Source: Ischnura elegans
Lineage: Eukaryota; Arthropoda; Insecta; Odonata; Coenagrionidae
Length of the DNA: 64,000 bases
Direction: 5' to 3'
NCBI RefSeq assembly: GCF_921293095.1
Contig: NC_060250.1
Span: 112,788,629 to 112,852,628 of the forward strand
Position 1 is the stretch's first letter. Each line of letters begins with the position of its first letter. Position numbers and translations under genes: made by a program. Of this stretch, positions 1-64,000 are shown piece by piece. A model generated the notes under the pieces. It made no database searches. It worked only from the letters and a program-made list of their open reading frames with translations, and was not told the DNA's origin.

Positions 1-547
1 AAACCTTAAAAAGGGTCTCACCATTTCAATCTTTTGCTTCATCCGTGTCATTAAAGTAAGTCGTGTTCACACAACGACGGTACGTGAGCAAACAAAAGCT
101 CTAGCAGCAGTTCAGTAAATCTAATCTGTAATCTTAGTACAGTGAGTGATGGATTAGATAAATGTTGTAAATCATTTGTGGAAAATGTTGACTTGAATGA
201 AAGAGTAAGTAACGTTGAGGATAAGTAGAATATTTTGGAATCATACAGGAATACTTCCGAAATACAGGGTGATCCGACGTAAAACTTGGATTAGGGTCCT
301 CATTACTTTTATCAAAGTCCTAATTACCAAAGACTGTTTACCATATGCAGAGTTCCCTTAAAGAGCCTAACAAAATATTTACAATTTTACTTCGACCTTT
401 TAAGGGAATTACTTTATTCCGCGTCTTTTTAAATCTGTATTCTCCAAAAGTTTAATCTGCCTAAAATGTTATGGACGTCGGGCTTTTCATTTTTAGCTCA
501 ATTTGGCACTGATCAGAATGCGTTTGATCTCAATCACTTAGTAATTC
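1..547. other. No recognisable feature
   Basis: AT-rich sequence with frequent stops in all frames. I see no repeat termini, splice-flanked open frame or RNA gene here. Confidence 0.5.
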
Positions 548-766
548 AACCCAAAGGTTGGTTTGGATAGGTGAAAGTAGAGCTCAACCTAGACTAAGCC
601 GCAGGCGAGTGAAGTTCACACAAACAAGGTTGGCGGATGACTTCCTTTCGTTGGACCACCTCGCACTTTGAGGATTTACGCATGGAGGCATCCGAAGGAA
701 TCAACCGGGATTTAAACCCGGGACCTCAAGCCAAGCTCTCCACCCACTAGGCTACCACGCTTCCCA
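548..766 (-). repeat. tRNA-derived SINE, family 1
   Basis: Read on the minus strand, the head has a tRNA-like A box (TGGTAGCCTAGTGGG, near 740-756) and a B box (GGTTTAAATCC, near 708-718), the internal pol III promoter of a tRNA gene. The body continues to 548. The same family recurs at 20168-20386, interrupted at 53496-53886, and degraded at 63151-63365. The pol III boxes and multiple copies support the SINE call. I did not find a clear target duplication. Confidence 0.75.
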
Positions 767-1693
767 ATTCCATCTTAAGTATCATTAATTGAGCCAGAAA
801 GACTGCATTTTACCGGGAAAGGATGGATGATGGATCCACTAGAAATTCGGGAGATTGCACTAAATGGAAACCTTCTCAACATCGTAACCTGTCCAAACCC
901 ACGCCCCTTATTACTAATCGCCATCCCACCCCCACAACCCGAATGACAAACTTTGTTCCCCAACCCCTATCCCATCCCTGCTTTAACAATCCCAGCTCTG
1001 AACCCCCCCTCTGATAAACCCCCATAAAATATATAGACCTGTCCCCGCCATATTTTTTCATTGATGTTTGTGTACTTGATAATGGCTTGCCGAAATCGGT
1101 CGTAATTTTTTAAAATAAATAGTGGAAATTACTAAGTGTTGTCGTTGCTAATGCTATGGAGCCCTTACACCATGTTCGAGCTACTAGTTTCGATTTACTA
1201 TTCTCTTGAACGTGGAACATCATTTTCAAGGTGCTCTCGACGGAGTTTCTGGCTGTCTATATGCTGCTGATGGTCCTTGCGTGTCATTCAAAGCGTTCCC
1301 CGAGCCTTGGCAAAGCACGTATCCAAACTCCTTCGCCCTCAACGACGACTCTTCCGCGACACGCCCACCGAACTCATATCCGTCACTGTCTCGGACACCC
1401 CAATGTTCATGAAATTAATATTCGAGACGCCTGCTGCGAGAGGATTCATTACTTTAGAAGATTATATCCCGAAATTTTTTAAGAAAAATTTGCAATTTTC
1501 CACGATTACGAACTTTTATATTCCCACCCATTCCGACATTCATTCCGTCGGAATAAATATTTTTTAATGAAAACTGCAAGTGTTTTCTTCAATATGGAAA
1601 AATTCCACTCAATCACGTTTGGTTCTGCTGATTTTAATCTCTCGAAAAATTATGCTTCTCCCCCCTCATGACACGAGGGATATTCAACCGGTG
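767..1693. other. Mostly unassigned; shared short repeats
   Basis: No gene recognised. The open frame at 1277-1567 (96 codons, plus strand) has no domain I know and no splice context. A 27-bp stretch near 1590-1616 (ATATGGAAAAATTCCACTC) recurs near 5891-5917, and TGCAATTTTCCACGATTA near 1488 recurs near 25432, so part of this stretch is old dispersed repeat. Confidence 0.4.
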
Positions 1694-1750
1694 CACAGTG
1701 GTCCGAAATCGGAAAAAGCCGGACTACAGTTCAAAATTGCTTTTTTTTAG
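1694..1750 (+). mobile_element. Orphan Transib-like transposon terminus
   Basis: Starts with the heptamer CACAGTG (1694-1700). Over about 31 bases it matches the terminal inverted repeat of the Transib at 9026-11740 with roughly five mismatches. It is preceded by the GC-rich pentamer CGGTG, the kind of sequence Transibs target. No partner end was found, and the sequence runs into a different repeat at 1757, so this is a single-ended remnant of a related family. Confidence 0.5.
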
Positions 1751-1756
1751 GTAGGC

Positions 1757-1995
1757 AGGGGCGTACCCAGGATCACAACAAGGGGGGGGGGGCAAGCGAT
1801 GGGATTTATGAGATTATTCCTTGAAAAAATAGTTTTATTTTAGTTACATATCTTATACTAATATATATCATTTTTCGTGGGTTTAAAGAAAAATTGTTGA
1901 ATACTTACGTTTCAATTCAGTACTGATTTTGCTAAAAGACTTTTGCGATTTTTGCTTCTATGAGGGCAGCTGCCCCTCACTGGGTACACCCATGG
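1757..1995. mobile_element. hAT-like MITE remnant
   Basis: The left end reads CAGGGGCGTACCCAGG, followed by a poly-G run near 1783-1792. The right part carries the complementary ACTGGGTACACCC. The architecture is that of the CAGTGGCG-type MITEs elsewhere in the window. The target duplication is unclear (roughly AGGTAG on each side), so the ends are approximate. Confidence 0.5.
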
Positions 1996-3861
1996 AGGTA
2001 GTAACTTGGTGTATATGCTCACAAATAATTGGTGATCATGAAACAATAAGTAATTGATCATAGATCCCATCCGCTGCTAAGATACAGAAGGCCAAACATG
2101 ACCAAATTTCCAAAATCATGCCCGATCTCGTATTTCTTCGAAAAACTTAAGGGAAGCTGCTGGTAGTTTTGGAAGGATTTTAATGGAATAAAAAACATTA
2201 CATTCCAACAGCACGGTGAACACGGAACGACACAGTTTTCATTTTAATCTCATAATATGGATCAAATTATCACTTTCATTTAAATTTTTAATATTTTATT
2301 TTTTTAATAGCTGTAATATTTTAATAAAAAAATGCATCGGATTCAAAGAATTATGATCAGAGTTATGATGCCTTCATAGGCGTTGTTGGGAAGTGAACAC
2401 TGCCTATCACGTTAGAGTGAGAGTGATTTCTCAGAAAATATTCCAGCTAATTTATTGGCAATAAGTAACACATTTATAAAGTTATAGGGGTTTGTGCAAT
2501 GTGCATGCTTTACCCCAAAATATTACACCGAGATTAATTTGAATGCTAAATTCTCAATAGGTTAAAAAAATTATCCATACATAAGGTTCTCAGGACGGAA
2601 TATTGATTGATACAGGTCAAGAACGCAAGCATCACATTACATATTCAAATGAAAAATATCGATCAGGTAATTAAAGTTTTCAAATGTGCTAAGGTAAAGT
2701 TATAATTATACATCATATCACGACGTTCGACGATAAATTTTGTGATAATAATTCTTAATAGATAATAATAATATAACTCCGCTAATAACACTTAACCTTG
2801 CCTAGATTTTATTTATGAATTTAGGCCACCGCCCATAAGATGTTCACGCTATAATCTTCCGAGAATATGCTGTGTCTAACAATAGATTCGGAGCCGGAAT
2901 ATCTCGCAAGATTTTGTTACCAACGTATCGATTTAAAATAGTGAGCTGAAAGAATTTTTTGGCAATAACCTAAGGAATGCGACAGAAGAAAACGTTTCTC
3001 CGAAATGTTGTCTCTACCTACGTTTGAAGAATTACCTAATCAAGAGACAACGGAGCGTTGAATTTTCGACATGATTTTTGGCATGTTCTTGTGGCTTCTG
3101 GTCAAACAAAAATATTCATAGAGAAACAAAAGATGATTTCCAAGCCGAGTAAGCTTCATCTAGACCAATACTCCTTCACTCTGCGAGGAATGGTGGTATT
3201 AAGTAAATAGTCGGTTCCAGTTTTCACGCACCAAAGACGAATGGTTAAGATCCAACCCTTCCCTGCCATCCTTAGTTGATTTTTATCACTAGAGTTACGA
3301 TTACAAAATATCCATTAATTCAAATTCCAATAATAAATTCCACCCTCATTGAGTCTTCGAATCTAAACAGACTCATCCCCATAAATAGTTCTCTCGTATA
3401 CCTTAAATGACACACGAGTGAATTCATTCTCAATTCTCATTCCCCATGCATATATCGTATTTTGAGTTCAATATCAACGACAATAATAGGAGATTATCAT
3501 TATTATATGGTTGGAAGTTATGGTAGCTGAGATACTTAACTAATACACATTGTTCATTCACTTGATCATTTCTACCGATACATCTTTTTCTGCATCAGAA
3601 GTTTTTAAACACCTGATACTCCACGAATCTCTACCCCTGTTATGCATAAACATTTGCGCAAGCGTTCACTAAGTTTTTATTTACGGATTTGATCTTCACA
3701 GATTCATTGAAGGTATTTTTATTTTTTTGTACTTGGATAGGTCAGGTCATTCACATCATTCAGTATATGAAGAAATGAGGAGATAAAGAGAAAAAACATC
3801 GGTGTCTCCTATTCTAAACTAAAGGCAGCGAAAGGCCCACGGCTCAATATCCCTCCGACAT
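1996..3861. other. Featureless AT-rich stretch
   Basis: About 1.9 kb of AT-rich sequence with no long open frame, no recognised repeat termini and no convincing paired splice sites. Confidence 0.5.
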
Positions 3862-3990
3862 ACAGGGGTGGTATACTCGGAGGCTTCACAGAGTACCCAA
3901 AAAGGTTTCGTGCTGCCCCTGAAAAATCTCCGCCACCGCCGAAATTTGAACTCAGGCCCCGAGGATGGGACGCTGTCTATCTGTCAAATT
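3862..3990 (-). repeat. Fragment of tRNA-derived SINE, family 2
   Basis: Matches part of the SINE at 12369-12677: a GGTATAC-CGGAGG segment and a B-box-like GAGTTCAAATTTC read on the minus strand. It is truncated and diverged, and lies just 5' of a LINE remnant. Confidence 0.45.
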
Positions 3991-4080
3991 GAAATAAATA
4001 CTTTTAACTTTCCAGGCATCATCTTCCCCTCTTTCACTCTTCTCTCTATTCCGTTTACTTTCTTCTACGTGGATTATCAT

Positions 4081-5517
4081 TGAAGTGGTTCGAAAGTTAT
4101 TTGTCGTCGAGATCACAATGCGTAAAAGTAAATAATTGTTTTAGTTAATATGTAACTATTGAGACGGGAGTACCACAGAGCTCTGTTTTAGGACCTGTTC
4201 TGTTTTTGATTTACGCAAACAATTTATGTGAATTTTTTATTTAAATAAATACAAGATTGTTGCACTTTTCCACAAAATGTTTTACTGCGTAGGTACTACG
4301 CGTTTCGGCTCACTGAGCCATCATCTGGTACAAGACACTGCAAAACATTTGAAAATAACCTTCACACCCTTGAGAAAGGAGGTTGGGGAGGATTTGACAG
4401 CTTTGAAGAAGGGGGTGGGAACATTTATGGGGGTGGATATTTATGTGATAATAAATTCAATGGTGAACTCACAGCTTTTGCTGATAATATAGCACTGTGC
4501 TTCTCAGCACCTAATTTGAGTTTTGATGTTTTTTTTGTTAAAGAGGATCTACGTTTCTTACGAAAATGGTTTGATTTCAATGGGTTAGGGTTGAGTGAAA
4601 AGACGAAGTTTATGTGTTATGACATATGAAATGCAAGTATTTTTAATTGTAAACTTGTATTTCATACTAAAAATTGTTTCAATTGAGTCATTAAAGGTCC
4701 AGCTATTGATGGAGTGAATGAAATGAAATACTTGGGAGTAACTTTGGACAGTACTGTACGCTGGGATAAACATTTACTTACTGTGAACAAATACCATAGA
4801 CGTGCCTTGTCCAATTTTCACCACTTACGAAACAAATTTCCACTTCCGATTAAAAAAACCGCATTTATCATGCTCTTGTTCATTCAAAACTCTCTGATGG
4901 TATAATTTGCTGGGGCAGTGCATGCATGAACACATTTAAGCGTGCACTCGTTTTGCAAAAATATAATTAATAATATATTGTCCAAAAATTCTCATGAACA
5001 CTCATTTCCATTGTTTTGGCCCTTGCCGCAAACCATTTGTATTCATTCAAAGTTATAAAATTGCTTTATGCCACAAAATGCAATATGCTGATTGGATGTG
5101 ATAAATATATATACTATAATAAAAGGATTGAGTAAGGAATGAAAGGAGTGTAGTAACAAACATACCAAGGTTAACATTATATGAACGTTGTTTTCTTTAC
5201 ATGGGGCCTATGTTATTTCACTGCCCGCTAAAATTTAAAAAATTAAATCCTCAAATAAAGTGTTAAGACTTGTCAAAGACTGACTTTTCTCACAAGAAAT
5301 AATTTAACGTTTATTTTTATGTTAATTATTTAAAACACTCATGTATTATTTACTGCATTATTATTTTCTTTTATTGGCATAAATTTTTGTTATTTGATAG
5401 TGGCTCAATTCTGGTTCTATGACCTTGGAGACCACCTAAAGCTCCTTCTCTTGGTTAAACAGCTGTAATATAAAAATGTAGGAGTAAATAAAATTATTTT
5501 TATTACTATTATTATTC
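4081..5517 (+). pseudogene. LINE reverse transcriptase remnant (Jockey/CR1-type)
   Basis: Decayed non-LTR retrotransposon ORF2, 5' truncated. The conceptual translation reads WFESYL, then VTIETGVPQ-SVLGPVLFLIYANNL (the RT block normally GVPQGSVLGP), then LTAFADN, then EMKYLGVTLDS-VRWDKH, typical of the RT and post-RT thumb. Downstream frames continue the C-terminal region to a 3' tail of A/T-rich TTATTATT-type repeats at about 5490-5517. There are several stops and shifts. The F-A-D-D active-site box reads FADN, so the second catalytic Asp is lost. A foreign segment splits the RT between roughly 4232 and 4452. Clade assignment is from general resemblance only. Confidence 0.75.
4232..4452 (-). 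mobile_element. Insertion in the LINE with a hammerhead-like motif
   Basis: Splits the LINE RT between NNLCE and FNGELTAFADN. On the minus strand it holds CAGATGA (4321-4327), a GGCTC-AGT-GAGCC hairpin and GAAA (4303-4306), followed by a hairpin GCGTAG-TAC-CTACGC. This order resembles a hammerhead ribozyme core (CUGANGA, stem II, GAAA) with one core mismatch. Hammerheads are known in Penelope-like elements and related retroelements. The flanking GTTGCACTTTTCCA is shared with the foldback at 6446-6624. Boundaries are approximate. Confidence 0.5.
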
Positions 5518-5651
5518 AGTTTTTCTCATCTCCTCCCTTTCCTCTCTCCCCTTACTTTCTCAACTCCAGTTAAAATTATATAAATTGAATGCACTTCCCA
5601 CCATTTACACCTTAAAGATGATGTAGTAACAATGAAACCTAGGACGTAATG

Positions 5652-5862
5652 AAGCTGGCCTCGGTGGCGACGGGGTAAAGCCCTCGCCTCCCGAACAGGA
5701 GGTCGCGGGTTTGAGTCCCGCCTCTGTAGGTCGTCCCCATCCAGGGCATGGTTATTCGTACACGTGTAATTGTTACATCTGTTGAACACCGCGATGTAAA
5801 ATGGCCAATATGTGCTCTTTTTATCTGGTATGGGAATAAATAGAAATAAAAATAAAAATTAC
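5652..5862 (+). repeat. tRNA-derived SINE, family 3
   Basis: tRNA-like head with A box TGGCCTCGGTGGCGACGGGG and B box GGTTTGAGTCCC (5708-5719), a body including CCAGGGCATGGT and GTAAAATGGCCAATA, and an A-rich AAATAAAAATAAAA tail. A close copy lies at 12692-12893. This is the classic layout of a pol III-transcribed SINE mobilised by a LINE. Confidence 0.88.
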
Positions 5863-6445
5863 ATTCGCGGAAAATAGCAAGTATTTATTTGAATATGGAA
5901 AAATTCCACTCCACCTCGCTCGATTCTTCGGATTTCATGTCAAGCCTATCAATACAATTCCCGTTCAAAATCCATCAGAATCAGCGGCAAAAAAACGTTG
6001 GCCACAGAGTTTTTGCAATAAAAATCGGGGACGCCCTGGAATTTCACGGCGGCCGAAAAATCATGAGCGCTGGGCGCAAGGTGGCAGTGGGGATTAAGAG
6101 GGTGGCAGGGGGGCGTAATTTCTTTAAAAAATCGAATAAATGGCAGTCTATAAGATCCCAAATGATTTTTTTTATTTCACCAGCTTAAAAATAATGTTAA
6201 AAATGATTAATGAATGCATAAAAGCCACTTGTCAACGCATAGCAGATCTCAGACGCATTATCGCTGAGAGGTATTGCATACCACTACGGCGCAGGGGAAA
6301 GAGATGAAACTTCCCCTCAAGCAACGACCTTAATCAGCCCCTTTAGATTACCCCATTATTTTTCTATTTTTCTTCTTGGTGCGAAATCTAATGGATGAAA
6401 ATTGCTATCTAAACGGCATCAAAAACTATAAAGGCATAATTTATA
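5863..6445. other. Unassigned
   Basis: Contains the short ATATGGAAAAATTCCACTC repeat shared with about 1590. The plus-strand open frame at 5889-6188 (99 codons) has no recognised domain and is probably chance within repeat DNA. Confidence 0.35.
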
Positions 6446-6624
6446 AAAATAAAATGCAGTTGCACTTTTCCAGTTATTTTAATGCGTACGACGCGTTTCG
6501 GCCCACAGATCATTCTGGTACAAGATCAGATGAGGGCTCTGTACCAGAAAATTGCTCTGTAAAACGAAACACGTCGTAAGCATTAAAATAATGGTGGAAA
6601 AGTGCAACTACATTTTATTTTAAT
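6446..6624. repeat. Foldback repeat with hammerhead-like motifs
   Basis: An imperfect palindrome of about 180 bp. The left arm (AAATGCAGTTGCACTTTTCC, then ACGACGCGTTTCGG) is mirrored by the right arm (CGAAACACGTCGT, then GGAAAAGTGCAACTAC). The centre is near 6535, with GTACCAGA/TCTGGTAC pairs on each side. Each arm carries a degenerate version of the motif seen at 4303-4327. It is likely a pair of head-to-head termini of one retroelement family. Confidence 0.6.
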
Positions 6625-6767
6625 ATGTCGAACTTCCAGTATACCTCACATGAATTGTTTAAAAATAAAAACAAAATTAATCGCAATTTACGTATCTTAG
6701 ATATAAATACTGTAACTTCGACCGAAAAAATAATAATAATTATTATTATTATATCATAAGGCATGAT

Positions 6768-6962
6768 AGCCTGATGAAGACAATCGTTGAGGGATAAGTA
6801 GATGGCAAGAACGGATAAGGAAGACCTCGAATGAAATGTATGGAACAGGTAAAGAAAGATGTGAAAGAGAAGAAATACGTAGGTGTGAAAAGATTAGCTG
6901 ATAGAAGAATCGAGCGGTGATCTGCGTCAAACCAATCTTAGGATTGTCGACCAGTGATAATG
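6768..6962 (+). mobile_element. LINE 3' end (RTE-like family, TGA-repeat tail)
   Basis: The translation contains KTIVEG, KEKKYVGVKRLADR and a terminal AASNQS-like segment, then a 3' tail of TGATAATGATGA units. Further copies of this 3' end lie at 7066-7345 (plus) and, on the minus strand, at 13003-13050, 30846-30949 and 33010 onward. Short tandem-repeat tails are typical of RTE-type LINEs. The copy is heavily 5' truncated. Confidence 0.65.
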
Positions 6963-7065
6963 ATGATTAAAAACCACATATTACATTTATTTCAACATTA
7001 CGATACTTTGAGGTAAAAATTCTGAAATACGTTATAAAACGATTCGGGGGAAAATATCGAATACC
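6963..7065 (+). repeat. Direct repeat, copy 1 (flanks LINE 3' end)
   Basis: AAACCACATATTAC through GGGGGAAAATATCGAATA. It recurs at 7346-7447 with only a few differences. The two copies bracket the LINE fragment 7066-7345. Confidence 0.85.
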
Positions 7066-7345
7066 TAAAGGAGTAGGAGAGAAGAGAAGCCTCATGAAAA
7101 CCTCAACAAGAAAACGGAACAGCATTATAGGCCACATCTTGATACATGATGGCCTAATGAAGACAATCGTCGAGGAACAAGTGAATAGCAAGAACGGAAA
7201 ATGAGGACCTCGAACAAAATATATGGAACAGGTAAGGAATTATAAGAAAGAGAAGAAATACGTAGGTATGAATAGATTAGCTGATAGGATAACTGAGTGA
7301 AGAGCTGCGTCAAACCAATCCTAGGATTGTTGACCAGTGATGATG
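7066..7345 (+). mobile_element. LINE 3' end, second copy
   Basis: The same family as 6768-6962 but extending further 5'. The translation shows RNSIIGHILIHDGLMKTIVEEQ, KYMEQVRNYKKEKKYVG and NRLADR, ending in a TGATGATGATGAT tail. Stops interrupt it. It is flanked by the direct repeats 6963-7065 and 7346-7447. Confidence 0.7.
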
Positions 7346-7447
7346 ATGATTAAAAACCACATATTACGTTTGATGTCAACATTACGATACTTTGGGGTAA
7401 AAATTCTGAAATACGTTATAAAACGATTTGGGGGAAAATATCGAATA
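7346..7447 (+). repeat. Direct repeat, copy 2
   Basis: Second copy of the sequence at 6963-7065, starting immediately after the TGA tail of the LINE. Confidence 0.85.
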
Positions 7448-9025
7448 TGACAGCAATACGGCTTAGCAACTTTCGCTCTGCATAACGATTCGCAAGGAGA
7501 AAAAGTAGCCAGCGGACGCAGCGGAAGCCTATTGAGCAACCGGAGGGTCAAGGCAGGAAGTCTTGACTTGCTCCAGCTCCCCACTTGGAAAAACGGCAAG
7601 AATCCGAGAACTAAATTTTCACGTGAAATAAAGGCACCTCCTTGGGAGATGCAAGTTTAGGGTGTCAACTAGCGACCTTGCCCTCACTACCTTACCCCCT
7701 TCCTCTCTTCCGTTCGTCACCACTGCAACCCCTCCCCCCACTCCCCTACCATTTGGGTAGGGAGGGTAGTCATTATTTATACGCTCGAACAGGGAGGGGT
7801 GTGGGTAGCAACGGGCGGTGGCCTTAATCAATGATTTCGAGTCCCTTGGCCAACGGCGCTGAACCCTGGCGGTTCATCCCCCCAAAGGCTCTTGGCCGGC
7901 TTGATCCGGAGAAACTGTGTCGCGCCGCCGCGTGATGTGCAACTGGTGCATCAGAGCCAGCGACTCCACGCAGACCGTGAGAAAAGAGCTATGAAGTGGG
8001 GGAGGGAAGCGAAGGAAGGAAGGATTCGAATTCTCGGCTAAGGGGGGAAAAGGCTGGGGAGCCAAGACAATCCAAAGGAAATTGCCGACGCGGCAACCAA
8101 CCCTCTCTCTATCTCCTAATTCAATAGCAGTCATCCGCGGGTGTGGCGGCTAAATTGGCTCCCCAAGGCTACTTGTTGCTCCGGCACGTGGAGGATGCAT
8201 TTTTGGCACCCTCGGAATGCGACGCCAAATGGGCTGCTCGAAGCATTCAGCCTCAGCGATTGGTAACCGCATCGGCTGTAAGCGGTTCATGGAAATTCAC
8301 TTTATACCTAATTACTAATGATTACAGCCCATTAGAAGGTGACAAAAAATCAATTGGGGAAGAAGTAAGCAAGACTCTCAGGGGCACGGCATTCATTGCC
8401 AACACGATGTGGCGCACTAAAAAATGATCTAGACTCAAAATTACGCCATCATACCAGTTTGAGATGTTACAACCAATATAATGTATAAGTAAATGTTTAT
8501 AAAATTTTCAAAATTCAGTAATATTAGAGGTTAATTTTAACTGCCAAAACCGATATAATTCGTTGGTTACCATCACTCCAATTTCCGTTTTTGAACACTT
8601 GGAGAAGATTTTTTTCACTAGGAAATTTTCATCGCACACTAATACCTAAGATACTCTGTTGACTACCATTTCACACAATGATGCACACTAAAATGGATCT
8701 TTTTAAATTAAATACAATCTACATCTGCTATAACCTTGCAACGCATATCCGAGCGTTTAAATCTGAAATCGAAGGAATTCAGGTGAATTTCGTTGGCGAT
8801 GTCTTTGGGCAGCAATAACCTCAGAAAATACCCACAATAAGAGGCAATGTCTGACCTGGTAAATCTACCAAATTTGAAGTAAGTTCTGAACTTCAGGTCA
8901 GAGTCGATTAAGTGTCAGCCCACCAAATTACTTTCGATCATAGGAGGACTGCATCGAGAAGTGACAAAACTACGTTATCTCGCGTTGAACCTACGCGTGG
9001 GGTGTGACTTTCTAACAACCGACGC
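7448..9025. other. Unassigned, partly GC-rich
   Basis: 7640-8280 is more GC-rich than its surroundings, with CpG-containing stretches and several overlapping short open frames (for example 8143-8427, plus), none with a recognisable domain. The rest to 9025 is ordinary AT-rich DNA. Confidence 0.35.
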
Positions 9026-9062
9026 CACAGTGGGCGGAAATCGAAAAAAGCTGGCCAAAACC
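9026..9062 (+). repeat. Transib left terminal inverted repeat
   Basis: Heptamer CACAGTG at 9026-9032. After a 21-base spacer comes GCCAAAACC, 7 of 9 matches to the RAG nonamer ACAAAAACC. It is identical over 37 bases to the inverted right end. Confidence 0.9.
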
Positions 9063-9355
9063 TCTGTGGAAGAATTTTTGGCTAATTTGTAGTGATTCTA
9101 GAAGTTTTTGATCTGAAGAATCCAATTTTAGTGTTTTTGGGACTCTATCTCTACAAGAAGATGCTCTAAAAACAAAATGACGGAGAGGCCGTTTTTGCGT
9201 CATCAGATGGGTTGCTAATTTTTGGTATTTACCCCAAATATTTTTCCATCAGTGTAATATTTTGATATTTACTTCATAAGTCTTCTATTTTCAATACGAA
9301 TTAGCAGTTTAATACTTTCTCACGAACACAATTTAGTAAAATTAACGATAAAAAA

Positions 9356-10810
9356 TCAATTAGGCGCATGAAAAGTCAAAATCCAGATCTGATCCTGAAT
9401 CTTCATCTTCAGCATCTGAATCAATTTCTTCGTCAAAGGAAGTTTTCTGACTAGTTCAGGTATATTCTTCTTTGTATTTTTACCAAATTTTGGAGTAGAT
9501 GAAATATATGGGTCGCACGTAAGAAGTATTCCGTGAAAAAGTTCGTGATTAGTAGCTAGTATGGCTATTTTTCGCGAGTGATGCTCTCTAAATCGTCGAA
9601 TATCTTTATTCCTTGCTTCCAAAGCCTCCTCGGAAAGCTGGTCAATACGAATACTTGCGCCCTTAATAACTGCCGCACCGTGAATCAAAACTTAATGCAC
9701 AGTAGGTGGCATATAGAACCACGAATAAATTTTGACATAAATTTTGGCCGTGGAACAACAATATTTAGTAAATACAGCCTCATATATTTGCAGCTGACAG
9801 ATAGCGTTTCATGCTGCTCGTTTCTGCCAATGCATAGCATGCCTACAAAACCAAGCAATGAAAGAATTTAGATATAAATTGAAGAGTAAATAATTGATAA
9901 AAACGAGTTATTATCATTTTCTTTATATGCCATATCTTTCCATCAATATCTGTAAGCAATAATTTGAAAGTCACCAAAATAATTTCGATCTGAATTGGTC
10001 AAAGGTTCTTTATCAGCTAATTAATATATCTTTCTTCTTCCACGGAAACCTCTCTCGTTACTCGGGTCCATCGAATTCTTATTGTTCTACAAAATCTGGT
10101 CGATGATGGGCGAGGATTAGACGAGGCGAGGATAAAGATTTTCCTGTATCAAAAAAACTATTATTTACGTTTCAGAATGTGAACGTTGCGTGGTGCTAAT
10201 ACTACTATTTCTACTATTTCTAAATGTGCTTACCTGATATGGTGTTTAACAGTGTAGTGGTACAAGAGAAGTCGCGAACAAGCTTTCGTATCTTTCATTA
10301 GGAGTCTCACATGTTTGCTTGTACTGGGAATGGCCAGAACTTCCCTTAAAACCCCATTTACATATTATTCTAGAGGCTGTGTGATTTAATAGAGACTGCA
10401 AGTTAACTTCACATTTTTCTTCAGAAATAGATATCCCTCAGGATATGCTGCACTTTTTGACAAACTGATTTGGTCGTAACTTGGGTATATTTTGTGGCCA
10501 TGTTTTCTCGCCATTTCACGAATTAATATATACTGCGTCTTTGTCAGATGGCCCGTTACAATAAGGGAAATAGCCTCTTCCCCCGATAATTCTGATTGAG
10601 CTATTTATTTCCTTCTCCATTTGTCAAGTATTCTCTTGGCCCTGATTGGTGTGATTTTTGTTGCTAATGTAATATTTTTTTCTGCAGCATCATCTCCTGT
10701 GGCACGTAACTGAATTGAAGTTGCCACACATAATTCTTTTTTCGAAGTGCTGCTTCTCACATCATTCTGTTTTTCTTCTTTTGGACCTATCACTTGCTCT
10801 CTCAAAAAGC
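9356..10810 (-). pseudogene. Transib transposase (RAG1-related) pseudogene
   Basis: Minus strand. The N-terminal side (near 10420-10810) reads GEEAISLIVTGHLTKTQY, then KHGHKIYPSYDQ. Next comes KWGFKGSSGHSQYKQ near 10355. In Transibs this block carries the first catalytic Asp (WG-x-D-GSSGHS), here replaced by Lys. The C-terminal part (9356-9880) reads IYEAVFTKYCC, then PPTVH-stop-VLIHG, then QLSEEALEARNKDIRRFR, which matches the RAG1/Transib region of the catalytic Glu; that Glu region is intact. The segment between about 9880 and 10140, where the second Asp should lie, is not readable. Stops and shifts make it non-functional. Confidence 0.85.
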
Positions 10811-11703
10811 GTCAATGGTCTTCCTCGAGGCCTCCACTCGTAACCAATATTCAGGAATTAATTTTAGGAAAATGCACTTTATGACCAATACTCCTTGCAC
10901 GTGCCCCTAGAAGCTTTTACGCACAGGAACCAGTTGCCGCTGTACACAAAAGACGGCAAGGGACAGTGATAAGGGCTATTTATTGCCGTCTGGGTGAACC
11001 GCGGACAGGGTCTGAACACTGCGGAGTTCTAGGAAAGGATTAAAACGCAGTTGCTGGGAATCGCCCAAAAAGCATTCAAGGGAATATGTGAAAAATGCAA
11101 AGTGAATGGCCAGTGTGATTACAATCCTAGTTTTCCAAAGAATTAGACAATCAGAACACCCTCTGTTCCGAGCGCTGCGACGCCGCTCCGCTACGCGCCG
11201 TGCGTTATTTTACATTTATCAACAAAAGTGGAAAAGTTGCAAGTATGCGCAGGATTTTATCGTTCCGTTACATAGAATAAACCTCGCTCTAACTGTTGAT
11301 GATAATATCTCCGCGGAGATAAGCGGAGATAAGTAAGTTTATCTCTGATTTAGTTAAAATTTGAACGAAAAACAGTTAATTTTTAATTAATATATTATGG
11401 CCATTCGGAAAGTATTGTTTTCCACGATGAATAGCGTTATAGTATCTAAAAGATATATATTATCGTTTTGTATTCGCCAATAGAACAATATTTATGTTTT
11501 GTTCACACACCAGGGCAGCAAACATAGAGATGTTTTGAAAAAAACGTAGATTTGGAACTTCGCGATTTTTTATCGCTTTTCGAAGGATATTACACATATA
11601 AAGAGAATAAATAAATTTTAAAAAGTTAACGTATTTGGGAGTCTAGACATTCTAGAACAATACTACGTAACTTTTGGATTTAAAAAAAATAGTGAAAAAT
11701 TGG

Positions 11704-11740
11704 GGTTTTGGCCAGCTTTTTTCGATTTCCGCCCACTGTG
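11704..11740 (-). repeat. Transib right terminal inverted repeat
   Basis: Ends in CACTGTG (11734-11740), the inverted heptamer, followed by the CGACG flank. It is a perfect inverted match to 9026-9062. Confidence 0.9.
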
Positions 11741-12368
11741 CGACGGTCCTTCTGCCAAACGCATAAGTGTGAAAGAGTGGAAATTGTAAGAGTGCAAAAA
11801 GTAAAAGCGTGGAGTTAACCATATAATATTTATCCTAAATAATAAACGAAATCGGTAAAACAACGCGGAATACGACGGCTTTCAGCGGGTGGCCGCAAAG
11901 CACTCCGCCTTCACAAGCCCTAAGTAAACGGCAACAGTATTTATCAATATTCCTTTGGGATTAATTCGTATTCATCAGTATTCCATTCTTTTTCCTACAG
12001 TGTTCCATCTAATTCCTCGTCCAGGACGCAGTATTTCCTGGTATTTGACGAAATACAAGGAAGACGAAAAATTTCTGTAGAATAGCATCGTAGTTATCAT
12101 ATTTCTGGAACATTACATCTTATTTCACTCTTCTATTTCGTTCAAGCTCCACCCTTTCGCATTTGAACTGTTTCAATTATCACATAAAACGATAATCTTG
12201 TCACATAAAATATTCATCCCTGGCCATGTATTAGTCTCCGCCGTCGCAACATTCATTTAATGTTGACAATTGAATTCACAATCGAATTCAAATGGAATTC
12301 CATTTGCCGCACGGCTGGAATCTTAGGGGGACAGCCAGTTTTGGCAGAGGAATTTGTCAGTATTTTGT
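11741..12368. other. Unassigned
   Basis: No gene or repeat terminus recognised. The stretch near 11850-11920 (GCGGAATACGACGGCTTTCAGC) resembles 14180-14215, hinting at an old dispersed repeat. Confidence 0.35.
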
Positions 12369-12677
12369 AAGGTAAGGTATGGTATACGGAGGAGGCGACC
12401 GGCAGCTGAGGTCATTTGCGCCATGAGGGAATTGTATTCAAGGAAGGGTGAAGAGAAACCCGGCGTCGGCATTAGCCTGCTCTAAACGAAAGGCGCCAAG
12501 GGGACCACAGTTTAACATCCCATCCGACGGACGGAGTGTTTCGGTTGAAATGTCCTCCAAACAACACTCAAGCAGGGATCGGGCAATCTTTGAAAATTCT
12601 CTGCCACTGCTGGGATTTGAACTCGAGCCTGGTGGGTGGGAAGGCAATTCACTAGCCACCAAACCAACCCGATCCCA
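12369..12677 (-). repeat. tRNA-derived SINE, family 2
   Basis: On the minus strand the head reads GGTTTGGTGGCTAGTGAATTG (A-box region) and GAGTTCAAATCCC (B box), followed by a body of about 250 bp. A truncated relative is at 3862-3990. It is immediately followed by a different SINE at 12692. Confidence 0.7.
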
Positions 12678-12691
12678 CATTATCCCACATG

Positions 12692-12893
12692 GCCGGCCTC
12701 GGTGGCGGCGGGGTAACGTTCTCGCCTGCCTAACAAGAGGTCGCGGGTTCGAGTCCCGCCTGGGTAGGTTTCCCCGGTCCAGGGCATGGTCGTATGTGTA
12801 CGTTTACTTGTTACATTTGTTGAAAACCCCGGTGTAAAATGGCCAATAAGAGCTGTATCTGGTGGTTTGAGAATAAAATAAAATAAATAAATT
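12692..12893 (+). repeat. tRNA-derived SINE, family 3, second copy
   Basis: Same family as 5652-5862: GGCCTCGGTGGCGGCGGGG (A box), GGTTCGAGTCCC (B box, 12746-12757), CCAGGGCATGGT, GTAAAATGGCCAATAAG and an AAATAAAATAAATAAA tail. Confidence 0.9.
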
Positions 12894-13002
12894 ATTTTGT
12901 TTGAAGTTGTAAAGACGGGAAGGGCGAGTAGAAGTTGTTTACTCCTCAATAAATACTTTTGATGATTGGTGATGTTTGCTATTCGTTGGAAGTAGAATGT
13001 AA

Positions 13003-13050
13003 TTCATCATCACTGGTCAAGAATCCTGAGACTGGTTTAACGCAGGTTTT
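13003..13050 (-). mobile_element. LINE 3' tip (RTE-like family)
   Basis: ATCATCACTGGTCAAGAATCC, then GACTGGTTTAACGCAG, the inverted 3' terminus of the LINE family seen at 6768-7345, cut to about 50 bp. Confidence 0.5.
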
Positions 13051-14200
13051 TCCCAAAACTGTATAAAATGCACTAAAAAGTAAAAGCTTTTCATCACTTG
13101 GGGAATAAAGCGTGGGTATAGACTAGGTTTATTAGAAATTAGTATAAAAGAGGCTGGAAGGTAAGGATGGGCAAGCAATATTAACATCTAAATCTAATCA
13201 ACACTCTCTCTTTATTCTCCGAGAGATGAAAAGCTTCATTTTTTTACTTACTGAAAAAGTAAAAAACGTATTTTTTTTAATCTTTATATTATTTTATACT
13301 TTTTAGTAGTGAATCATGTCATCGAATAAATCAGAGCTTTTAACAAAATTTCTACCACAAAAATTATAACTAACGCCTTAAATTGAGAAAATTCAAAACT
13401 ATTTTTAATATGGAAATTCAGTTAATTAATTGGAGCCCAATAGAACGAATTTCTAATTTCTGATTACTGAATATTGTTCTGCCATCAGAAGAAAGCAATT
13501 ACGCGAAATTTCATGCCGATTCGACGATATAAAGTGGGATAAAAATCAATCACAAGATTCCATTGATGTAACAGACTGAAGAAGAAAGTTAAGAAAAGCG
13601 TGTTAAATCATCGAGATCCTGCCATCTTAATGCCATTCAACAGTTGGAGACTGCTGAAACCAACTGATCTGAATGTAAAAAGTGCACCAACAGAGAAAAT
13701 AACCGAAAGATATTATTATTAAAAATTTATAATACGTAATACGTACTCTGGTAAATCCGTCCCTAACCGGTGGTAAGCGTACCCCTTGGGGGTACACGAC
13801 GAACCAGTATGCCGAAAATAATCGGTAATTGCGGACACCAGGAACTATGTATATCTATGGAAACCATGGCAATATGTATCCATATTATATGATGTGTTTA
13901 AAACAAAGTATCTATTTGTACAATTATTTTTAACTAAATGTGTCACCTACCCGTACTGAAATTATGTAATAAAATGTGCACGTTACACATTTGAGGGTAA
14001 AATAATAGTAATATACATATAATTGGTACAGGAGGAAAAAATATTGGGAAACCTTGCTCGAGCAGATCTACCATCGCCATCAAATATTTATATTTCATGA
14101 AATTTTTGATCTACCTTAGAATAATAGTTAATTATAAAATTTATCAAGAAATCTGCGGGCTCGAAATTTTCTGGAAACGGGAAAACATCGCGGAATACAG
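13051..14200. other. Featureless AT-rich stretch
   Basis: No open frame, splice-flanked exon or repeat end recognised. Confidence 0.5.
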
Positions 14201-14800
14201 CAGCTTTCAGCCAGTCGCGACTAAACACGTCTCCTCTAGGCAGCCAATAGTGCGAGGGCACCGCCGCCTATGAAATACCCCACACCATCGAATTCCGATC
14301 CAGACGACGACGCCGGTAGGAGGGAAAGAGAATACGGCGGCGGCGGCGGGTGGGAAGGGGAAAAGACAGAAGAAGTGGCAAACAGTCAGAGAAAAGAGTT
14401 TGGAGTGGAGATGAGGGAAGGTGGCCAAAAGGCGGAGGGAAAGAGCCGGCCGGTGCTCTTCTTCCTCCTCAAGGTGTTTGACACGGGCTGTAAAATACCG
14501 CCATTCCTCGCGGCCGTGGGCGGCGCGGCAAAAGACCAAACATGGCGGCCGCTGAAGACGTTTTTGTGCGCAAGGGATGTGGAACCGTAGCACTGCTCGG
14601 GGGGGTCGCCTTTGCTAGATCGCCAGGGAGCAGGATATCGAGAGAAGAGACATTTATCTTTGCTCGGGGCAACACACCGGCACACGGGTTACACTATCTC
14701 GTCGAGGACATCTTTCCCCACCTCCACGCGGACAAAGGGTTGCTTCAGCTCCTGAGTAAATTGTGCGAGCTCCTTTCCTCCTCGTGTTGACTCAGGACAC
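14201..14800. other. GC- and CpG-rich patch
   Basis: A compositional island (GGCGGCGGCGGCGGGTGGG near 14337) in AT-rich surroundings, with overlapping frames on both strands (14207-14593 minus, 14270-14590 plus) that are open mainly because stop codons are rare in GC-rich DNA. No domain recognised. It could be a CpG-island promoter or an old GC-rich repeat; I cannot decide. Confidence 0.35.
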
Positions 14801-17800
14801 TTGCCCCGACCGGAATAAATTTCGATGGTTTCAACACTAGAAATGCCTTAACTTCAAACACGCGCGGGTGAAAAACAACAGTAAGAAGCTATTTTTTCAG
14901 TTGAAAATTTAAAAGTGGAAAAATGACTTCATAAATATAAATAGGCTTCACATAATCCTTCTAATTTTCTTTCCAGAGCACTTTTAATTTTAATTTATAG
15001 AAGAGGCGATAATAAAATTTTAAGGGATCGAATAGTACAGTAAACTAAGTAAAAACTATAAGCTACCACTAAGAAATAGTTTACTAAGCTCAGGGATGGT
15101 GCTACAGCCTTACCTAAGAAAGCGGAATAATGTGTTGATAAATATGTCTTTTTAAAATTCCTTCCATTAGCAATTCCAGCGACGCCAGTATCATCTAATT
15201 TTTTCCTGACAGAGTAGTATTTTACTACGTTCGTAATTTTCAAAATGATCTCACTCCCCGTAGTTGTAGACAAACTGATACCTTTCCTCTGAGTTATTTG
15301 GCTAAACAAACCCCCGAATCGAGGGAGGAATCTTCTTGAAAAAAAAATGTATATAAGCCTAAGAGAGAAAATTAATATTTTCCTGAACTCTATATAAGTT
15401 CCATGTAGGAGGGCAAAAGGGATAGATCCGTCTCCTCCAATTAAAAGTTTTCGCAGCGTTTAAAATCAGAACTGATTCGCTAGGGATGAAGGCGAAGTCG
15501 AAAATAATTTTACAAATCAGGCTGGATCCAAAAATATGAGCCATTACCTCAGATTTCTGAAGGGGATACTAGGGCAGCCATCCCTTAGTAACTCAAATAA
15601 AGCCAATAAAAATAAGGTGGGTTTTTCGGTTTTGCCATCCAATATTTGGCGGGCGCTTATGGTCAACATATTATTCTGCTGACTCTATTGCAAGTATTAT
15701 TTTTCTAGGCTGAAAAGATAAGGAGTAAATATTTTTGAATTAGATAGGACCCCCATCTCCTACATCTCCATTTTATAAAAGCTCCTCGCATTTCGCAAAT
15801 AATAAAAAAAACTTAGAGGTCAAAAACCTCTTTAGCTGAGTCACACGAAAAGGATAGCCACGTGCCTCCTATATTTTTTTTGGATAATTTAGACCCATCT
15901 TAATCAGGGCTTCACAATCTTCTAGTGAGCTTATTAGACGGCAGCACTAAAGTTGTGAATACATCGCAGTACTTTACATAGCAGTAATTTATAAGTAAAA
16001 ATATCTTATGAATCAGGGATGGAATTGAAAATTATAACCCTAAACATGATATGGAAGAGTAAAAAAATTTTCTTAGTCCTACCGACGGAATTAATGCCAC
16101 CCTGACGTTTATTCCTCTGCCACATAATTTTGGAGCTAAATAATTGTAAGAAAGTACTATTAAAAATAGCTTTCAAATGTTTACCAAAAATATAGATCGA
16201 TGAATTTATTCACCACACACTCATAGAACAAGTATTGAAAAAAACATGTTTCACTCCAAACGATCCTTAGGAGAGAACCAGAACCTCAGTTTATACGCCA
16301 ATAATTATTGTGAGTAGAAGTTTTTAATTTAATACCTTGTAACGCACCCTTCTTCACAGAATTTTCTTTGACTTAGATTATTTTTATGTTCAAATAAAGT
16401 AGCACTTTTCCTTATCTTTGCATAATCTAAAATAAATATCAAAAAAGTCGTTTCATAATCATTTTTATGCCGACAAGCCACAGTAATTTCCAGGGTTCCG
16501 CAAAGAGAAAGTGGATAGAATGCCGCAGTACTCGAAAGCTCGAAATGCCATAATTGAGTAAAGTTTCAGAATATAAAATGGACTTAATAGGCAAAGGATC
16601 AAAAAGTACATGCATCAAATTGAGAAAAATCCTAACCGGTAGTTTCCAAATACTCATAAATAATACACACTGTTATTATAAGTGTGGGGTAACTGATCAC
16701 CACCCCATAAAAAAATGAAGAAAACTTTGCTAGCCAACAAAATGTTCACGTCGGATATGAATGAGCTCGGTACATATATTATTATTCTTAATTTTAAATA
16801 AGGCAGCCCGCAGTTCGAGGAAGTGAAATTTATTGGCACATCAATGTCCATACTTGGTTTTGAAACCGTTGAGGATATTTCTCATTTCAATTTAATGATT
16901 TAATTTCATTTTTATCAACATTTTCAACAAGTGGCATCTAACGTCATTGGTTACCACCGAGTGATATTGAGGATTGCTTTTCCCATTCCCTTCAAGGGCG
17001 TTTCATCAGCATCGTGGACTACCGACAAGAACTGAGTGACAAACGTTTGGCTTCCGATCACCTAGTTAAAATTTACCAGTTACACCACTTGGCATAGACC
17101 GCTCCAAACACGAAGAAACCACCACCGGATAAATTAACATGAACGGTCTGTTAATTACTTACTTGTTGTTCCCGGACGGCTAGACAGCTGCAGTCATTAA
17201 GCTTCAGAGCTTGAGCAACTGAGCTAGATAGCAGGGCATGTGGAGTAGTTTTCGTCTGACCCATCCCAGTTCCATGATGACAAATATTTTCCGCCTAAAA
17301 ATCATTTTACTGTGCCTTACAATTTACGCTGCTAGCTTGAGAAGTTAGGGAACATTTGGCATTGTAATTTCTTATCTATCCAAAGATGAAATGGAAATAA
17401 ACTGACCGAATATCATTTGGTTCAAATCCTGAATAAATAGCCCATTAACCATGTTATAGCACATTCCTTACCAGCTGACTGAAAATAAAACGACGTGTCG
17501 GGGTAATTTTTTTATTTATCCAACGCTGACTAATCATAGAAGTAAGTACTCTATAATATTTTTTATTAGTCACCATTGAAATTTGAACAATTGGAAAAAC
17601 ATTGTTTTCACCCTACGCATGATAAAATGTACATTGAAAATTATTAACTATAAAATTTAAGTTTCAATACACCTGCGTATGAAAATCGAGGGCAAAAAAT
17701 TAGATAAGCCAGAGTTATTTTCAGAGAATGGGGTTACGAGGAAATGCGTGATAAACAGAGGCTACTTTCCTGCCCTAAAATGAACTTAATTTGCTCATAT

Positions 17801-19722
17801 TGGGAATTTACTTCATTAAAGCCATCCGCATAATGAAATTTTCCGCAAAATTAATCCAAGCACTTATTGTATTACCCTTGAATCATAATTATACACTTCA
17901 CCAATGTAAGAGCATAAAAAATCAATACGCCGCTAATTGCGTCATTTACGCCCATTTATGTACCAGAAATAAAGGTCTGAAACAACGGTTTACCCATACG
18001 CTAACATGCCATCAAAAAGAAAATGCATTAAGAAATAGTGTAGTGAATGGACTACACATTAAGCTTTCTTTCAAACTTCGGAAGAGAAAAACTAAATGCA
18101 ACCGTGGTGAAACTTCATAGTGTAGATGGCGACATTACAAGAAACTCAAGCGGGTATCCTTGGAATCGGTAGTAAAGTAGAATAATGCTCCATGAGTAGC
18201 GAGATTAAATTAGCACAAGAACTCCTCTTCGCGTATCTATTACCACTGGCAACTGGTACAAGCTCTGACAGGTGGGGTTATTACTTGCCAAGAGCATGGC
18301 TCAAGATAAGCTATCAGACTAATCTGATCCTGTCATACTAGACCGACACCTGTGTCGGAATTCGTCTTAAATGTTGTCAGAAAAAAATGCCTTTGGAACT
18401 GCAAATTTCCATTTGCTGGATTTGCTGCAAATTTCCATTTGCGAGTATATTATACGCAAAGTAAAATATTGAAAACATATGTTTGGAGTTAAATACGTTA
18501 TAAGTATTACGTGGTGATGTGAGGATGATATCCCGTAACTTTCCCCGTCTGGGCCTGCTTTAGGGATACATCATGAAGGCCTGAAAAATAAATAAATTTA
18601 TTTTGCCTGCTTCACCACGTTAATGGCTAAGGATAGTTAATAATACCTGAACGGCACGAAATAAAGTATCGCCATGAGGCCTCAATCATGTTGACACGCT
18701 ACTAATTATAATTTTTATGCGTTAACCAAGAACAAAGGATACGTAGCAAACAGTAAGAGCAAGCAATGAGAAACAATATACAAATAGTAGCCTTCCAAGA
18801 AGAAAGAGAAACAAAAATCAGGAAATCCGTAAATTGAATCGGTATTTCGGAAGAAAAGCTAACTTCTATTTTGCCACAAATTCAATTTTTGCGGAAATGT
18901 TTTTTTGAACATCTATAACGACTAAGCAATTTTTGCAGTTTTTTTTTAACATTTCATTCAAAAACAGAAACGTCTGAATATAAAATATTATTGAAATAGA
19001 TGTTTTCATTTTCCGGCTGTAATACTTGTGATCGTGAATGTGAATCTAATCAAAATTGAATCATTCAATCAGTTACTCCATAATTCCAATTTCCCTGTCT
19101 AAAGTTAAATTTTAAGTTTGGTCCATTAAGATTTATATTGAATGCTTTAAAATAACAGATTATTTATGAACTTTGAATACCCGGGCAAATTTTAGTGCAT
19201 TGTGAGCCGCTTAGGTTATAGATAACCTAATACTATTTAATCGCAGTTTGTGGAAGTGTAATAGAGAGTAAAGCTTCGACTTCAAACCCAGGAAAGTAGA
19301 CTGATTGATGGAGATGATGATGATGAGTGGAAGTAGCAAAAAAAATCTGTGATAAGGAAAATATTCAGATGAGGAGTTGCAAGGACTCTGCTGTAGGTCT
19401 TTTGACCTCGCTATATTACAGCCCTGAGGACGGGTATATCAGTCAACGAACTTTTCCACCTGCACTTCTGAGGGGGCTCAAGGGATATCGACGTGACAGG
19501 CACCACGACTGTCCCTCGTTAAGGATATGATTGGATAATTCGGAAGGCGCAAGCAATTCTCGCGCCGTCATTGAGGCGATGAAAATTATCATGAGCAAAA
19601 CCTGGAAGTTACAGTTATCGTTTCGAATATTTATAAAACTAACAAATAGCACATTTACCGGGATAAAACGTAAAAAATTAAAGGGCATAAACAAGAACTA
19701 AAATTACTAACTATGTAATACT
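14801..19722. other. Long featureless stretch
   Basis: Nearly 5 kb of AT-rich DNA without recognised genes or repeat ends. Short frames (14995-15309 minus, 17791-18120 plus) lack any known motif, codon bias I can see or convincing splice pairing. It could be intronic. Confidence 0.45.
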
Positions 19723-20013
19723 CAGTGGCGCAGACTCCATGGGGCTTGAGGGGGCCCGAGCCCCCTCAAAAATTCGTTATGGGTGTGGGAAAAAATGTGT
19801 CAGGCTTGACGATTTTCCCCGGAGTGTCCAGATATCGAGATTCGAGTTATCAGGGTTCTAATGTTTGAGTTTGAATGTTTTCTACTTAAATATGACTCTT
19901 CTAACATGCTTAAAAAACTTAAAACTTACTACTAATAAAATTTCCCGGGGCAAGATCCCCGGTTTGGGCCCCCCCCCCCCCCAATATATTTTTTTTGTAA
20001 GTCGGCATCCCTG
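19723..20013. mobile_element. hAT-type MITE with perfect 8-bp target duplication
   Basis: Begins CAGTGGCGCAGACTCC and ends GGCATCCCTG. It is flanked on both sides by GTAATACT (19715-19722 and 20014-20021). Internal G-runs and C-runs face each other. It shares its body (CCCCGG...TTGGGCCCCCC, AATATATTTT) with 21388-21641. Too short to encode a transposase, so non-autonomous. The 8-bp duplication and CAGTGGCG ends point to hAT. Confidence 0.85.
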
Positions 20014-20167
20014 GTAATACTGTGGTGTATTTCTCTCAAATTGGCGATTTCAACTCGTCAGGCGTTCTGCTCTCGACATGTCCACGTGGCGGAGTAATCA
20101 CGTCAGTGGAATATTTAGGGAAACCATTAACGCGCTGAATTTTTCACGTGCAGAACTCAATTAATCT

Positions 20168-20386
20168 ACCCAAAGGTTGGTATGGATAAGGGAGAGTAGT
20201 GCTAACCCCAGACTAAGGTGCAGGCGCGTGAAATCACACATTCAGGGAAGGGGGGCCATTTCCTTGCCATTCGCCGCTTCGCACGGCGTGGATTTTCATT
20301 TTGAGGTGTCCGAAAGTAGGAATTTGATCCCGGGAACCCAGTATCAGCAGGCAAGCGCTCTGTCCAATAGGCTACCACGCTCCCCA
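20168..20386 (-). repeat. tRNA-derived SINE, family 1, second copy
   Basis: Collinear with 548-766: ACCCAAAGGTTGG at one end and GGCTACCACGCTCCCC at the tRNA-like head. The minus strand carries A- and B-box-like sequences. Confidence 0.75.
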
Positions 20387-21050
20387 CTTAAAATTCCTAG
20401 TTAGTTGGATATTTGATTATAGCTTCTTTGTTTGGGACCGCAACGACGCAATCACCGAAATCGTGGTCAAAATTCAACAAAATAAACTAAAAAATTTATA
20501 TTTTTTCTGTTTAGGGGTAGGTAGTAAAATAGTTTTGCCACTTAAATATGTAAGGTAGAGAGGTCGGTTAGCATTCACCAGCGTTTATCAGTTAATGTTG
20601 AAATGACATCTTTTCGGTTATCTTCTGCCGCGGAACTGGACCGTTCGGCGCTAGCCGAGTTTAAAAGTATGCTGTGCAGTTCATTTGAAACCAATTTTCA
20701 GCATGCAAAATTAATTATCTTCCCTGATACAATTATATTTTGTTATATATTGCTTAAATATGACAGAAATCAATCTAGCCAATTAATTACTGCTTATTAA
20801 TACGAAAGTATATTTCATTTTCAGATGAAAATTTGACAAAAAGACCCGGAAAAGACCATTGGGTGTATTGTTTATTCAATACACCCAATATATTGTGCGA
20901 TTTGTATTGCATGAAAATAATATCTATGTCATTTTATTGCTGAATACCGGAGCGGAGTGTCGCGGCATAGCAAGCTAACATTAGCGATACCTAGCAGTTA
21001 CGGTTCCTATAAAGCGTGAGAACTGCCCCATGCGAACAAATTGTACAGAG
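20387..21050. other. Unassigned
   Basis: No gene recognised. A small palindromic stretch around 20860-20890 (GGGTGTATTG / CAATACACCC) could form a hairpin. Confidence 0.4.
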
Positions 21051-21053
21051 ATT

Positions 21054-21387
21054 TTATTCTTTAATCCAAGAATTCGAGGACCTTTGGTGACGCCCTCCCC
21101 CTAGATGCGCCGGCCACTCGCAGATGGGCCAGACGGCTGGGCGCCGTGGCACGCGCCGCTTGCGGTGTGACCGAAGGGGCGCTAATTGCCCGCGCGACAC
21201 ACCCACGCCACTGCCAGCCCACCTCCTCACTGCCGCGCCGCCGCCTGAGGAGCTTAGCTGCCCGCCCCTCACCCCCCCCCCCCCCCGCCCGCACGGCCAC
21301 GTGGAACGACGCGTGTCACCGCTCCAGTCCAGTAGCCTGAGAAACTGTGGACTTCCGTCCAGGCGCCCCACGGAATCACTCTTAACG
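21054..21387. other. GC-rich, CpG-rich patch
   Basis: Strongly GC-rich with a C-tract (21271-21286). Long frames open on both strands (21054-21428 minus, 21124-21453 plus) are low-complexity Arg/Pro/Gly products of composition. Possible CpG-island promoter or degraded repeat. Confidence 0.35.
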
Positions 21388-21641
21388 CAGTGGCGCCGAC
21401 TCCATGGGGCCCGAGGGGGCCCGAACACCCTCCAAAATTTGTTATGGGTGTGAGGAAATAATGTGTCGGGCTCGTCGATATTCCACGGAGTGTCTAGATA
21501 TCGAGATTCGAGTAATCAGAGTTCTAATGTTGATCACACGACTCTTTTAAAATGCTTAAAAAACTAAAAACTCACTACTTAAAAAAATTCCCGGGGCACG
21601 ATCCCCGGATTGGGCCCCCCAATATATTTTGTAGGTCCCTG
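21388..21641. mobile_element. hAT-type MITE, relative of 19723-20013
   Basis: Starts CAGTGGCGCCGACTCC and ends AGGTCCCTG. The flanks are TCTTAACG (left) and TCTTAAAA (right), 6 of 8 matches. The body is collinear with 19723-20013. Confidence 0.75.
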
Positions 21642-21643
21642 TC

Positions 21644-22125
21644 TTAAAACCCGTATGATACTTTCCAATTTATTGGCCAATAAATCGGCGCGCAATATTG
21701 TTGAAAATATTGGGCGTTACGTACCGTGTGACACGCATCAATATTTACACCAATATTGCCCGAAATAGTGTTCTAACATCCCGCTGGAGATTGCAATTGT
21801 ATTTCGAAGATTTTACGCTGCATCAGCATTCCTGCGATTTGTACGCTTCAATCAATAGTGAAACAAATTCTTACGTCCACATTTTAGAAATTTCAAGGGA
21901 ATTTTCGGAACAAAACCAATGTTTTACAGCAAAACCGGATGTTTTGCGAAGAGCATCTTGTTCTGGCCCCTTGGAGTCAACAAAACTGAATTATGATTGG
22001 AGATTGGCCGCGACAAAATAGAACCTGTTCTAAATTCGAAATTGGGCGAGAAATTGTGGCCAATTTGGTAAAAAGGACATTGGACCAGAAATTGGTGTGT
22101 GACAGTTGGACCACAATCCAATATC
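21644..22125. mobile_element. TTAA-bounded element, one end lost
   Basis: The left end is TTAAAACCCGTATGATAC. It is collinear, inverted, with 44007-44884, which has both ends. It contains ATTGTTGAAAATATTGGGCGTTACG and GGATGTTTTGCGAAGAGCATC. The right terminal 40 bp or so found in the other copy are missing. No transposase is encoded. Confidence 0.65.
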
Positions 22126-24398
22126 CAGTCCAATAAAGATATATAACGATAAAGGTTTCGTCGCACTGATGGGATTGAAGACAAATACTCAACTGTAACT
22201 ATTCGGGAACATTGATATTTTAATTTGCTATCGCAAGAGGCATTCTTGGATGCCTAAAAGAGACATTATGTCGCACCGCAAGCGTATTAATTATCCTAAA
22301 TCAATGTTAAACTTAATCCCTTTTCCTGCATCTACATAATAGTTTTTTAGGTAAGATCCATTTTTATGTTAAGGATTAAACTTGACTACATTTGTCATCA
22401 ATTGGCCAACGACTCAATAATTAGCGTCGAAATTTGCCCAAGTTATATTATTCGTAACTTTCCAACTGAATTCAACGTTTACTTACATGTAGGCAGGAAA
22501 ATCACTAACGCCTTACATCTTCGAGGAAACCTTTTATCGTGAGGATTAAAGGAATAGATAAGGAGGTGACGTTTCACTCATGACTATCGGCGACAAATTA
22601 TTCCACTTTAAGGTAACAAGTTAACTGAAATTTCAATTTTTTCGTCCCTGATACGTCCACTAATCTTTGATAGAATTTTCCTCGTGTGATGATTACGAAA
22701 AGATTAATGAAATAATGGGCATAACATTTCCTAAACAAAAATTGTCAATCCCCTAACATTTCCCTTATGCATAATCACATTCGGGAAGCAGATAAAATTT
22801 AAGTGCAAATGAAAGTTGAGGAAACGACCTTACTTTTACCCATCAACTTAAAAGAAAATTTGACTAAACGAAGCCAATTTGAACAGAAATATGTACTTTC
22901 GTTGAGTGTGGGTACATCAGTCACTGAAGTTGGTCACTGACCTTCGTCGTAACCCAAATTTTCCCTGACAGCTATAAGACATTTCCCGACATTTACCTGA
23001 TTTTGTTAACATTAACATGAGTCTGATAGGCTTCCTTAAAATCTAATTTTCCCCATTTCCTAAGATAACCTAACATTTTTCTCGTTTCCTGGATTTTTCA
23101 ATCCTTTTTTATAATTTTTTCTTGAATATTTATTTAGATATTACAGTAAGGTTGTGTCCTTGTGCCTAGTGCTTCACAACTTACGAGAAAAATATTAATT
23201 TCTTGATTGAGGAGCCAATCAGCCACAATTCTGCGGGACTTCCTCCAAAAAATGAGCAGCTCCCATGATGCTATTTTTTGTAAATTTGGAACTGTGGCCC
23301 GCACATTCCACGCTTCACGTCATTCGACTGTTTTCGTGGTTTCGTGCCTTCCCGGGGCCGGACGGTCCCTTATTTTTCCCTTCCCACCGTCCTATTCCGT
23401 TCCATTGTGTGAGGAGGGGGATCTAAATGGAGATAGCGAGAGAATGGGCTCGTCTAAATATAAAGATCAGCGTTAGAGCAAAGTGAGTGTAGCGGCTGTT
23501 TGGCTTCGTCGTCTTCGTCGTCCGACGGCACTGGGGCACACACCAAAGATTTCCCCCACCCTTTTCCCTCCTCCCCTCCCCCACCCCCCCACAAGCACAA
23601 CCTCTTAAGCCGGGGAAAAGTCATTGGATGGATCTAGGAGTAGACGAGGCGAGGGGGAAGGAGGATTTTATAAAGGGTAAGAAAAGTCGGGGAGTGCGTT
23701 TCCATGCATCCTTGTTTGCATTGCGCAGCCAATGAGAAGTATGGATGGCCAACGCAGGCTGCGTTTCCGTCGATCTCACCCGTCTCCCAACTTCGGACGC
23801 AGTTTAATTTAAACGATAATCCAAACCCAAGGAGGTTAGAAGGAAATGGAGGAGGCACACCCGTAAGGTCTCAGGGGAAAAGTTGAAGCTGGAATGGGGG
23901 TGCATGGGAAGGATTAGGCCACGCCCACTCGGCACAAAACATTGGCTGTTCCCGTAAGATTAACCACACATTTCGTTGAAAGTATAGCACATATTGACCG
24001 GAATTTACTATGAAAAGCCATCTCAGAAACTCAGAGAATACTAGTTATACCTATTACTCTATTGACACACCATAAAGCTGAACAGCCAACCATTGCAACT
24101 CTTTGCTTTTTCCTCAGAAAATTAGGAAATATAATTCGTAGTTAGCAATATATTTCAAACGGGAAAACTCGGCACAAAAAGCTCACAAAAAGAGGGCATG
24201 TAATTCTTGTGCAGTCACCAGCGCAACGTAAGCCAGATAAAAACCAAAACAACGTGCCGACCAATATGGCGGATTTTGCTTCAAAAATTATGTTTGTGTA
24301 CAAAAAATCAAGTATGTGGCGCCTCCACTTTTCTTTTAACCTCCTTGATCCAAATCTCACTTCGTTCCCAGCATGGGCTGAACCGGGACGCACCCAGT
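22126..24398. other. Unassigned; GC-rich patch 23280-23900
   Basis: AT-rich to about 23280, then a GC-richer patch with C-tracts and short frames (23207-23476 plus, 23634-23858 minus) lacking domains. No splice-supported exon found. Confidence 0.4.
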
Positions 24399-24592
24399 AG
24401 CGGATACAGAAAAAACTCAAGGTGGGGGGGGGGGGGCGCAAAATATATCGTACCTTGAGTTAACTTTACTTTTATCGTAGTAAAATATAATCAAGTCAAA
24501 TGCAAAGTTTAAGAGGTTTTTCATTAAAACGATTACGTAAAAAATACAAGACATTGCCACCTTATGATATGAAAAAGTTGCAAAAGGGTGGT
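24399..24592. mobile_element. One-ended hAT-type MITE
   Basis: Starts CAGTAGCGGATACAG, then a poly-G run. It is collinear (inverted) with the complete element 59620-59882, including CTTGAGTT, TTTATCGTAGTAAAA and CTTATGATATGAAAAAGTTGCAA. The far terminus is missing, and the sequence passes directly into the repeat at 24593. Confidence 0.65.
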
Positions 24593-25217
24593 TTCCTATT
24601 ATTTTTTTATTGCCTAAATCGAAAGATTATTACTCCTGGTAAACGAATTTCACACTTTTAGATTTTTAAATGACCATATCTATTTTTTGCAATTAAATGA
24701 AAAGTGAAAATTTTCAAGAGCACGAAAACGCGACGGCTATGTATTAATGCTGGGAAAAGCCCGTGTGACGTCATTCCGGTTCCCGCTGCAGCAAAGTAAG
24801 GTGATCTTGGGGCAAGGATATGTGCGCCGCTGCGATGGCTGCTAGCAGGTAGCGCTTTGCTTATATAAGGATTATTAATAACGAAGGAAATTTTCCGAAC
24901 ATACGCAGTTTCAATAGGTGATTATGAAGAGATGTTTCCCTTGGCTCTGTGCCTCATGCATACATTGGTAATCTCAGACGATGTGAAACTCCTATTTACT
25001 CGTATAGCACCTACGTCCCTGTGAAATCACGTGGAGTGGCATCGCATGGGCGCTAATCTGGCCTTTTCTAATGCGGTTAAAATTGGCCATTGCCATTCGT
25101 CTAAACTGGGATTTCTAAAACCAAATAATGTGTATATTATGAATACACTAATGGTGGGTAACGAATCGCAATCAATCAATCAATGGCTTTCGTTTTCTTT
25201 GATGAAGGAAACTGCCT
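24593..25217. repeat. About 650-bp dispersed repeat, copy 1
   Basis: High similarity over its whole length to 36777-37442 (for example GTGTGACGTCATTC, GCTTATATAAGGATTATTA, GGTGATTATGAAGAGATGTTTCCC). It carries a TGACGTCA palindrome and a TATA-like TTATATAAGG. It has no coding frame I recognise. Confidence 0.8.
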
Positions 25218-26926
25218 GTTCTGCAATGTTTGGCAATACAGGCGGCCCAATAAGGGAGGGGCGCCCCTCATTCAGTATCCGCCACTGGACGCACCGCCAT
25301 CATTCAGTGGACGTGAGCAAAGCAGAAGCCCTCGCCGATGGGCGAGATTCAGAAAACGCAAAATTGGAAAGTTAGGGTGCTTTCTGGCGAATCGATTTGA
25401 TGGCTTCTCCTCCCATTTGAAATAAACGCCTGCAATTTTCCACGATTATAAACTATATTCCCGACCTAGGTCTCGATGTTACTGCATCACCTTCAAGATA
25501 CGAACCAAGGGGGCTGCGTAGAGGAGGCCCCATTTCCATCACACAGATGACTGATTTCTGTTGCGACTCACGTCGCATTTTAATCGGTTTTCAAAAATGT
25601 CCTTGTGTATGGACGTAGTCACAGTGCTATGTTTGGTGCGGCGACCAACTATCTTCTCGTGCCTGCCTCAGAGTATACGATATCCTTTGATTCGAATAAT
25701 GCACTGCTATATACAGGCATTTCTACACATGCATAACTACTTTGAAAACATCGTTGGCATCACAGTAGAAAAGTAAAATGAGACCATAACCTAAAATGAA
25801 AAGCATTAAGTAGGATCGTGTTTTTCGAGTTATTTAAAATGATAACGAATTTTTGAAAAGCTTTATATAGAAAAAAATTCCCTAAAACCTTGACATTTAA
25901 CATAATCAATGAATGGGGGTTTAAAAAAAGCTTAGAAAATTCCTAACATGTCGGTTTAAGCATTAGAAGTTGTGGTGATAGGAAAATTAACCTAATTCAA
26001 ACAGTATGTGCTTCGACCAGACCTTTCCCCTAAAAATTTGAGTTACTATAACGTGAGTTATATTTGTATATAACTGCAGTCATTTACATATAAATGAAAC
26101 CTAAGCTTGATGAAAATATTAAAAACTTTATTTTATGTAAACTTATCGGCTAAAATATATGTTGTATTAACGTTTGACCATGATATCTTTCACCATCAAT
26201 TTACTCAAAATATTTTTCCCATACAACGGTAACACAAGTTCATTAAAAGCTCCCCAGCAAATACGCACCACCCACATTTATTTCTCAATTTCAAATGTTA
26301 TCAACACAAGAATTAAACTTTGAGTAGATATATTATAGTGCTGCGAACAGGCAAGCCATCAAATATTGCGAATAAAAAGACATTATAATGGCTTCAGAGG
26401 ATTCGCGAAATCATGCATGAATCATATATTCTTACTTTAAAGATGAAATTTACAATAGAAACAGGAATTGTCGTTTGAGATAGTTAATTTTTATGCAATT
26501 ACGAACTAACATCCAGTTTAGATTTTTTTTATTGAACCAGCTTTTTCACTTCGTAGAGCCTGTATATGTAGCTATTATTAATAATAGGTAATTGGATGTG
26601 ATCTCTAGGTTATAGCTGGTTAATAGCCTTAAAAATTTAAATAAAATAATTAAATCTGAACCAAAATTATATTTTCTACTACTTCTGACAATTTCAACAC
26701 ATAAACAATGCAAAATTTTAATCACAGCCGTATTCCTCTGATCAGGACAACAATGAATTAGAGCGATGAGCCATAGACACCTATGGTGGCTGTGGATGAG
26801 CTGTGAGGTCTGGACAATCGTTGCCAAGGTAATAATATTGGTAATATTTCATGTTCTTCGGAGCTGAAAAATACGAAGTGTTCTTGAAGTAGAGTTTGTT
26901 AATAGAAGAGTTGATTGCTGAAAAAC
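25218..26926. other. Unassigned, some shared repeat
   Basis: 25500-25600 (GGGGGCTGCGTAGAGGAGGCCCCATTTCC onward to AATCGGTTTTC) is shared with 52900-53000, so it is a dispersed repeat. The remainder is AT-rich without recognised features. Confidence 0.4.
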
Positions 26927-26939
26927 ATGGGAGCTCTGT
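26927..26939 (+). CDS. Possible first coding exon (very short)
   Basis: ATG in a favourable context (AAAACATGG), then GGAGCTCTGT, followed at once by a consensus donor GTAAGT (26940-26945). This gives MGAL plus one base, a phase-1 donor, the same phase as every exon candidate downstream on this strand (28714 to 39367). The split of a start exon after a few codons is common in secreted and membrane proteins. No TATA was recognised upstream. The evidence is a single start-donor pair, so this is tentative. Confidence 0.2.
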
Positions 26940-27939
26940 GTAAGTACCAATTCATTATCTTACATAAATTACGAAAAACTATAACATTAATGCTAACATA
27001 AAATAATACAAATAGGTGAAACATATAGTTAGATGGTCATGCGTTTCTAATGCCCATAGGGTGACTTTTCAATTGCTACTAAAATGTATCTGGTAATAAT
27101 TGGCTGTACAGTAGTTTACCGGGAAAAAGCATTGATTTATTCATAGCATGATACTCCTAGAACAAAAAATTAACTATTAGTAAGGCTCGTCTTGATTTTT
27201 GAGCCAAATTTCGGCCACTTAATGGTGAGACTGCATTCTTAAAATTCGACGAATAATGCGTTTTCTTCTGAAATACAAATATCGATTTCGTAGTAAAAAT
27301 AATTGCAAAAATGCTGTCCTCATACGGAATGATACGATTCTTAAAAAAAACTTTCGGTAAAAACTCATTAAAAAACGAGTTCTACTATCAAAAGTAATTT
27401 ATAAAGGAATAAATTAGATTTGATCGCCAGTTCATTTCTAGGAATGCACCGATTTTCAATTATTTCAAAGTTCTATGGTGCTTTTCCTTATTTTTTTTCA
27501 TTATTCTCAGGAAATACCGCGTAAAATAATATTAATAAATATGGCTTGGAATCAATTCCAATTTGTAATATGTATTCTTTAAGCGGACAGTAAATTTCAA
27601 TGCATTTATATACGCCTAAGTGCATGCAATTTTTTTTCAAACCACATCTGCTCAACCGCACAGTTAGATTTCGGATTTGTGAATTAACTAGTTCACCGCA
27701 CCCCCGTTTTACTACAAAAAGGGTTTCAAATTGAAATAACGAGGTCTTAGTACTGATACACATCACAGCGATGTATGTTCATTGAAATAAATCATGAAAT
27801 TCGGCTGGAAACAGGTGAAAACGCATTCTATCATCAATGCATCCTGCTGATACCAACAAATGTCGTCTTACACGGATAATTACCAGATTTTGAGAGCACT
27901 TGATAACGTTAGCAGCTTACTCTTGATCACTTCTTAATG

Positions 27940-29280
27940 ATTTTCTTCTGTTGCTTCAGAGACTTCATGGATTTCAGCAAAAAAAACTTGCTGGATCAAT
28001 AAACGGATACGACAATAGCTACGACAGAAAATTTGCTTTCCACCGATCCATAGAATGCTTTCCAACCTGCGCTGTCGACGATTTAAGACCGAAAGGGTCT
28101 TAATTTTTAGATGCTGACTTTCTTCACTATCGAAAACACAGATTCAAACAAAACACAGAAAAACCAGTGCGGCCGCCTAGCGTCTAAAATTTTCGTTGCA
28201 CACTTTCAAACGCGTCCAACGATTTTCCTTTGAAATTGGATCATTCCAGCTATTTTCCGCACTGAGGTACGAACGGGGCCCTATCCTTTCCTTGCATCGG
28301 AACCAGCAGCACGATCTGCTGACTACGACGATAGCTGATATTTTCACATTCATTTAACTTAACACTCACGGCAGCATGAGACATATAACCCTTAAAAAAA
28401 TCTTTACATACTTTTTTCATTGGCAGACTTCATCCATTTAACCCCAATTAAGCATCAATCGATGTTTTAATGTTGGCGCCACTATTACTGTTCCTATAAG
28501 AACCGTGAGCGCTCTTTCTTTAAAGATATACTTGCACTGTTTACGCAACTAATTAACTAGAAAATAAACACTATAATACTCATAATTTACCAGGATAACT
28601 ATAATCTGTGGAATTAAAAACACTACTCGCCTATGCAAATTTTGGAAATGATATTTCACCAATATCAAGCAGAACTGAGTTCACGTTATCTTATACTTTC
28701 TTTCTGATTTCAGGCTCTTGTATGCGTAGGCAAAATAGGAAGGAGGAGGAGAACGAAATCGGAGATGAAATCTCCAACTTCGAAGTCACCAAGGTGTCTC
28801 TCATCGATCAGACTTCGGTTACAACACATAAAGGTACGAAGGACTCCAAGTAAATATATTGTACAGCAAGGGCAATATAGTCCACGTCCCACAACGAGTC
28901 AAAATTTTCAATTCGGATTAAAGCTACATTCCCACATGAAGACAATAATTTCCTCATTTCGTCTTTAATGTGTTCATCTTCCCCAATTAAGTGTAAAATA
29001 AAATTCGATTTATTACAAATAAAATACCAAGGCTTCATATTTGAAATCAATTTGGCTTTTTCAAATACTTTTACACTGAATGTAAAAAAATATCGAGGAT
29101 CACAAATTCGATTCGTTTAAGCAACTGGCCTGAAAATGAGCCTCGAAATTATAAAAACCATTTTTTTAATCTAATACTCCTATATGTGAAATTTCATTCA
29201 AAAACTCTTTTCTTGGTAATAAATTGATGATATAATTTGAATACATATTTCGACGGAAACGGTAATTTTTGCGGTTTAGA
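27940..29280 (+). repeat. Exon-cassette segment, unit 1 (exon A, no exon B)
   Basis: Diverged copy of a segment also found at about 29330-30500 and 31230-32720. Shared landmarks: CTTCAG...TTTCAGCAAAA and GGGTCTTAAT (start side), TACCAGG...CACTCGCC, the exon at 28714-28833, then ACAGCAA and CGGATTAAAG (mid), and CGAGGATCACAAATTCG. The part holding the second exon in the other units is missing after about 29270. Confidence 0.65.
28714..28833 (+). CDS. Cassette exon A1, phase 1-1 (unknown protein)
   Basis: 120 bp between a pyrimidine-rich acceptor (TTTCTGATTTCAG) and donor GTACGA, open in phase 1-1. It encodes SCMRRQNRKEEENEIGDE... ending TTHKG, about 40 residues: a Cys and a basic patch, then an acidic hydrophilic stretch. 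Its paralogue A2 (31514-31633) has exactly the same length and phase with about 37% nucleotide divergence by hand count and no indels, unlike the gapped flanks. That argues for coding constraint, past or present. The Cys-plus-basic start could be juxtamembrane, but no transmembrane exon was found. No family recognised. Confidence 0.5.
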
Positions 29281-29329
29281 GAGTAGTTATAAGTTAAAAA
29301 CTTTCTCTGGTTCCATCCTCAATGGTTTT

Positions 29330-30500
29330 GCGCTGCTGTTTCAGAAAGGGTCTAAGATTTTAGCAAAATGACTGATGCGCATTATGAGGCATACCATTAA
29401 CTAGGTAAAAAAATTCACGTTCTGCCGACCTATCGAATACTTCTCAATCTCCGCATCTTTGATTTAGATTGCACGTTTGATTTTGGAGCCGGAGGCTCTT
29501 AATTTATAAAATAAGTTTGTTATGTTCGATAACACAGCACAGGTAAGGCTAGATCATCACAATACATTGCACAGCAACGGCTGCATAGCCCATAATCAAC
29601 AAGTCAAAATGCTAACAATCACCACGGAATAAAATAAGATTCCACAAAAAAGACACCAAGTTGGTTTTTTTTCTATCAGGTGATCATGTTAGCATGTTAC
29701 GTTTTAATTTTAAAAATAAATTCATTAAAATTTTTACGGTATGTAATGAACATGTTAAGGTAACAGACTTGATATCAAATTCTCTTTTGCAAAGGTTCGG
29801 ACAAAAAACAGTAAACTGTTCACGAGGAACACAAATCCGATATATCTATGCGACAAGGTTGAAAATGTGCAGCGCGTAATAAAACAATTTTCTTTTCGAA
29901 TACAACTAAACTAGAAATTACATTCCACAAACATTTTGTGTTTATAATTTGACGACATCGATTCAATTTCTATAAAATTCCAACCTTAGGTGTCAGCAAC
30001 AATGACCAGGAGGAGGATGAAAGTGCATCTACCAATGCATGTGATTCTTTGCTGAATACTCAAGCGACTTCTGAAGATAACGAAGGTAGGAATGAGATCT
30101 TTTCTTCCACAAAACCGGCTGCAGGCATATAGCCTATAAGCTGGAGGGGAAAGTGCAACCCCACCTCTCGAAATTATTGTACACGGAATAATTACCTGCC
30201 ATACATATCCATAGTGGAAAACTAGCTCAGGACTCTCAGGCTTCCTCCTACCTATTAAAGGATTCGGACTGAGATAGTACGAGATGTGTTAAAAATATAA
30301 CGGGCTCTGGGCTTTATAATACAGCCTTATTTATTCATCTACATGTATGCAGTCGCCTTCAAATTAGTCCCTATTAGATATCCATTAGATTACATATTCA
30401 TAACCTCTTTTTCTACGATTTCATCTGCTGTCGATGTTATTGGGTGTCCACATTTTTTGCATTTCTCCAATTTCAACATATTCAAGGTCGTTCAGAAACG
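29330..30500 (+). repeat. Exon-cassette segment, unit 2 (exon B, exon A deleted)
   Basis: Collinear with unit 3. The start-side landmarks (TTTCAGAAAGGGTC, GGAGGCTCTTAAT) run directly at about 29543 into GTAAGGCTAG and GCACAGCAACGGC, which in units 1 and 3 lie just after exon A. Exon A and its upstream intron therefore appear deleted. Exon B (29990-30085) and about 350 bp downstream match unit 3 closely. Confidence 0.65.
29990..30085 (+). CDS. Cassette exon B1, phase 1-1 (unknown protein)
   Basis: 96 bp, acceptor CAACCTTAG, donor GTAGGA. Encodes GVSNNDQEEDESASTNACDS... ending SEDNEG, a very acidic, probably disordered segment. The paralogue B2 (32071-32172) is six bases longer at its 5' end. 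In B1 the ancestral CAG reads CAA, and a new TAG six bases downstream serves instead, so the frame is kept. The shared N-x-EE-D core with A1 and A2 suggests all four exons are one family. Confidence 0.5.
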
Positions 30501-30763
30501 CTTATACCATTCGTAATTTGTTGTTTTGCTAAATGCTGACTCACTTTAGACATTTTCTTACATTTATATCATTTGGTAGACTTTAATTCATGATCATTCT
30601 TTTTTCTCTGAACATCGCTCTAGATATGGTCCATGTAAAACGAAAATCGCCGAGCTGAATAAAACAATTACAACCTTAGCGGCTGCTACGGGAAAAGTAA
30701 AAAAATTAATACAACCGAAATAATTATCATTCTTCCAGGGAATTTTCAATAATACGAGGGTTT

Positions 30764-30845
30764 CCCAGAGTGTATCCACTATATTTTTTTTCGACAAATA
30801 TTTATGGCACATAATGAAAATCACACACATGACAGAATGATGTTA
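30764..30845 (+). repeat. Flanking direct repeat, copy 1
   Basis: CCCAGAGTGTATCCACTATA through CACACATGACAGAATGATGTT. It recurs at 30950-31031 with about 10% differences. The two copies bracket a LINE 3' end. Confidence 0.8.
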
Positions 30846-30949
30846 TTAATCATCATCACTGGTCAACAATCCTAGGATTGGTTTGACGCAGCTCTCCACT
30901 CAGTTCTCCTATCAGCTAATCTTTTCACTCCTACGTATTTCTTCTCTTT
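30846..30949 (-). mobile_element. LINE 3' end (RTE-like family), minus strand
   Basis: ATCATCATCACTGGTCAACAATCC, then CAGCTAATCTTTTCACTCCTACGTATTTCTTC, the inverted 3' end of the LINE family at 6768-7345, about 100 bp long. It separates cassette units 2 and 3. Confidence 0.75.
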
Positions 30950-31031
30950 CCCAGAAAGTATCCACTATATTATTTTTCGAAGTTTATTTATGGCACATAA
31001 TGAAAATTACACACATGACAGAGTGATGTTT
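30950..31031 (+). repeat. Flanking direct repeat, copy 2
   Basis: Second copy of 30764-30845, starting where the LINE fragment ends. Confidence 0.8.
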
Positions 31032-31513
31032 TTACTACACACATTTTTTCACGTAACCTCCGTCCAGTTTTATATCCTTCCTAGAGCGCCTTAAAATAAC
31101 TACCAACGCAAAAATTGAAAATGTTAAAAAAGATTAAATCTCGAGTTAAGATTACCGGGTTATAAGATCATTTAAAAAGTGAAGATTTTACTCACGATCG
31201 CTACTAAATAGAAACATGTCTCTGCTTCCGAAAAGGATAAGCATTATTGTAAAGGGCTCTGTGGACCATTAACAAGTACGAGGTTAAGTTCGAAGAAACA
31301 TTCACGTTACACCGCCCTGTTGAATACTTGTCGAGTTGCGGATTCGACAATATTGATTCCAAAAGAGGCAACCCAAGAAATAAAATTATCTGATGCATTA
31401 CCAGGCTAACCAAAATCTCTGATAATAGAAACACTCGCCCAAAGAGAAAAAAATAATTACTTAGTTTTTATCGGCACCATTTTCGATGTCTTATATTTCA
31501 TATCTAATTTCAG

Positions 31514-31633
31514 ACTGTTGTATAAAAAAGCTGAATAAGGAGGAGGACGCCAATTCCATCGGCGACAGAACGGTGATCTTAGAAGATTCCAAAGTGTTTT
31601 TCCTCGATCAATCTTTGATATTAACATACAAAG
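31514..31633 (+). CDS. Cassette exon A2, phase 1-1 (unknown protein)
   Basis: 120 bp, acceptor TCTAATTTCAG, donor GTACGG. Encodes DCCIKKLNKEEDANSIGDR... ending LTYKG. Against A1 about 14 of 40 residues are identical: the leading Cys, N-x-E-E, the I-G-D core, E, K-V, D-Q and the T/K end. It keeps equal length and phase. The start also aligns with B2 (C-G-V-x-x-x-N-Q-E-E-D-A). The role is unknown; the segment is short, charged and perhaps a linker or cytoplasmic insert. Confidence 0.5.
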
Positions 31634-32070
31634 GTACGGAGAAAACCACGTCAATATTTGCACAGCAAATGTCAGTATTGCCGATGTTCCAGAACGATTA
31701 AATATGCTCACATCGGATTGAAGTTGCATTCTCACATAAAAGCACTAATTTGGACATTCTGTCTGCAATTTGCACATCCTACCCTCTTCATTATTCTTTG
31801 AAATTGCATTTGTTATGCCCTGTGACGATCATGTTACGGTATCAGGCTCGAAATCGAACTGCCTTTTTGGAAAATGTTCACAAGGAACAGAAAACTAATT
31901 CCGACGGACGAATAATTCAATACATTTATGGTACTGGGCTGTAAAATTTTCATCCAATTAAGGAACACTAGTTTATATATATATCTAAAACACCAACATG
32001 AGAAATATATTCCTCAAACCTTTTGTGGAAATAATTTAACGATATCGATTCAATTTCCATATTTTTTCAG

Positions 32071-32172
32071 GCTGTGGTGTCAGCAACAGTAATCAGGAGG
32101 AGGATGCAAGTGTGTCGACGGGCTCGCTTGATTTTTTGATGGAGACGGAAGCGACTTTTGAAGATGACGAAG
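32071..32172 (+). CDS. Cassette exon B2, phase 1-1 (unknown protein)
   Basis: 102 bp, strong acceptor ATATTTTTTCAG, donor GTAGGA. Encodes CGVSNSNQEEDASVSTGS, then DFLMETEATFEDDEG. Compared with B1 over 96 bp I count 23 base differences, affecting 13 of 32 codons at the amino-acid level and only three silently. The flanking downstream intron differs at only about 15 of 200 positions. Confidence 0.5.
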
Positions 32173-33883
32173 GTAGGAATAGGAACTTTTCTTCCACAAA
32201 ACTGGCTTCAGGCATACAGCCATAAAGCTGGAGGGGAATGTGCACCCACCTCTCGAAATTATTGTACACGGAATAACTGCCTGCCATACATATCCATAGC
32301 GGAAAACTAGCTCAGGACTCTCAGACTTCCTCCTACCTATTAAAGGATTCGGACTGAGATAGTACAAGCTGTTTTAAAGACATAACAGATTTTTGGTTAC
32401 ACAATATATATTTTATATTCATCTACATCTTTACAGACACCTTGAAATTAGTCCCTATTAGATATCCATTAGATAAGATATTCATTACTACTTTTTCTGC
32501 GTTTTCATCAGCTGTTGATGTGCTGTTGTTTCCTTTTTTTATTTTCGTTTCTTCATCTTCAACAAATTCACGGTCTACGAAGATACACTTATACCTGTAG
32601 TATTAGTAAACTCTTATACCATTCGTAAATTGTTGTTTCGCTAAATTCTGACTCATTGTGGCCCCTTTCTAACATTTTCACATTTTTTTTTACCTTATTT
32701 GCAGAAAATTCTTTTCTTTGCAGTCCTTCTTTGGTCCATATCATTTAATTAACGTAAATAGCCGAGCTCATAAAAACACGTCTATCTTTAGCGGCTGCCA
32801 CAGACAAAGCAAATAATAAATGCAGCTGAAAAGTTTATCATACTTCCGGGGCATGTCTAACAACGTCATTAAAAATGTTGAAAACTGGATTCTCTTAACC
32901 TGATAATGTATAATATCTTCCAATTACCTGAACACACATCGAATTGTAATTTCTTTACAACTTTTCTCAGCATCAGAAAAAAAAATAATTATGACCGCTG
33001 AAGTTGAAAATTATCATCATTATTGCTCAACAATCCCGTGATTGGTTTGATGCAGCTACCCACTCATTTCTCTCGTCAGCTAATATTTTCAAACATACAT
33101 ATTTCTTCTCTTTCACATCCTGTTTGCACAATTCAATCACACATTTGCCTTTTCCATATATATTGTTCGAGGTCTTCCTTTTCCGTTTTTGCCATCCATT
33201 TGTCCCTCGACGATTGTCTTCATAAGGCCATCTTGTCTCATGTAGCCTAAGGTTGTCCCGTCTTCTTATTGAGGTTTCGTGGGGCTTATCTTCTCTCCTA
33301 CTTTTCTTTTGACTTCCTCATTACAAACTCGGTCGATCCATTTGATCCTCATCATTCTTCTGTAGCACCACATTTAGAAGCCCTCTATCCTTGCTTTCTC
33401 CGCTGCTTTCATTGTCCATGCCTCACTTCCGTATAGGGGCATACTCCAAATGTAGGCTCTTTTATATTGTTTCCTTTCGTCCATATTTAAGTTTCCCGCT
33501 GTAAGCAGGTCTCTCTTTTGATGGAATGCTCTCTCCGCTTGGGCGATTCTGCTGATAATTTCTTTCTTGCTTTCCCCGTCGTAAGTGATCCTGCTTCCCA
33601 AGTAACAGAATTCATCCACCTCCACCAGCGATTACTTCTCCATTTTAATGTTCGTCTTGACTTCTCTTCTGCTACATACTAATATCTTCGTTTTCATTGT
33701 GTTTATCTTCAGTTTACATTTACCCATTACCCTACCTATGTTAACCATAATCTTTTTCAAATCCTCCTCTGTTTCTGCTATGTCGGCTATGTCATTGGCA
33801 AATGTTAGCATGCTAATTTCTCCCCATGAATATTCACTCCCGAAGTCTTTTCTTTGATTTCATTAATTAGTTTCTCGGCGATT

Positions 33884-34290
33884 GTTTTTCGGGTTAATTC
33901 CGCGTCGTCTCATGTTTGGCGGACGACAGTTTCGGACGCGTTCCAGCTCTCGTCTTCGGATCCAAAAGTCTTCGTGTCCAATCTATCGCCTCCCTTATCA
34001 GCCGAGGGAAATATTTATTCTCTCTGGCGATGATTTTTGATTCTTGAAATAGAGTGACGTGCCCATGTTCCGACCATGCGTGCTCCGCAACCGCAGAAAG
34101 GCGAAACATTTTTCTTTTCGGTAGCCTTGCGATGTTCATCTATTCTTCACTTGAGGGATCTGGATTATTGCCCGATGTATCATTGACCACAGGAACACAT
34201 TACTTCATACACTCCCTTATATATATCAGGTGGGTCACGATCTATTCCACTCCGGAGGAAGTCAGAGGTCTTCTTTAAGCTTTTGCAAAT
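33884..34290 (-). mobile_element. Penelope-like element fragment (GIY-YIG end)
   Basis: The open frame 33894-34139 on the minus strand reads LSAVAEHAWSEHGHVT, then ARENKYFPRLIREAIDW, characteristic of the C-terminal GIY-YIG endonuclease region of Penelope-like elements (AVAEH, then I-REAIE). Downstream is a 3' segment (GGTGGGTCACGATC, GGAAGTCAGAGGTCTTC) that recurs at 34586-34680 and inverted at 34940-35035. It is inserted in the LINE RT. A degenerate hammerhead-like core lies at 33930-33959. Confidence 0.7.
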
Positions 34291-34297
34291 AAAATTT

Positions 34298-34728
34298 GCT
34301 ATATAAAATCATCAGTGAAAGGTAATCGGCAAGTGAGATACCTAAGGACTTCGAGAGGAACATTATAATCCCGATTCCTAATAGGAAAAGAGCGGAGAAC
34401 TACGAAGATTTTAGGAACTGACTACACATACGTCGAAAATACTGACAAGGATCATCTATAGAAGAATAGAACCAAGAGCCGAAGGCTAAATGGGTGAGGA
34501 CCAATGTGGATTCAGAAAAAACAGAGGCACAATGGAAGCATTATTGGCGCTTATGTTACTCATAGAGAAGTGAATGGAAAATATATACTTCATACACTCC
34601 TTTAAATATATCAGGTGGGTCACGATCTTTTCCACTCCGGAGGAAGTCAGAGGTCTTCTTTAAGCATTTGCAACTCGTCAAAACGTCGTGTTTGGCGAGA
34701 ACTCGAGCTCAGCAGATCATTTGGATCC
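34298..34728. repeat. Large inverted repeat, left arm
   Basis: LINE RT sequence (34298-34585) joined to a Penelope-like terminus (34586-34728). The whole is mirrored at 34895-35323 with few differences. The arms are about 430 bp around a spacer of about 166 bp. Confidence 0.85.
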
Positions 34729-34894
34729 TTTGGACCATTGGTTCATTTAAAATTTTCAACGTTAACGTCGGGAAAGCAATTGATACGGAGGCTTCCGCGG
34801 TGATTAAATTGGTGATTGTTTCTTGGGTTAATTCCGCGTCGACTCACTTTTGGCGGACGACAGTTTCGGGAGCGTCCCAGCTCCCATCCTCGGG
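34729..34894. other. Spacer of the inverted repeat
   Basis: Contains GGTTAATTCCGCGTCGACTC, then GGCGGACGACAGTTTCGGG, a close relative of 33890-33940 in the Penelope-like fragment, and a degenerate hammerhead-like core on the minus strand (GAAA at 34864-34867, CCGAGGA at 34887-34893). Confidence 0.6.
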
Positions 34895-35323
34895 TCCAAA
34901 TAATCTGCAGAGCTGGAGTTCTCGCTAAACGCGACGTTTTGACGAGATTCAAATGCTTAAAGAAGACCTCTGACCTCCTCCGGAGTGAAAAAGATCGTGA
35001 CCCACCTGATATATTTAAAGGAGTGTATGAAGTATACATTTTCCATTCACTTCTCTATGAGTAACATAAGCGCCAATAATGCTTCCATTGTGCCTCTGTT
35101 TTTTTCTGAATCCACATTGGTCCTCACCCATTTAGTCTTCGGCTCTTGGTTCTATTCTTCTATAGATGATCCTTGTCAGTATTTTCGACGTATGTGTAGT
35201 CAGTTCCTAAAATCTTCGTAGTTCTCCGCTCTTTTCCTATTAGGAATCGGGATTATAATGTTCCTCTCGAAGTCCTTTGGTATCTCACCTGCCGATTACC
35301 TTTCACTGATGATTTTATACAGC
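34895..35323. repeat. Large inverted repeat, right arm
   Basis: Reverse complement of 34298-34728. The right arm is continuous with LINE sequence on its outer side (to 35597), so this arm is the resident copy and the left arm the inverted duplicate. Confidence 0.85.
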
Positions 35324-35597
35324 TGGTTCAACGCCTTTTCTCCTCCATTTTTAATTAGCTCTGGGGGAATTACAGAGGTTTTAATTATCCGATGGTCTCT
35401 TACAGCCGCATCAAATTCTGATCATAAAATTGGAACTCCCATGTCATCTTCATCCACTTCCCTAACGTTTTCAATAGCATTCGTTCATAGGCTGCTTCCT
35501 TTGTTCAAATCTTCCAGATATTATTTCCATCTCTTCCCTATGTCTTCGCTTTCAATCATTAGTTCTCCGTTTTTGTCCCTAAGGGTATTACATCTTA

Positions 35598-35852
35598 AAG
35601 GGGCGCAGCTAGGAATTAAGGCTAGTGGAGGGTTTCAGGCGCAAAACACTGGGGTGCCTGAAGGTGTAGAATACCGCCAGGGTAAGCGGGAGGTGCGGGG
35701 GCACTCCTTTTAAAAAATTTCAGATAAATGGTTCAAAATGGTGAGTTTTACGGTCTTCTGAGGGATATTTTATTCATATTTACACTATTCTATAAGCAAT
35801 ATTAATCCAATTAAGTGAAATAGATCCCAAACCCCCCCTCGCAGCGCCTCTG
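35598..35852 (-). mobile_element. hAT-type MITE nested in the LINE
   Basis: Ends AAGGGGCGCAGCTAGG and GCAGCGCCTCTG. The flanks are ACATCTTA (35590-35597) and ACATCTTT (35853-35860), an 8-bp duplication with one mismatch. The body (CCGCCAGGGTAAGCGGGAGGTGC, AAAATGGTGAGTTTTACGG) matches 48671-48969, 50591-50901 and 59235-59570, which lie in the opposite orientation. Confidence 0.85.
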
Positions 35853-36776
35853 ACATCTTTCCTCAAAGAGTTTCTTCATTATCCTATAGGTGGTCTCTAC
35901 TTTTCCATGCACAATATTGTTTTGTATGTCTGCACAAATATTTTTCATCAACGCTTCTCTTACCTTCCTCGCTTTACGACGTATCTTGTTCCTTATTTTC
36001 TTTTCTGCCCTTCCTCTGTTTTCGCAACCTTGTAATTTCTTCTCCCTTCAATGAGATTAAATACTTCCTTCGTGATCCATGGTTTTTTCATAATGACTTT
36101 TCTTTTACGAAGAACTTCCTCAGTTGCTGCCTGCAGACCACTTCTTATGGTTTTCCAACTCTCTTCCACTGATTTATTGATCGTATCCGGGCCTATTCTC
36201 TCTTTTACAGCTTCTTTAAAAGTCAGTTAATGCTGAACCTCCTTCAATTTTTCAACCTGTCATATGTTTTTCACGGCTTTCTTTAATTTGTTTAATATTA
36301 GGTGGCATTTTATCATAACTAAATTATGGTCACTGTCGATATCTGCCCCTGAGTAGCTTGTCATTCACCTGGTTACTGAATCTTTGTTTCACAAGAATGT
36401 GGTCGATTTGGGATCTTCTAAGGTCTCCAGGCATCTTCCACGTGTATCTTCTTCGCAGGGGATTTTTTAATAGAGTGCTGGTTTTATTTCCGCACTTTTA
36501 TGTCGACCCATAAACGTACATGATTCTAGGATGACAGCCCACATATACATTTCAGTGGGTAAATGGCGGGGGTAGAGTTTCGGGAAAGGGGGATATGTAA
36601 CATGAGGAAGGGATCGGAAAATAAAAAGGTGGGAGACCGGGAGGGTATTTGCTAATGAGGGTTACCGTAGTTATAACGGGAATAAGAAGTGATTCATGAA
36701 GAACTGGCGGTGGGTGGGAGATAGAAAAAAAATGGGCTCGAAGGAAGAAAGGAATGGGAACATATTATCGCTATAC

Positions 36777-37442
36777 AATAGGGCGGTTTCCTTTTATTTT
36801 TTATTGCTTTAATTGAAAGATTATTACTCATGGAGTACGAATTTCACACTTTTAGATTTTTAAATGACGATATCTATTTTTCGCGATTAAATGAAAAGAG
36901 AAAAATTTCAAGCGCGCGGATACGCGACGGTTAAGTATGAATGCTGGGTAAACCCCGTGTGACGTCATTCTGGTTCCCGTTGCCGCGAGTGATGTGACCT
37001 TTGGGCGAGGATGTGTGCGCTGCTGCGATGCAGGCAGCTAGTAGGTAGCAGAGTACCCTGCTAGCAGGTAACGATTGGCTTAAATAAGGATTATTAAAAC
37101 CTTATTAAACGAAGGAAAGTTTCCAACTATAGGCAGTTTTAATAGGTGATTATTAAGAGATGTTTCCCTGAGCTCTGTGCCTCACGCATGCATTGGTAAT
37201 CTCAAGCGATGTAAAACTCCTATCTCCTTGTATAGAAACTAGGTCTCTGTGACGTCACGTTGAGTGGCATCGCATGGGCGCCAATCTGGCCTTTTTCAAT
37301 TGCGGTTAAAATTGACCATTGTCATTCGTCTAAACTGGGACTTCTAAAACCAAATAATTTTTGTATTATGAATACACTAACTGTGGGAAACGAATCGCAA
37401 TCAATGCCTTTCGTTTTTTTTAATGAAGGAAACTACCCTATT
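36777..37442. repeat. About 650-bp dispersed repeat, copy 2, with short TIRs
   Basis: Collinear with 24593-25217. The termini are AATAGGGCGGTTTCCTT and AAGGAAACTACCCTATT, inverted with two mismatches, suggesting a non-autonomous DNA element. It retains GTGTGACGTCATTC. The TATA-like block of copy 1 is TTAAATAAGG here. Confidence 0.75.
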
Positions 37443-37723
37443 TAAAATCAGCCGGGTAATTTACAATTTCGACCACTTTTTAGAAATCATGTTTCCTACC
37501 CTTGATAAGTACACTATACGTGTACACATACATACGTTGAAAATGGCATTATGTGCTGAAACTTAGTTCAGTCGAAATAAAAGAGAGTGGAAATAAGAGT
37601 ATGCGCTTTCATTATGTTAAATAATACCAATTCTCACAGAATTAGGCCGGAAAGTGTATCTTTTGCATCATAAAGTTATTTCTACGTCTCGGATTTTATT
37701 TTTTTCAATTTTTATAGTTTCAG

Positions 37724-37912
37724 ATTCAACCGTGACAAAGCCCACTATAGATTTGACTTCTGTGCGCCCTGGCACTATAATAGTGACACGCCTGCAACCT
37801 GACAAAAAGTCACACCATGGATCCCCATACTCAAAGGTTACAACAACCCTTTATGACCTTGGCCCGGGAAAAATTTTCAAATTTTGGATCCATATTGACA
37901 AATTTTAGTAAG
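37724..37912 (+). CDS. Fibronectin-III-like exon, phase 1-1, with late stop
   Basis: Acceptor TTTATAGTTTCAG, donor GTAAGT after TAAG. It is open for 61 codons from DSTVTKPTIDLTS, then PGTIIVTRLQPD, then YSKVTTTLYDLGPGKIFKFWIHI. The L-x-DL-x-PG-x-x-F-x-F pattern is the E-F strand signature of fibronectin type III. The usual core Trp appears replaced (VTRL). FN3 exons are typically phase 1, as here. An in-frame TAG (37906-37908) lies just before the donor, so the copy is a pseudo-exon, ends the protein here, or the domain call is wrong. At about 60 residues it is shorter than a full FN3 domain (about 90). Confidence 0.4.
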
Positions 37913-39366
37913 GTAAGTTTTCGTTCCCATCCCTTCACCTACAATGTTGTATCGGTGGAAAGCCTGCCGCCTTGTACTATTACCGCTAAAGCAGCTATTA
38001 AAACCTATCAATCCCGTAGATCAGGTCATCCGTGGTTCAAATTCATTTCGTATCATACTTGAATGAGCAGTATCAGGATTTTTAAAGATAGCTAGAATTT
38101 TCCGCGGATTCGGCGAACTTTGAAATCCTTTCCTTAGACTAACAACGTTGTTCTGTGCAAGATGAAAGTGGTGGGCTAGAAATAAAAATCTAAAAGCTCG
38201 GGTATATATCTCAAGCCCACAACTTCCATCTATCACCATATAAACAAATTCGACGTAGTTATCACGAAAGTGTCTTGATGACATAATATATTTCAAATTT
38301 ACGATAATTTCAGGCATGTCTTAGTCACAAACATCTACCTGTGGATTAACTCTGAAGAAGCTACGATTTTTTAGACTTGCGATCGTACAAATAAACCGAA
38401 ATTACGAACGAAATTTTTAAATTAAAACATTTAAATACTCATATCTGCCTTTTCTCGGGTTTTCCTCCGCGGAAGTTTCCTAGGGGACAAGAATTTTGTT
38501 TGCTATCCTGCTAACCTCTTGAAGTCGATGGCATGTGGTCCACCTTAACTGTTTGTAACTGTATTTGGACAATGGTTCCGGTGAACTACATACCATATCT
38601 CCGGTGGTTTTTCCGGAGAGCGATTCAGAGATTAAACTATTACCAAGAAAACTTTTGTTCTAAAATTTGATTACTGTATTTAAAGCAGGTAGGATAGTTT
38701 CGACACGAATATTGCCTTTATTTTTTGTATTATAGGGGGGGGGGTCTCCAATCATCCACCAAATAGTTACGCCACTAACTCCGGGTTAGGGATAGGAGAG
38801 GGGGGTCGAAAAATTCAAGAATGCGTCCGTCATTAAGTAGCCACAAGAATAATATTTTCATGAGGCAGTTTCTCAAGATGGAACGCTATCGAAAAAATAA
38901 TTAAAGAAGACTAAATAAAGAATCAAAGATAAAAATAACGCCATTTTAACTTCGATCCGGGAAAGAAATATCCTCATTTTAGAAGGTAGGGAAGTAAAGC
39001 TAAGTAAGTCAGTAATATTAGTAAGTAATAAGCTTAACAGCCCGCCAAAAATCAATTAAAATCTATGAAATCATGACCTTATTGTTAGATATAATTGAGT
39101 TTTTTAATTGGCATCACAACTTTCAAATAACTTTATGATTGTTTTCATATACCACTGTTTTTCTCTTAGTTTTAACGTTATGCTAGGATTAAAGTATCGC
39201 TCCTAGCCGGTACTGAGTTATTTACAAGATTTTGGATAGTAAATAATTATTTCCATACATAATAGGTACTACGAAAGTAACTTCCATAGCTCATGGCCGT
39301 AATACTTGTTACGAAAGGTACATATTTTATGTAGAAATAATTATCTAATATGTTTTCTCTTTTCAG
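37913..39366. other. Unassigned; MITE-end remnant near 38735-38776
   Basis: No exon with paired sites found. GGGGGGGG followed by AATAGTTACGCCACT near 38740-38776 is the right end of a CAGTGGCG-type MITE whose left end I cannot place. Confidence 0.35.
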
Positions 39367-39425
39367 TTACCGCAGATATATCAGGAAAATGTTTGAAGTG
39401 CTCCAAAATTGCAAGCGTCCACTAG
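39367..39425 (+). CDS. Possible terminal exon with AATAAA
   Basis: Acceptor TTCTCTTTTCAG followed in phase 1 by 18 codons (TADISGKCLKCSKIASVH) and TAG (39423-39425). AATAAA follows at 39510-39515. The phase matches the upstream candidates. A short open tail after one acceptor is weak evidence on its own. Confidence 0.2.
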
Positions 39426-39515
39426 CCACCAAGACACGATTTGGAAAACACGACGAAATTTATTGTACAGATACACATTACTTTTATCATGTGCAAAATG
39501 GTATACATCAATAAA

Positions 39516-40402
39516 CCATGTTCACAAAAACTCCCCACGTGTTCTATAATTATTTTCTTCCTATTCCCTTTTCGATGTAAGAAAACACCTCACATTAGTC
39601 AGGGTCAATGATATGCATTCAAAAAATTTATCAACATTCCCTATCCACAGTTCCGACCCCTCCCTATTGGGTGGGGATGAGGGGTCTTCAAGCAATATTG
39701 CTTTTTTTCATCCATGAAACAACAAGCTGCAAAAAATTTCATCCTTGCCCCATCATGTACAACTCTTTTGGGTTTGAGTCTAGAACTAGAAGGGAATTAC
39801 CTTATTTTTTATAAATGACAAATTTTACCACTTTATACGAGTTGATGACGTCATTAGAGGTCCTGTTCGTTAAGTAGTTCAGATAGAATCACTAAATGAA
39901 GTATAGAATCGCTCACAAGAATGTAAACAACAATGAATGAGCCAGGCTAATGCGAGAGTATGCGGATAGCTCGAGAAATAGGCGTCGCCACACTCTTTTT
40001 CTGAGTTGGTAACGTCATAAGAGGTCTGGTTCATTAACTAGTCCTCCTGCTCCCCTACTCTGAATGAATAACATTCACATCTCCGCGGCAAGTCCGTGAT
40101 GACCTCTACCTTCTCCTATTCAAATCAATCTTGGGGTTTAAATATGGAGCGATTGGAGAGCCTTGCGGAGCAACAATTAACAGCAACAATTAAGTAGTTT
40201 AGAGTTTAAGCAATCAATTCATTGCCATTTTCCGATGGTTCGCAGCGACGTTTTTAGCAAAGTTAACAAAATCGTTATTTTTCTTCGCGGAAACACAGTT
40301 CACAGACTTACTTGATCGCACGATTTGCGCAGGAGTACGATGAAAACAATCATATTTTGATGATTGGATTGATTTATTGATTTTAAAATTGCAGTCAGAC
40401 CA
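39516..40402. other. Unassigned
   Basis: AT-rich, no recognised gene. Two similar blocks (TGACGTCATTAGAGGTCCTGTTCGTTAA near 39845 and AACGTCATAAGAGGTCTGGTTCATTAA near 40012) are a small internal duplication about 165 bp apart. Confidence 0.4.
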
Positions 40403-40599
40403 GTGGCGTAGCCAGCCCGGGGGGTCCGTACACCTTCCCCCCTCCCCCTAAATATAAAAACAAAATTAATTTCCTTCATAAAAGAAAAAAATATTGAAAA
40501 ATCATACCCCATAAAACATAAACCCTCTAATTGGTAACCTGTTTCTAAAAAACTTCCCCCCCTGGTTTTGGACCCACCCTGGCTTCGCCATCGACAATG
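40403..40599. mobile_element. CAGTGGCG-type MITE remnant
   Basis: Starts CAGTGGCGTAGCCAG with a poly-G run and ends CCACCCTGGCTTCGCCATCG. The inner halves are complementary in style (GGGGGTCC / GGACCC). No target duplication seen. Confidence 0.5.
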
Positions 40600-41122
40600 G
40601 CCGTTTTCCAATTCGCAATTATTCACCCTTCGTGCACTTTTCGATCGTCAACTTACGGATGTGACGACAGCAAGGGTGGATCCATGGTGGATCCAATCGG
40701 TTGAGGGCGCAAGGGAACGAAGGGTAAGTGAACAAGGGAACGCGGATGCTCCCTCGATCCCTTCCCCTCGTAGGAAGTGGACGTCAAAATGGCGGCAATG
40801 GAAAACTCAGAAATCTTGAACTGGAGTTTTAAGTAATTTTGTGTTTATTATGTGAGCTCTTCTACGTTATATTATATCGGCATTGTGAATTCATGCTCTT
40901 CGCATGCAAAAATATAAGTATAAAGGTGAAACTGATTCTTAAATCGACCACCAGATATTCTAACACTACCCCGTGTGTCACATTTCGTTACTGCCAATAG
41001 TTCGCATTATTTCCGTTCACACTTTATGGCGCCAGTAGAGCATTAGTAAGGGAACAGGGTGCAAGGGAGAAAGGGATCAAGGGAATGAGTGCATACTACG
41101 TGGATTGGAAAACGGCCAATGA
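40598..41122. mobile_element. Possible small inverted-repeat element
   Basis: The ends are ATGGCCGTTTTCCAATTCG and GGATTGGAAAACGGCCAAT, inverted with one mismatch in the core. Inside the ends are further complementary blocks (CCCTTCGTGCACTTTT / AATGAGTGCA) and GGGAACGAAGGG-type repeats. No coding frame. Target site not resolved. Confidence 0.4.
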
Positions 41123-41260
41123 GTCAGACCGGTCACTTCCCCAGACAGGGTTCCGGATTAGCGACCCTTCGGAGGGTGTACCACGCCATGACCACCTATA
41201 TAGATACCCAAGGTGGTCATGACCACGCCCATCCTGGGACTGCCTGCTCCATGGCCCCAC

Positions 41261-41364
41261 GAAACGCATTTTAACCCATTATTTTACTCAGACTATAGAT
41301 TTTTAGACACAGACGCCGGTGCGAAGGTTAAATCACCGGAGATACGCAGGTCCGAACCAACGAA
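41261..41364 (+). repeat. 104-bp direct repeat, copy 1
   Basis: GAAACGCATTTTAACCCATT through CGAACCAACGAA. It is identical to 41549-41652 except at four positions by hand count. Confidence 0.9.
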
Positions 41365-41548
41365 ACGGGCAATTTAAATCGCGATTTGAAAAAATGATTG
41401 TGAGTCACAATTGGAATTTGGAATAGCATGAAAACCCGTTTTATGGGCAGACCAAACTCTAATTGAGGTGGGGCAAGCGCGATGTTAACCAAGGCTTCCT
41501 ACATGGTACCTATTGAAAGTCGTAAATAGTCGTTCTCTGAAACTGAAC

Positions 41549-41652
41549 GAAACGCATCTTAACCCATTATTTTACTCAGACTATAGATTTTTAGACACAG
41601 ACGCCGGCGCGAAGGTTAAATCACCCGAGAAACGCAGGTCCGAACCAACGAA
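41549..41652 (+). repeat. 104-bp direct repeat, copy 2
   Basis: Second copy, 288 bp downstream of the first start to start. The intervening 184 bp are not repeated. Confidence 0.9.
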
Positions 41653-42239
41653 TACTTTGAAAAATGCTGCTGTCTTCTCAAAAGAAAATTAAATAAAATC
41701 AGAGGATAAATTCATCGAAACGGTGTTAATAATTAAAAAATTAAAAAAAATGATCATCGAGGGGGGGATAACCAGTGTTTGCTGAGGAGTAATTAGTCGG
41801 TACCTATCATTAGCGTCTGATTCGTGATCAACAACCTTATCAATTCGAAAATCAATTATTTGAAGACAAATGTCCTCAGAAAAAGATTGCATCGTGTGAA
41901 GTAAACTACTTTGGATGGCCTGTATAGTTTTCTATGATAACGGAAAACAATAAATACGGTGGCCTAGAATATTAACACAATATTTCTTGAATCACACCAA
42001 TGCGGATTCAGATGCACATATGTTTAAATACCAGTAAGGGAAAGTATATTATATGCGGAAAGCAAACTATATACCGGGTGTTTTATAAATGAATATCGGG
42101 GTTTTAACACTTTTTAATATTTATTGCATTACACTTACAGTTATAAATTATATGTAAAATGAAAGAGCAACTCAAACATCACAACATCGCATGATTCCGA
42201 TTCAATGGATATAGTAATTTAGACTACGTAACTTAAGTT

Positions 42240-42656
42240 TTTCTTTTTTTCCTCCTTTCGGGGTGAGGAATGCGATCCCTCTCAACGTCGAAATTTAGAA
42301 AAAATCCATCCTGCGTAGAGGAATAAAGGAGTGGAACGACCTACCTGAAGATATTTTTAATACCTTCCCTGTAAATGCTAACATTTTTAGGAGTAAGTTT
42401 TCATCGATTATTGGTTAATGTCATTGTGTTTTATTATTAAGAAGAGTTTTGAATTGGCTTATTTGCCTCAAACTTCATTTGATAGCAGTTTTAAATTCGA
42501 ATTAATGCATTTTCTATAGCGTAGTTGTTTTCTCCCTTTAATTTGTTCTTAGACAGGTATAGACATTTCATTCATTTATGTTAATTTCATCCTGCCACCA
42601 GGCAACAGCCTACTTGTAGCAATATGTAGTAAATAAACGCCCCTGTTTCATGTAAT
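42240..42656 (+). pseudogene. LINE 3' end, C-terminal ORF2 remnant
   Basis: Reads FPPFGVRNAIPLNVEI, then RRGIKEWNDLPEDIFNT, then FRSKFSSIIG-stop, the typical extreme C-terminus of a CR1/I-like LINE ORF2 (IKEWNDLPED). A 3' UTR follows with CTGCCACCAGGCAACAG. The rest of the element is missing. Confidence 0.65.
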
Positions 42657-42689
42657 CAAGGCCCAGGAAGCACCCACCTTCTTTACTTT

Positions 42690-43070
42690 TTATCCTCCAT
42701 CCTTGCATCGCCCGTTGGTAATGCACCACCCAATGGAATCGTACGATTTCCCCCCGGTTGTTTGTAAACGAACGAGGAAGACGTAGGAGTCACGAGTATG
42801 GCCGTTTTACAATAAATCTCGCACGCGGGAAGGAAGGACCACGCACTCTCGCGGAGAGGGAAGATAAACCACTCGGCGGGTCGTGCACGAATCGAAAGTC
42901 GAGCGACCGTTATCGAATTCGGAATACCGATCGTGCGGCACTCACCTCCAGGCCAATAACTCATGGGACACGGAGAGTTTGGAGACGGTCCAGATGTAGA
43001 CTAAGTTGTAGGGAAGACCATGCAGGACGGTGGCGGAGGTGCCAACGATTTTCGACGTTATGCTAGGAGT
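42690..43070. other. GC-richer patch, no assigned gene
   Basis: Open frames on both strands (42683-42964 minus, 42758-43066 plus) with CpG-rich, Arg-rich conceptual products and no recognised domain. It lies about 450 bp upstream of the promoter-like site at 43524 and could belong to its regulatory region. Confidence 0.3.
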
Positions 43071-43523
43071 AGAGAAAATCAAACAAGAAAAACGGAGCGT
43101 CACACAAGTTGAAATTAAGGCAGGGCCAATTACCCCATAAATAAAGGGACATTAATTAATCACTTGGTGTCATTAACAAGTCACTTGGTGATCCTTCCGT
43201 GAGAAGAGTGGGGGCGTTGAGAGTACAACGATTAGCATCTGGCATATGGGTGACATACGGGTTTATGCCGCGTCATACATCGGATTTTGTCTTGACGTTT
43301 CCTGACCGACTGCTATTCACTTCTTCAAGGGGATGGTGGTAGCGCGATACTGACTTTCTATTTCAAGTGAGGCGGGCGTAGGGGTGAGGAGTAAATAATT
43401 AAGTAGGAAGGAGAAATGTTGTGAATGAATGGGTTCCATGCATTGCTTAATCCGGAGGCTAATTACTAATCAAGAAAAACTCATCAAAGGTTCCTATGTT
43501 CAAATTCTGGGCCTCCGATTCCC

Positions 43524-43600
43524 TATATAAAAATCCTCTCGTTGCGATATCGGTCAGCGAAATGCACTGGCCCCTGACACTGTGAAATACATACGTGAGT
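43524..43600 (+). promoter_or_regulatory. Putative core promoter, first exon and donor
   Basis: TATATAAAAA (43524-43533), an initiator-like GGTCAGC with the A at 43556 about 30 bases downstream, and a consensus-like donor GTGAGT at 43595-43600. This would give a 39-nt first exon holding a seven-codon upstream frame (ATG at 43563, ending TGA). The spacing is what insect TATA-Inr promoters show. No downstream coding exon was recognised, so the gene, if any, is unknown. Confidence 0.35.
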
Positions 43601-44006
43601 GGCTCATTTTATTGTGCAGTAAAGTAATTGAATATTGAAAAACTACTGAATGAATACACTGCGAATACATATTTATCATCAAATTCATGAATAGATTGAA
43701 AACTAGCAGAAGAAAAATTATAAAATGACATAAGCCATGAAATTAAAATTAGAGCAAGCAGAAAAAAAAATTCAAGGCGACTTCGTAACGTTACCAATTA
43801 CTTTTGGAAACTACCGTAGGCACATATATCTAGGGAAAGGGATGAATGAAAATGACAAAAGAAGAATGACTGAAACCATTCATGCCGTTCTTCCTAGTCT
43901 CTAATTAAGGGCATCTTAATTAGTGACAAGGAATGAGAAGAATCTGATTAAGAGCACAGTTTCTAATGCATTCCTCTCCATGGACGCACTCTCTGTAAAT
44001 GATGGG

Positions 44007-44884
44007 TAAAGCCCGTATGACACTCCCCAATTTATTGGCCAATCTACTGGATATTGGATTGTGGTCCAACTTACCTACACCAATTTCTAGTCCAATATCC
44101 TTTTCACCAAATTGGACACAATTTCTCGCCCATTTTGGAATTTAGAACAGGTTCTATTTTCTCGCGGCCAATCTCCAATCAGAAGTCATTTATGATATTT
44201 CCATTCTATTCGGGTTTTCACCGCGTTTGTTGTGTTTTAGTGACAACGGTTTCGCTGACATTGCAGTCAGCGTCTTCAGGTCGAAGGTGAGGAAATTGGA
44301 ACATTTTTTCGCGCGGCGCGCCGCTGCCTATAATTTAAGGCGGAAATTTTTATGCCTATGAAAGGCGAAAAAATGTTCCAATTTCCTCACCTTCGACCTG
44401 AAGACGCTGACTGCAATGTCAGTGAAACCGTTGTCACTAAAACACAACAAACGCGGTGAAAACCCGAATAGAATGGAAAGATCATCTAATCAACGCCGCG
44501 AAAATCTTCGAACCTACAGAAGTCATTTATGTTGACTTCTAGTAGCCAAAACAAGATGCTCTTTGCAAAACATCCGGTTTGGCTGTAAAACATTGATTTT
44601 TTTTCCGAAAATTCGCTTGAATTTTCTAAAATGTGGACGAAAGAAGTTTTCTCACCACTGAATGAAGCATACAAATCACTTGAATGCTTATACAGAGTAA
44701 AATCATCGAAATACGAGGCGTACTCGTACAATGGCGTTCTCTAGCGGGACATTAGAGCACTATTTCGGCCAATGTTTGGTGTAAATATTGATACTTGTCA
44801 CACGGTACGCAACGCCCAATATTTTAATCAATATTGCGCGCCGATTTGTTTGCCAATAAATTGGGAAGTGTCATACGGGCTTAA
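44007..44884 (-). mobile_element. TTAA-bounded element, both ends present
   Basis: The ends are TAAAGCCCGTATGACACTCCC and GGGAAGTGTCATACGGGCTTAA, inverted repeats with TTAA/TAAA at the borders. It is collinear (inverted) with 21644-22125, where the border is TTAA. TTAA targets suggest a piggyBac-type origin. No transposase. A foldback is inserted at 44193-44517. Confidence 0.7.
44193..44517. mobile_element. Foldback insertion with two hammerhead-like cores
   Basis: Flanked by the same 14 bp AGAAGTCATTTATG (44181-44194 and 44518-44531). It contains nearly perfect inverted arms of about 115 bp (44197-44312 and 44367-44484) around a 54-bp loop. Each arm has, on opposite strands, CTGAAGA, a GCTGAC/GTCAGC hairpin and GAAAC (minus 44250-44279; plus 44398-44427), the core order of a hammerhead ribozyme. 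The second copy of the host element at 21644 lacks the insertion. Confidence 0.75.
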
Positions 44885-44886
44885 GA

Positions 44887-45430
44887 TCTGCCTAGTGAGA
44901 ACAATTTAACCATTTTGTGGAGCGAAGGTTGCAAGGAAAAGGTCGTTCTATTTTGCCTCGGAAGGTATGGCACTGATTGACGAGCGTTGTTTCCTTGATT
45001 GTGACGTCAGCAAGAGGATTAAGTGTTGAAGAGGAAATTGCGACGCTTACGATCGAAAGCAGAGAAAACACGCGGCCGACTGGTAATAGCACAATGCCTC
45101 AGACGAAAACTTGCCCAATCGACTACCAATGCGTTCAACCACGCGTTATTTCAGCGTCTTCAAATACGCATTGAATGCATTCGAAAGAGAACGTCAGGCG
45201 AATGGGATGGTGTTAATGCTAACAGTCAGGTTTTGAATATCTCACGGCGGCAAACTCACTTCCAACCTCACTCCAACCAAAACACACGTCGCCGCTAAAT
45301 CGGTGATTGTGGATATATCTGACGACATCGACCAATAACATCTACGTCTCAAACGTTATCGGCGGCTAGCTAATCAAATAAAAAGCTTCGATACTAATCG
45401 CGTCTCATTGATTCCCCTTAAAATAACGCT
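44887..45430 (+). other. Unassigned basic open frame (45023-45298)
   Basis: The frame 45023-45298 encodes a 91-residue Arg/Lys-rich product (LKRKLRRLRSKAEKTRGRL, then QCLRRKLAQ), helical and basic in appearance. I do not recognise it. A promoter, splice sites or family were not found. It could be part of a degraded transposase or chance. Confidence 0.25.
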
Positions 45431-47059
45431 GCGAATATGTACGAAGTAATAGATTCACCTCAACTTAGTAAATTTATTAAGTATATAACATTAACGGAGG
45501 TAAATTTATCAATAAAAGCTTGTATAACTTGACCTTTCATAATTTTAGCTAGTCTGTAATTACGCTCACAGCATCTTATTCACACAATGGCAAGCAAAGC
45601 AAACGAAATTATTTACTACCGATACATTAAATTAAATTATGAAGCATTGATGGAAATAAAAAATACAACATGCCATTAAATAAAACAATTCATTGATATA
45701 ATATATATTAAAATAAAAGTATAACTGTTAATCAAATTTATCATGGTTTACTTAAGTTTTCATTGCCATTTTTCTAATTCTTTTCCCATTTACAGCTAAA
45801 ACGGATAATATGTCAGGCACCTTCAAGATCAAATTATCCGAGGCAAACTTTTTTACGTAAATTAGACAAATATTTCACCATTTATTTAAAAAAAGACAGA
45901 GTAACCACCGACCTCTAAATTTTCAAAATCATTTTCGTGAAACGAAAATTATTCATTTTTCTTTAAATGAATTCGTGGAAAATAACTAAACCGTGAGGCC
46001 CACAGAAACCTTTTGCACAAACTTCGTTCGAAATCAAATGAATTGGCTTGCAAGACTAAGCTTCATGGCATTAATATATTAAAAACTACAAAATAAACAT
46101 GGCACCAATTAAGCTCTAAATTAGTACCACGTAATTGGTATACCATATTTTTCGATTAATGTCAAATGATCATCATGTTATCACTTGGACCCGAAATCGT
46201 GGCTTGTTTACAGGAATTCGTTCTACCGAGGTTCTACTCATTCAGAGAGGACCGTTTCTTGAGAGAATTTATATATTTAAACAATTCACTAAAGTATTTA
46301 TTACGCGCACCCACGTGAGACCAATGCACGACACCGAGGAGGAGCGGAGAGGCGGTCAACCGCTCGGAAGGAGCCTGTGACGACAACAACTTATCTGAGA
46401 ATTTAGGGTTAAGCCGTAAATTTTTCGCCGCGAATAGCGCGATTAGAAGGCGAAGGATCTTACCACGGAATAATACGGGTTCATTTTTATTATCTAACTC
46501 TGTCATAGATAGGCAATAGTAAAGAGTTGGCGAACGCGCTCATTCTCACAGTAAGCAAGGAACAAACCCAATTCTTGGTTTCCGAAATTAATACCTTGTC
46601 CGCACCAAAAGAAAATAACAATTGCCTATCCAAGAGACAATATAATGAAAGAGGTTTAATTTTTTTAATGGATGAAATTTCATCAATAGAATAGTAATTC
46701 AAATTCGAATTCGATTGAATTACTATTCCATCGGGGAATTATCCATCCTGCTGCAAGCATTTTCTCCATTATCTCTGCCTAGCGACATAATCGTTCAATG
46801 TCTGCACTTCCCATGGTCACCTAGATTAGGAGTAGTGCGGCCCGAATCCCTTAATAGACCGCAACGGGTTATAACATTAGCACGGCGGATTGGGGCGGGG
46901 GGTGGGGGTGGGAGGACCGCTAGAACAAGAAGAGGGAGGAGAGGGTGGTGCCGATGACGAGATCGCTGCAGCCGAGAGGCAGACACAAACAAACAAACGC
47001 ACAAACACATGGAAGCGGCAGACAAATTGCTGTTTTGCACATTACCAGATTGGTATCAT
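45431..47059. other. Unassigned; hairpin at 46689-46728
   Basis: AT-rich with a perfect 14-bp inverted repeat GAATAGTAATTCAA / TTGAATTACTATTC (46689-46702 and 46715-46728). 46880-46960 is a purine-rich GGGAGGAG patch. No gene recognised. Confidence 0.4.
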
Positions 47060-47338
47060 CAGTGGCGTAACTATGGGGGGGATGAGGGGATGTATACCCC
47101 AAAGCCTCAGAGAAATCAAAAAAAAATATTTAAAAATGTTCTCTTGATTTCATCTATGTGTAATCTGCATCCGCTTAAAGCTAAATTTAAAGAACCAAAA
47201 TGATTTCAAATGTATTTTCAGGCATGTTATTTTTCAAAAATTTTCCCGAACTCCCCGTTTCCAGGGGGGGGACAGCCCTCACTAACCCCCAAAAACCTCC
47301 TAATACCCTCGCAAAGCATATTCCTAGTTACGCCACTA
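47060..47338. mobile_element. hAT-type MITE
   Basis: Ends CAGTGGCGTAACTATGGGGGGG and CCTAGTTACGCCACTA. Target duplication GGTATCAT (47052-47059) / GGTATCAC (47339-47346). Relative of 48273-48520. Confidence 0.85.
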
Positions 47339-47346
47339 GGTATCAC

Positions 47347-48264
47347 TCATGTAAAATGTCAATAGTCTAGACATCATTATATCTGTCCTTTTATGCATCG
47401 ATATGCGGAATAAAAAATATCGAAAATATATTTTCTCACAATGAAATGCGATTGGAATTTATACTTCATTTATAAAAATTATTATATAAATATAAATTTT
47501 TACTAAAAAGAGGTTATATTATCTACAGTTAAAAAAATTTGTCAAGTAGATTTGAGTCACCAGAACACAAGACAAAGATTGATGGAATACACTACAAAAT
47601 TTAAATGTTTACAATATTGTCTCCTCGAATTACAACTGATTGCCATCTGACAGGACAGGAGGTGTGAGGAGATGTCTTTGGTGTTTGGGGCCGGCCAGTG
47701 GGCAGAGAACCAGTTGATGATGACCATCTGAGTACAAACTGGCGGCAAATCTCTCATATTAAAAAAAATCTTTAAAAATACTGTTTACTTATTCTACAGT
47801 CGAAGAAATACCTTTTAAATTATAATTTGATAATTAGAATAATTTATTTAGTCAAAATTATTATTATTGTTAATGTTAGCCTCAAACTCTTGCTGTTTGT
47901 TGATGTTACCTTAATTGAACCTCTACTTCATTCAACCATACTTCGTACTCTGTCTTGGGTCGAAAGTAAACTGTTTGAAGGAGAAGCAAGTGCTCCCTCC
48001 GGTGCGAAACATTATCTGGGTTTCATTTCGTCACAAAGTTTTAGTTTAGTTTCGACCCAAAGTAGTTTTGATTCCGATTCTGTTTCAATCCTGAGTTTAG
48101 CTCCCCGAGTTTAAATCCATATCATTTCGTTTCTGCATTTCGCTCTCGGGAATGAAACTAAGTATTACAATTTTATTGGTTTTGACTTTCGTTTCGTTTC
48201 ACTTGCCATCCCTGGTTATAATATGTTCTCCGTGTTGCTCCGAAAGATATCTCCTATTTTATTA
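47347..48264. other. Unassigned
   Basis: The frame 47827-48114 (95 codons, plus) begins with a hydrophobic stretch (IIYLVKIIIIVNVSLKLLL) but rests on AT-rich sequence. No domain, promoter or splice context supports a gene. A block rich in GTTTCGTTT-like repeats follows at 48010-48210. Confidence 0.3.
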
Positions 48265-48272
48265 AGTTCATG

Positions 48273-48520
48273 CACTGGCGTAACTATGGGGGGGATGAGA
48301 GAGGTAGATCCCCCCCCCCCCCAAAGCCTCAGAGAAAAAAATTATTTGAAAATCTTGTCTGGAGTTGATGTATAATACCTGCATCTACTTAAGGTTAAAT
48401 TTTAAGCACCAAAATGATGCTGTTTTTTTTTAATTTCGCGGACCCCGATTGCTGGAGGGGGGGTAGTCGCCCCCTAGGCCCCTCATCCCCACCCAAAGCA
48501 TATTCCTAATTACGCCACTG
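48273..48520. mobile_element. hAT-type MITE
   Basis: Ends CACTGGCGTAACTATGG and ATTACGCCACTG. Duplication AGTTCATG (48265-48272) / AGTTCACG (48521-48528). Poly-G then poly-C near the left end. Confidence 0.85.
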
Positions 48521-48539
48521 AGTTCACGGATTAGATCTT

Positions 48540-49190
48540 TCTGCGCCGGATCCTATATGTTCGCTGAATATTCAATGCCTGGCCGGACGAGTGCGAAATA
48601 GCACCTCTTTTTCACCTTTTCATTCGCAATTCTTTCTACAACGCGATTGACGGACCTTAGCTTCTTCAGGCAGTGGCGCAGCAAGGGGGGTTTGTGGAAT
48701 AAACCCCCCCCCCAGAGCTCAGATAAATATTTACGTTTAATCCATTTTACTCAATTGGATTAGGTTTACGTATGGAATAGTGCTATAATCAATCAAATAT
48801 CCCTTAGAAACCCGTAAAACTCGCCATTTTGAACAATTAATCTTAAAAATTTTCTGGAGGAAGGCCCCCGCAAATCCCGCTTACCCTGGCGGGTATGCAA
48901 TACCCCCACACTCCTAAGTATCAGTTACGCCTAAAACCCCCCTAGCCTTAATTCGTAGCTGCGCCCCTGTCTTCAGGGATCTGCCGCAAATATTTCTTAT
49001 AAGCGTTCCTCGCGATAGGCTCGAATTTGTCAATACTCCCAGGTACCTCATCTGTCGCCTTTAAGTTGACACCAATCGCAACACATACATGGGGATAATT
49101 GGACGACCAACGCAAGAAAAGGACCGCCCCGCATTTTGTCAGATTAAGTTCTAGTCCTCTCTTGACTCCACGCAAGAACATTGTTCAAAT
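48540..49190 (-). pseudogene. LINE RT C-terminal fragment, split by a MITE
   Basis: Minus strand. 48975-49181 reads RGLELNLTKCGAVLFLRWSS, then AYKKYLRQIPED. Beyond the MITE, 48540-48660 reads LKKLRSVNRVVERIANEKV, then CYFALVRPGIEYSANI-stop-DP, the familiar LVRP-x-LEYA-x-WDP block of CR1/L2/Jockey-type RT C-termini. Frames do not join cleanly, so it was already decayed or shifted. Confidence 0.65.
48671..48969 (+). mobile_element. hAT-type MITE nested in LINE fragment
   Basis: Ends CAGTGGCGCAGCAAGG and TAGCTGCGCCCCTG. Perfect 8-bp duplication TCTTCAGG (48663-48670 and 48970-48977). Same subfamily as 35598, 50591 and 59235. Confidence 0.9.
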
Positions 49191-50582
49191 CTATGATCGA
49201 ATTGCAAACTCTCTACTTCCGCGATAAAACCAGCAAATAAAGGAATTGATGACGACGAAAAAACGACTGTTGATTCGGGAGCAAAGGTCATTTATGTATT
49301 TGATGAAAAAAAGGGAGCCGATTTCGGACGATAGCATAAGTTTCGTCGCGAAAGAATACTGATCGAGTGGAATTGATGTATCCTCTCAATACCACAGCCA
49401 CCACTTCTGAAAACCCAAGAATATTGTATCCACTTGCTAGTGCACAGGGACGCAATGCAACAAGACTACCGGTATAGACTTACAATATGCAAAGAGATTA
49501 AATTATCTTAATAATTCTTGTGTCAATGAAACCACGGAATGTTCAAATGAATCGCCGGATTTGCTCGTCGTTAATACACGCACCGGTATGCGTCGCACGA
49601 TTCGAAATAAATTCAGGAGATCCTTCAAAGTTGGAAATGCGCCCAGCAATGAAGCCACACAGTGAACTACCGATGCTCAGACAGAAACAAGGCATTTTGC
49701 GTCACTTTTATTATAATTCAAGCAGGGATTGTCTCCATGACTATTCCTTATCCCTGATTGAAGATGAGCTCGTGATGCAGCCCGCGGATTACTGAACAAA
49801 AGTTGTTTGGTGATACCTTGGTAAATAAATTGCTTTTTTATTTTGCCGATGGTGTATTCATGGGCAAATACAGTAAAATGTTTTAAGCACCAGGTATACG
49901 GCCCTGGCAATGAACGCTCGTTTAGATGTGTACGAAACAGTAGGGACATGTGATTCGCCCATTTGCGAGGGAAGAAACTCATGAAGCTCCATCAATAATG
50001 ACTGGGGTAAAATGTACCGATAATAACTAAGTTAAATGGTTACCACTCTCAAATTTATTACACGAATTTCTTTGACGGGGTGGCGTTAAAATATAAATTA
50101 ATACAATTAAAGTTTGATTGATACCGACCGATTATTGCGATTTAACTTTATTCGAGGAATACATATTTTATTCGGCATTACAGGAAGAGTATAGAGCAAA
50201 AAGATTCACAATATCGTGAGAACATGTATACAAGACGTTATTAAAAAACTATAGCGAAACTATTATCAATAATAATCGGCACACTATCGCGTGCGCTCTT
50301 CTCATTGGCTAAAAACTACGTAAAAAATGGCATCGTTTCGTAAAACTAATTTAGTAATCCTCATCCATGAGTAGCGAATTTCACCGCTAAACAATAAAAA
50401 CAAAGAGCCCGCAAGAAATACATGCAAAATGAACTGCTGGATATGATTACCAGTTTTAAATGTAGACCGAGCAACGCACGATGGCAAAGTCAGTAAAAAT
50501 GATCACTCCTTATGAGAGGGGCAGGAGCGTTAGACTCTCATTTCGGAGGGACCCGGGCCCCCCTCCCTCCTGACTCACCCCT
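49191..50582. other. Unassigned
   Basis: No recognised repeat ends or gene. Short frames at 49520-49795 (plus) and 49677-49982 (minus) overlap on opposite strands and lack known motifs. Confidence 0.4.
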
Positions 50583-50590
50583 GAAGGGAC

Positions 50591-50901
50591 CAGTGGCGCA
50601 GCGAGGGGGGGTTTGGGGGATAAAACCCCACCCAGAGCTCAGAGAAATGTTTAAGTTTAATCCATTTTACTTAATTGGATTGATATTACTAATAGAATAG
50701 TGTACGGATTAATACAATATCCCTCAGAAAGCCGTAAAACTCACCATTTTGAACCATTTATCTTCAAATTCCGCAATTTATCAATCTCGCACCTACTGCT
50801 TATCCTGGTGGGTATACCATACTCCCACACATCCTGGTATTACAACCCCGTTGTAGTTGCACCTAAACCCCACACAGCCTTAATTCTTACCTGTACCCCT
50901 G
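50591..50901 (+). mobile_element. hAT-type MITE
   Basis: Ends CAGTGGCGCAGCGAGG and TACCTGTACCCCTG. Perfect duplication GAAGGGAC (50583-50590 and 50902-50909). Collinear with 48671-48969 and 59235-59570. Confidence 0.9.
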
Positions 50902-50909
50902 GAAGGGAC

Positions 50910-51343
50910 TACCATTAACCGCAGTATAAATTGGTTTTTCCCGGGGACCATGATCAATGTAAGCTTCGGTTATCTCATTTACAAGAAGGGCATTCCTTGA
51001 TATTTAAAATTTGAATGCACCAACAACGAAATGACAGCGCCGAGGGCGGGTATGTTATAGCTGAACCTGTCAGTCAAAACTCACCCCAACCAGCCAGTTA
51101 ACATAATGAATTTTAACAATGGCGCATGTGTACCGTTGGCTGTGTTATGTACTGCTTGTGTGAAAAAGGAAGCTTAAAACTAATGATTTAGAATATTTCA
51201 ACTTGCGGTATGTCAATTATATCAATTAATTTTGTCATGCGTTTTCATTTATCTTTTGGTCATTTTTTCTTTTTTATTCACAATAGAAATCGATACTACG
51301 AGGCTTGCTTTTTCATCTACGCGAGTGTTAATATACATGACGG
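50910..51343. other. Unassigned
   Basis: AT-rich. No feature recognised before the LINE that begins near 51344. Confidence 0.4.
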
Positions 51344-52240
51344 ATTATGACTGTATACCGCGGCCATATCGCCGCTGCTTTTTAACGTACATATACGCTG
51401 AGGAGATGTTAAGAGAAGCGTGGGACGAGTTGGAAGCTGGAGTGAAAGTGGGAGGAATGATGTTTAAATCGGTAAGGTTCGCGGATGATCAGGCGCTGAT
51501 TAGCCAGTCAGCGAGGGGACTGCAGGCTCTAGTGGATGCGTTAGACGAGCGGTGCGAGGAGTATGGGATGAGGATTAATCACAAGAAGACTAAGGTAATG
51601 CGATTTCGTAAAGCATCGCGAGCGAGGAATGTGAGACTCAAGATAAAAGTAGGTGGGGAAAAACTTGAGCAGGTTGAGAAGTTCAACTATTTGGGCAGCA
51701 CATTAGAGGAAAACGGACACAGTAGCAAGGGCATCAGGAAGCGAATTGCACTAGCAAAGGAACAGGATTCATGAACAGGAAGGAGCGTGAAAGAGTGAAG
51801 AATTTGATCTGGAGTGTAGCTCTCTACGGTGCGGAAACGTGGACACTGAGGAAAGAAGATGAGAGAAAATTGGAGGCATTCGAGATGTGGGTACGGAGAA
51901 GAATGGAGAAGGTGAAATGGGCGGAAAGGAAAAGGAACGACGAAGTGCTCGATATGGTTGGCGAGGAAAGGCAGCTTTTAGATGAGATATGGAGGAGACA
52001 GACGGTATGGATGGGAGGAGTACTTAGCGGGGAGGGGATGTTGAAAATGGTGTTAGAGGGTAGAACGTTAGGGAAACGAGGGAAGGGAAGGAAAAGAATA
52101 TGATTTTTAGATAGATTGAAAGCGGGTAGGCCTCACAGTGAACTGAAGAAGGCAGTGCTGGAAGGAAAGTGAGGCTCCTAAATCACTTCTTTAGTATTCC
52201 ATGGAAACCTACCTTAATCGGTACAATACTATAATAACCG
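51344..52240 (+). pseudogene. LINE RT and C-terminus, frameshifted
   Basis: ISPLLFNV (about 51368, a different frame), then YAEEMLREAWDELEAGVKVGG, VRFADDQALISQ with an intact F-A-D-D catalytic box, GMRINHKKTKVMRF, FNYLGSTLEENG, then after a frameshift near 51771 KNLIWSVALYGAETWTLRK, EAFEMWVRRRMEKVKW and DEIWRRQTVWMG. The order is RT palm, thumb and the conserved LINE C-terminal domain. At least two frameshifts and a 5' truncation make it inactive. It is the youngest-looking RT in the window because long stretches remain open. Confidence 0.85.
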
Positions 52241-53495
52241 CGGCCATGCCTTCACGCATGATTCATTAAACTAATTCAGACTACGTATCTTTACATTATC
52301 TTTATTTTCCTCATTAGGGGTGGAAGGCCTGACCCCCTGCGTCCCTCCCATACACAAGTCTCTCAGGGGGAAGGGTGAACTGTCGCATGGCTTGCAAATC
52401 GCCCCCAACCCCCACCTCGGGGGACGCAGCCAGCAGACGTCACACCCGCGCGCTTTCATTTGTCAGAACACTCACCGAGTCATCCGCCGGGATCGTTTGG
52501 CAAAGGCAGCGCCCGGATGACCAAGTCGGCGGCCGAAGTATGCCGGGGCAATTTCAAGGTCTTCCCCATCCTCCTCCCGGGAACGGGCGCGCGCGTGGCC
52601 CGACTCGGTAGACGACAAACTGTAAGAGACAATAACGCCGATCGCCCCGCAAGCGGTGATAATTGCACACACTATAGCGCGAGGGGAGAAGCCTTCTTCC
52701 CGCAGGCTAGGAGAGGGAGATAAGGGGTAGTGGGATGGGGTAGTCGAGTGGGTGGAGGGGAAGACGCCTAGGGAAAAGACTTCGCGTCCCCGTTTAGTTT
52801 GGCAGGTCTCTCTCACGGGCAACTGGCAGACATACGTCGTCTCCGAGACGTACGGAACGGACCGAAGTGAGTGATGGAGGCGGACTGAAATGAAAGATCG
52901 GCGCAAGGGGACTGCATAGAGGAGGCCCAATTCCATCCCATAAGAGGCTGATTTCCGTTTGCCACCTCGGTCGCATTTTAATCGGCTTTCGTAAATGACC
53001 GCGGCGCGGTGATGAGTGCAATGCGATCCACTATTTTTTCCAATGTATTTCAATATTGATTTTGCAATAGCGAAGAATAGCATTAAAGAGTTATTAATTT
53101 GATAAATCACATCATTATGAATGTGAAATTCGGTTGAAACCTCTGATTATAAATTTATAACTTATTTCCCTGTGAAACTCGGATCAATTTGTCCGTCAGC
53201 GACGCGAGTGGCGACTTCTGTAAACCTATTTAAACGCGCGGTGGTTGACAACACATTAAGAGGTCTTCTTGAGGATCCTCGTGGATCGGCGCTACTGTCG
53301 TCTTGAGTCCCATTTGACTAGATCCGTCAGGTCAGCGCCATTAACTCCTACGGGAAGGAACAATCATACTCTCCCCGCAGAATGTGATAAATACCTTACC
53401 CAAAAGGTTATTCACAGTGAAGTCATCGGCTTCGAGACAAATTTCACGGATGATCATTAAGTCCTACTTTCGTCCCAAGCCTACTACACATACAA
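52241..53495. other. GC-rich patch with shared repeat
   Basis: 52310-52960 is CpG- and GC-rich, with frames open on both strands (longest 52472-53110 minus, 212 codons) that look compositional: Arg/Ser/Pro-rich and no domain. 52900-53000 shares GGGGACTGCATAGAGGAGGCCC onward with 25510-25600, showing a dispersed repeat. CpG-island promoter remains possible. Confidence 0.35.
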
Positions 53496-53886
53496 TCCCA
53501 AGGCTGGTTCCGATAGGTGTGGGTAGAGCTCACGCCAGACGGACTGAGGCGTAGCCAGAGATGGATTCAGGCCCAAATCTCAGGGTGGCAATATCTACTT
53601 CATAATTAACCATGACATAAGAAATACTCCTTTCAGTGTCATAAATATGGCACATTTGTTGCCTGGAAGAGATCAGTTAAAGCTCTCGCCCTCCCCCCAA
53701 ATACCGCTACTGGCTATTTGTGCGTAATTTTCTCACATTCAGGGTATGGGGGCTATTTACTTCCTCTGGACCACCTTACGACCAGATAATTTTTGCATGA
53801 GGGCGTATAAATGCCTCTCCCAGATATGAATCCAGGGACTTGAGGTCAGTAGCCAAAAGCTCCAACCACTCAGTACAAGGAGAGGC
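53496..53886 (-). repeat. tRNA-derived SINE, family 1, interrupted copy
   Basis: Outer parts match 548-766 (ATCCCAAGGCTGGTTCCGATAGG at one end; CACATTCAGGGTATGGGGGC and the head near 53840-53886). About 150 bp between (about 53570-53725) are foreign, containing ATAAATATGGCACATTT, which recurs near 61583. Confidence 0.55.
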
Positions 53887-55390
53887 CAGCTATCAATGTA
53901 GGTCAAGTACCATAAAATCATAGTAAAGCGAAATAAATCATAGTAAAACCTGGGATAGACAAAGGTTTCGTGAACAGCATCCTACCCCAAGATGGACCAA
54001 CTAATCTTTACCGAATGTCACTTCCAAGGGAGAGATCATTTTGTGTCCGAAGACAGAAAGTCCAAATGCCATTTAAGTAACTTTACGATGACGTAACTTT
54101 CCAACTTGAAATCGTAAATATTCACTCCTACCAATTTGCAGCTCAACTTAATTAATCAAACTTTCAACTACTTTTCTTTTAATGAGCAATAAAACCTCCT
54201 GAATTATTCGCCAATATGTGATTACACCGTTAGGCAGTTCGCTTGATGACAGACACAAGATAAGTTCCCAGCACATTCTAAGTCATTGAGGTAATCTGAA
54301 AGAAAAAATGAGGAAGGTGCTCAATGCTCATTGGTAAGAAGCTTAGCCTTTTCTTGTGTGATTCTTTCGGTCACGCTGACAAACATCTGTAATAATGGCA
54401 AAATTGAGGTATAAATTTCAGCATCTCCCTAAATTCTGTTACAATTGCATAATTTCAGAGAATTCGTATTATTACGTAAGTTATTTAGATATAAGTATTA
54501 CATTGCCATTCTTGGCGCTTCTACATTTTGAGGAAGAATAACATTAGGACACCATGATTAGAAAATCATTCACATTTATAAGGATTGCTATAGAATCCAC
54601 GATCGTAAGAATATAAACATGTTTTAAAACGAATAGCGATGCATGCTTATGTCGAAAAGAAATTCCACTGCCACTAATTTAGTCATCGAGTTACTTCGGC
54701 CAAAAATGGAAAAAAAAAATGTGAACTTGAATGATTTGGTTGTTTCATGCATTTAATCCGGTATCTACATCTTTTCCCTCTTCTTAAAAGGTGGTGTAGT
54801 AATCAACGCAGTGAGCACCGTTGGAAAGAGAGTCGATTTCGAATACTGCCATGTTATTTTCCTTCGTCATTAGAAAAAAACTACCTCACTTCGCATCTTC
54901 GCCAGCAAGTCTCTTGAAGCGGTCAAGATTTTTCATTTCAAAGGAAAATCTGTTATCAGTTGTTTAGATGTTGTGAAGGCTTACTGAATTTCGTCATCAA
55001 GCTTTAAATTCGTGCTGGACAGAGCTCCGAGCAATGTAAGACGCGTAAGATACCTATGCTGTTCAGTCACCTTTGGCGCTCATGCAAAATAGTCAACTTA
55101 TGCTAAAATGAGAATATTCGATGGCATTTCTTACTTCTTCTTCCCCAAAATCTTCTCCTTTTATACGGTAAGCTGCACACCTTTTTTCTTGAAGAAACCG
55201 ATAAGAACTCTTATTTCGGGCTGGGAGGGTTAAATTTTACTTAGAAATTAATAAATGAGATCGCAAGGCCAAAACAATCGGTACCGTCGTCGATATGATC
55301 CTCGTACTTTCAACAATTGAAAGATTTAGATACAAATACATTATATACTGCCAGAATGTGCCACTTCTATTGGACGCAATTCCCCTGAAC
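53887..55390. other. Featureless AT-rich stretch
   Basis: No open frames, splice-flanked exons or repeat ends recognised. Confidence 0.5.
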
Positions 55391-55644
55391 CCGTGGGGTA
55401 GCCAGGAATTTCGTTAGGGGGGAGTCCAAAACCAGGGGGGGAAATTAAAAAAATAGGGTACTAAGAAGAGGGTTTTAACTAATTTCAATACTTTTTATGA
55501 TCAAAAAAACTTCATTTGACAAAGAAATATTTTGTAAATGCACGATTTTTCAATATTTTGTTTTCTTTTATGAAGGAAAGTAATTGTGTTTTCATATTTT
55601 GGGGTGGTTCGGACCCCCGGGCCTCCTCCTTCACTACGTCACTG
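55391..55644. mobile_element. CAGTGGCG-type MITE, diverged
   Basis: Left CCGTGGGGTAGCCAGGAATTTCG, right CTTCACTACGTCACTG. The body matches 60711-60935 (GCCAGGAATTTCGTT, AAGAAATATTTTGT, TTTATGAAGGAAA). No target duplication detected. Confidence 0.6.
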
Positions 55645-56906
55645 CCGTAGACCGGGAATGAAACCACGGACCTTTGGCTATTCGAAGTGGCTTTATTGAA
55701 GCCCATATTCCTTAGCGCTGCTATCATGTTAGCCTCGGTAAAATTGCCATGACAACCAAGAATTTGGATAGCGCAGTGGTCTCCGCAGTGGCCCGGAAAG
55801 CTTGGAGATGGCAATAATTGAGATTTTCACGAAGGATTTTTTTTCGCGGGGAATTTGTTTCTTGTGACGGAGGTAAATTTCGCGGAAGGATAGAAATATG
55901 TCGCATCTACTGCAAGGATTTCGCAGTAGTAACATGTCATTACAAAATTATAGGCGGACTAAATCAGTCCTTTCTCCCAACTTCTAAATAAAATCATAAA
56001 GAAAAAAGATAGTATCCACAATGCATTGCGAAACGACCTGGGTTCCATCACAGTTGAGATATCAGCATTTGTTTTGAAACCAAATAATTTTCGTTATGAG
56101 TGTCTCAAACTTCAACATAGTGAGGTCTGAATCTATTACTTATATTCAAAGCATAATGATTATATAGATTGACAAAAACAGTAAACATACAATTGCAAAT
56201 TAAAAATATTCCATTATAAGTATTTAAAAAATGCAGGCCACCAAGTTTTTTCCCACAACGGCAATCAGTGACTCTCCATTCCAATGATTAAAGCCCTTCC
56301 TGTCGCCAAATGAACACTGCTTAATTATAAGACGACTTTGATACGTCGCTGACTCCAATTTTATCCTCTCATTCGTATTTTTATCTCTTTCGCAGGGCTA
56401 CAAAAAAATCAATCGCGACGGAAATAGCCCTACGTGCGCGCAAGAGCGCGATGAGGTTAAGCGTCCAAATAACAGTGGTATCATTCGTTTCCACGTCCTC
56501 TACTATTTCTTCCTCCCACGCCAAACCGCCCGGCAGGTATAAATACGAGGAGATGGTTTGTTTCCGCGGGCAGCGCAAAGCGATTCCGGGATTAGTGACC
56601 GCGAAAAAAGCATTTCGAGTTGAGATAGGTTGCAGAAGGCATTTTATTTTTAGCGGGACGAGTTGTTTCAGGGAGTGCTCTAGGGAATTGGTGGGGTGGG
56701 GGAGGAATTGGCGGCTACGGAGTGACAGGTGTGGCTGTGTGGCCCCATGAAAGATATGGCTAATGAGCATGGAGGAAGCAGGGCGCTGTGCAAATCGTGG
56801 AGCATGCGTTTCGCAGAAGCGGCATGGGGCATCCCTCCTATGCATTGAGATTGTCGACAGGGCAAACTGCCTCTTCTGAAGTCAACCGTGAACAGGGCCA
56901 CAACAA
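55645..56906. other. Unassigned; TATA-like site at 56538
   Basis: 56400-56850 is GC-richer, with overlapping frames on both strands lacking domains. GGTATAAATACG (56536-56547) is a good TATA match, but no initiator or donor is placed sensibly after it. No gene called. Confidence 0.3.
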
Positions 56907-56965
56907 CAGTGGCGGCGCCAGGGGGTGGGCCAGGGTGGTCCCGGGCCCACCCAAATAAGACGGAC
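56907..56965. mobile_element. MITE left end only
   Basis: CAGTGGCGGCGCCAGGGGGTGGG followed by GGTCCCGGGCCCACCC. The right terminus was not found. Confidence 0.4.
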
Positions 56966-57734
56966 AAATTTCAAAATCGAATTGCAAAGTCAAACTTTAT
57001 TTTATAAAATTAAATTAAATTGTACACAGTTACAGGCGCATGGAAAATCATTCTGTTAATAAGCTGAACATTTATGCATTGTCCATATTAACTTCGTAAC
57101 ATAAACCAAATACACCGGAAGTTGATTTTGTTACGTATTTATCCACGTCAACTAGAGGTTACGCCTGTTTTGCCGAAGCTCCGTAGGGTCATGTCATACA
57201 TCGTTTTATTCATTGTTTATTTGGCTTCAACAATGAATCATTAAACATGGTATAAACGTAACAGTTTACCTTCTACGGTCGAAGGAGTGAATAACAATAC
57301 GCGAAAAACTATGAAAACGGCGAAACAGTAATCTTCTCCATCTCGTCACGAGAAAAATTTTTCATTGGCGCATTTCATTGTATTTTTTATGGAGAGAACA
57401 ACATCTTCGCATTACAAATAGCTATATTAAAAGATTAAATTTTACTCGTTCCTCGATTTTTAAAACGGCTGAAAGGTAGATTTCAATTTCCGAAGAAGAA
57501 TACAAGAACATTGAAGTTACGTATGCTATATGCAAAAAAATATTTCTAAAATTTTCATTCAAGGAAAGGTTTATATTGTTCCTCTTACTTAAAATAAACC
57601 AAAAAGGCGAAAATCGTCGTTTTGGTAGTGCATAGCCGCGGGGCGTTTATCGGAATAGCGCTATTCCGATAGCGCTAGCGGAAGTATCTACCCCGAAATG
57701 AATGACAAAATCCACGATATGGTTTTAAGTGATA
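56966..57734. other. Unassigned
   Basis: AT-rich. Contains a small palindrome GGAATAGCGCTATTCC (57651-57666), but no recognised gene or repeat. Confidence 0.4.
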
Positions 57735-58355
57735 TAGAAATCAAAGTGCGCGATATAGTTGAGGCCACAGGCATGTCGTATCGTAATGCACAATCGCTTT
57801 AAGTTCGCACAAAAAATTGGGTGTGGAAAAAATCTCGGTAATATGGCTGCCGCGTTTGTGCGCGGGGGAGAACAAACGAAATCGTGTTGTCAACTCCGAG
57901 GCTATTTTGGCAGTTTTCCGTCGCAATCCTGAGTATTTTCCGCGTCAATACATAACTGTTGATGGAATATGGATTTAACACTACACTACAGAGACAAAAA
58001 CAGTTGAAACAATGGAACTCTGGAGGTGAACAGCCTCCAAAACAGGCGAAGGTGGTGAAATGGCCGGTTACGTCATGGCAACGACATTTTTGGGATGCAT
58101 GCGGAATAGTCTACATCGATTACTTAGAAAAGAGAAAAGCGGCATCAGGGCAGTATAATGCCTCGTTATTGGACCGGTCGATGATAGAAATCAAGAAAAG
58201 CGTCCCCAATTGAAAGATAAAAAATTCCTCTTTCAACAAGACAATGCGAAATTGCACACCTACGCAGTTGTATTGGCCAAAACTATGGAACTAAAGTCAC
58301 ATAATTCACCGTATTCATAAGACCTCCAGTGAATTTTTCTCACTACCAAACTCAT
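57735..58355 (+). pseudogene. mariner transposase pseudogene (Tc1/mariner)
   Basis: Reads IKVRDIVEATGMSYRNAQS (second helix-turn-helix), NRVVNSEAILAVFRRNPEYF, QYITVDGIWI-stop-HYTTETK (first catalytic Asp retained, following Glu lost), QWNSGGEQPPKQAKV, IVYIDYLEKRKAASGQYNASLLDR, then KKFLFQQDNAKLHT (second Asp retained). The SPDLAPSDY third-Asp region is mutated, reading SPYS-stop-DL. The N-terminal third is missing and several stops and frameshifts are present. Inverted termini were not identified. Confidence 0.88.
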
Positions 58356-58603
58356 GGGCGGTCTGTGGTGATTGGGGGCCCTCGGCTGGAGCCCATGATG
58401 GGGTCTCCCTTACCAAGGGTTTTGGGAGCCTCCCCCAGAAAATTTTAGGAAATTGCTTACCCAGGAAGTATATTTTGACGCTATTCTGGCTCTTAAAAAC
58501 TAGATAGACGCTAATAAAAAATAGTAATTTCGTAAGAAAAAATACTATGAAAATTTAGAATTTCACAGCTTATAAAACTTATTGATTTAATATTGCTCCC
58601 TTA
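58356..58603. other. Unassigned
   Basis: A G/C-run block near 58370-58440 suggests another degraded MITE core, but its ends are not resolvable. Confidence 0.3.
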
Positions 58604-58749
58604 CAGCGGCGGATGCAGGATAGGAACGGGGTAAATAAGTGGGGGTAATCTCCCAGCAGTAGTGGGGGTCCGAAAAAAATGCCATTCTATCTAATGTAAA
58701 GTGGATACCCAAGGGGGGGTCTTAGCCCCTCCCCATAGATCCGCCACTG
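58604..58749. mobile_element. Short hAT-type MITE
   Basis: Ends CAGCGGCGGATGCAGG and ATAGATCCGCCACTG. Perfect duplication CTCCCTTA (58596-58603 and 58750-58757). Only 146 bp. Confidence 0.88.
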
Positions 58750-58757
58750 CTCCCTTA

Positions 58758-59226
58758 TTTATTTAGTGAATTTCTTCCATGAAACTGCACTGAAATCTAA
58801 AAGACCTCTAAACTGACCTTTTTGAATAACCCTATCAAAAATAGCATCAGCTTCTCTTTTATCTTTCGACCTTTATTTTATTTATTTTTATACGCACTTT
58901 TTACACTAAATGTGATGTAAATAAAGCAAATAATTAAAACGTCGAATATTATAATAGCAAAAAAACCTTGTTTTAAGTAATCGAAGTCTCTTATAAGACG
59001 CCTTTCATATACGCTTCTCAGACATCTCAGCACATAACTTTTCCAGCCCGAAATCCCATTCCAAAAATCCTTTAGTCCTTTCCATTTCTCTCTTTCTACA
59101 ACTTCTTAAACCCCTCATTCCTCATCTTCTTCAACCCTTAATGCATTAGTGCCATCCTTACTCACCTAGTCCGACGTATAATTTTCGCTGATTAACAAGG
59201 CCCCATGGAAAGTAATGACCACCTCC
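58758..59226. other. Featureless AT-rich stretch
   Basis: No gene or repeat ends recognised. Confidence 0.45.
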
Positions 59227-59234
59227 GTCTCCCA

Positions 59235-59570
59235 CAGTGGCGCAGCGAGGGGATTTGGGGGATAAACCCCCCCCCCCAGAGCTCAGAGAAATTTTTAAGT
59301 TTAATCCATTTTACTTAATTGTATTGATGTTACTAATAAAATAGCGTAAGGATTAATACAATATCCCTCAGAAAGCCGTAAAACTCACCATTTTGAACCA
59401 TTATCTTAAAATTCCGCTATTTATTAATCTCGCACCTACCGCTTATCCTGGTGGGTATACCATACCTCCACACACCCCGGTATTAGTTGCACCTAAACCT
59501 CCCCCAGCCTCAAGGTCGGTTAAGGTCCATTACGGACCTTGCCCAGCCTTAATTCCTAGCTGCGCCCCTG
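59235..59570 (+). mobile_element. hAT-type MITE with internal duplication
   Basis: Ends CAGTGGCGCAGCGAGG and TAGCTGCGCCCCTG. Duplication GTCTCCCA (59227-59234) / GCCTCCCA (59571-59578). Collinear with 50591-50901, plus a small extra hairpin AAGGTCGGTTAAGG...GACCTTGCCC near 59510-59545. Confidence 0.88.
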
Positions 59571-59619
59571 GCCTCCCACACTCCCAAAAGAACGAACTTA
59601 ATACGCAACTGGGTGACAC

Positions 59620-59882
59620 CAGTGGCGGATACAGATGGGGGGCGCAGGGGGCGCGCGCCCCCCCCTTGCGGGTCCGCTTGTATTACCGAACATTGCAAAA
59701 CCACAATTGTAACTTTTTTATATCATAAGATGGCATTGTCTTTTACATGTTTATAAGCACTTTAAATAAAATTTTCATATACTTTGCCTGTGACTTGATC
59801 ATCTTTTATTACGATAAAAGTAAAGACAACTCAAGATATGTTGCGCCGCCCCCCCCTTGAGTTTTTTCTGTATCCGCCACTG
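59620..59882. mobile_element. hAT-type MITE
   Basis: Ends CAGTGGCGGATACAG and CTGTATCCGCCACTG, 15 bp perfectly inverted. Perfect duplication GGTGACAC (59612-59619 and 59883-59890). C- and G-runs lie just inside both ends. The complete counterpart of 24399-24592. Confidence 0.92.
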
Positions 59883-60024
59883 GGTGACACGAGCTCAAAA
59901 ATAAAATAAATAAAGGAACAGACATGCTTTCATCAAAGACGAAAGACAGAGTAAATGAAAGCCATTACTCGTAAGCATAGCTATGGATGCAAAAATACAT
60001 CACCTGCACTTCCTGCATGGCATC

Positions 60025-60243
60025 TTAAGGCCGTTTTACATGGGGTAAGTATTTGTACAATCTGACGTGCATACGAAGGTGCAGTCGAAATTGCATCATG
60101 TAAAGCGGTGAATTGCAGGAACGCATGGACGTGAGATGGCAAAATAACCCGTTCTAATTTCATTCTTGCAATCGCACACCATAATAAGAAAAGAATGAAG
60201 ATTTAAACTGTGCAATTACGAGCCCCGTGTAAAACGGCCTTAA
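60025..60243. mobile_element. piggyBac-type MITE (TTAA borders)
   Basis: Begins TTAAGGCCGTTTTACATGGGG and ends CCCCGTGTAAAACGGCCTTAA: near-perfect inverted termini bounded by TTAA, the piggyBac target. 219 bp including both TTAA copies, non-coding. Inner complementary pieces (TTTGTACAATCTGACGTGCA region) give it a folded structure. Confidence 0.85.
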
Positions 60244-60710
60244 GAGGAATCCACGGAAGAGTGAAAACCGGCTTAACACACTTGAGGGCGGGTAGCAACG
60301 ATAATTAAAAAAAAATTCCTCACTTAACCATCCTCACATATGCTAAAAAAATGTTAAGGTTGCCGCCCACTTTCCATACTGTGGACGATTTATCCTGCAC
60401 ATTCCATGTGATATGGAAAAAAATGCAGCCAGAAACTTTGGATAAGTTCACATGGTAACTGGTCATCTAAGACTAAATTTGGGCAGTGCGTACATACATG
60501 CACACCTTCCAAAGGATTTTGGGGGAGGGTTTGAGGTTGACACCCCCAGCCATGACCTAGTCAGAAAAGGATGCTAGACCTGTGAGTCAAGAGTTATTCT
60601 TACAACTCCGGACATTGAAGATTAAGATTAAACTTCACCCGCAAAATCTGCCTTCATCAATTATTGTGACCATGTAGCAAGTCACAGATTTACTTTCACA
60701 CTACACTGCT
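60244..60710. other. Unassigned
   Basis: No gene or repeat ends recognised. Confidence 0.4.
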
Positions 60711-60935
60711 CAGTGGCGTAGCCAGGAATTTCGTTGGGGGGGGGGGGGGAATTAAAATAAAAAGAGTACGTACTAAGTAATGGGTTTTAAACTAATTTGA
60801 GCACTTTCAGTACTAGAAAAAATTCATTTATTAAAGAAATATTTTGTTAATTCATTATTTTTCAGTATTTTCTTTTCCTTTACGAAGGAAAATAATTGTT
60901 TTTATATTTCAGAGGTGGGGGTCTGGACCCCCTGA
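60711..60935. mobile_element. CAGTGGCG-type MITE, right end decayed
   Basis: Left end CAGTGGCGTAGCCAGGAATTTCG followed by a G-run. The body matches 55391-55644. The right terminus is eroded near GGTCTGGACCCCC. Confidence 0.6.
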
Positions 60936-63150
60936 ATGCGAATGCCCCCAATGTCAATGGCTCGCTATTGACACAGCTCTTCATACCATTAACCTCATTT
61001 TCTAGCCCCACCAAAACCAAAGAGCCGGATACACTAATTAGGTGAATTATGTACTCTCCAATGAAGCCTAAAGTTCAGAGATTATTTAATTTGTGTCAAT
61101 TGAATGTTGATTATCAGAATAGGCAGGCAATTCAATGATAAAAATGTCAGGACTAAAAAAAAAGAGTGCAGTTCTGCCTGCATTAACTGCAGGCCCCTGT
61201 GTTTAAATCAGGCACTGCCATTCCCTAAGCTTCCCCCAACCCCTTCTTTACCACGGATAATTGCAATTCCCAAGATAGGAGATAGTTTTAAAACATACTG
61301 ATTGTCTGACCTTCAGTACAATTGCAGCTTCCTCAGAATCACCTAGGCAGGGACTCTGCTTCTCCTGTTAGTGGGCCTGGAGTACTGATATCTGTAATTA
61401 CTACTGCACGAGTTGTCTTAATTGATTTTTTTTCCTGGCTCACTAATCATCTAATTTCAAATGAAAGTATTTTGCAAACATCTAAAGGCAAAGCAGTATC
61501 ACAGCCTTACTTTCCACGTATATAATTCCAAAGCCTAGACGTTATGTAGCATCAAAGAAATACCTCTTTCAATGTTATAAATATGGCACATTTTTCGTCT
61601 GAAAGAAATCGGTTACCCCTCTTGAGCCCCCAATACTGCAACTGGAGATTTTCTCACATTCAGGGAAAGTGAAAGAAGGCATTATTATCCTGAAGTTAGA
61701 GACATTTCTACAACCTATACCTGCTAAATTATCTTACCTAAACTGTAGGAACCATGTGTGTTATTCCATCCATGACTACAAGAATTACCTTTTTCAATTA
61801 GTCTAGCAATCAAAAACTGTCACCTGCAAAACCACATTCCTGATCAGGGGCAGTCTGGAAGGGTCGGCATTCGCCGAGGTCAATTCTAATTCCCCAACCA
61901 TCTGGCTCATTTTCAAACTTTCCAACTGACTCTCAAAAGAGCTTGCACCCTCCACTTAAGAAAATCTTTTATTCACTCCTTTTCTTATCAATTACTTCAA
62001 GCAAAGCTAGAAGAAGGCCACTTCTTTATCTACATCCTTATGTGAAATGGGAATGTTTCAAAAAATAAAACTGAATGAACTTAATAATCCTAAATAACTA
62101 CTGAATTTTTCATTAAAAATACAAGCCGAGAGCTATCACATGAGAGCAGCTGCTTTCTGATCTTTAAAAAGAGATGATGCTAGGGACATGTAAGTACATT
62201 ACATAATAGGAATCTAGGATGTGGCCCTCAATGTGATTACCTCCACTGATGAACACTAAAACATACCCCACAAATAGCAAGGACCACATAGCCACAGGAA
62301 ATGGCATTTGGTAAATTTGGCCCAGGATGCAGTATAACAAAATCTGGAAGGACAGAACCACAGAAGAAAGGTGAAAGAAGTCTCCCTATAGTCCCTTCCA
62401 TAGCATTGTTCATTAATTCTGGACACCTATCATTTTCTTTTCTTAAAATAATCAACATCACATCCTACACCGTTGCCTGAATGTTTCCTCAGCTGACACC
62501 AATGGAACAAGTCTGGCAAGACAGCATTTTCGCCAGGATTTCACTACCGAAGCGTCTACTTCAAAACCCAGGCACTCATGCCAATATTTTTACACTGAGG
62601 CAATGAATAACTTAAAAAAATACAGAGGGAAAAAATTTTCAGGCCCTTTAAGTAGAGGAAACAACGATTGGATGAAAATATAGGGACAGTTATTAGACTT
62701 GGTTTCAAAACATGTAACATCTGTCACAATGATATCGAATGACTTGCAAGAATAATAAAGTATGAACCAAAAATTATACAGGTCTGACAGGTAATCTGAA
62801 AGACTTGACAAGTGAAATTCGGATGAAAAAGCTTAGTCAAATAAATTCATGCCTAGATTCATTAAATACACAAAAAGCTAAACACAAAATGTTCATAATC
62901 ATCCTATACATATCGCTATTCCTATGATTTCCAGCTAATGTCCTGGATGGCATGATCTCAGTCTCTAAAAGAATTATCTCATACTATAAAAAACCTCACA
63001 AAATACATTAATGGGAGGTGCTGGAGAACACCTAAATACTAATATCTTTCATTATCACATGCTATCCTAGATTAATATAATTCACCCAAGAAACAGAGAT
63101 GTAATGTTACATCCATTCCATAGATATCCTCCCTGAACTGGTCATTCTCA
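60936..63150. other. Unassigned; SINE-related fragment near 61545-61745
   Basis: 61545-61745 contains ATAAATATGGCACATTT and TTTTCTCACATTCAGGG, both shared with the SINE copy at 53496-53886. The rest is AT-rich without recognised features. Confidence 0.4.
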
Positions 63151-63365
63151 ACCCTTAGGTTGGCTTGAATATGTAATGTACACCCCCCCCCCCCTAGACT
63201 TAAGGCACAGGTATGTGAATACATAATTCACATTCAGGGCAGAGAACAAGTTCATTTCCCTCGGCTACACACTGTTGAGGATTTAATTATGAGGGTGTCC
63301 AATGGCATCACCCAGAATCAGAAACAGTAAGAAACCGAGGACTCAAAAATAGGTGGATTAAGGCC
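63151..63365 (-). repeat. tRNA-derived SINE, family 1, degraded
   Basis: ACCCTTAGGTTGGCTTGAATATG, then CACATTCAGGGCAGAG, GAGGATTTAATTATGAGGGTGTCC, collinear with 548-766 and 20168-20386 but with the tRNA-like head largely lost and a C-tract at 63182-63195. Confidence 0.5.
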
Positions 63366-63641
63366 CCACCTCCTCTCCCAAGGCACTTGAAAAGACAAGA
63401 TTTTTAATATGGTTATCATTAAGTTTGTTTTTTGTATTACAGGGCCTCATTTGAATATAATATTTTTAACTTTTTTATCTAAATATAGAGATTATTTCCT
63501 TCAGACATTGTTGTATATATTTTGTTTTTTATCCTAAATATGAGATGACCTTTCAGACCCTTGTCCCCCCCCCCCCCCGCCCTAGAAAAAATCCTGGATA
63601 TTCCTATAAAAATCCTGGAGCCCCTTGGACTCAACCCATTA

Positions 63642-63733
63642 TGCTCCTAGCTTCCCAAGTTGTTGAATTCAGTAAACAAATTACAATTGCTCCTAGCTCC
63701 CCAACTCGTTGAATTCAGTAAACAAATTACAAT
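63642..63733 (+). repeat. Tandem duplication, 46-bp unit
   Basis: TGCTCCTAGCTTCCCAAG through AACAAATTACAAT (63642-63687) is repeated directly at 63688-63733 with four differences. Confidence 0.88.
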
Positions 63734-64000
63734 CGGTAATTCAGCACCGAATCAAACTGCCATCAGAAGATTTTTGCAGTGCAAAACTTTTCTACAACGA
63801 AAATTGCTATCTTTAGTTAAAATGAAAATATACCTATACATACCAACTACTTTTTTTCATAGGAGTAACACAAAATTAAAATTTAAGAATGTATATATGT
63901 ACAATAAATTCCAAGAAGTCAATAACGAGCCAAATGAAAATCTCTGACAAAATGATCATGAGCTGTAATTTAAATCTTATTTCTTAGGAAGCAGCAATAA

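What the first reader, a model, noticed from the sequence alone, without database searches (positions are those of the whole stretch)
27940..32720. Array of four paralogous phase 1-1 exons in three diverged segment copies
Seen: exons at 28714-28833, 29990-30085, 31514-31633 and 32071-32172 each have a CAG/TAG acceptor, a GTA(C/G)G donor and an open frame of phase 1-1. Three start with an (x)C motif and all share an N-x-E-E-[DE] core, so A and B types look like one family. A1 and A2 keep identical length with about 37% divergence, while flanking introns carry indels. Inference: a gene that grows by duplicating symmetric exon cassettes, perhaps with alternative or mutually exclusive splicing. 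I do not recognise the protein family.
Basis: partly seen in the sequence, partly recalled or inferred. Interest (0 to 1): 0.75.

Follow-up and report, generated by a model that had tools for sequence, protein, structure and literature searches.

The report
Damselfly gene built from repeated exons
The four look-alike exons are real and belong to one uncharacterised damselfly gene, whose middle part grew by copying and partly losing a two-exon cassette; the gene family it belongs to was found only in this species in the protein collection searched.

Summary
The window is Ischnura elegans chromosome 5. All four reported exons exist with intact phase 1-1 frames. Joined with a 13-nt first coding exon (26927-26939) and a last exon (37718-37908) they translate letter for letter to NCBI LOC124159420, 213 aa, 'uncharacterized'. 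So that model splices all four into one protein; mutually exclusive splicing is neither supported nor excluded.

The array is three A-B units with losses: unit 1 lost B (relics of it remain on chr9 and chr2), unit 2 lost A (donor stump at 29543), unit 3 kept both. The start of A1 and the end of the last exon match a dispersed, partly tandem family (23 further loci at E<=0.01); in six of the nine loci fetched both ends lie in one open exon. Protein searches returned only two members, both I. elegans.

Divergent family members show purifying selection; the cassettes show none measurable. Three other copies of this gene are broken. The MGALCSC/MGLLWSC starts suggest an acylated membrane anchor (motif recalled, untested). 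Most likely a fast-evolving lipid-anchored acidic protein lengthened by exon duplication: a known mode, in an undescribed family.

The parts
26927..26939 (+). Exon 1, coding part: ATG GGA GCT CTG T / gtaagt (MGAL + first base of Cys5)
   Evidence: Joined CDS equals P0001 letter for letter
28714..28833 (+). Exon A1, 120 nt, phase 1-1; supplies SCMRR after MGALC
29243..29250 (+). Junction where unit 1 runs straight into unit 2; about 480 nt holding exon B0 is present here in the chr9 relic and missing from the window
   Evidence: chr9 matches to 28983-29250 and 29243-29908 lie 480 nt apart; B profile hits chr9 (E=2.5e-11) and chr2 (E=4.9e-8) there
29525..29641 (+). Stump of the lost A exon of unit 2: about the last 18-20 nt, donor cag/gtaagg at 29543, and its intron; same truncation in the chr9 relic
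   Evidence: A profile positions 144-260, E=1.3e-4; chr9 positions 144-266, E=1.5e-10
29990..30085 (+). Exon B1, 96 nt, phase 1-1; uses the inner TAG acceptor (outer CAG is CAA)
30140..30289 (+). Intronic block after B1, 140/148 identical to its copy after B2 while surrounding intron is about 73%; no RNA structure signal; core occurs only at its two window copies genome-wide
31514..31633 (+). Exon A2, 120 nt, phase 1-1
   Evidence: counterpart on chr1 open with a 3-nt deletion
32071..32172 (+). Exon B2, 102 nt, phase 1-1; uses the outer CAG acceptor
32227..32374 (+). Second copy of the intronic block
37718..37908 (+). Exon 6 with stop TAG; ends in the family motif TTLYDLGPGKIFKFWIHIDKF
   Evidence: family matches

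Best explanation
LOC124159420 is a real, fast-evolving protein-coding gene of six coding exons that joins all four exons in one message. It is an enlarged member of an orphan I. elegans family: a tiny first exon gives MGxLx, the next exon starts (S/G/A)C plus basic residues plus an acidic stretch, and the protein ends in LYDLGxxxIFxFWI. In this member the start of that exon was duplicated (A and B, then A-B units), each copy ending at a donor in phase 1, and only the last exon keeps the C-terminal motif. Because every cassette is phase 1-1, gain or loss of a cassette never broke the frame; unit 1 later lost B, unit 2 lost A, and B1 and B2 kept different ones of two acceptors 6 nt apart. Likely work of the protein: the MGALCSC start is myristoylated and palmitoylated, holds the protein to a membrane, and the cassettes form a longer acidic disordered spacer between that anchor and the C-terminal motif, which would bind a partner. 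Shown: gene model, exon homologies, losses, family, selection on the divergent family members. Inferred: order of duplications, lipidation, spacer and partner binding.
For: Exact match of the joined exons to NCBI protein P0001. Unit structure and losses by profile search and by chr9, chr2, chr1 copies. Family: LOC124174150 (P0002) shares the MGxLxSC start and the C-terminus; 23 further loci at E<=0.01; six of six loci with the exon start carry a phase-1 CAG acceptor just before (S/G/A)C and an open frame to LYDLG. L044 against L045: dN 0.356, dS 1.396, 79.3 amino-acid changes where 95.3 are expected without constraint, 0 of 2000 simulations as few; 11 of 15 family pairs have p<0.05, pairs not independent. 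Exon 6 against family: 0 of 5000 shuffles in 3 of 3 tests; A1 against L045 p=0.005, A2 against L043 p=0.0008. Protein pI 4.5.
Against: No sign of amino-acid constraint in the cassettes or in the last exon: A1-A2 32.2 changes against 31.8 expected, B1-B2 16.0 against 16.2, exon 6 against chr1 16 against 15.3; only A2 against chr1 is low, 12.2 against 15.8, p=0.04. Exons diverge as much as or more than their introns. L044 against A1 is not significant (p=0.12), B exons match no family start tested (p 0.53-0.96), and the four close or noisy family pairs (p 0.08-0.27) show no constraint. The NCBI model may be predicted without transcripts. No relic of the C-terminal motif was seen in the introns after A1-B2, so the truncation step is not documented. 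Lipidation rests on a recalled motif.
Confidence: 0.75

Rival explanations
1. A decaying copy: the locus is a pseudogene or a transcript without protein function, still open by chance and picked up by the gene predictor. The chr1, chr2 and chr9 copies show where it is heading.
For: Near-neutral change in all three window comparisons (A1-A2, B1-B2, exon 6 against chr1); exon divergence not below intron divergence; the three other copies are broken: chr1 A donor GT to AT and a 2-nt insertion in B, chr9 44-nt deletion in A, chr2 rearranged fragments.
Against: Five coding exons beyond exon 1 all open, in matching phases, with intact splice sites and a start and stop, while three relatives broke; no indel in A1-A2 or B1-B2 exons while flanks have many; the wider family is constrained.
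Confidence: 0.25
2. The four exons are alternatives: skipping or mutually exclusive choice makes isoforms.
For: All 16 subsets remain in frame; exons are homologous and similar in length; a 150-bp intronic block is unusually conserved beside B1 and B2.
Against: The one annotated protein includes all four. The block shows no RNA structure beyond shuffles (z -0.28 to 0.35). My test for complementary pairing within the gene timed out without output, so it is undecided.
Confidence: 0.12
3. The array is a piece of a transposable element.
For: Dispersed similar copies on four chromosomes at roughly 75-88% identity; transposon sequence sits in intron 5 and in the chr9 neighbourhood.
Against: Only 2-3 places per exon or intron query (lower bounds); copies end at different points; no Pfam or Rfam match; exon-intron gene anatomy.
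Confidence: 0.04

Closest known systems
LOC124174150 [Ischnura elegans], 118 aa (P0002) and its unannotated relatives on chr1, 2, 3, 6, 9
   Same: MG-x-L-x-S-C start, basic residues then acidic stretch, C-terminal T-x-LYDLG-xx-IF-x-x-WI-x-I; phase-1 start of the second exon
   Different: Its body is one uninterrupted exon; LOC124159420 has five coding exons after the first and four cassettes
Bicycle genes of aphids (PMC9168663, passages seen)
   Same: Uncharacterised fast-evolving insect family; small internal exons nearly all in one phase; internal exons that start at codon position 2
   Different: Bicycle genes average about 17 exons (passage); no sequence relation tested or seen; here no signal peptide-like start but MGALCSC
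Tandem exon arrays such as insect Dscam1 or nAChR alpha6 (titles and abstract starts only)
   Same: Homologous exons of matching phase in a row
   Different: There one exon of a set is chosen; here the annotated protein contains all
Schistosome micro-exon genes (recalled; only paper titles listed)
   Same: Orphan proteins made of small symmetric exons
   Different: Much smaller exons as I recall; no relation tested

Membership tests
LOC124174150-type family (defined here) | C-terminal LYDLGxxxIFxFWI motif at the protein end | tested here: met
   tblastn E 1e-4 to 4e-9 within 144 kb; 0 of 5000 shuffles in 3 of 3 comparisons
LOC124174150-type family (defined here) | MGxLxSC start with an exon boundary in phase 1 before (S/G/A)C | tested here: met
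   P0001 MGALCSC, P0002 MGLLWSC; CAG/GC TCT TGT in A1, equivalent acceptor in 6 of 6 loci L043-L048. Exon 1 of the other loci not located
LOC124174150-type family (defined here) | Body in one exon from (S/G/A)C to the C-terminal motif | tested here: not met
   Interrupted by introns between A1 and exon 6. A derived trait of this member, by my reading
Mutually exclusive exon array | One exon of the set per transcript | tested here: not met
   Only annotated product has all four; isoforms not testable without RNA
Aphid bicycle genes | Many small internal exons starting at codon position 2 | tested here: inconclusive
   Four internal exons, all start at codon position 2; bicycle minimum is 5 exons, mean about 17 (passage)
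Aphid bicycle genes | Sequence or fold relation to bicycle proteins | not tested
N-myristoylated and palmitoylated proteins | Gly2 and small residue at 6, cysteines next to it, and actual acylation | not testable with these tools
   Residues present in P0001 and P0002; motif rule recalled, no predictor or assay run
Transposable element | Many copies with common ends | tested here: not met
   2-3 places per query (lower bounds), different end points

The most novel reading that the evidence does not exclude
The cassettes are exchangeable membrane anchors. Each begins where exon 1 (MGAL + T) can join it in frame, so whichever cassette follows exon 1 sets the acylation site: A1 gives MGALCSC, A2 MGALYCC, B2 MGALCCG, B1 MGALCVS, and skipping all gives MGALFSD with no cysteine. 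Exon skipping would then tune where and how tightly an otherwise identical protein sits on membranes, and duplication of the anchor-bearing exon start would be the way this gene gained that choice.
Probability: 0.08. Interest if true: 0.6.

Novelty: new member of a known kind. Interest (0 to 1): 0.4.

Why it matters
It is a well-preserved record of how a gene grows: relatives with the body in one exon, a member with duplicated phase-matched cassettes, matching exon losses in neighbouring units, and two duplicates that kept different acceptors. It also names an undescribed, fast-evolving family with tandem clusters, of which the protein collection held only two annotated proteins, both from I. 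elegans, and gives its two recognisable ends for searches in other Odonata.

Tried and rejected
Rejected: high-copy transposon (low counts, differing ends); mutually exclusive splicing as the default (all four exons in the annotated protein); Rfam RNA (0 matches at gathering score); structured RNA in the conserved intronic block.

Led nowhere: Pfam on the peptides and on 7 of 7 family sequences (0 families); NCBIfam gave one match, glycogen debranching enzyme, E=0.12, 9.5 bits against a cut-off of 1399.55, dismissed; PDB sequences 0 matches; papers naming LOC124159420 or LOC124174150: 0 and 0. The exon-1 region (26640-26960) matched only itself and an 85-base stretch on chr6 at 78%, not followed. 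My exon-1 pattern was mistyped by two bases, so its zero means nothing. The pairing test timed out with no output and was not repeated.
Full report
WHAT IT IS. The window lies at 112,788,629-112,852,628 of contig C5, 137,531,555 bases, in an assembly of 1,722,721,009 bases in 110 contigs. The published I. elegans assembly has 1,723 Mb in 110 scaffolds, chromosome 5 of 137.53 Mb and chromosome 9 of 115.52 Mb (PMC9975421; abstract and the section Genome sequence report read). A protein search with the four exon peptides joined to the last exon returned one protein, 'uncharacterized protein LOC124159420 [Ischnura elegans]', 213 aa, on a contig of 137,531,555 bases. Joining 26927-26939, 28714-28833, 29990-30085, 31514-31633, 32071-32172 and 37718-37908 gives that protein letter for letter plus a stop. 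I found the last exon from its similarity to a chr1 copy before the protein search; the first exon came from the protein.

The annotated protein uses all four in order. Whether NCBI's model rests on transcripts is unknown to me.

ANATOMY. Profiles of exons A and B with flanks, each built from two window copies and one chr1 copy, were run over 144 kb around the window, 90 kb of chr1 and 70 kb of chr9, and 9 kb of chr2. Unit 1 has A1; its B is missing where 29250 meets 29243, but chr9 keeps about 480 extra bases there with a B exon (E=2.5e-11) that ends in a stop codon, and chr2 keeps a B piece (E=4.9e-8). Unit 2 has B1; of its A only the last 18-20 nt and the donor remain, cut at the same place in the window (E=1.3e-4) and chr9 (E=1.5e-10), so that loss predates the two copies. 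Unit 3 has A2 and B2. At the start of B the chr1 copy reads CAGGCTTAGG, with two acceptors 6 nt apart; B1 reads CAACCTTAGG and B2 CAGGCTGTGG, so each kept a different one. That explains the 96 against 102 nt and the missing (x)C in B1.

OTHER COPIES OF THIS GENE. Genome searches by DNA gave: A1, itself and chr9; A2, itself and chr1; exon 6, itself, chr1 and chr2; B2, itself, B1 and chr1; 27940-28700, itself and chr9 in two pieces. The tool says that such counts are lower bounds. chr1 matches intron 1 from 26945, A2, B2, 36334-37934, but the A donor is AT instead of GT and B carries a 2-nt insertion. chr9 matches 26282-29908 in pieces, 31211-31334 and 35274-36519, with 44 nt missing from A. chr2 has inverted and shortened pieces of the A intron, B0 and exon 6, then 38230-38891. 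No match to exon 1 was found in the stretches fetched; for chr2 these were 9 kb only.

THE WIDER FAMILY. tblastn of P0001 in its own genome gave, beyond these, weak hits that all cover the end of the protein. Of nine loci then fetched (L040-L048), six (L043-L048) hold an open frame from (S/G/A)C plus basic and acidic residues to a C-terminal T-x-L-(Y/F)-x-LG-xxx-(IVL)F-x-(x)-(W/C)I; L040, L041 and L042 show only the C-terminal end in the stretch fetched. In these six the exon begins after CAG in phase 1, as A1 does. Adding the rows at E<=0.01 gives 23 further loci: chr2 1, chr6 5, chr3 7, chr9 8, chr1 2, with clusters at chr6 93.36-93.40 Mb, chr3 115.3-115.6 Mb and chr9 77.38-77.67 Mb; several rows carry stops. 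A profile search of 5.8 billion proteins returned two proteins among 1,379 candidates at E<=10: LOC124174150 (118 aa, chr2) and LOC124159420, both I. elegans; single searches returned only the latter. This search needs shared five-residue words, and few annotated damselflies may be in it, so absence elsewhere is weak evidence.

SELECTION. Simulated neutral change with the same numbers of transitions and transversions: A1-A2 32.2 amino-acid changes observed, 31.8 expected; B1-B2 16.0 and 16.2; exon 6 against chr1 16 and 15.3; A2 against chr1 12.2 and 15.8 (p=0.04). Chance of no stop in these four comparisons was 0.29, 0.57, 0.51 and 0.56. So the cassettes show no measurable constraint. In the family L044 against L045 shows it clearly (dN 0.356, dS 1.396; 0 of 2000); 11 of 15 pairs have p<0.05, the exceptions being the three close pairs L045-L046, L045-L048, L046-L048 and L046-L047. 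The pairs share sequences, and distant pairs were aligned by protein, which favours low counts.

HOW IT LIKELY WORKS. Phase-1 boundaries make cassette gain and loss harmless to the frame, so length could drift. I infer a lipid-held acidic protein: MGALCSC in P0001 and MGLLWSC in P0002 fit the myristoylation and palmitoylation pattern as I recall it; the pI is 4.5. The C-terminal motif is the best-kept part across the family and is my candidate for partner binding. None of this was tested.

UNEXPLAINED. The intronic block 30140-30289 agrees with 32227-32374 at 140/148 while the intron around is near 73% and the exon itself 73/96. Its 29-base core occurs twice in the genome with up to 3 mismatches, both here. 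No RNA structure signal. Gene conversion and constraint both fit.

VERDICT. A confirmed observation, largely right reading, in a gene already annotated but not described in the papers searched by locus name. Interest is moderate: the mode is known, the family and the clear record are not.

Noticed in passing
30140-30289 and 32227-32374: Intronic block after B1 and B2, 140/148 identical against about 73% around it, found nowhere else in the genome by its 29-base core.
   Followed up: partly
34298-34728 and 34892-35323: Inverted repeat of about 430 bases at 96% identity inside intron 5 of the gene, a fold-back element lying in transposon-like sequence 33010-36519 that also occurs in the chr9 stretch.
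   Followed up: no
24581-25216 and 36777-37442: A repeat of about 660 bases at 81% identity, with many further copies in the chr1, chr2 and chr9 stretches.
   Followed up: no
51187-51774: Reverse transcriptase fragment (Pfam RVT_1, E=3.3e-10).
   Followed up: partly
G000 C9:77380913-77415312: Four nearly identical tandem copies (97-100% in protein) of another family member, open over 147 aa.
   Followed up: partly
L019 and L032 (chr1 and chr2 copies), beside exon 6: The copies of exon 6 on chr1 and chr2 carry about 80 more bases upstream than the window, apparently a lost part of the exon.
   Followed up: partly
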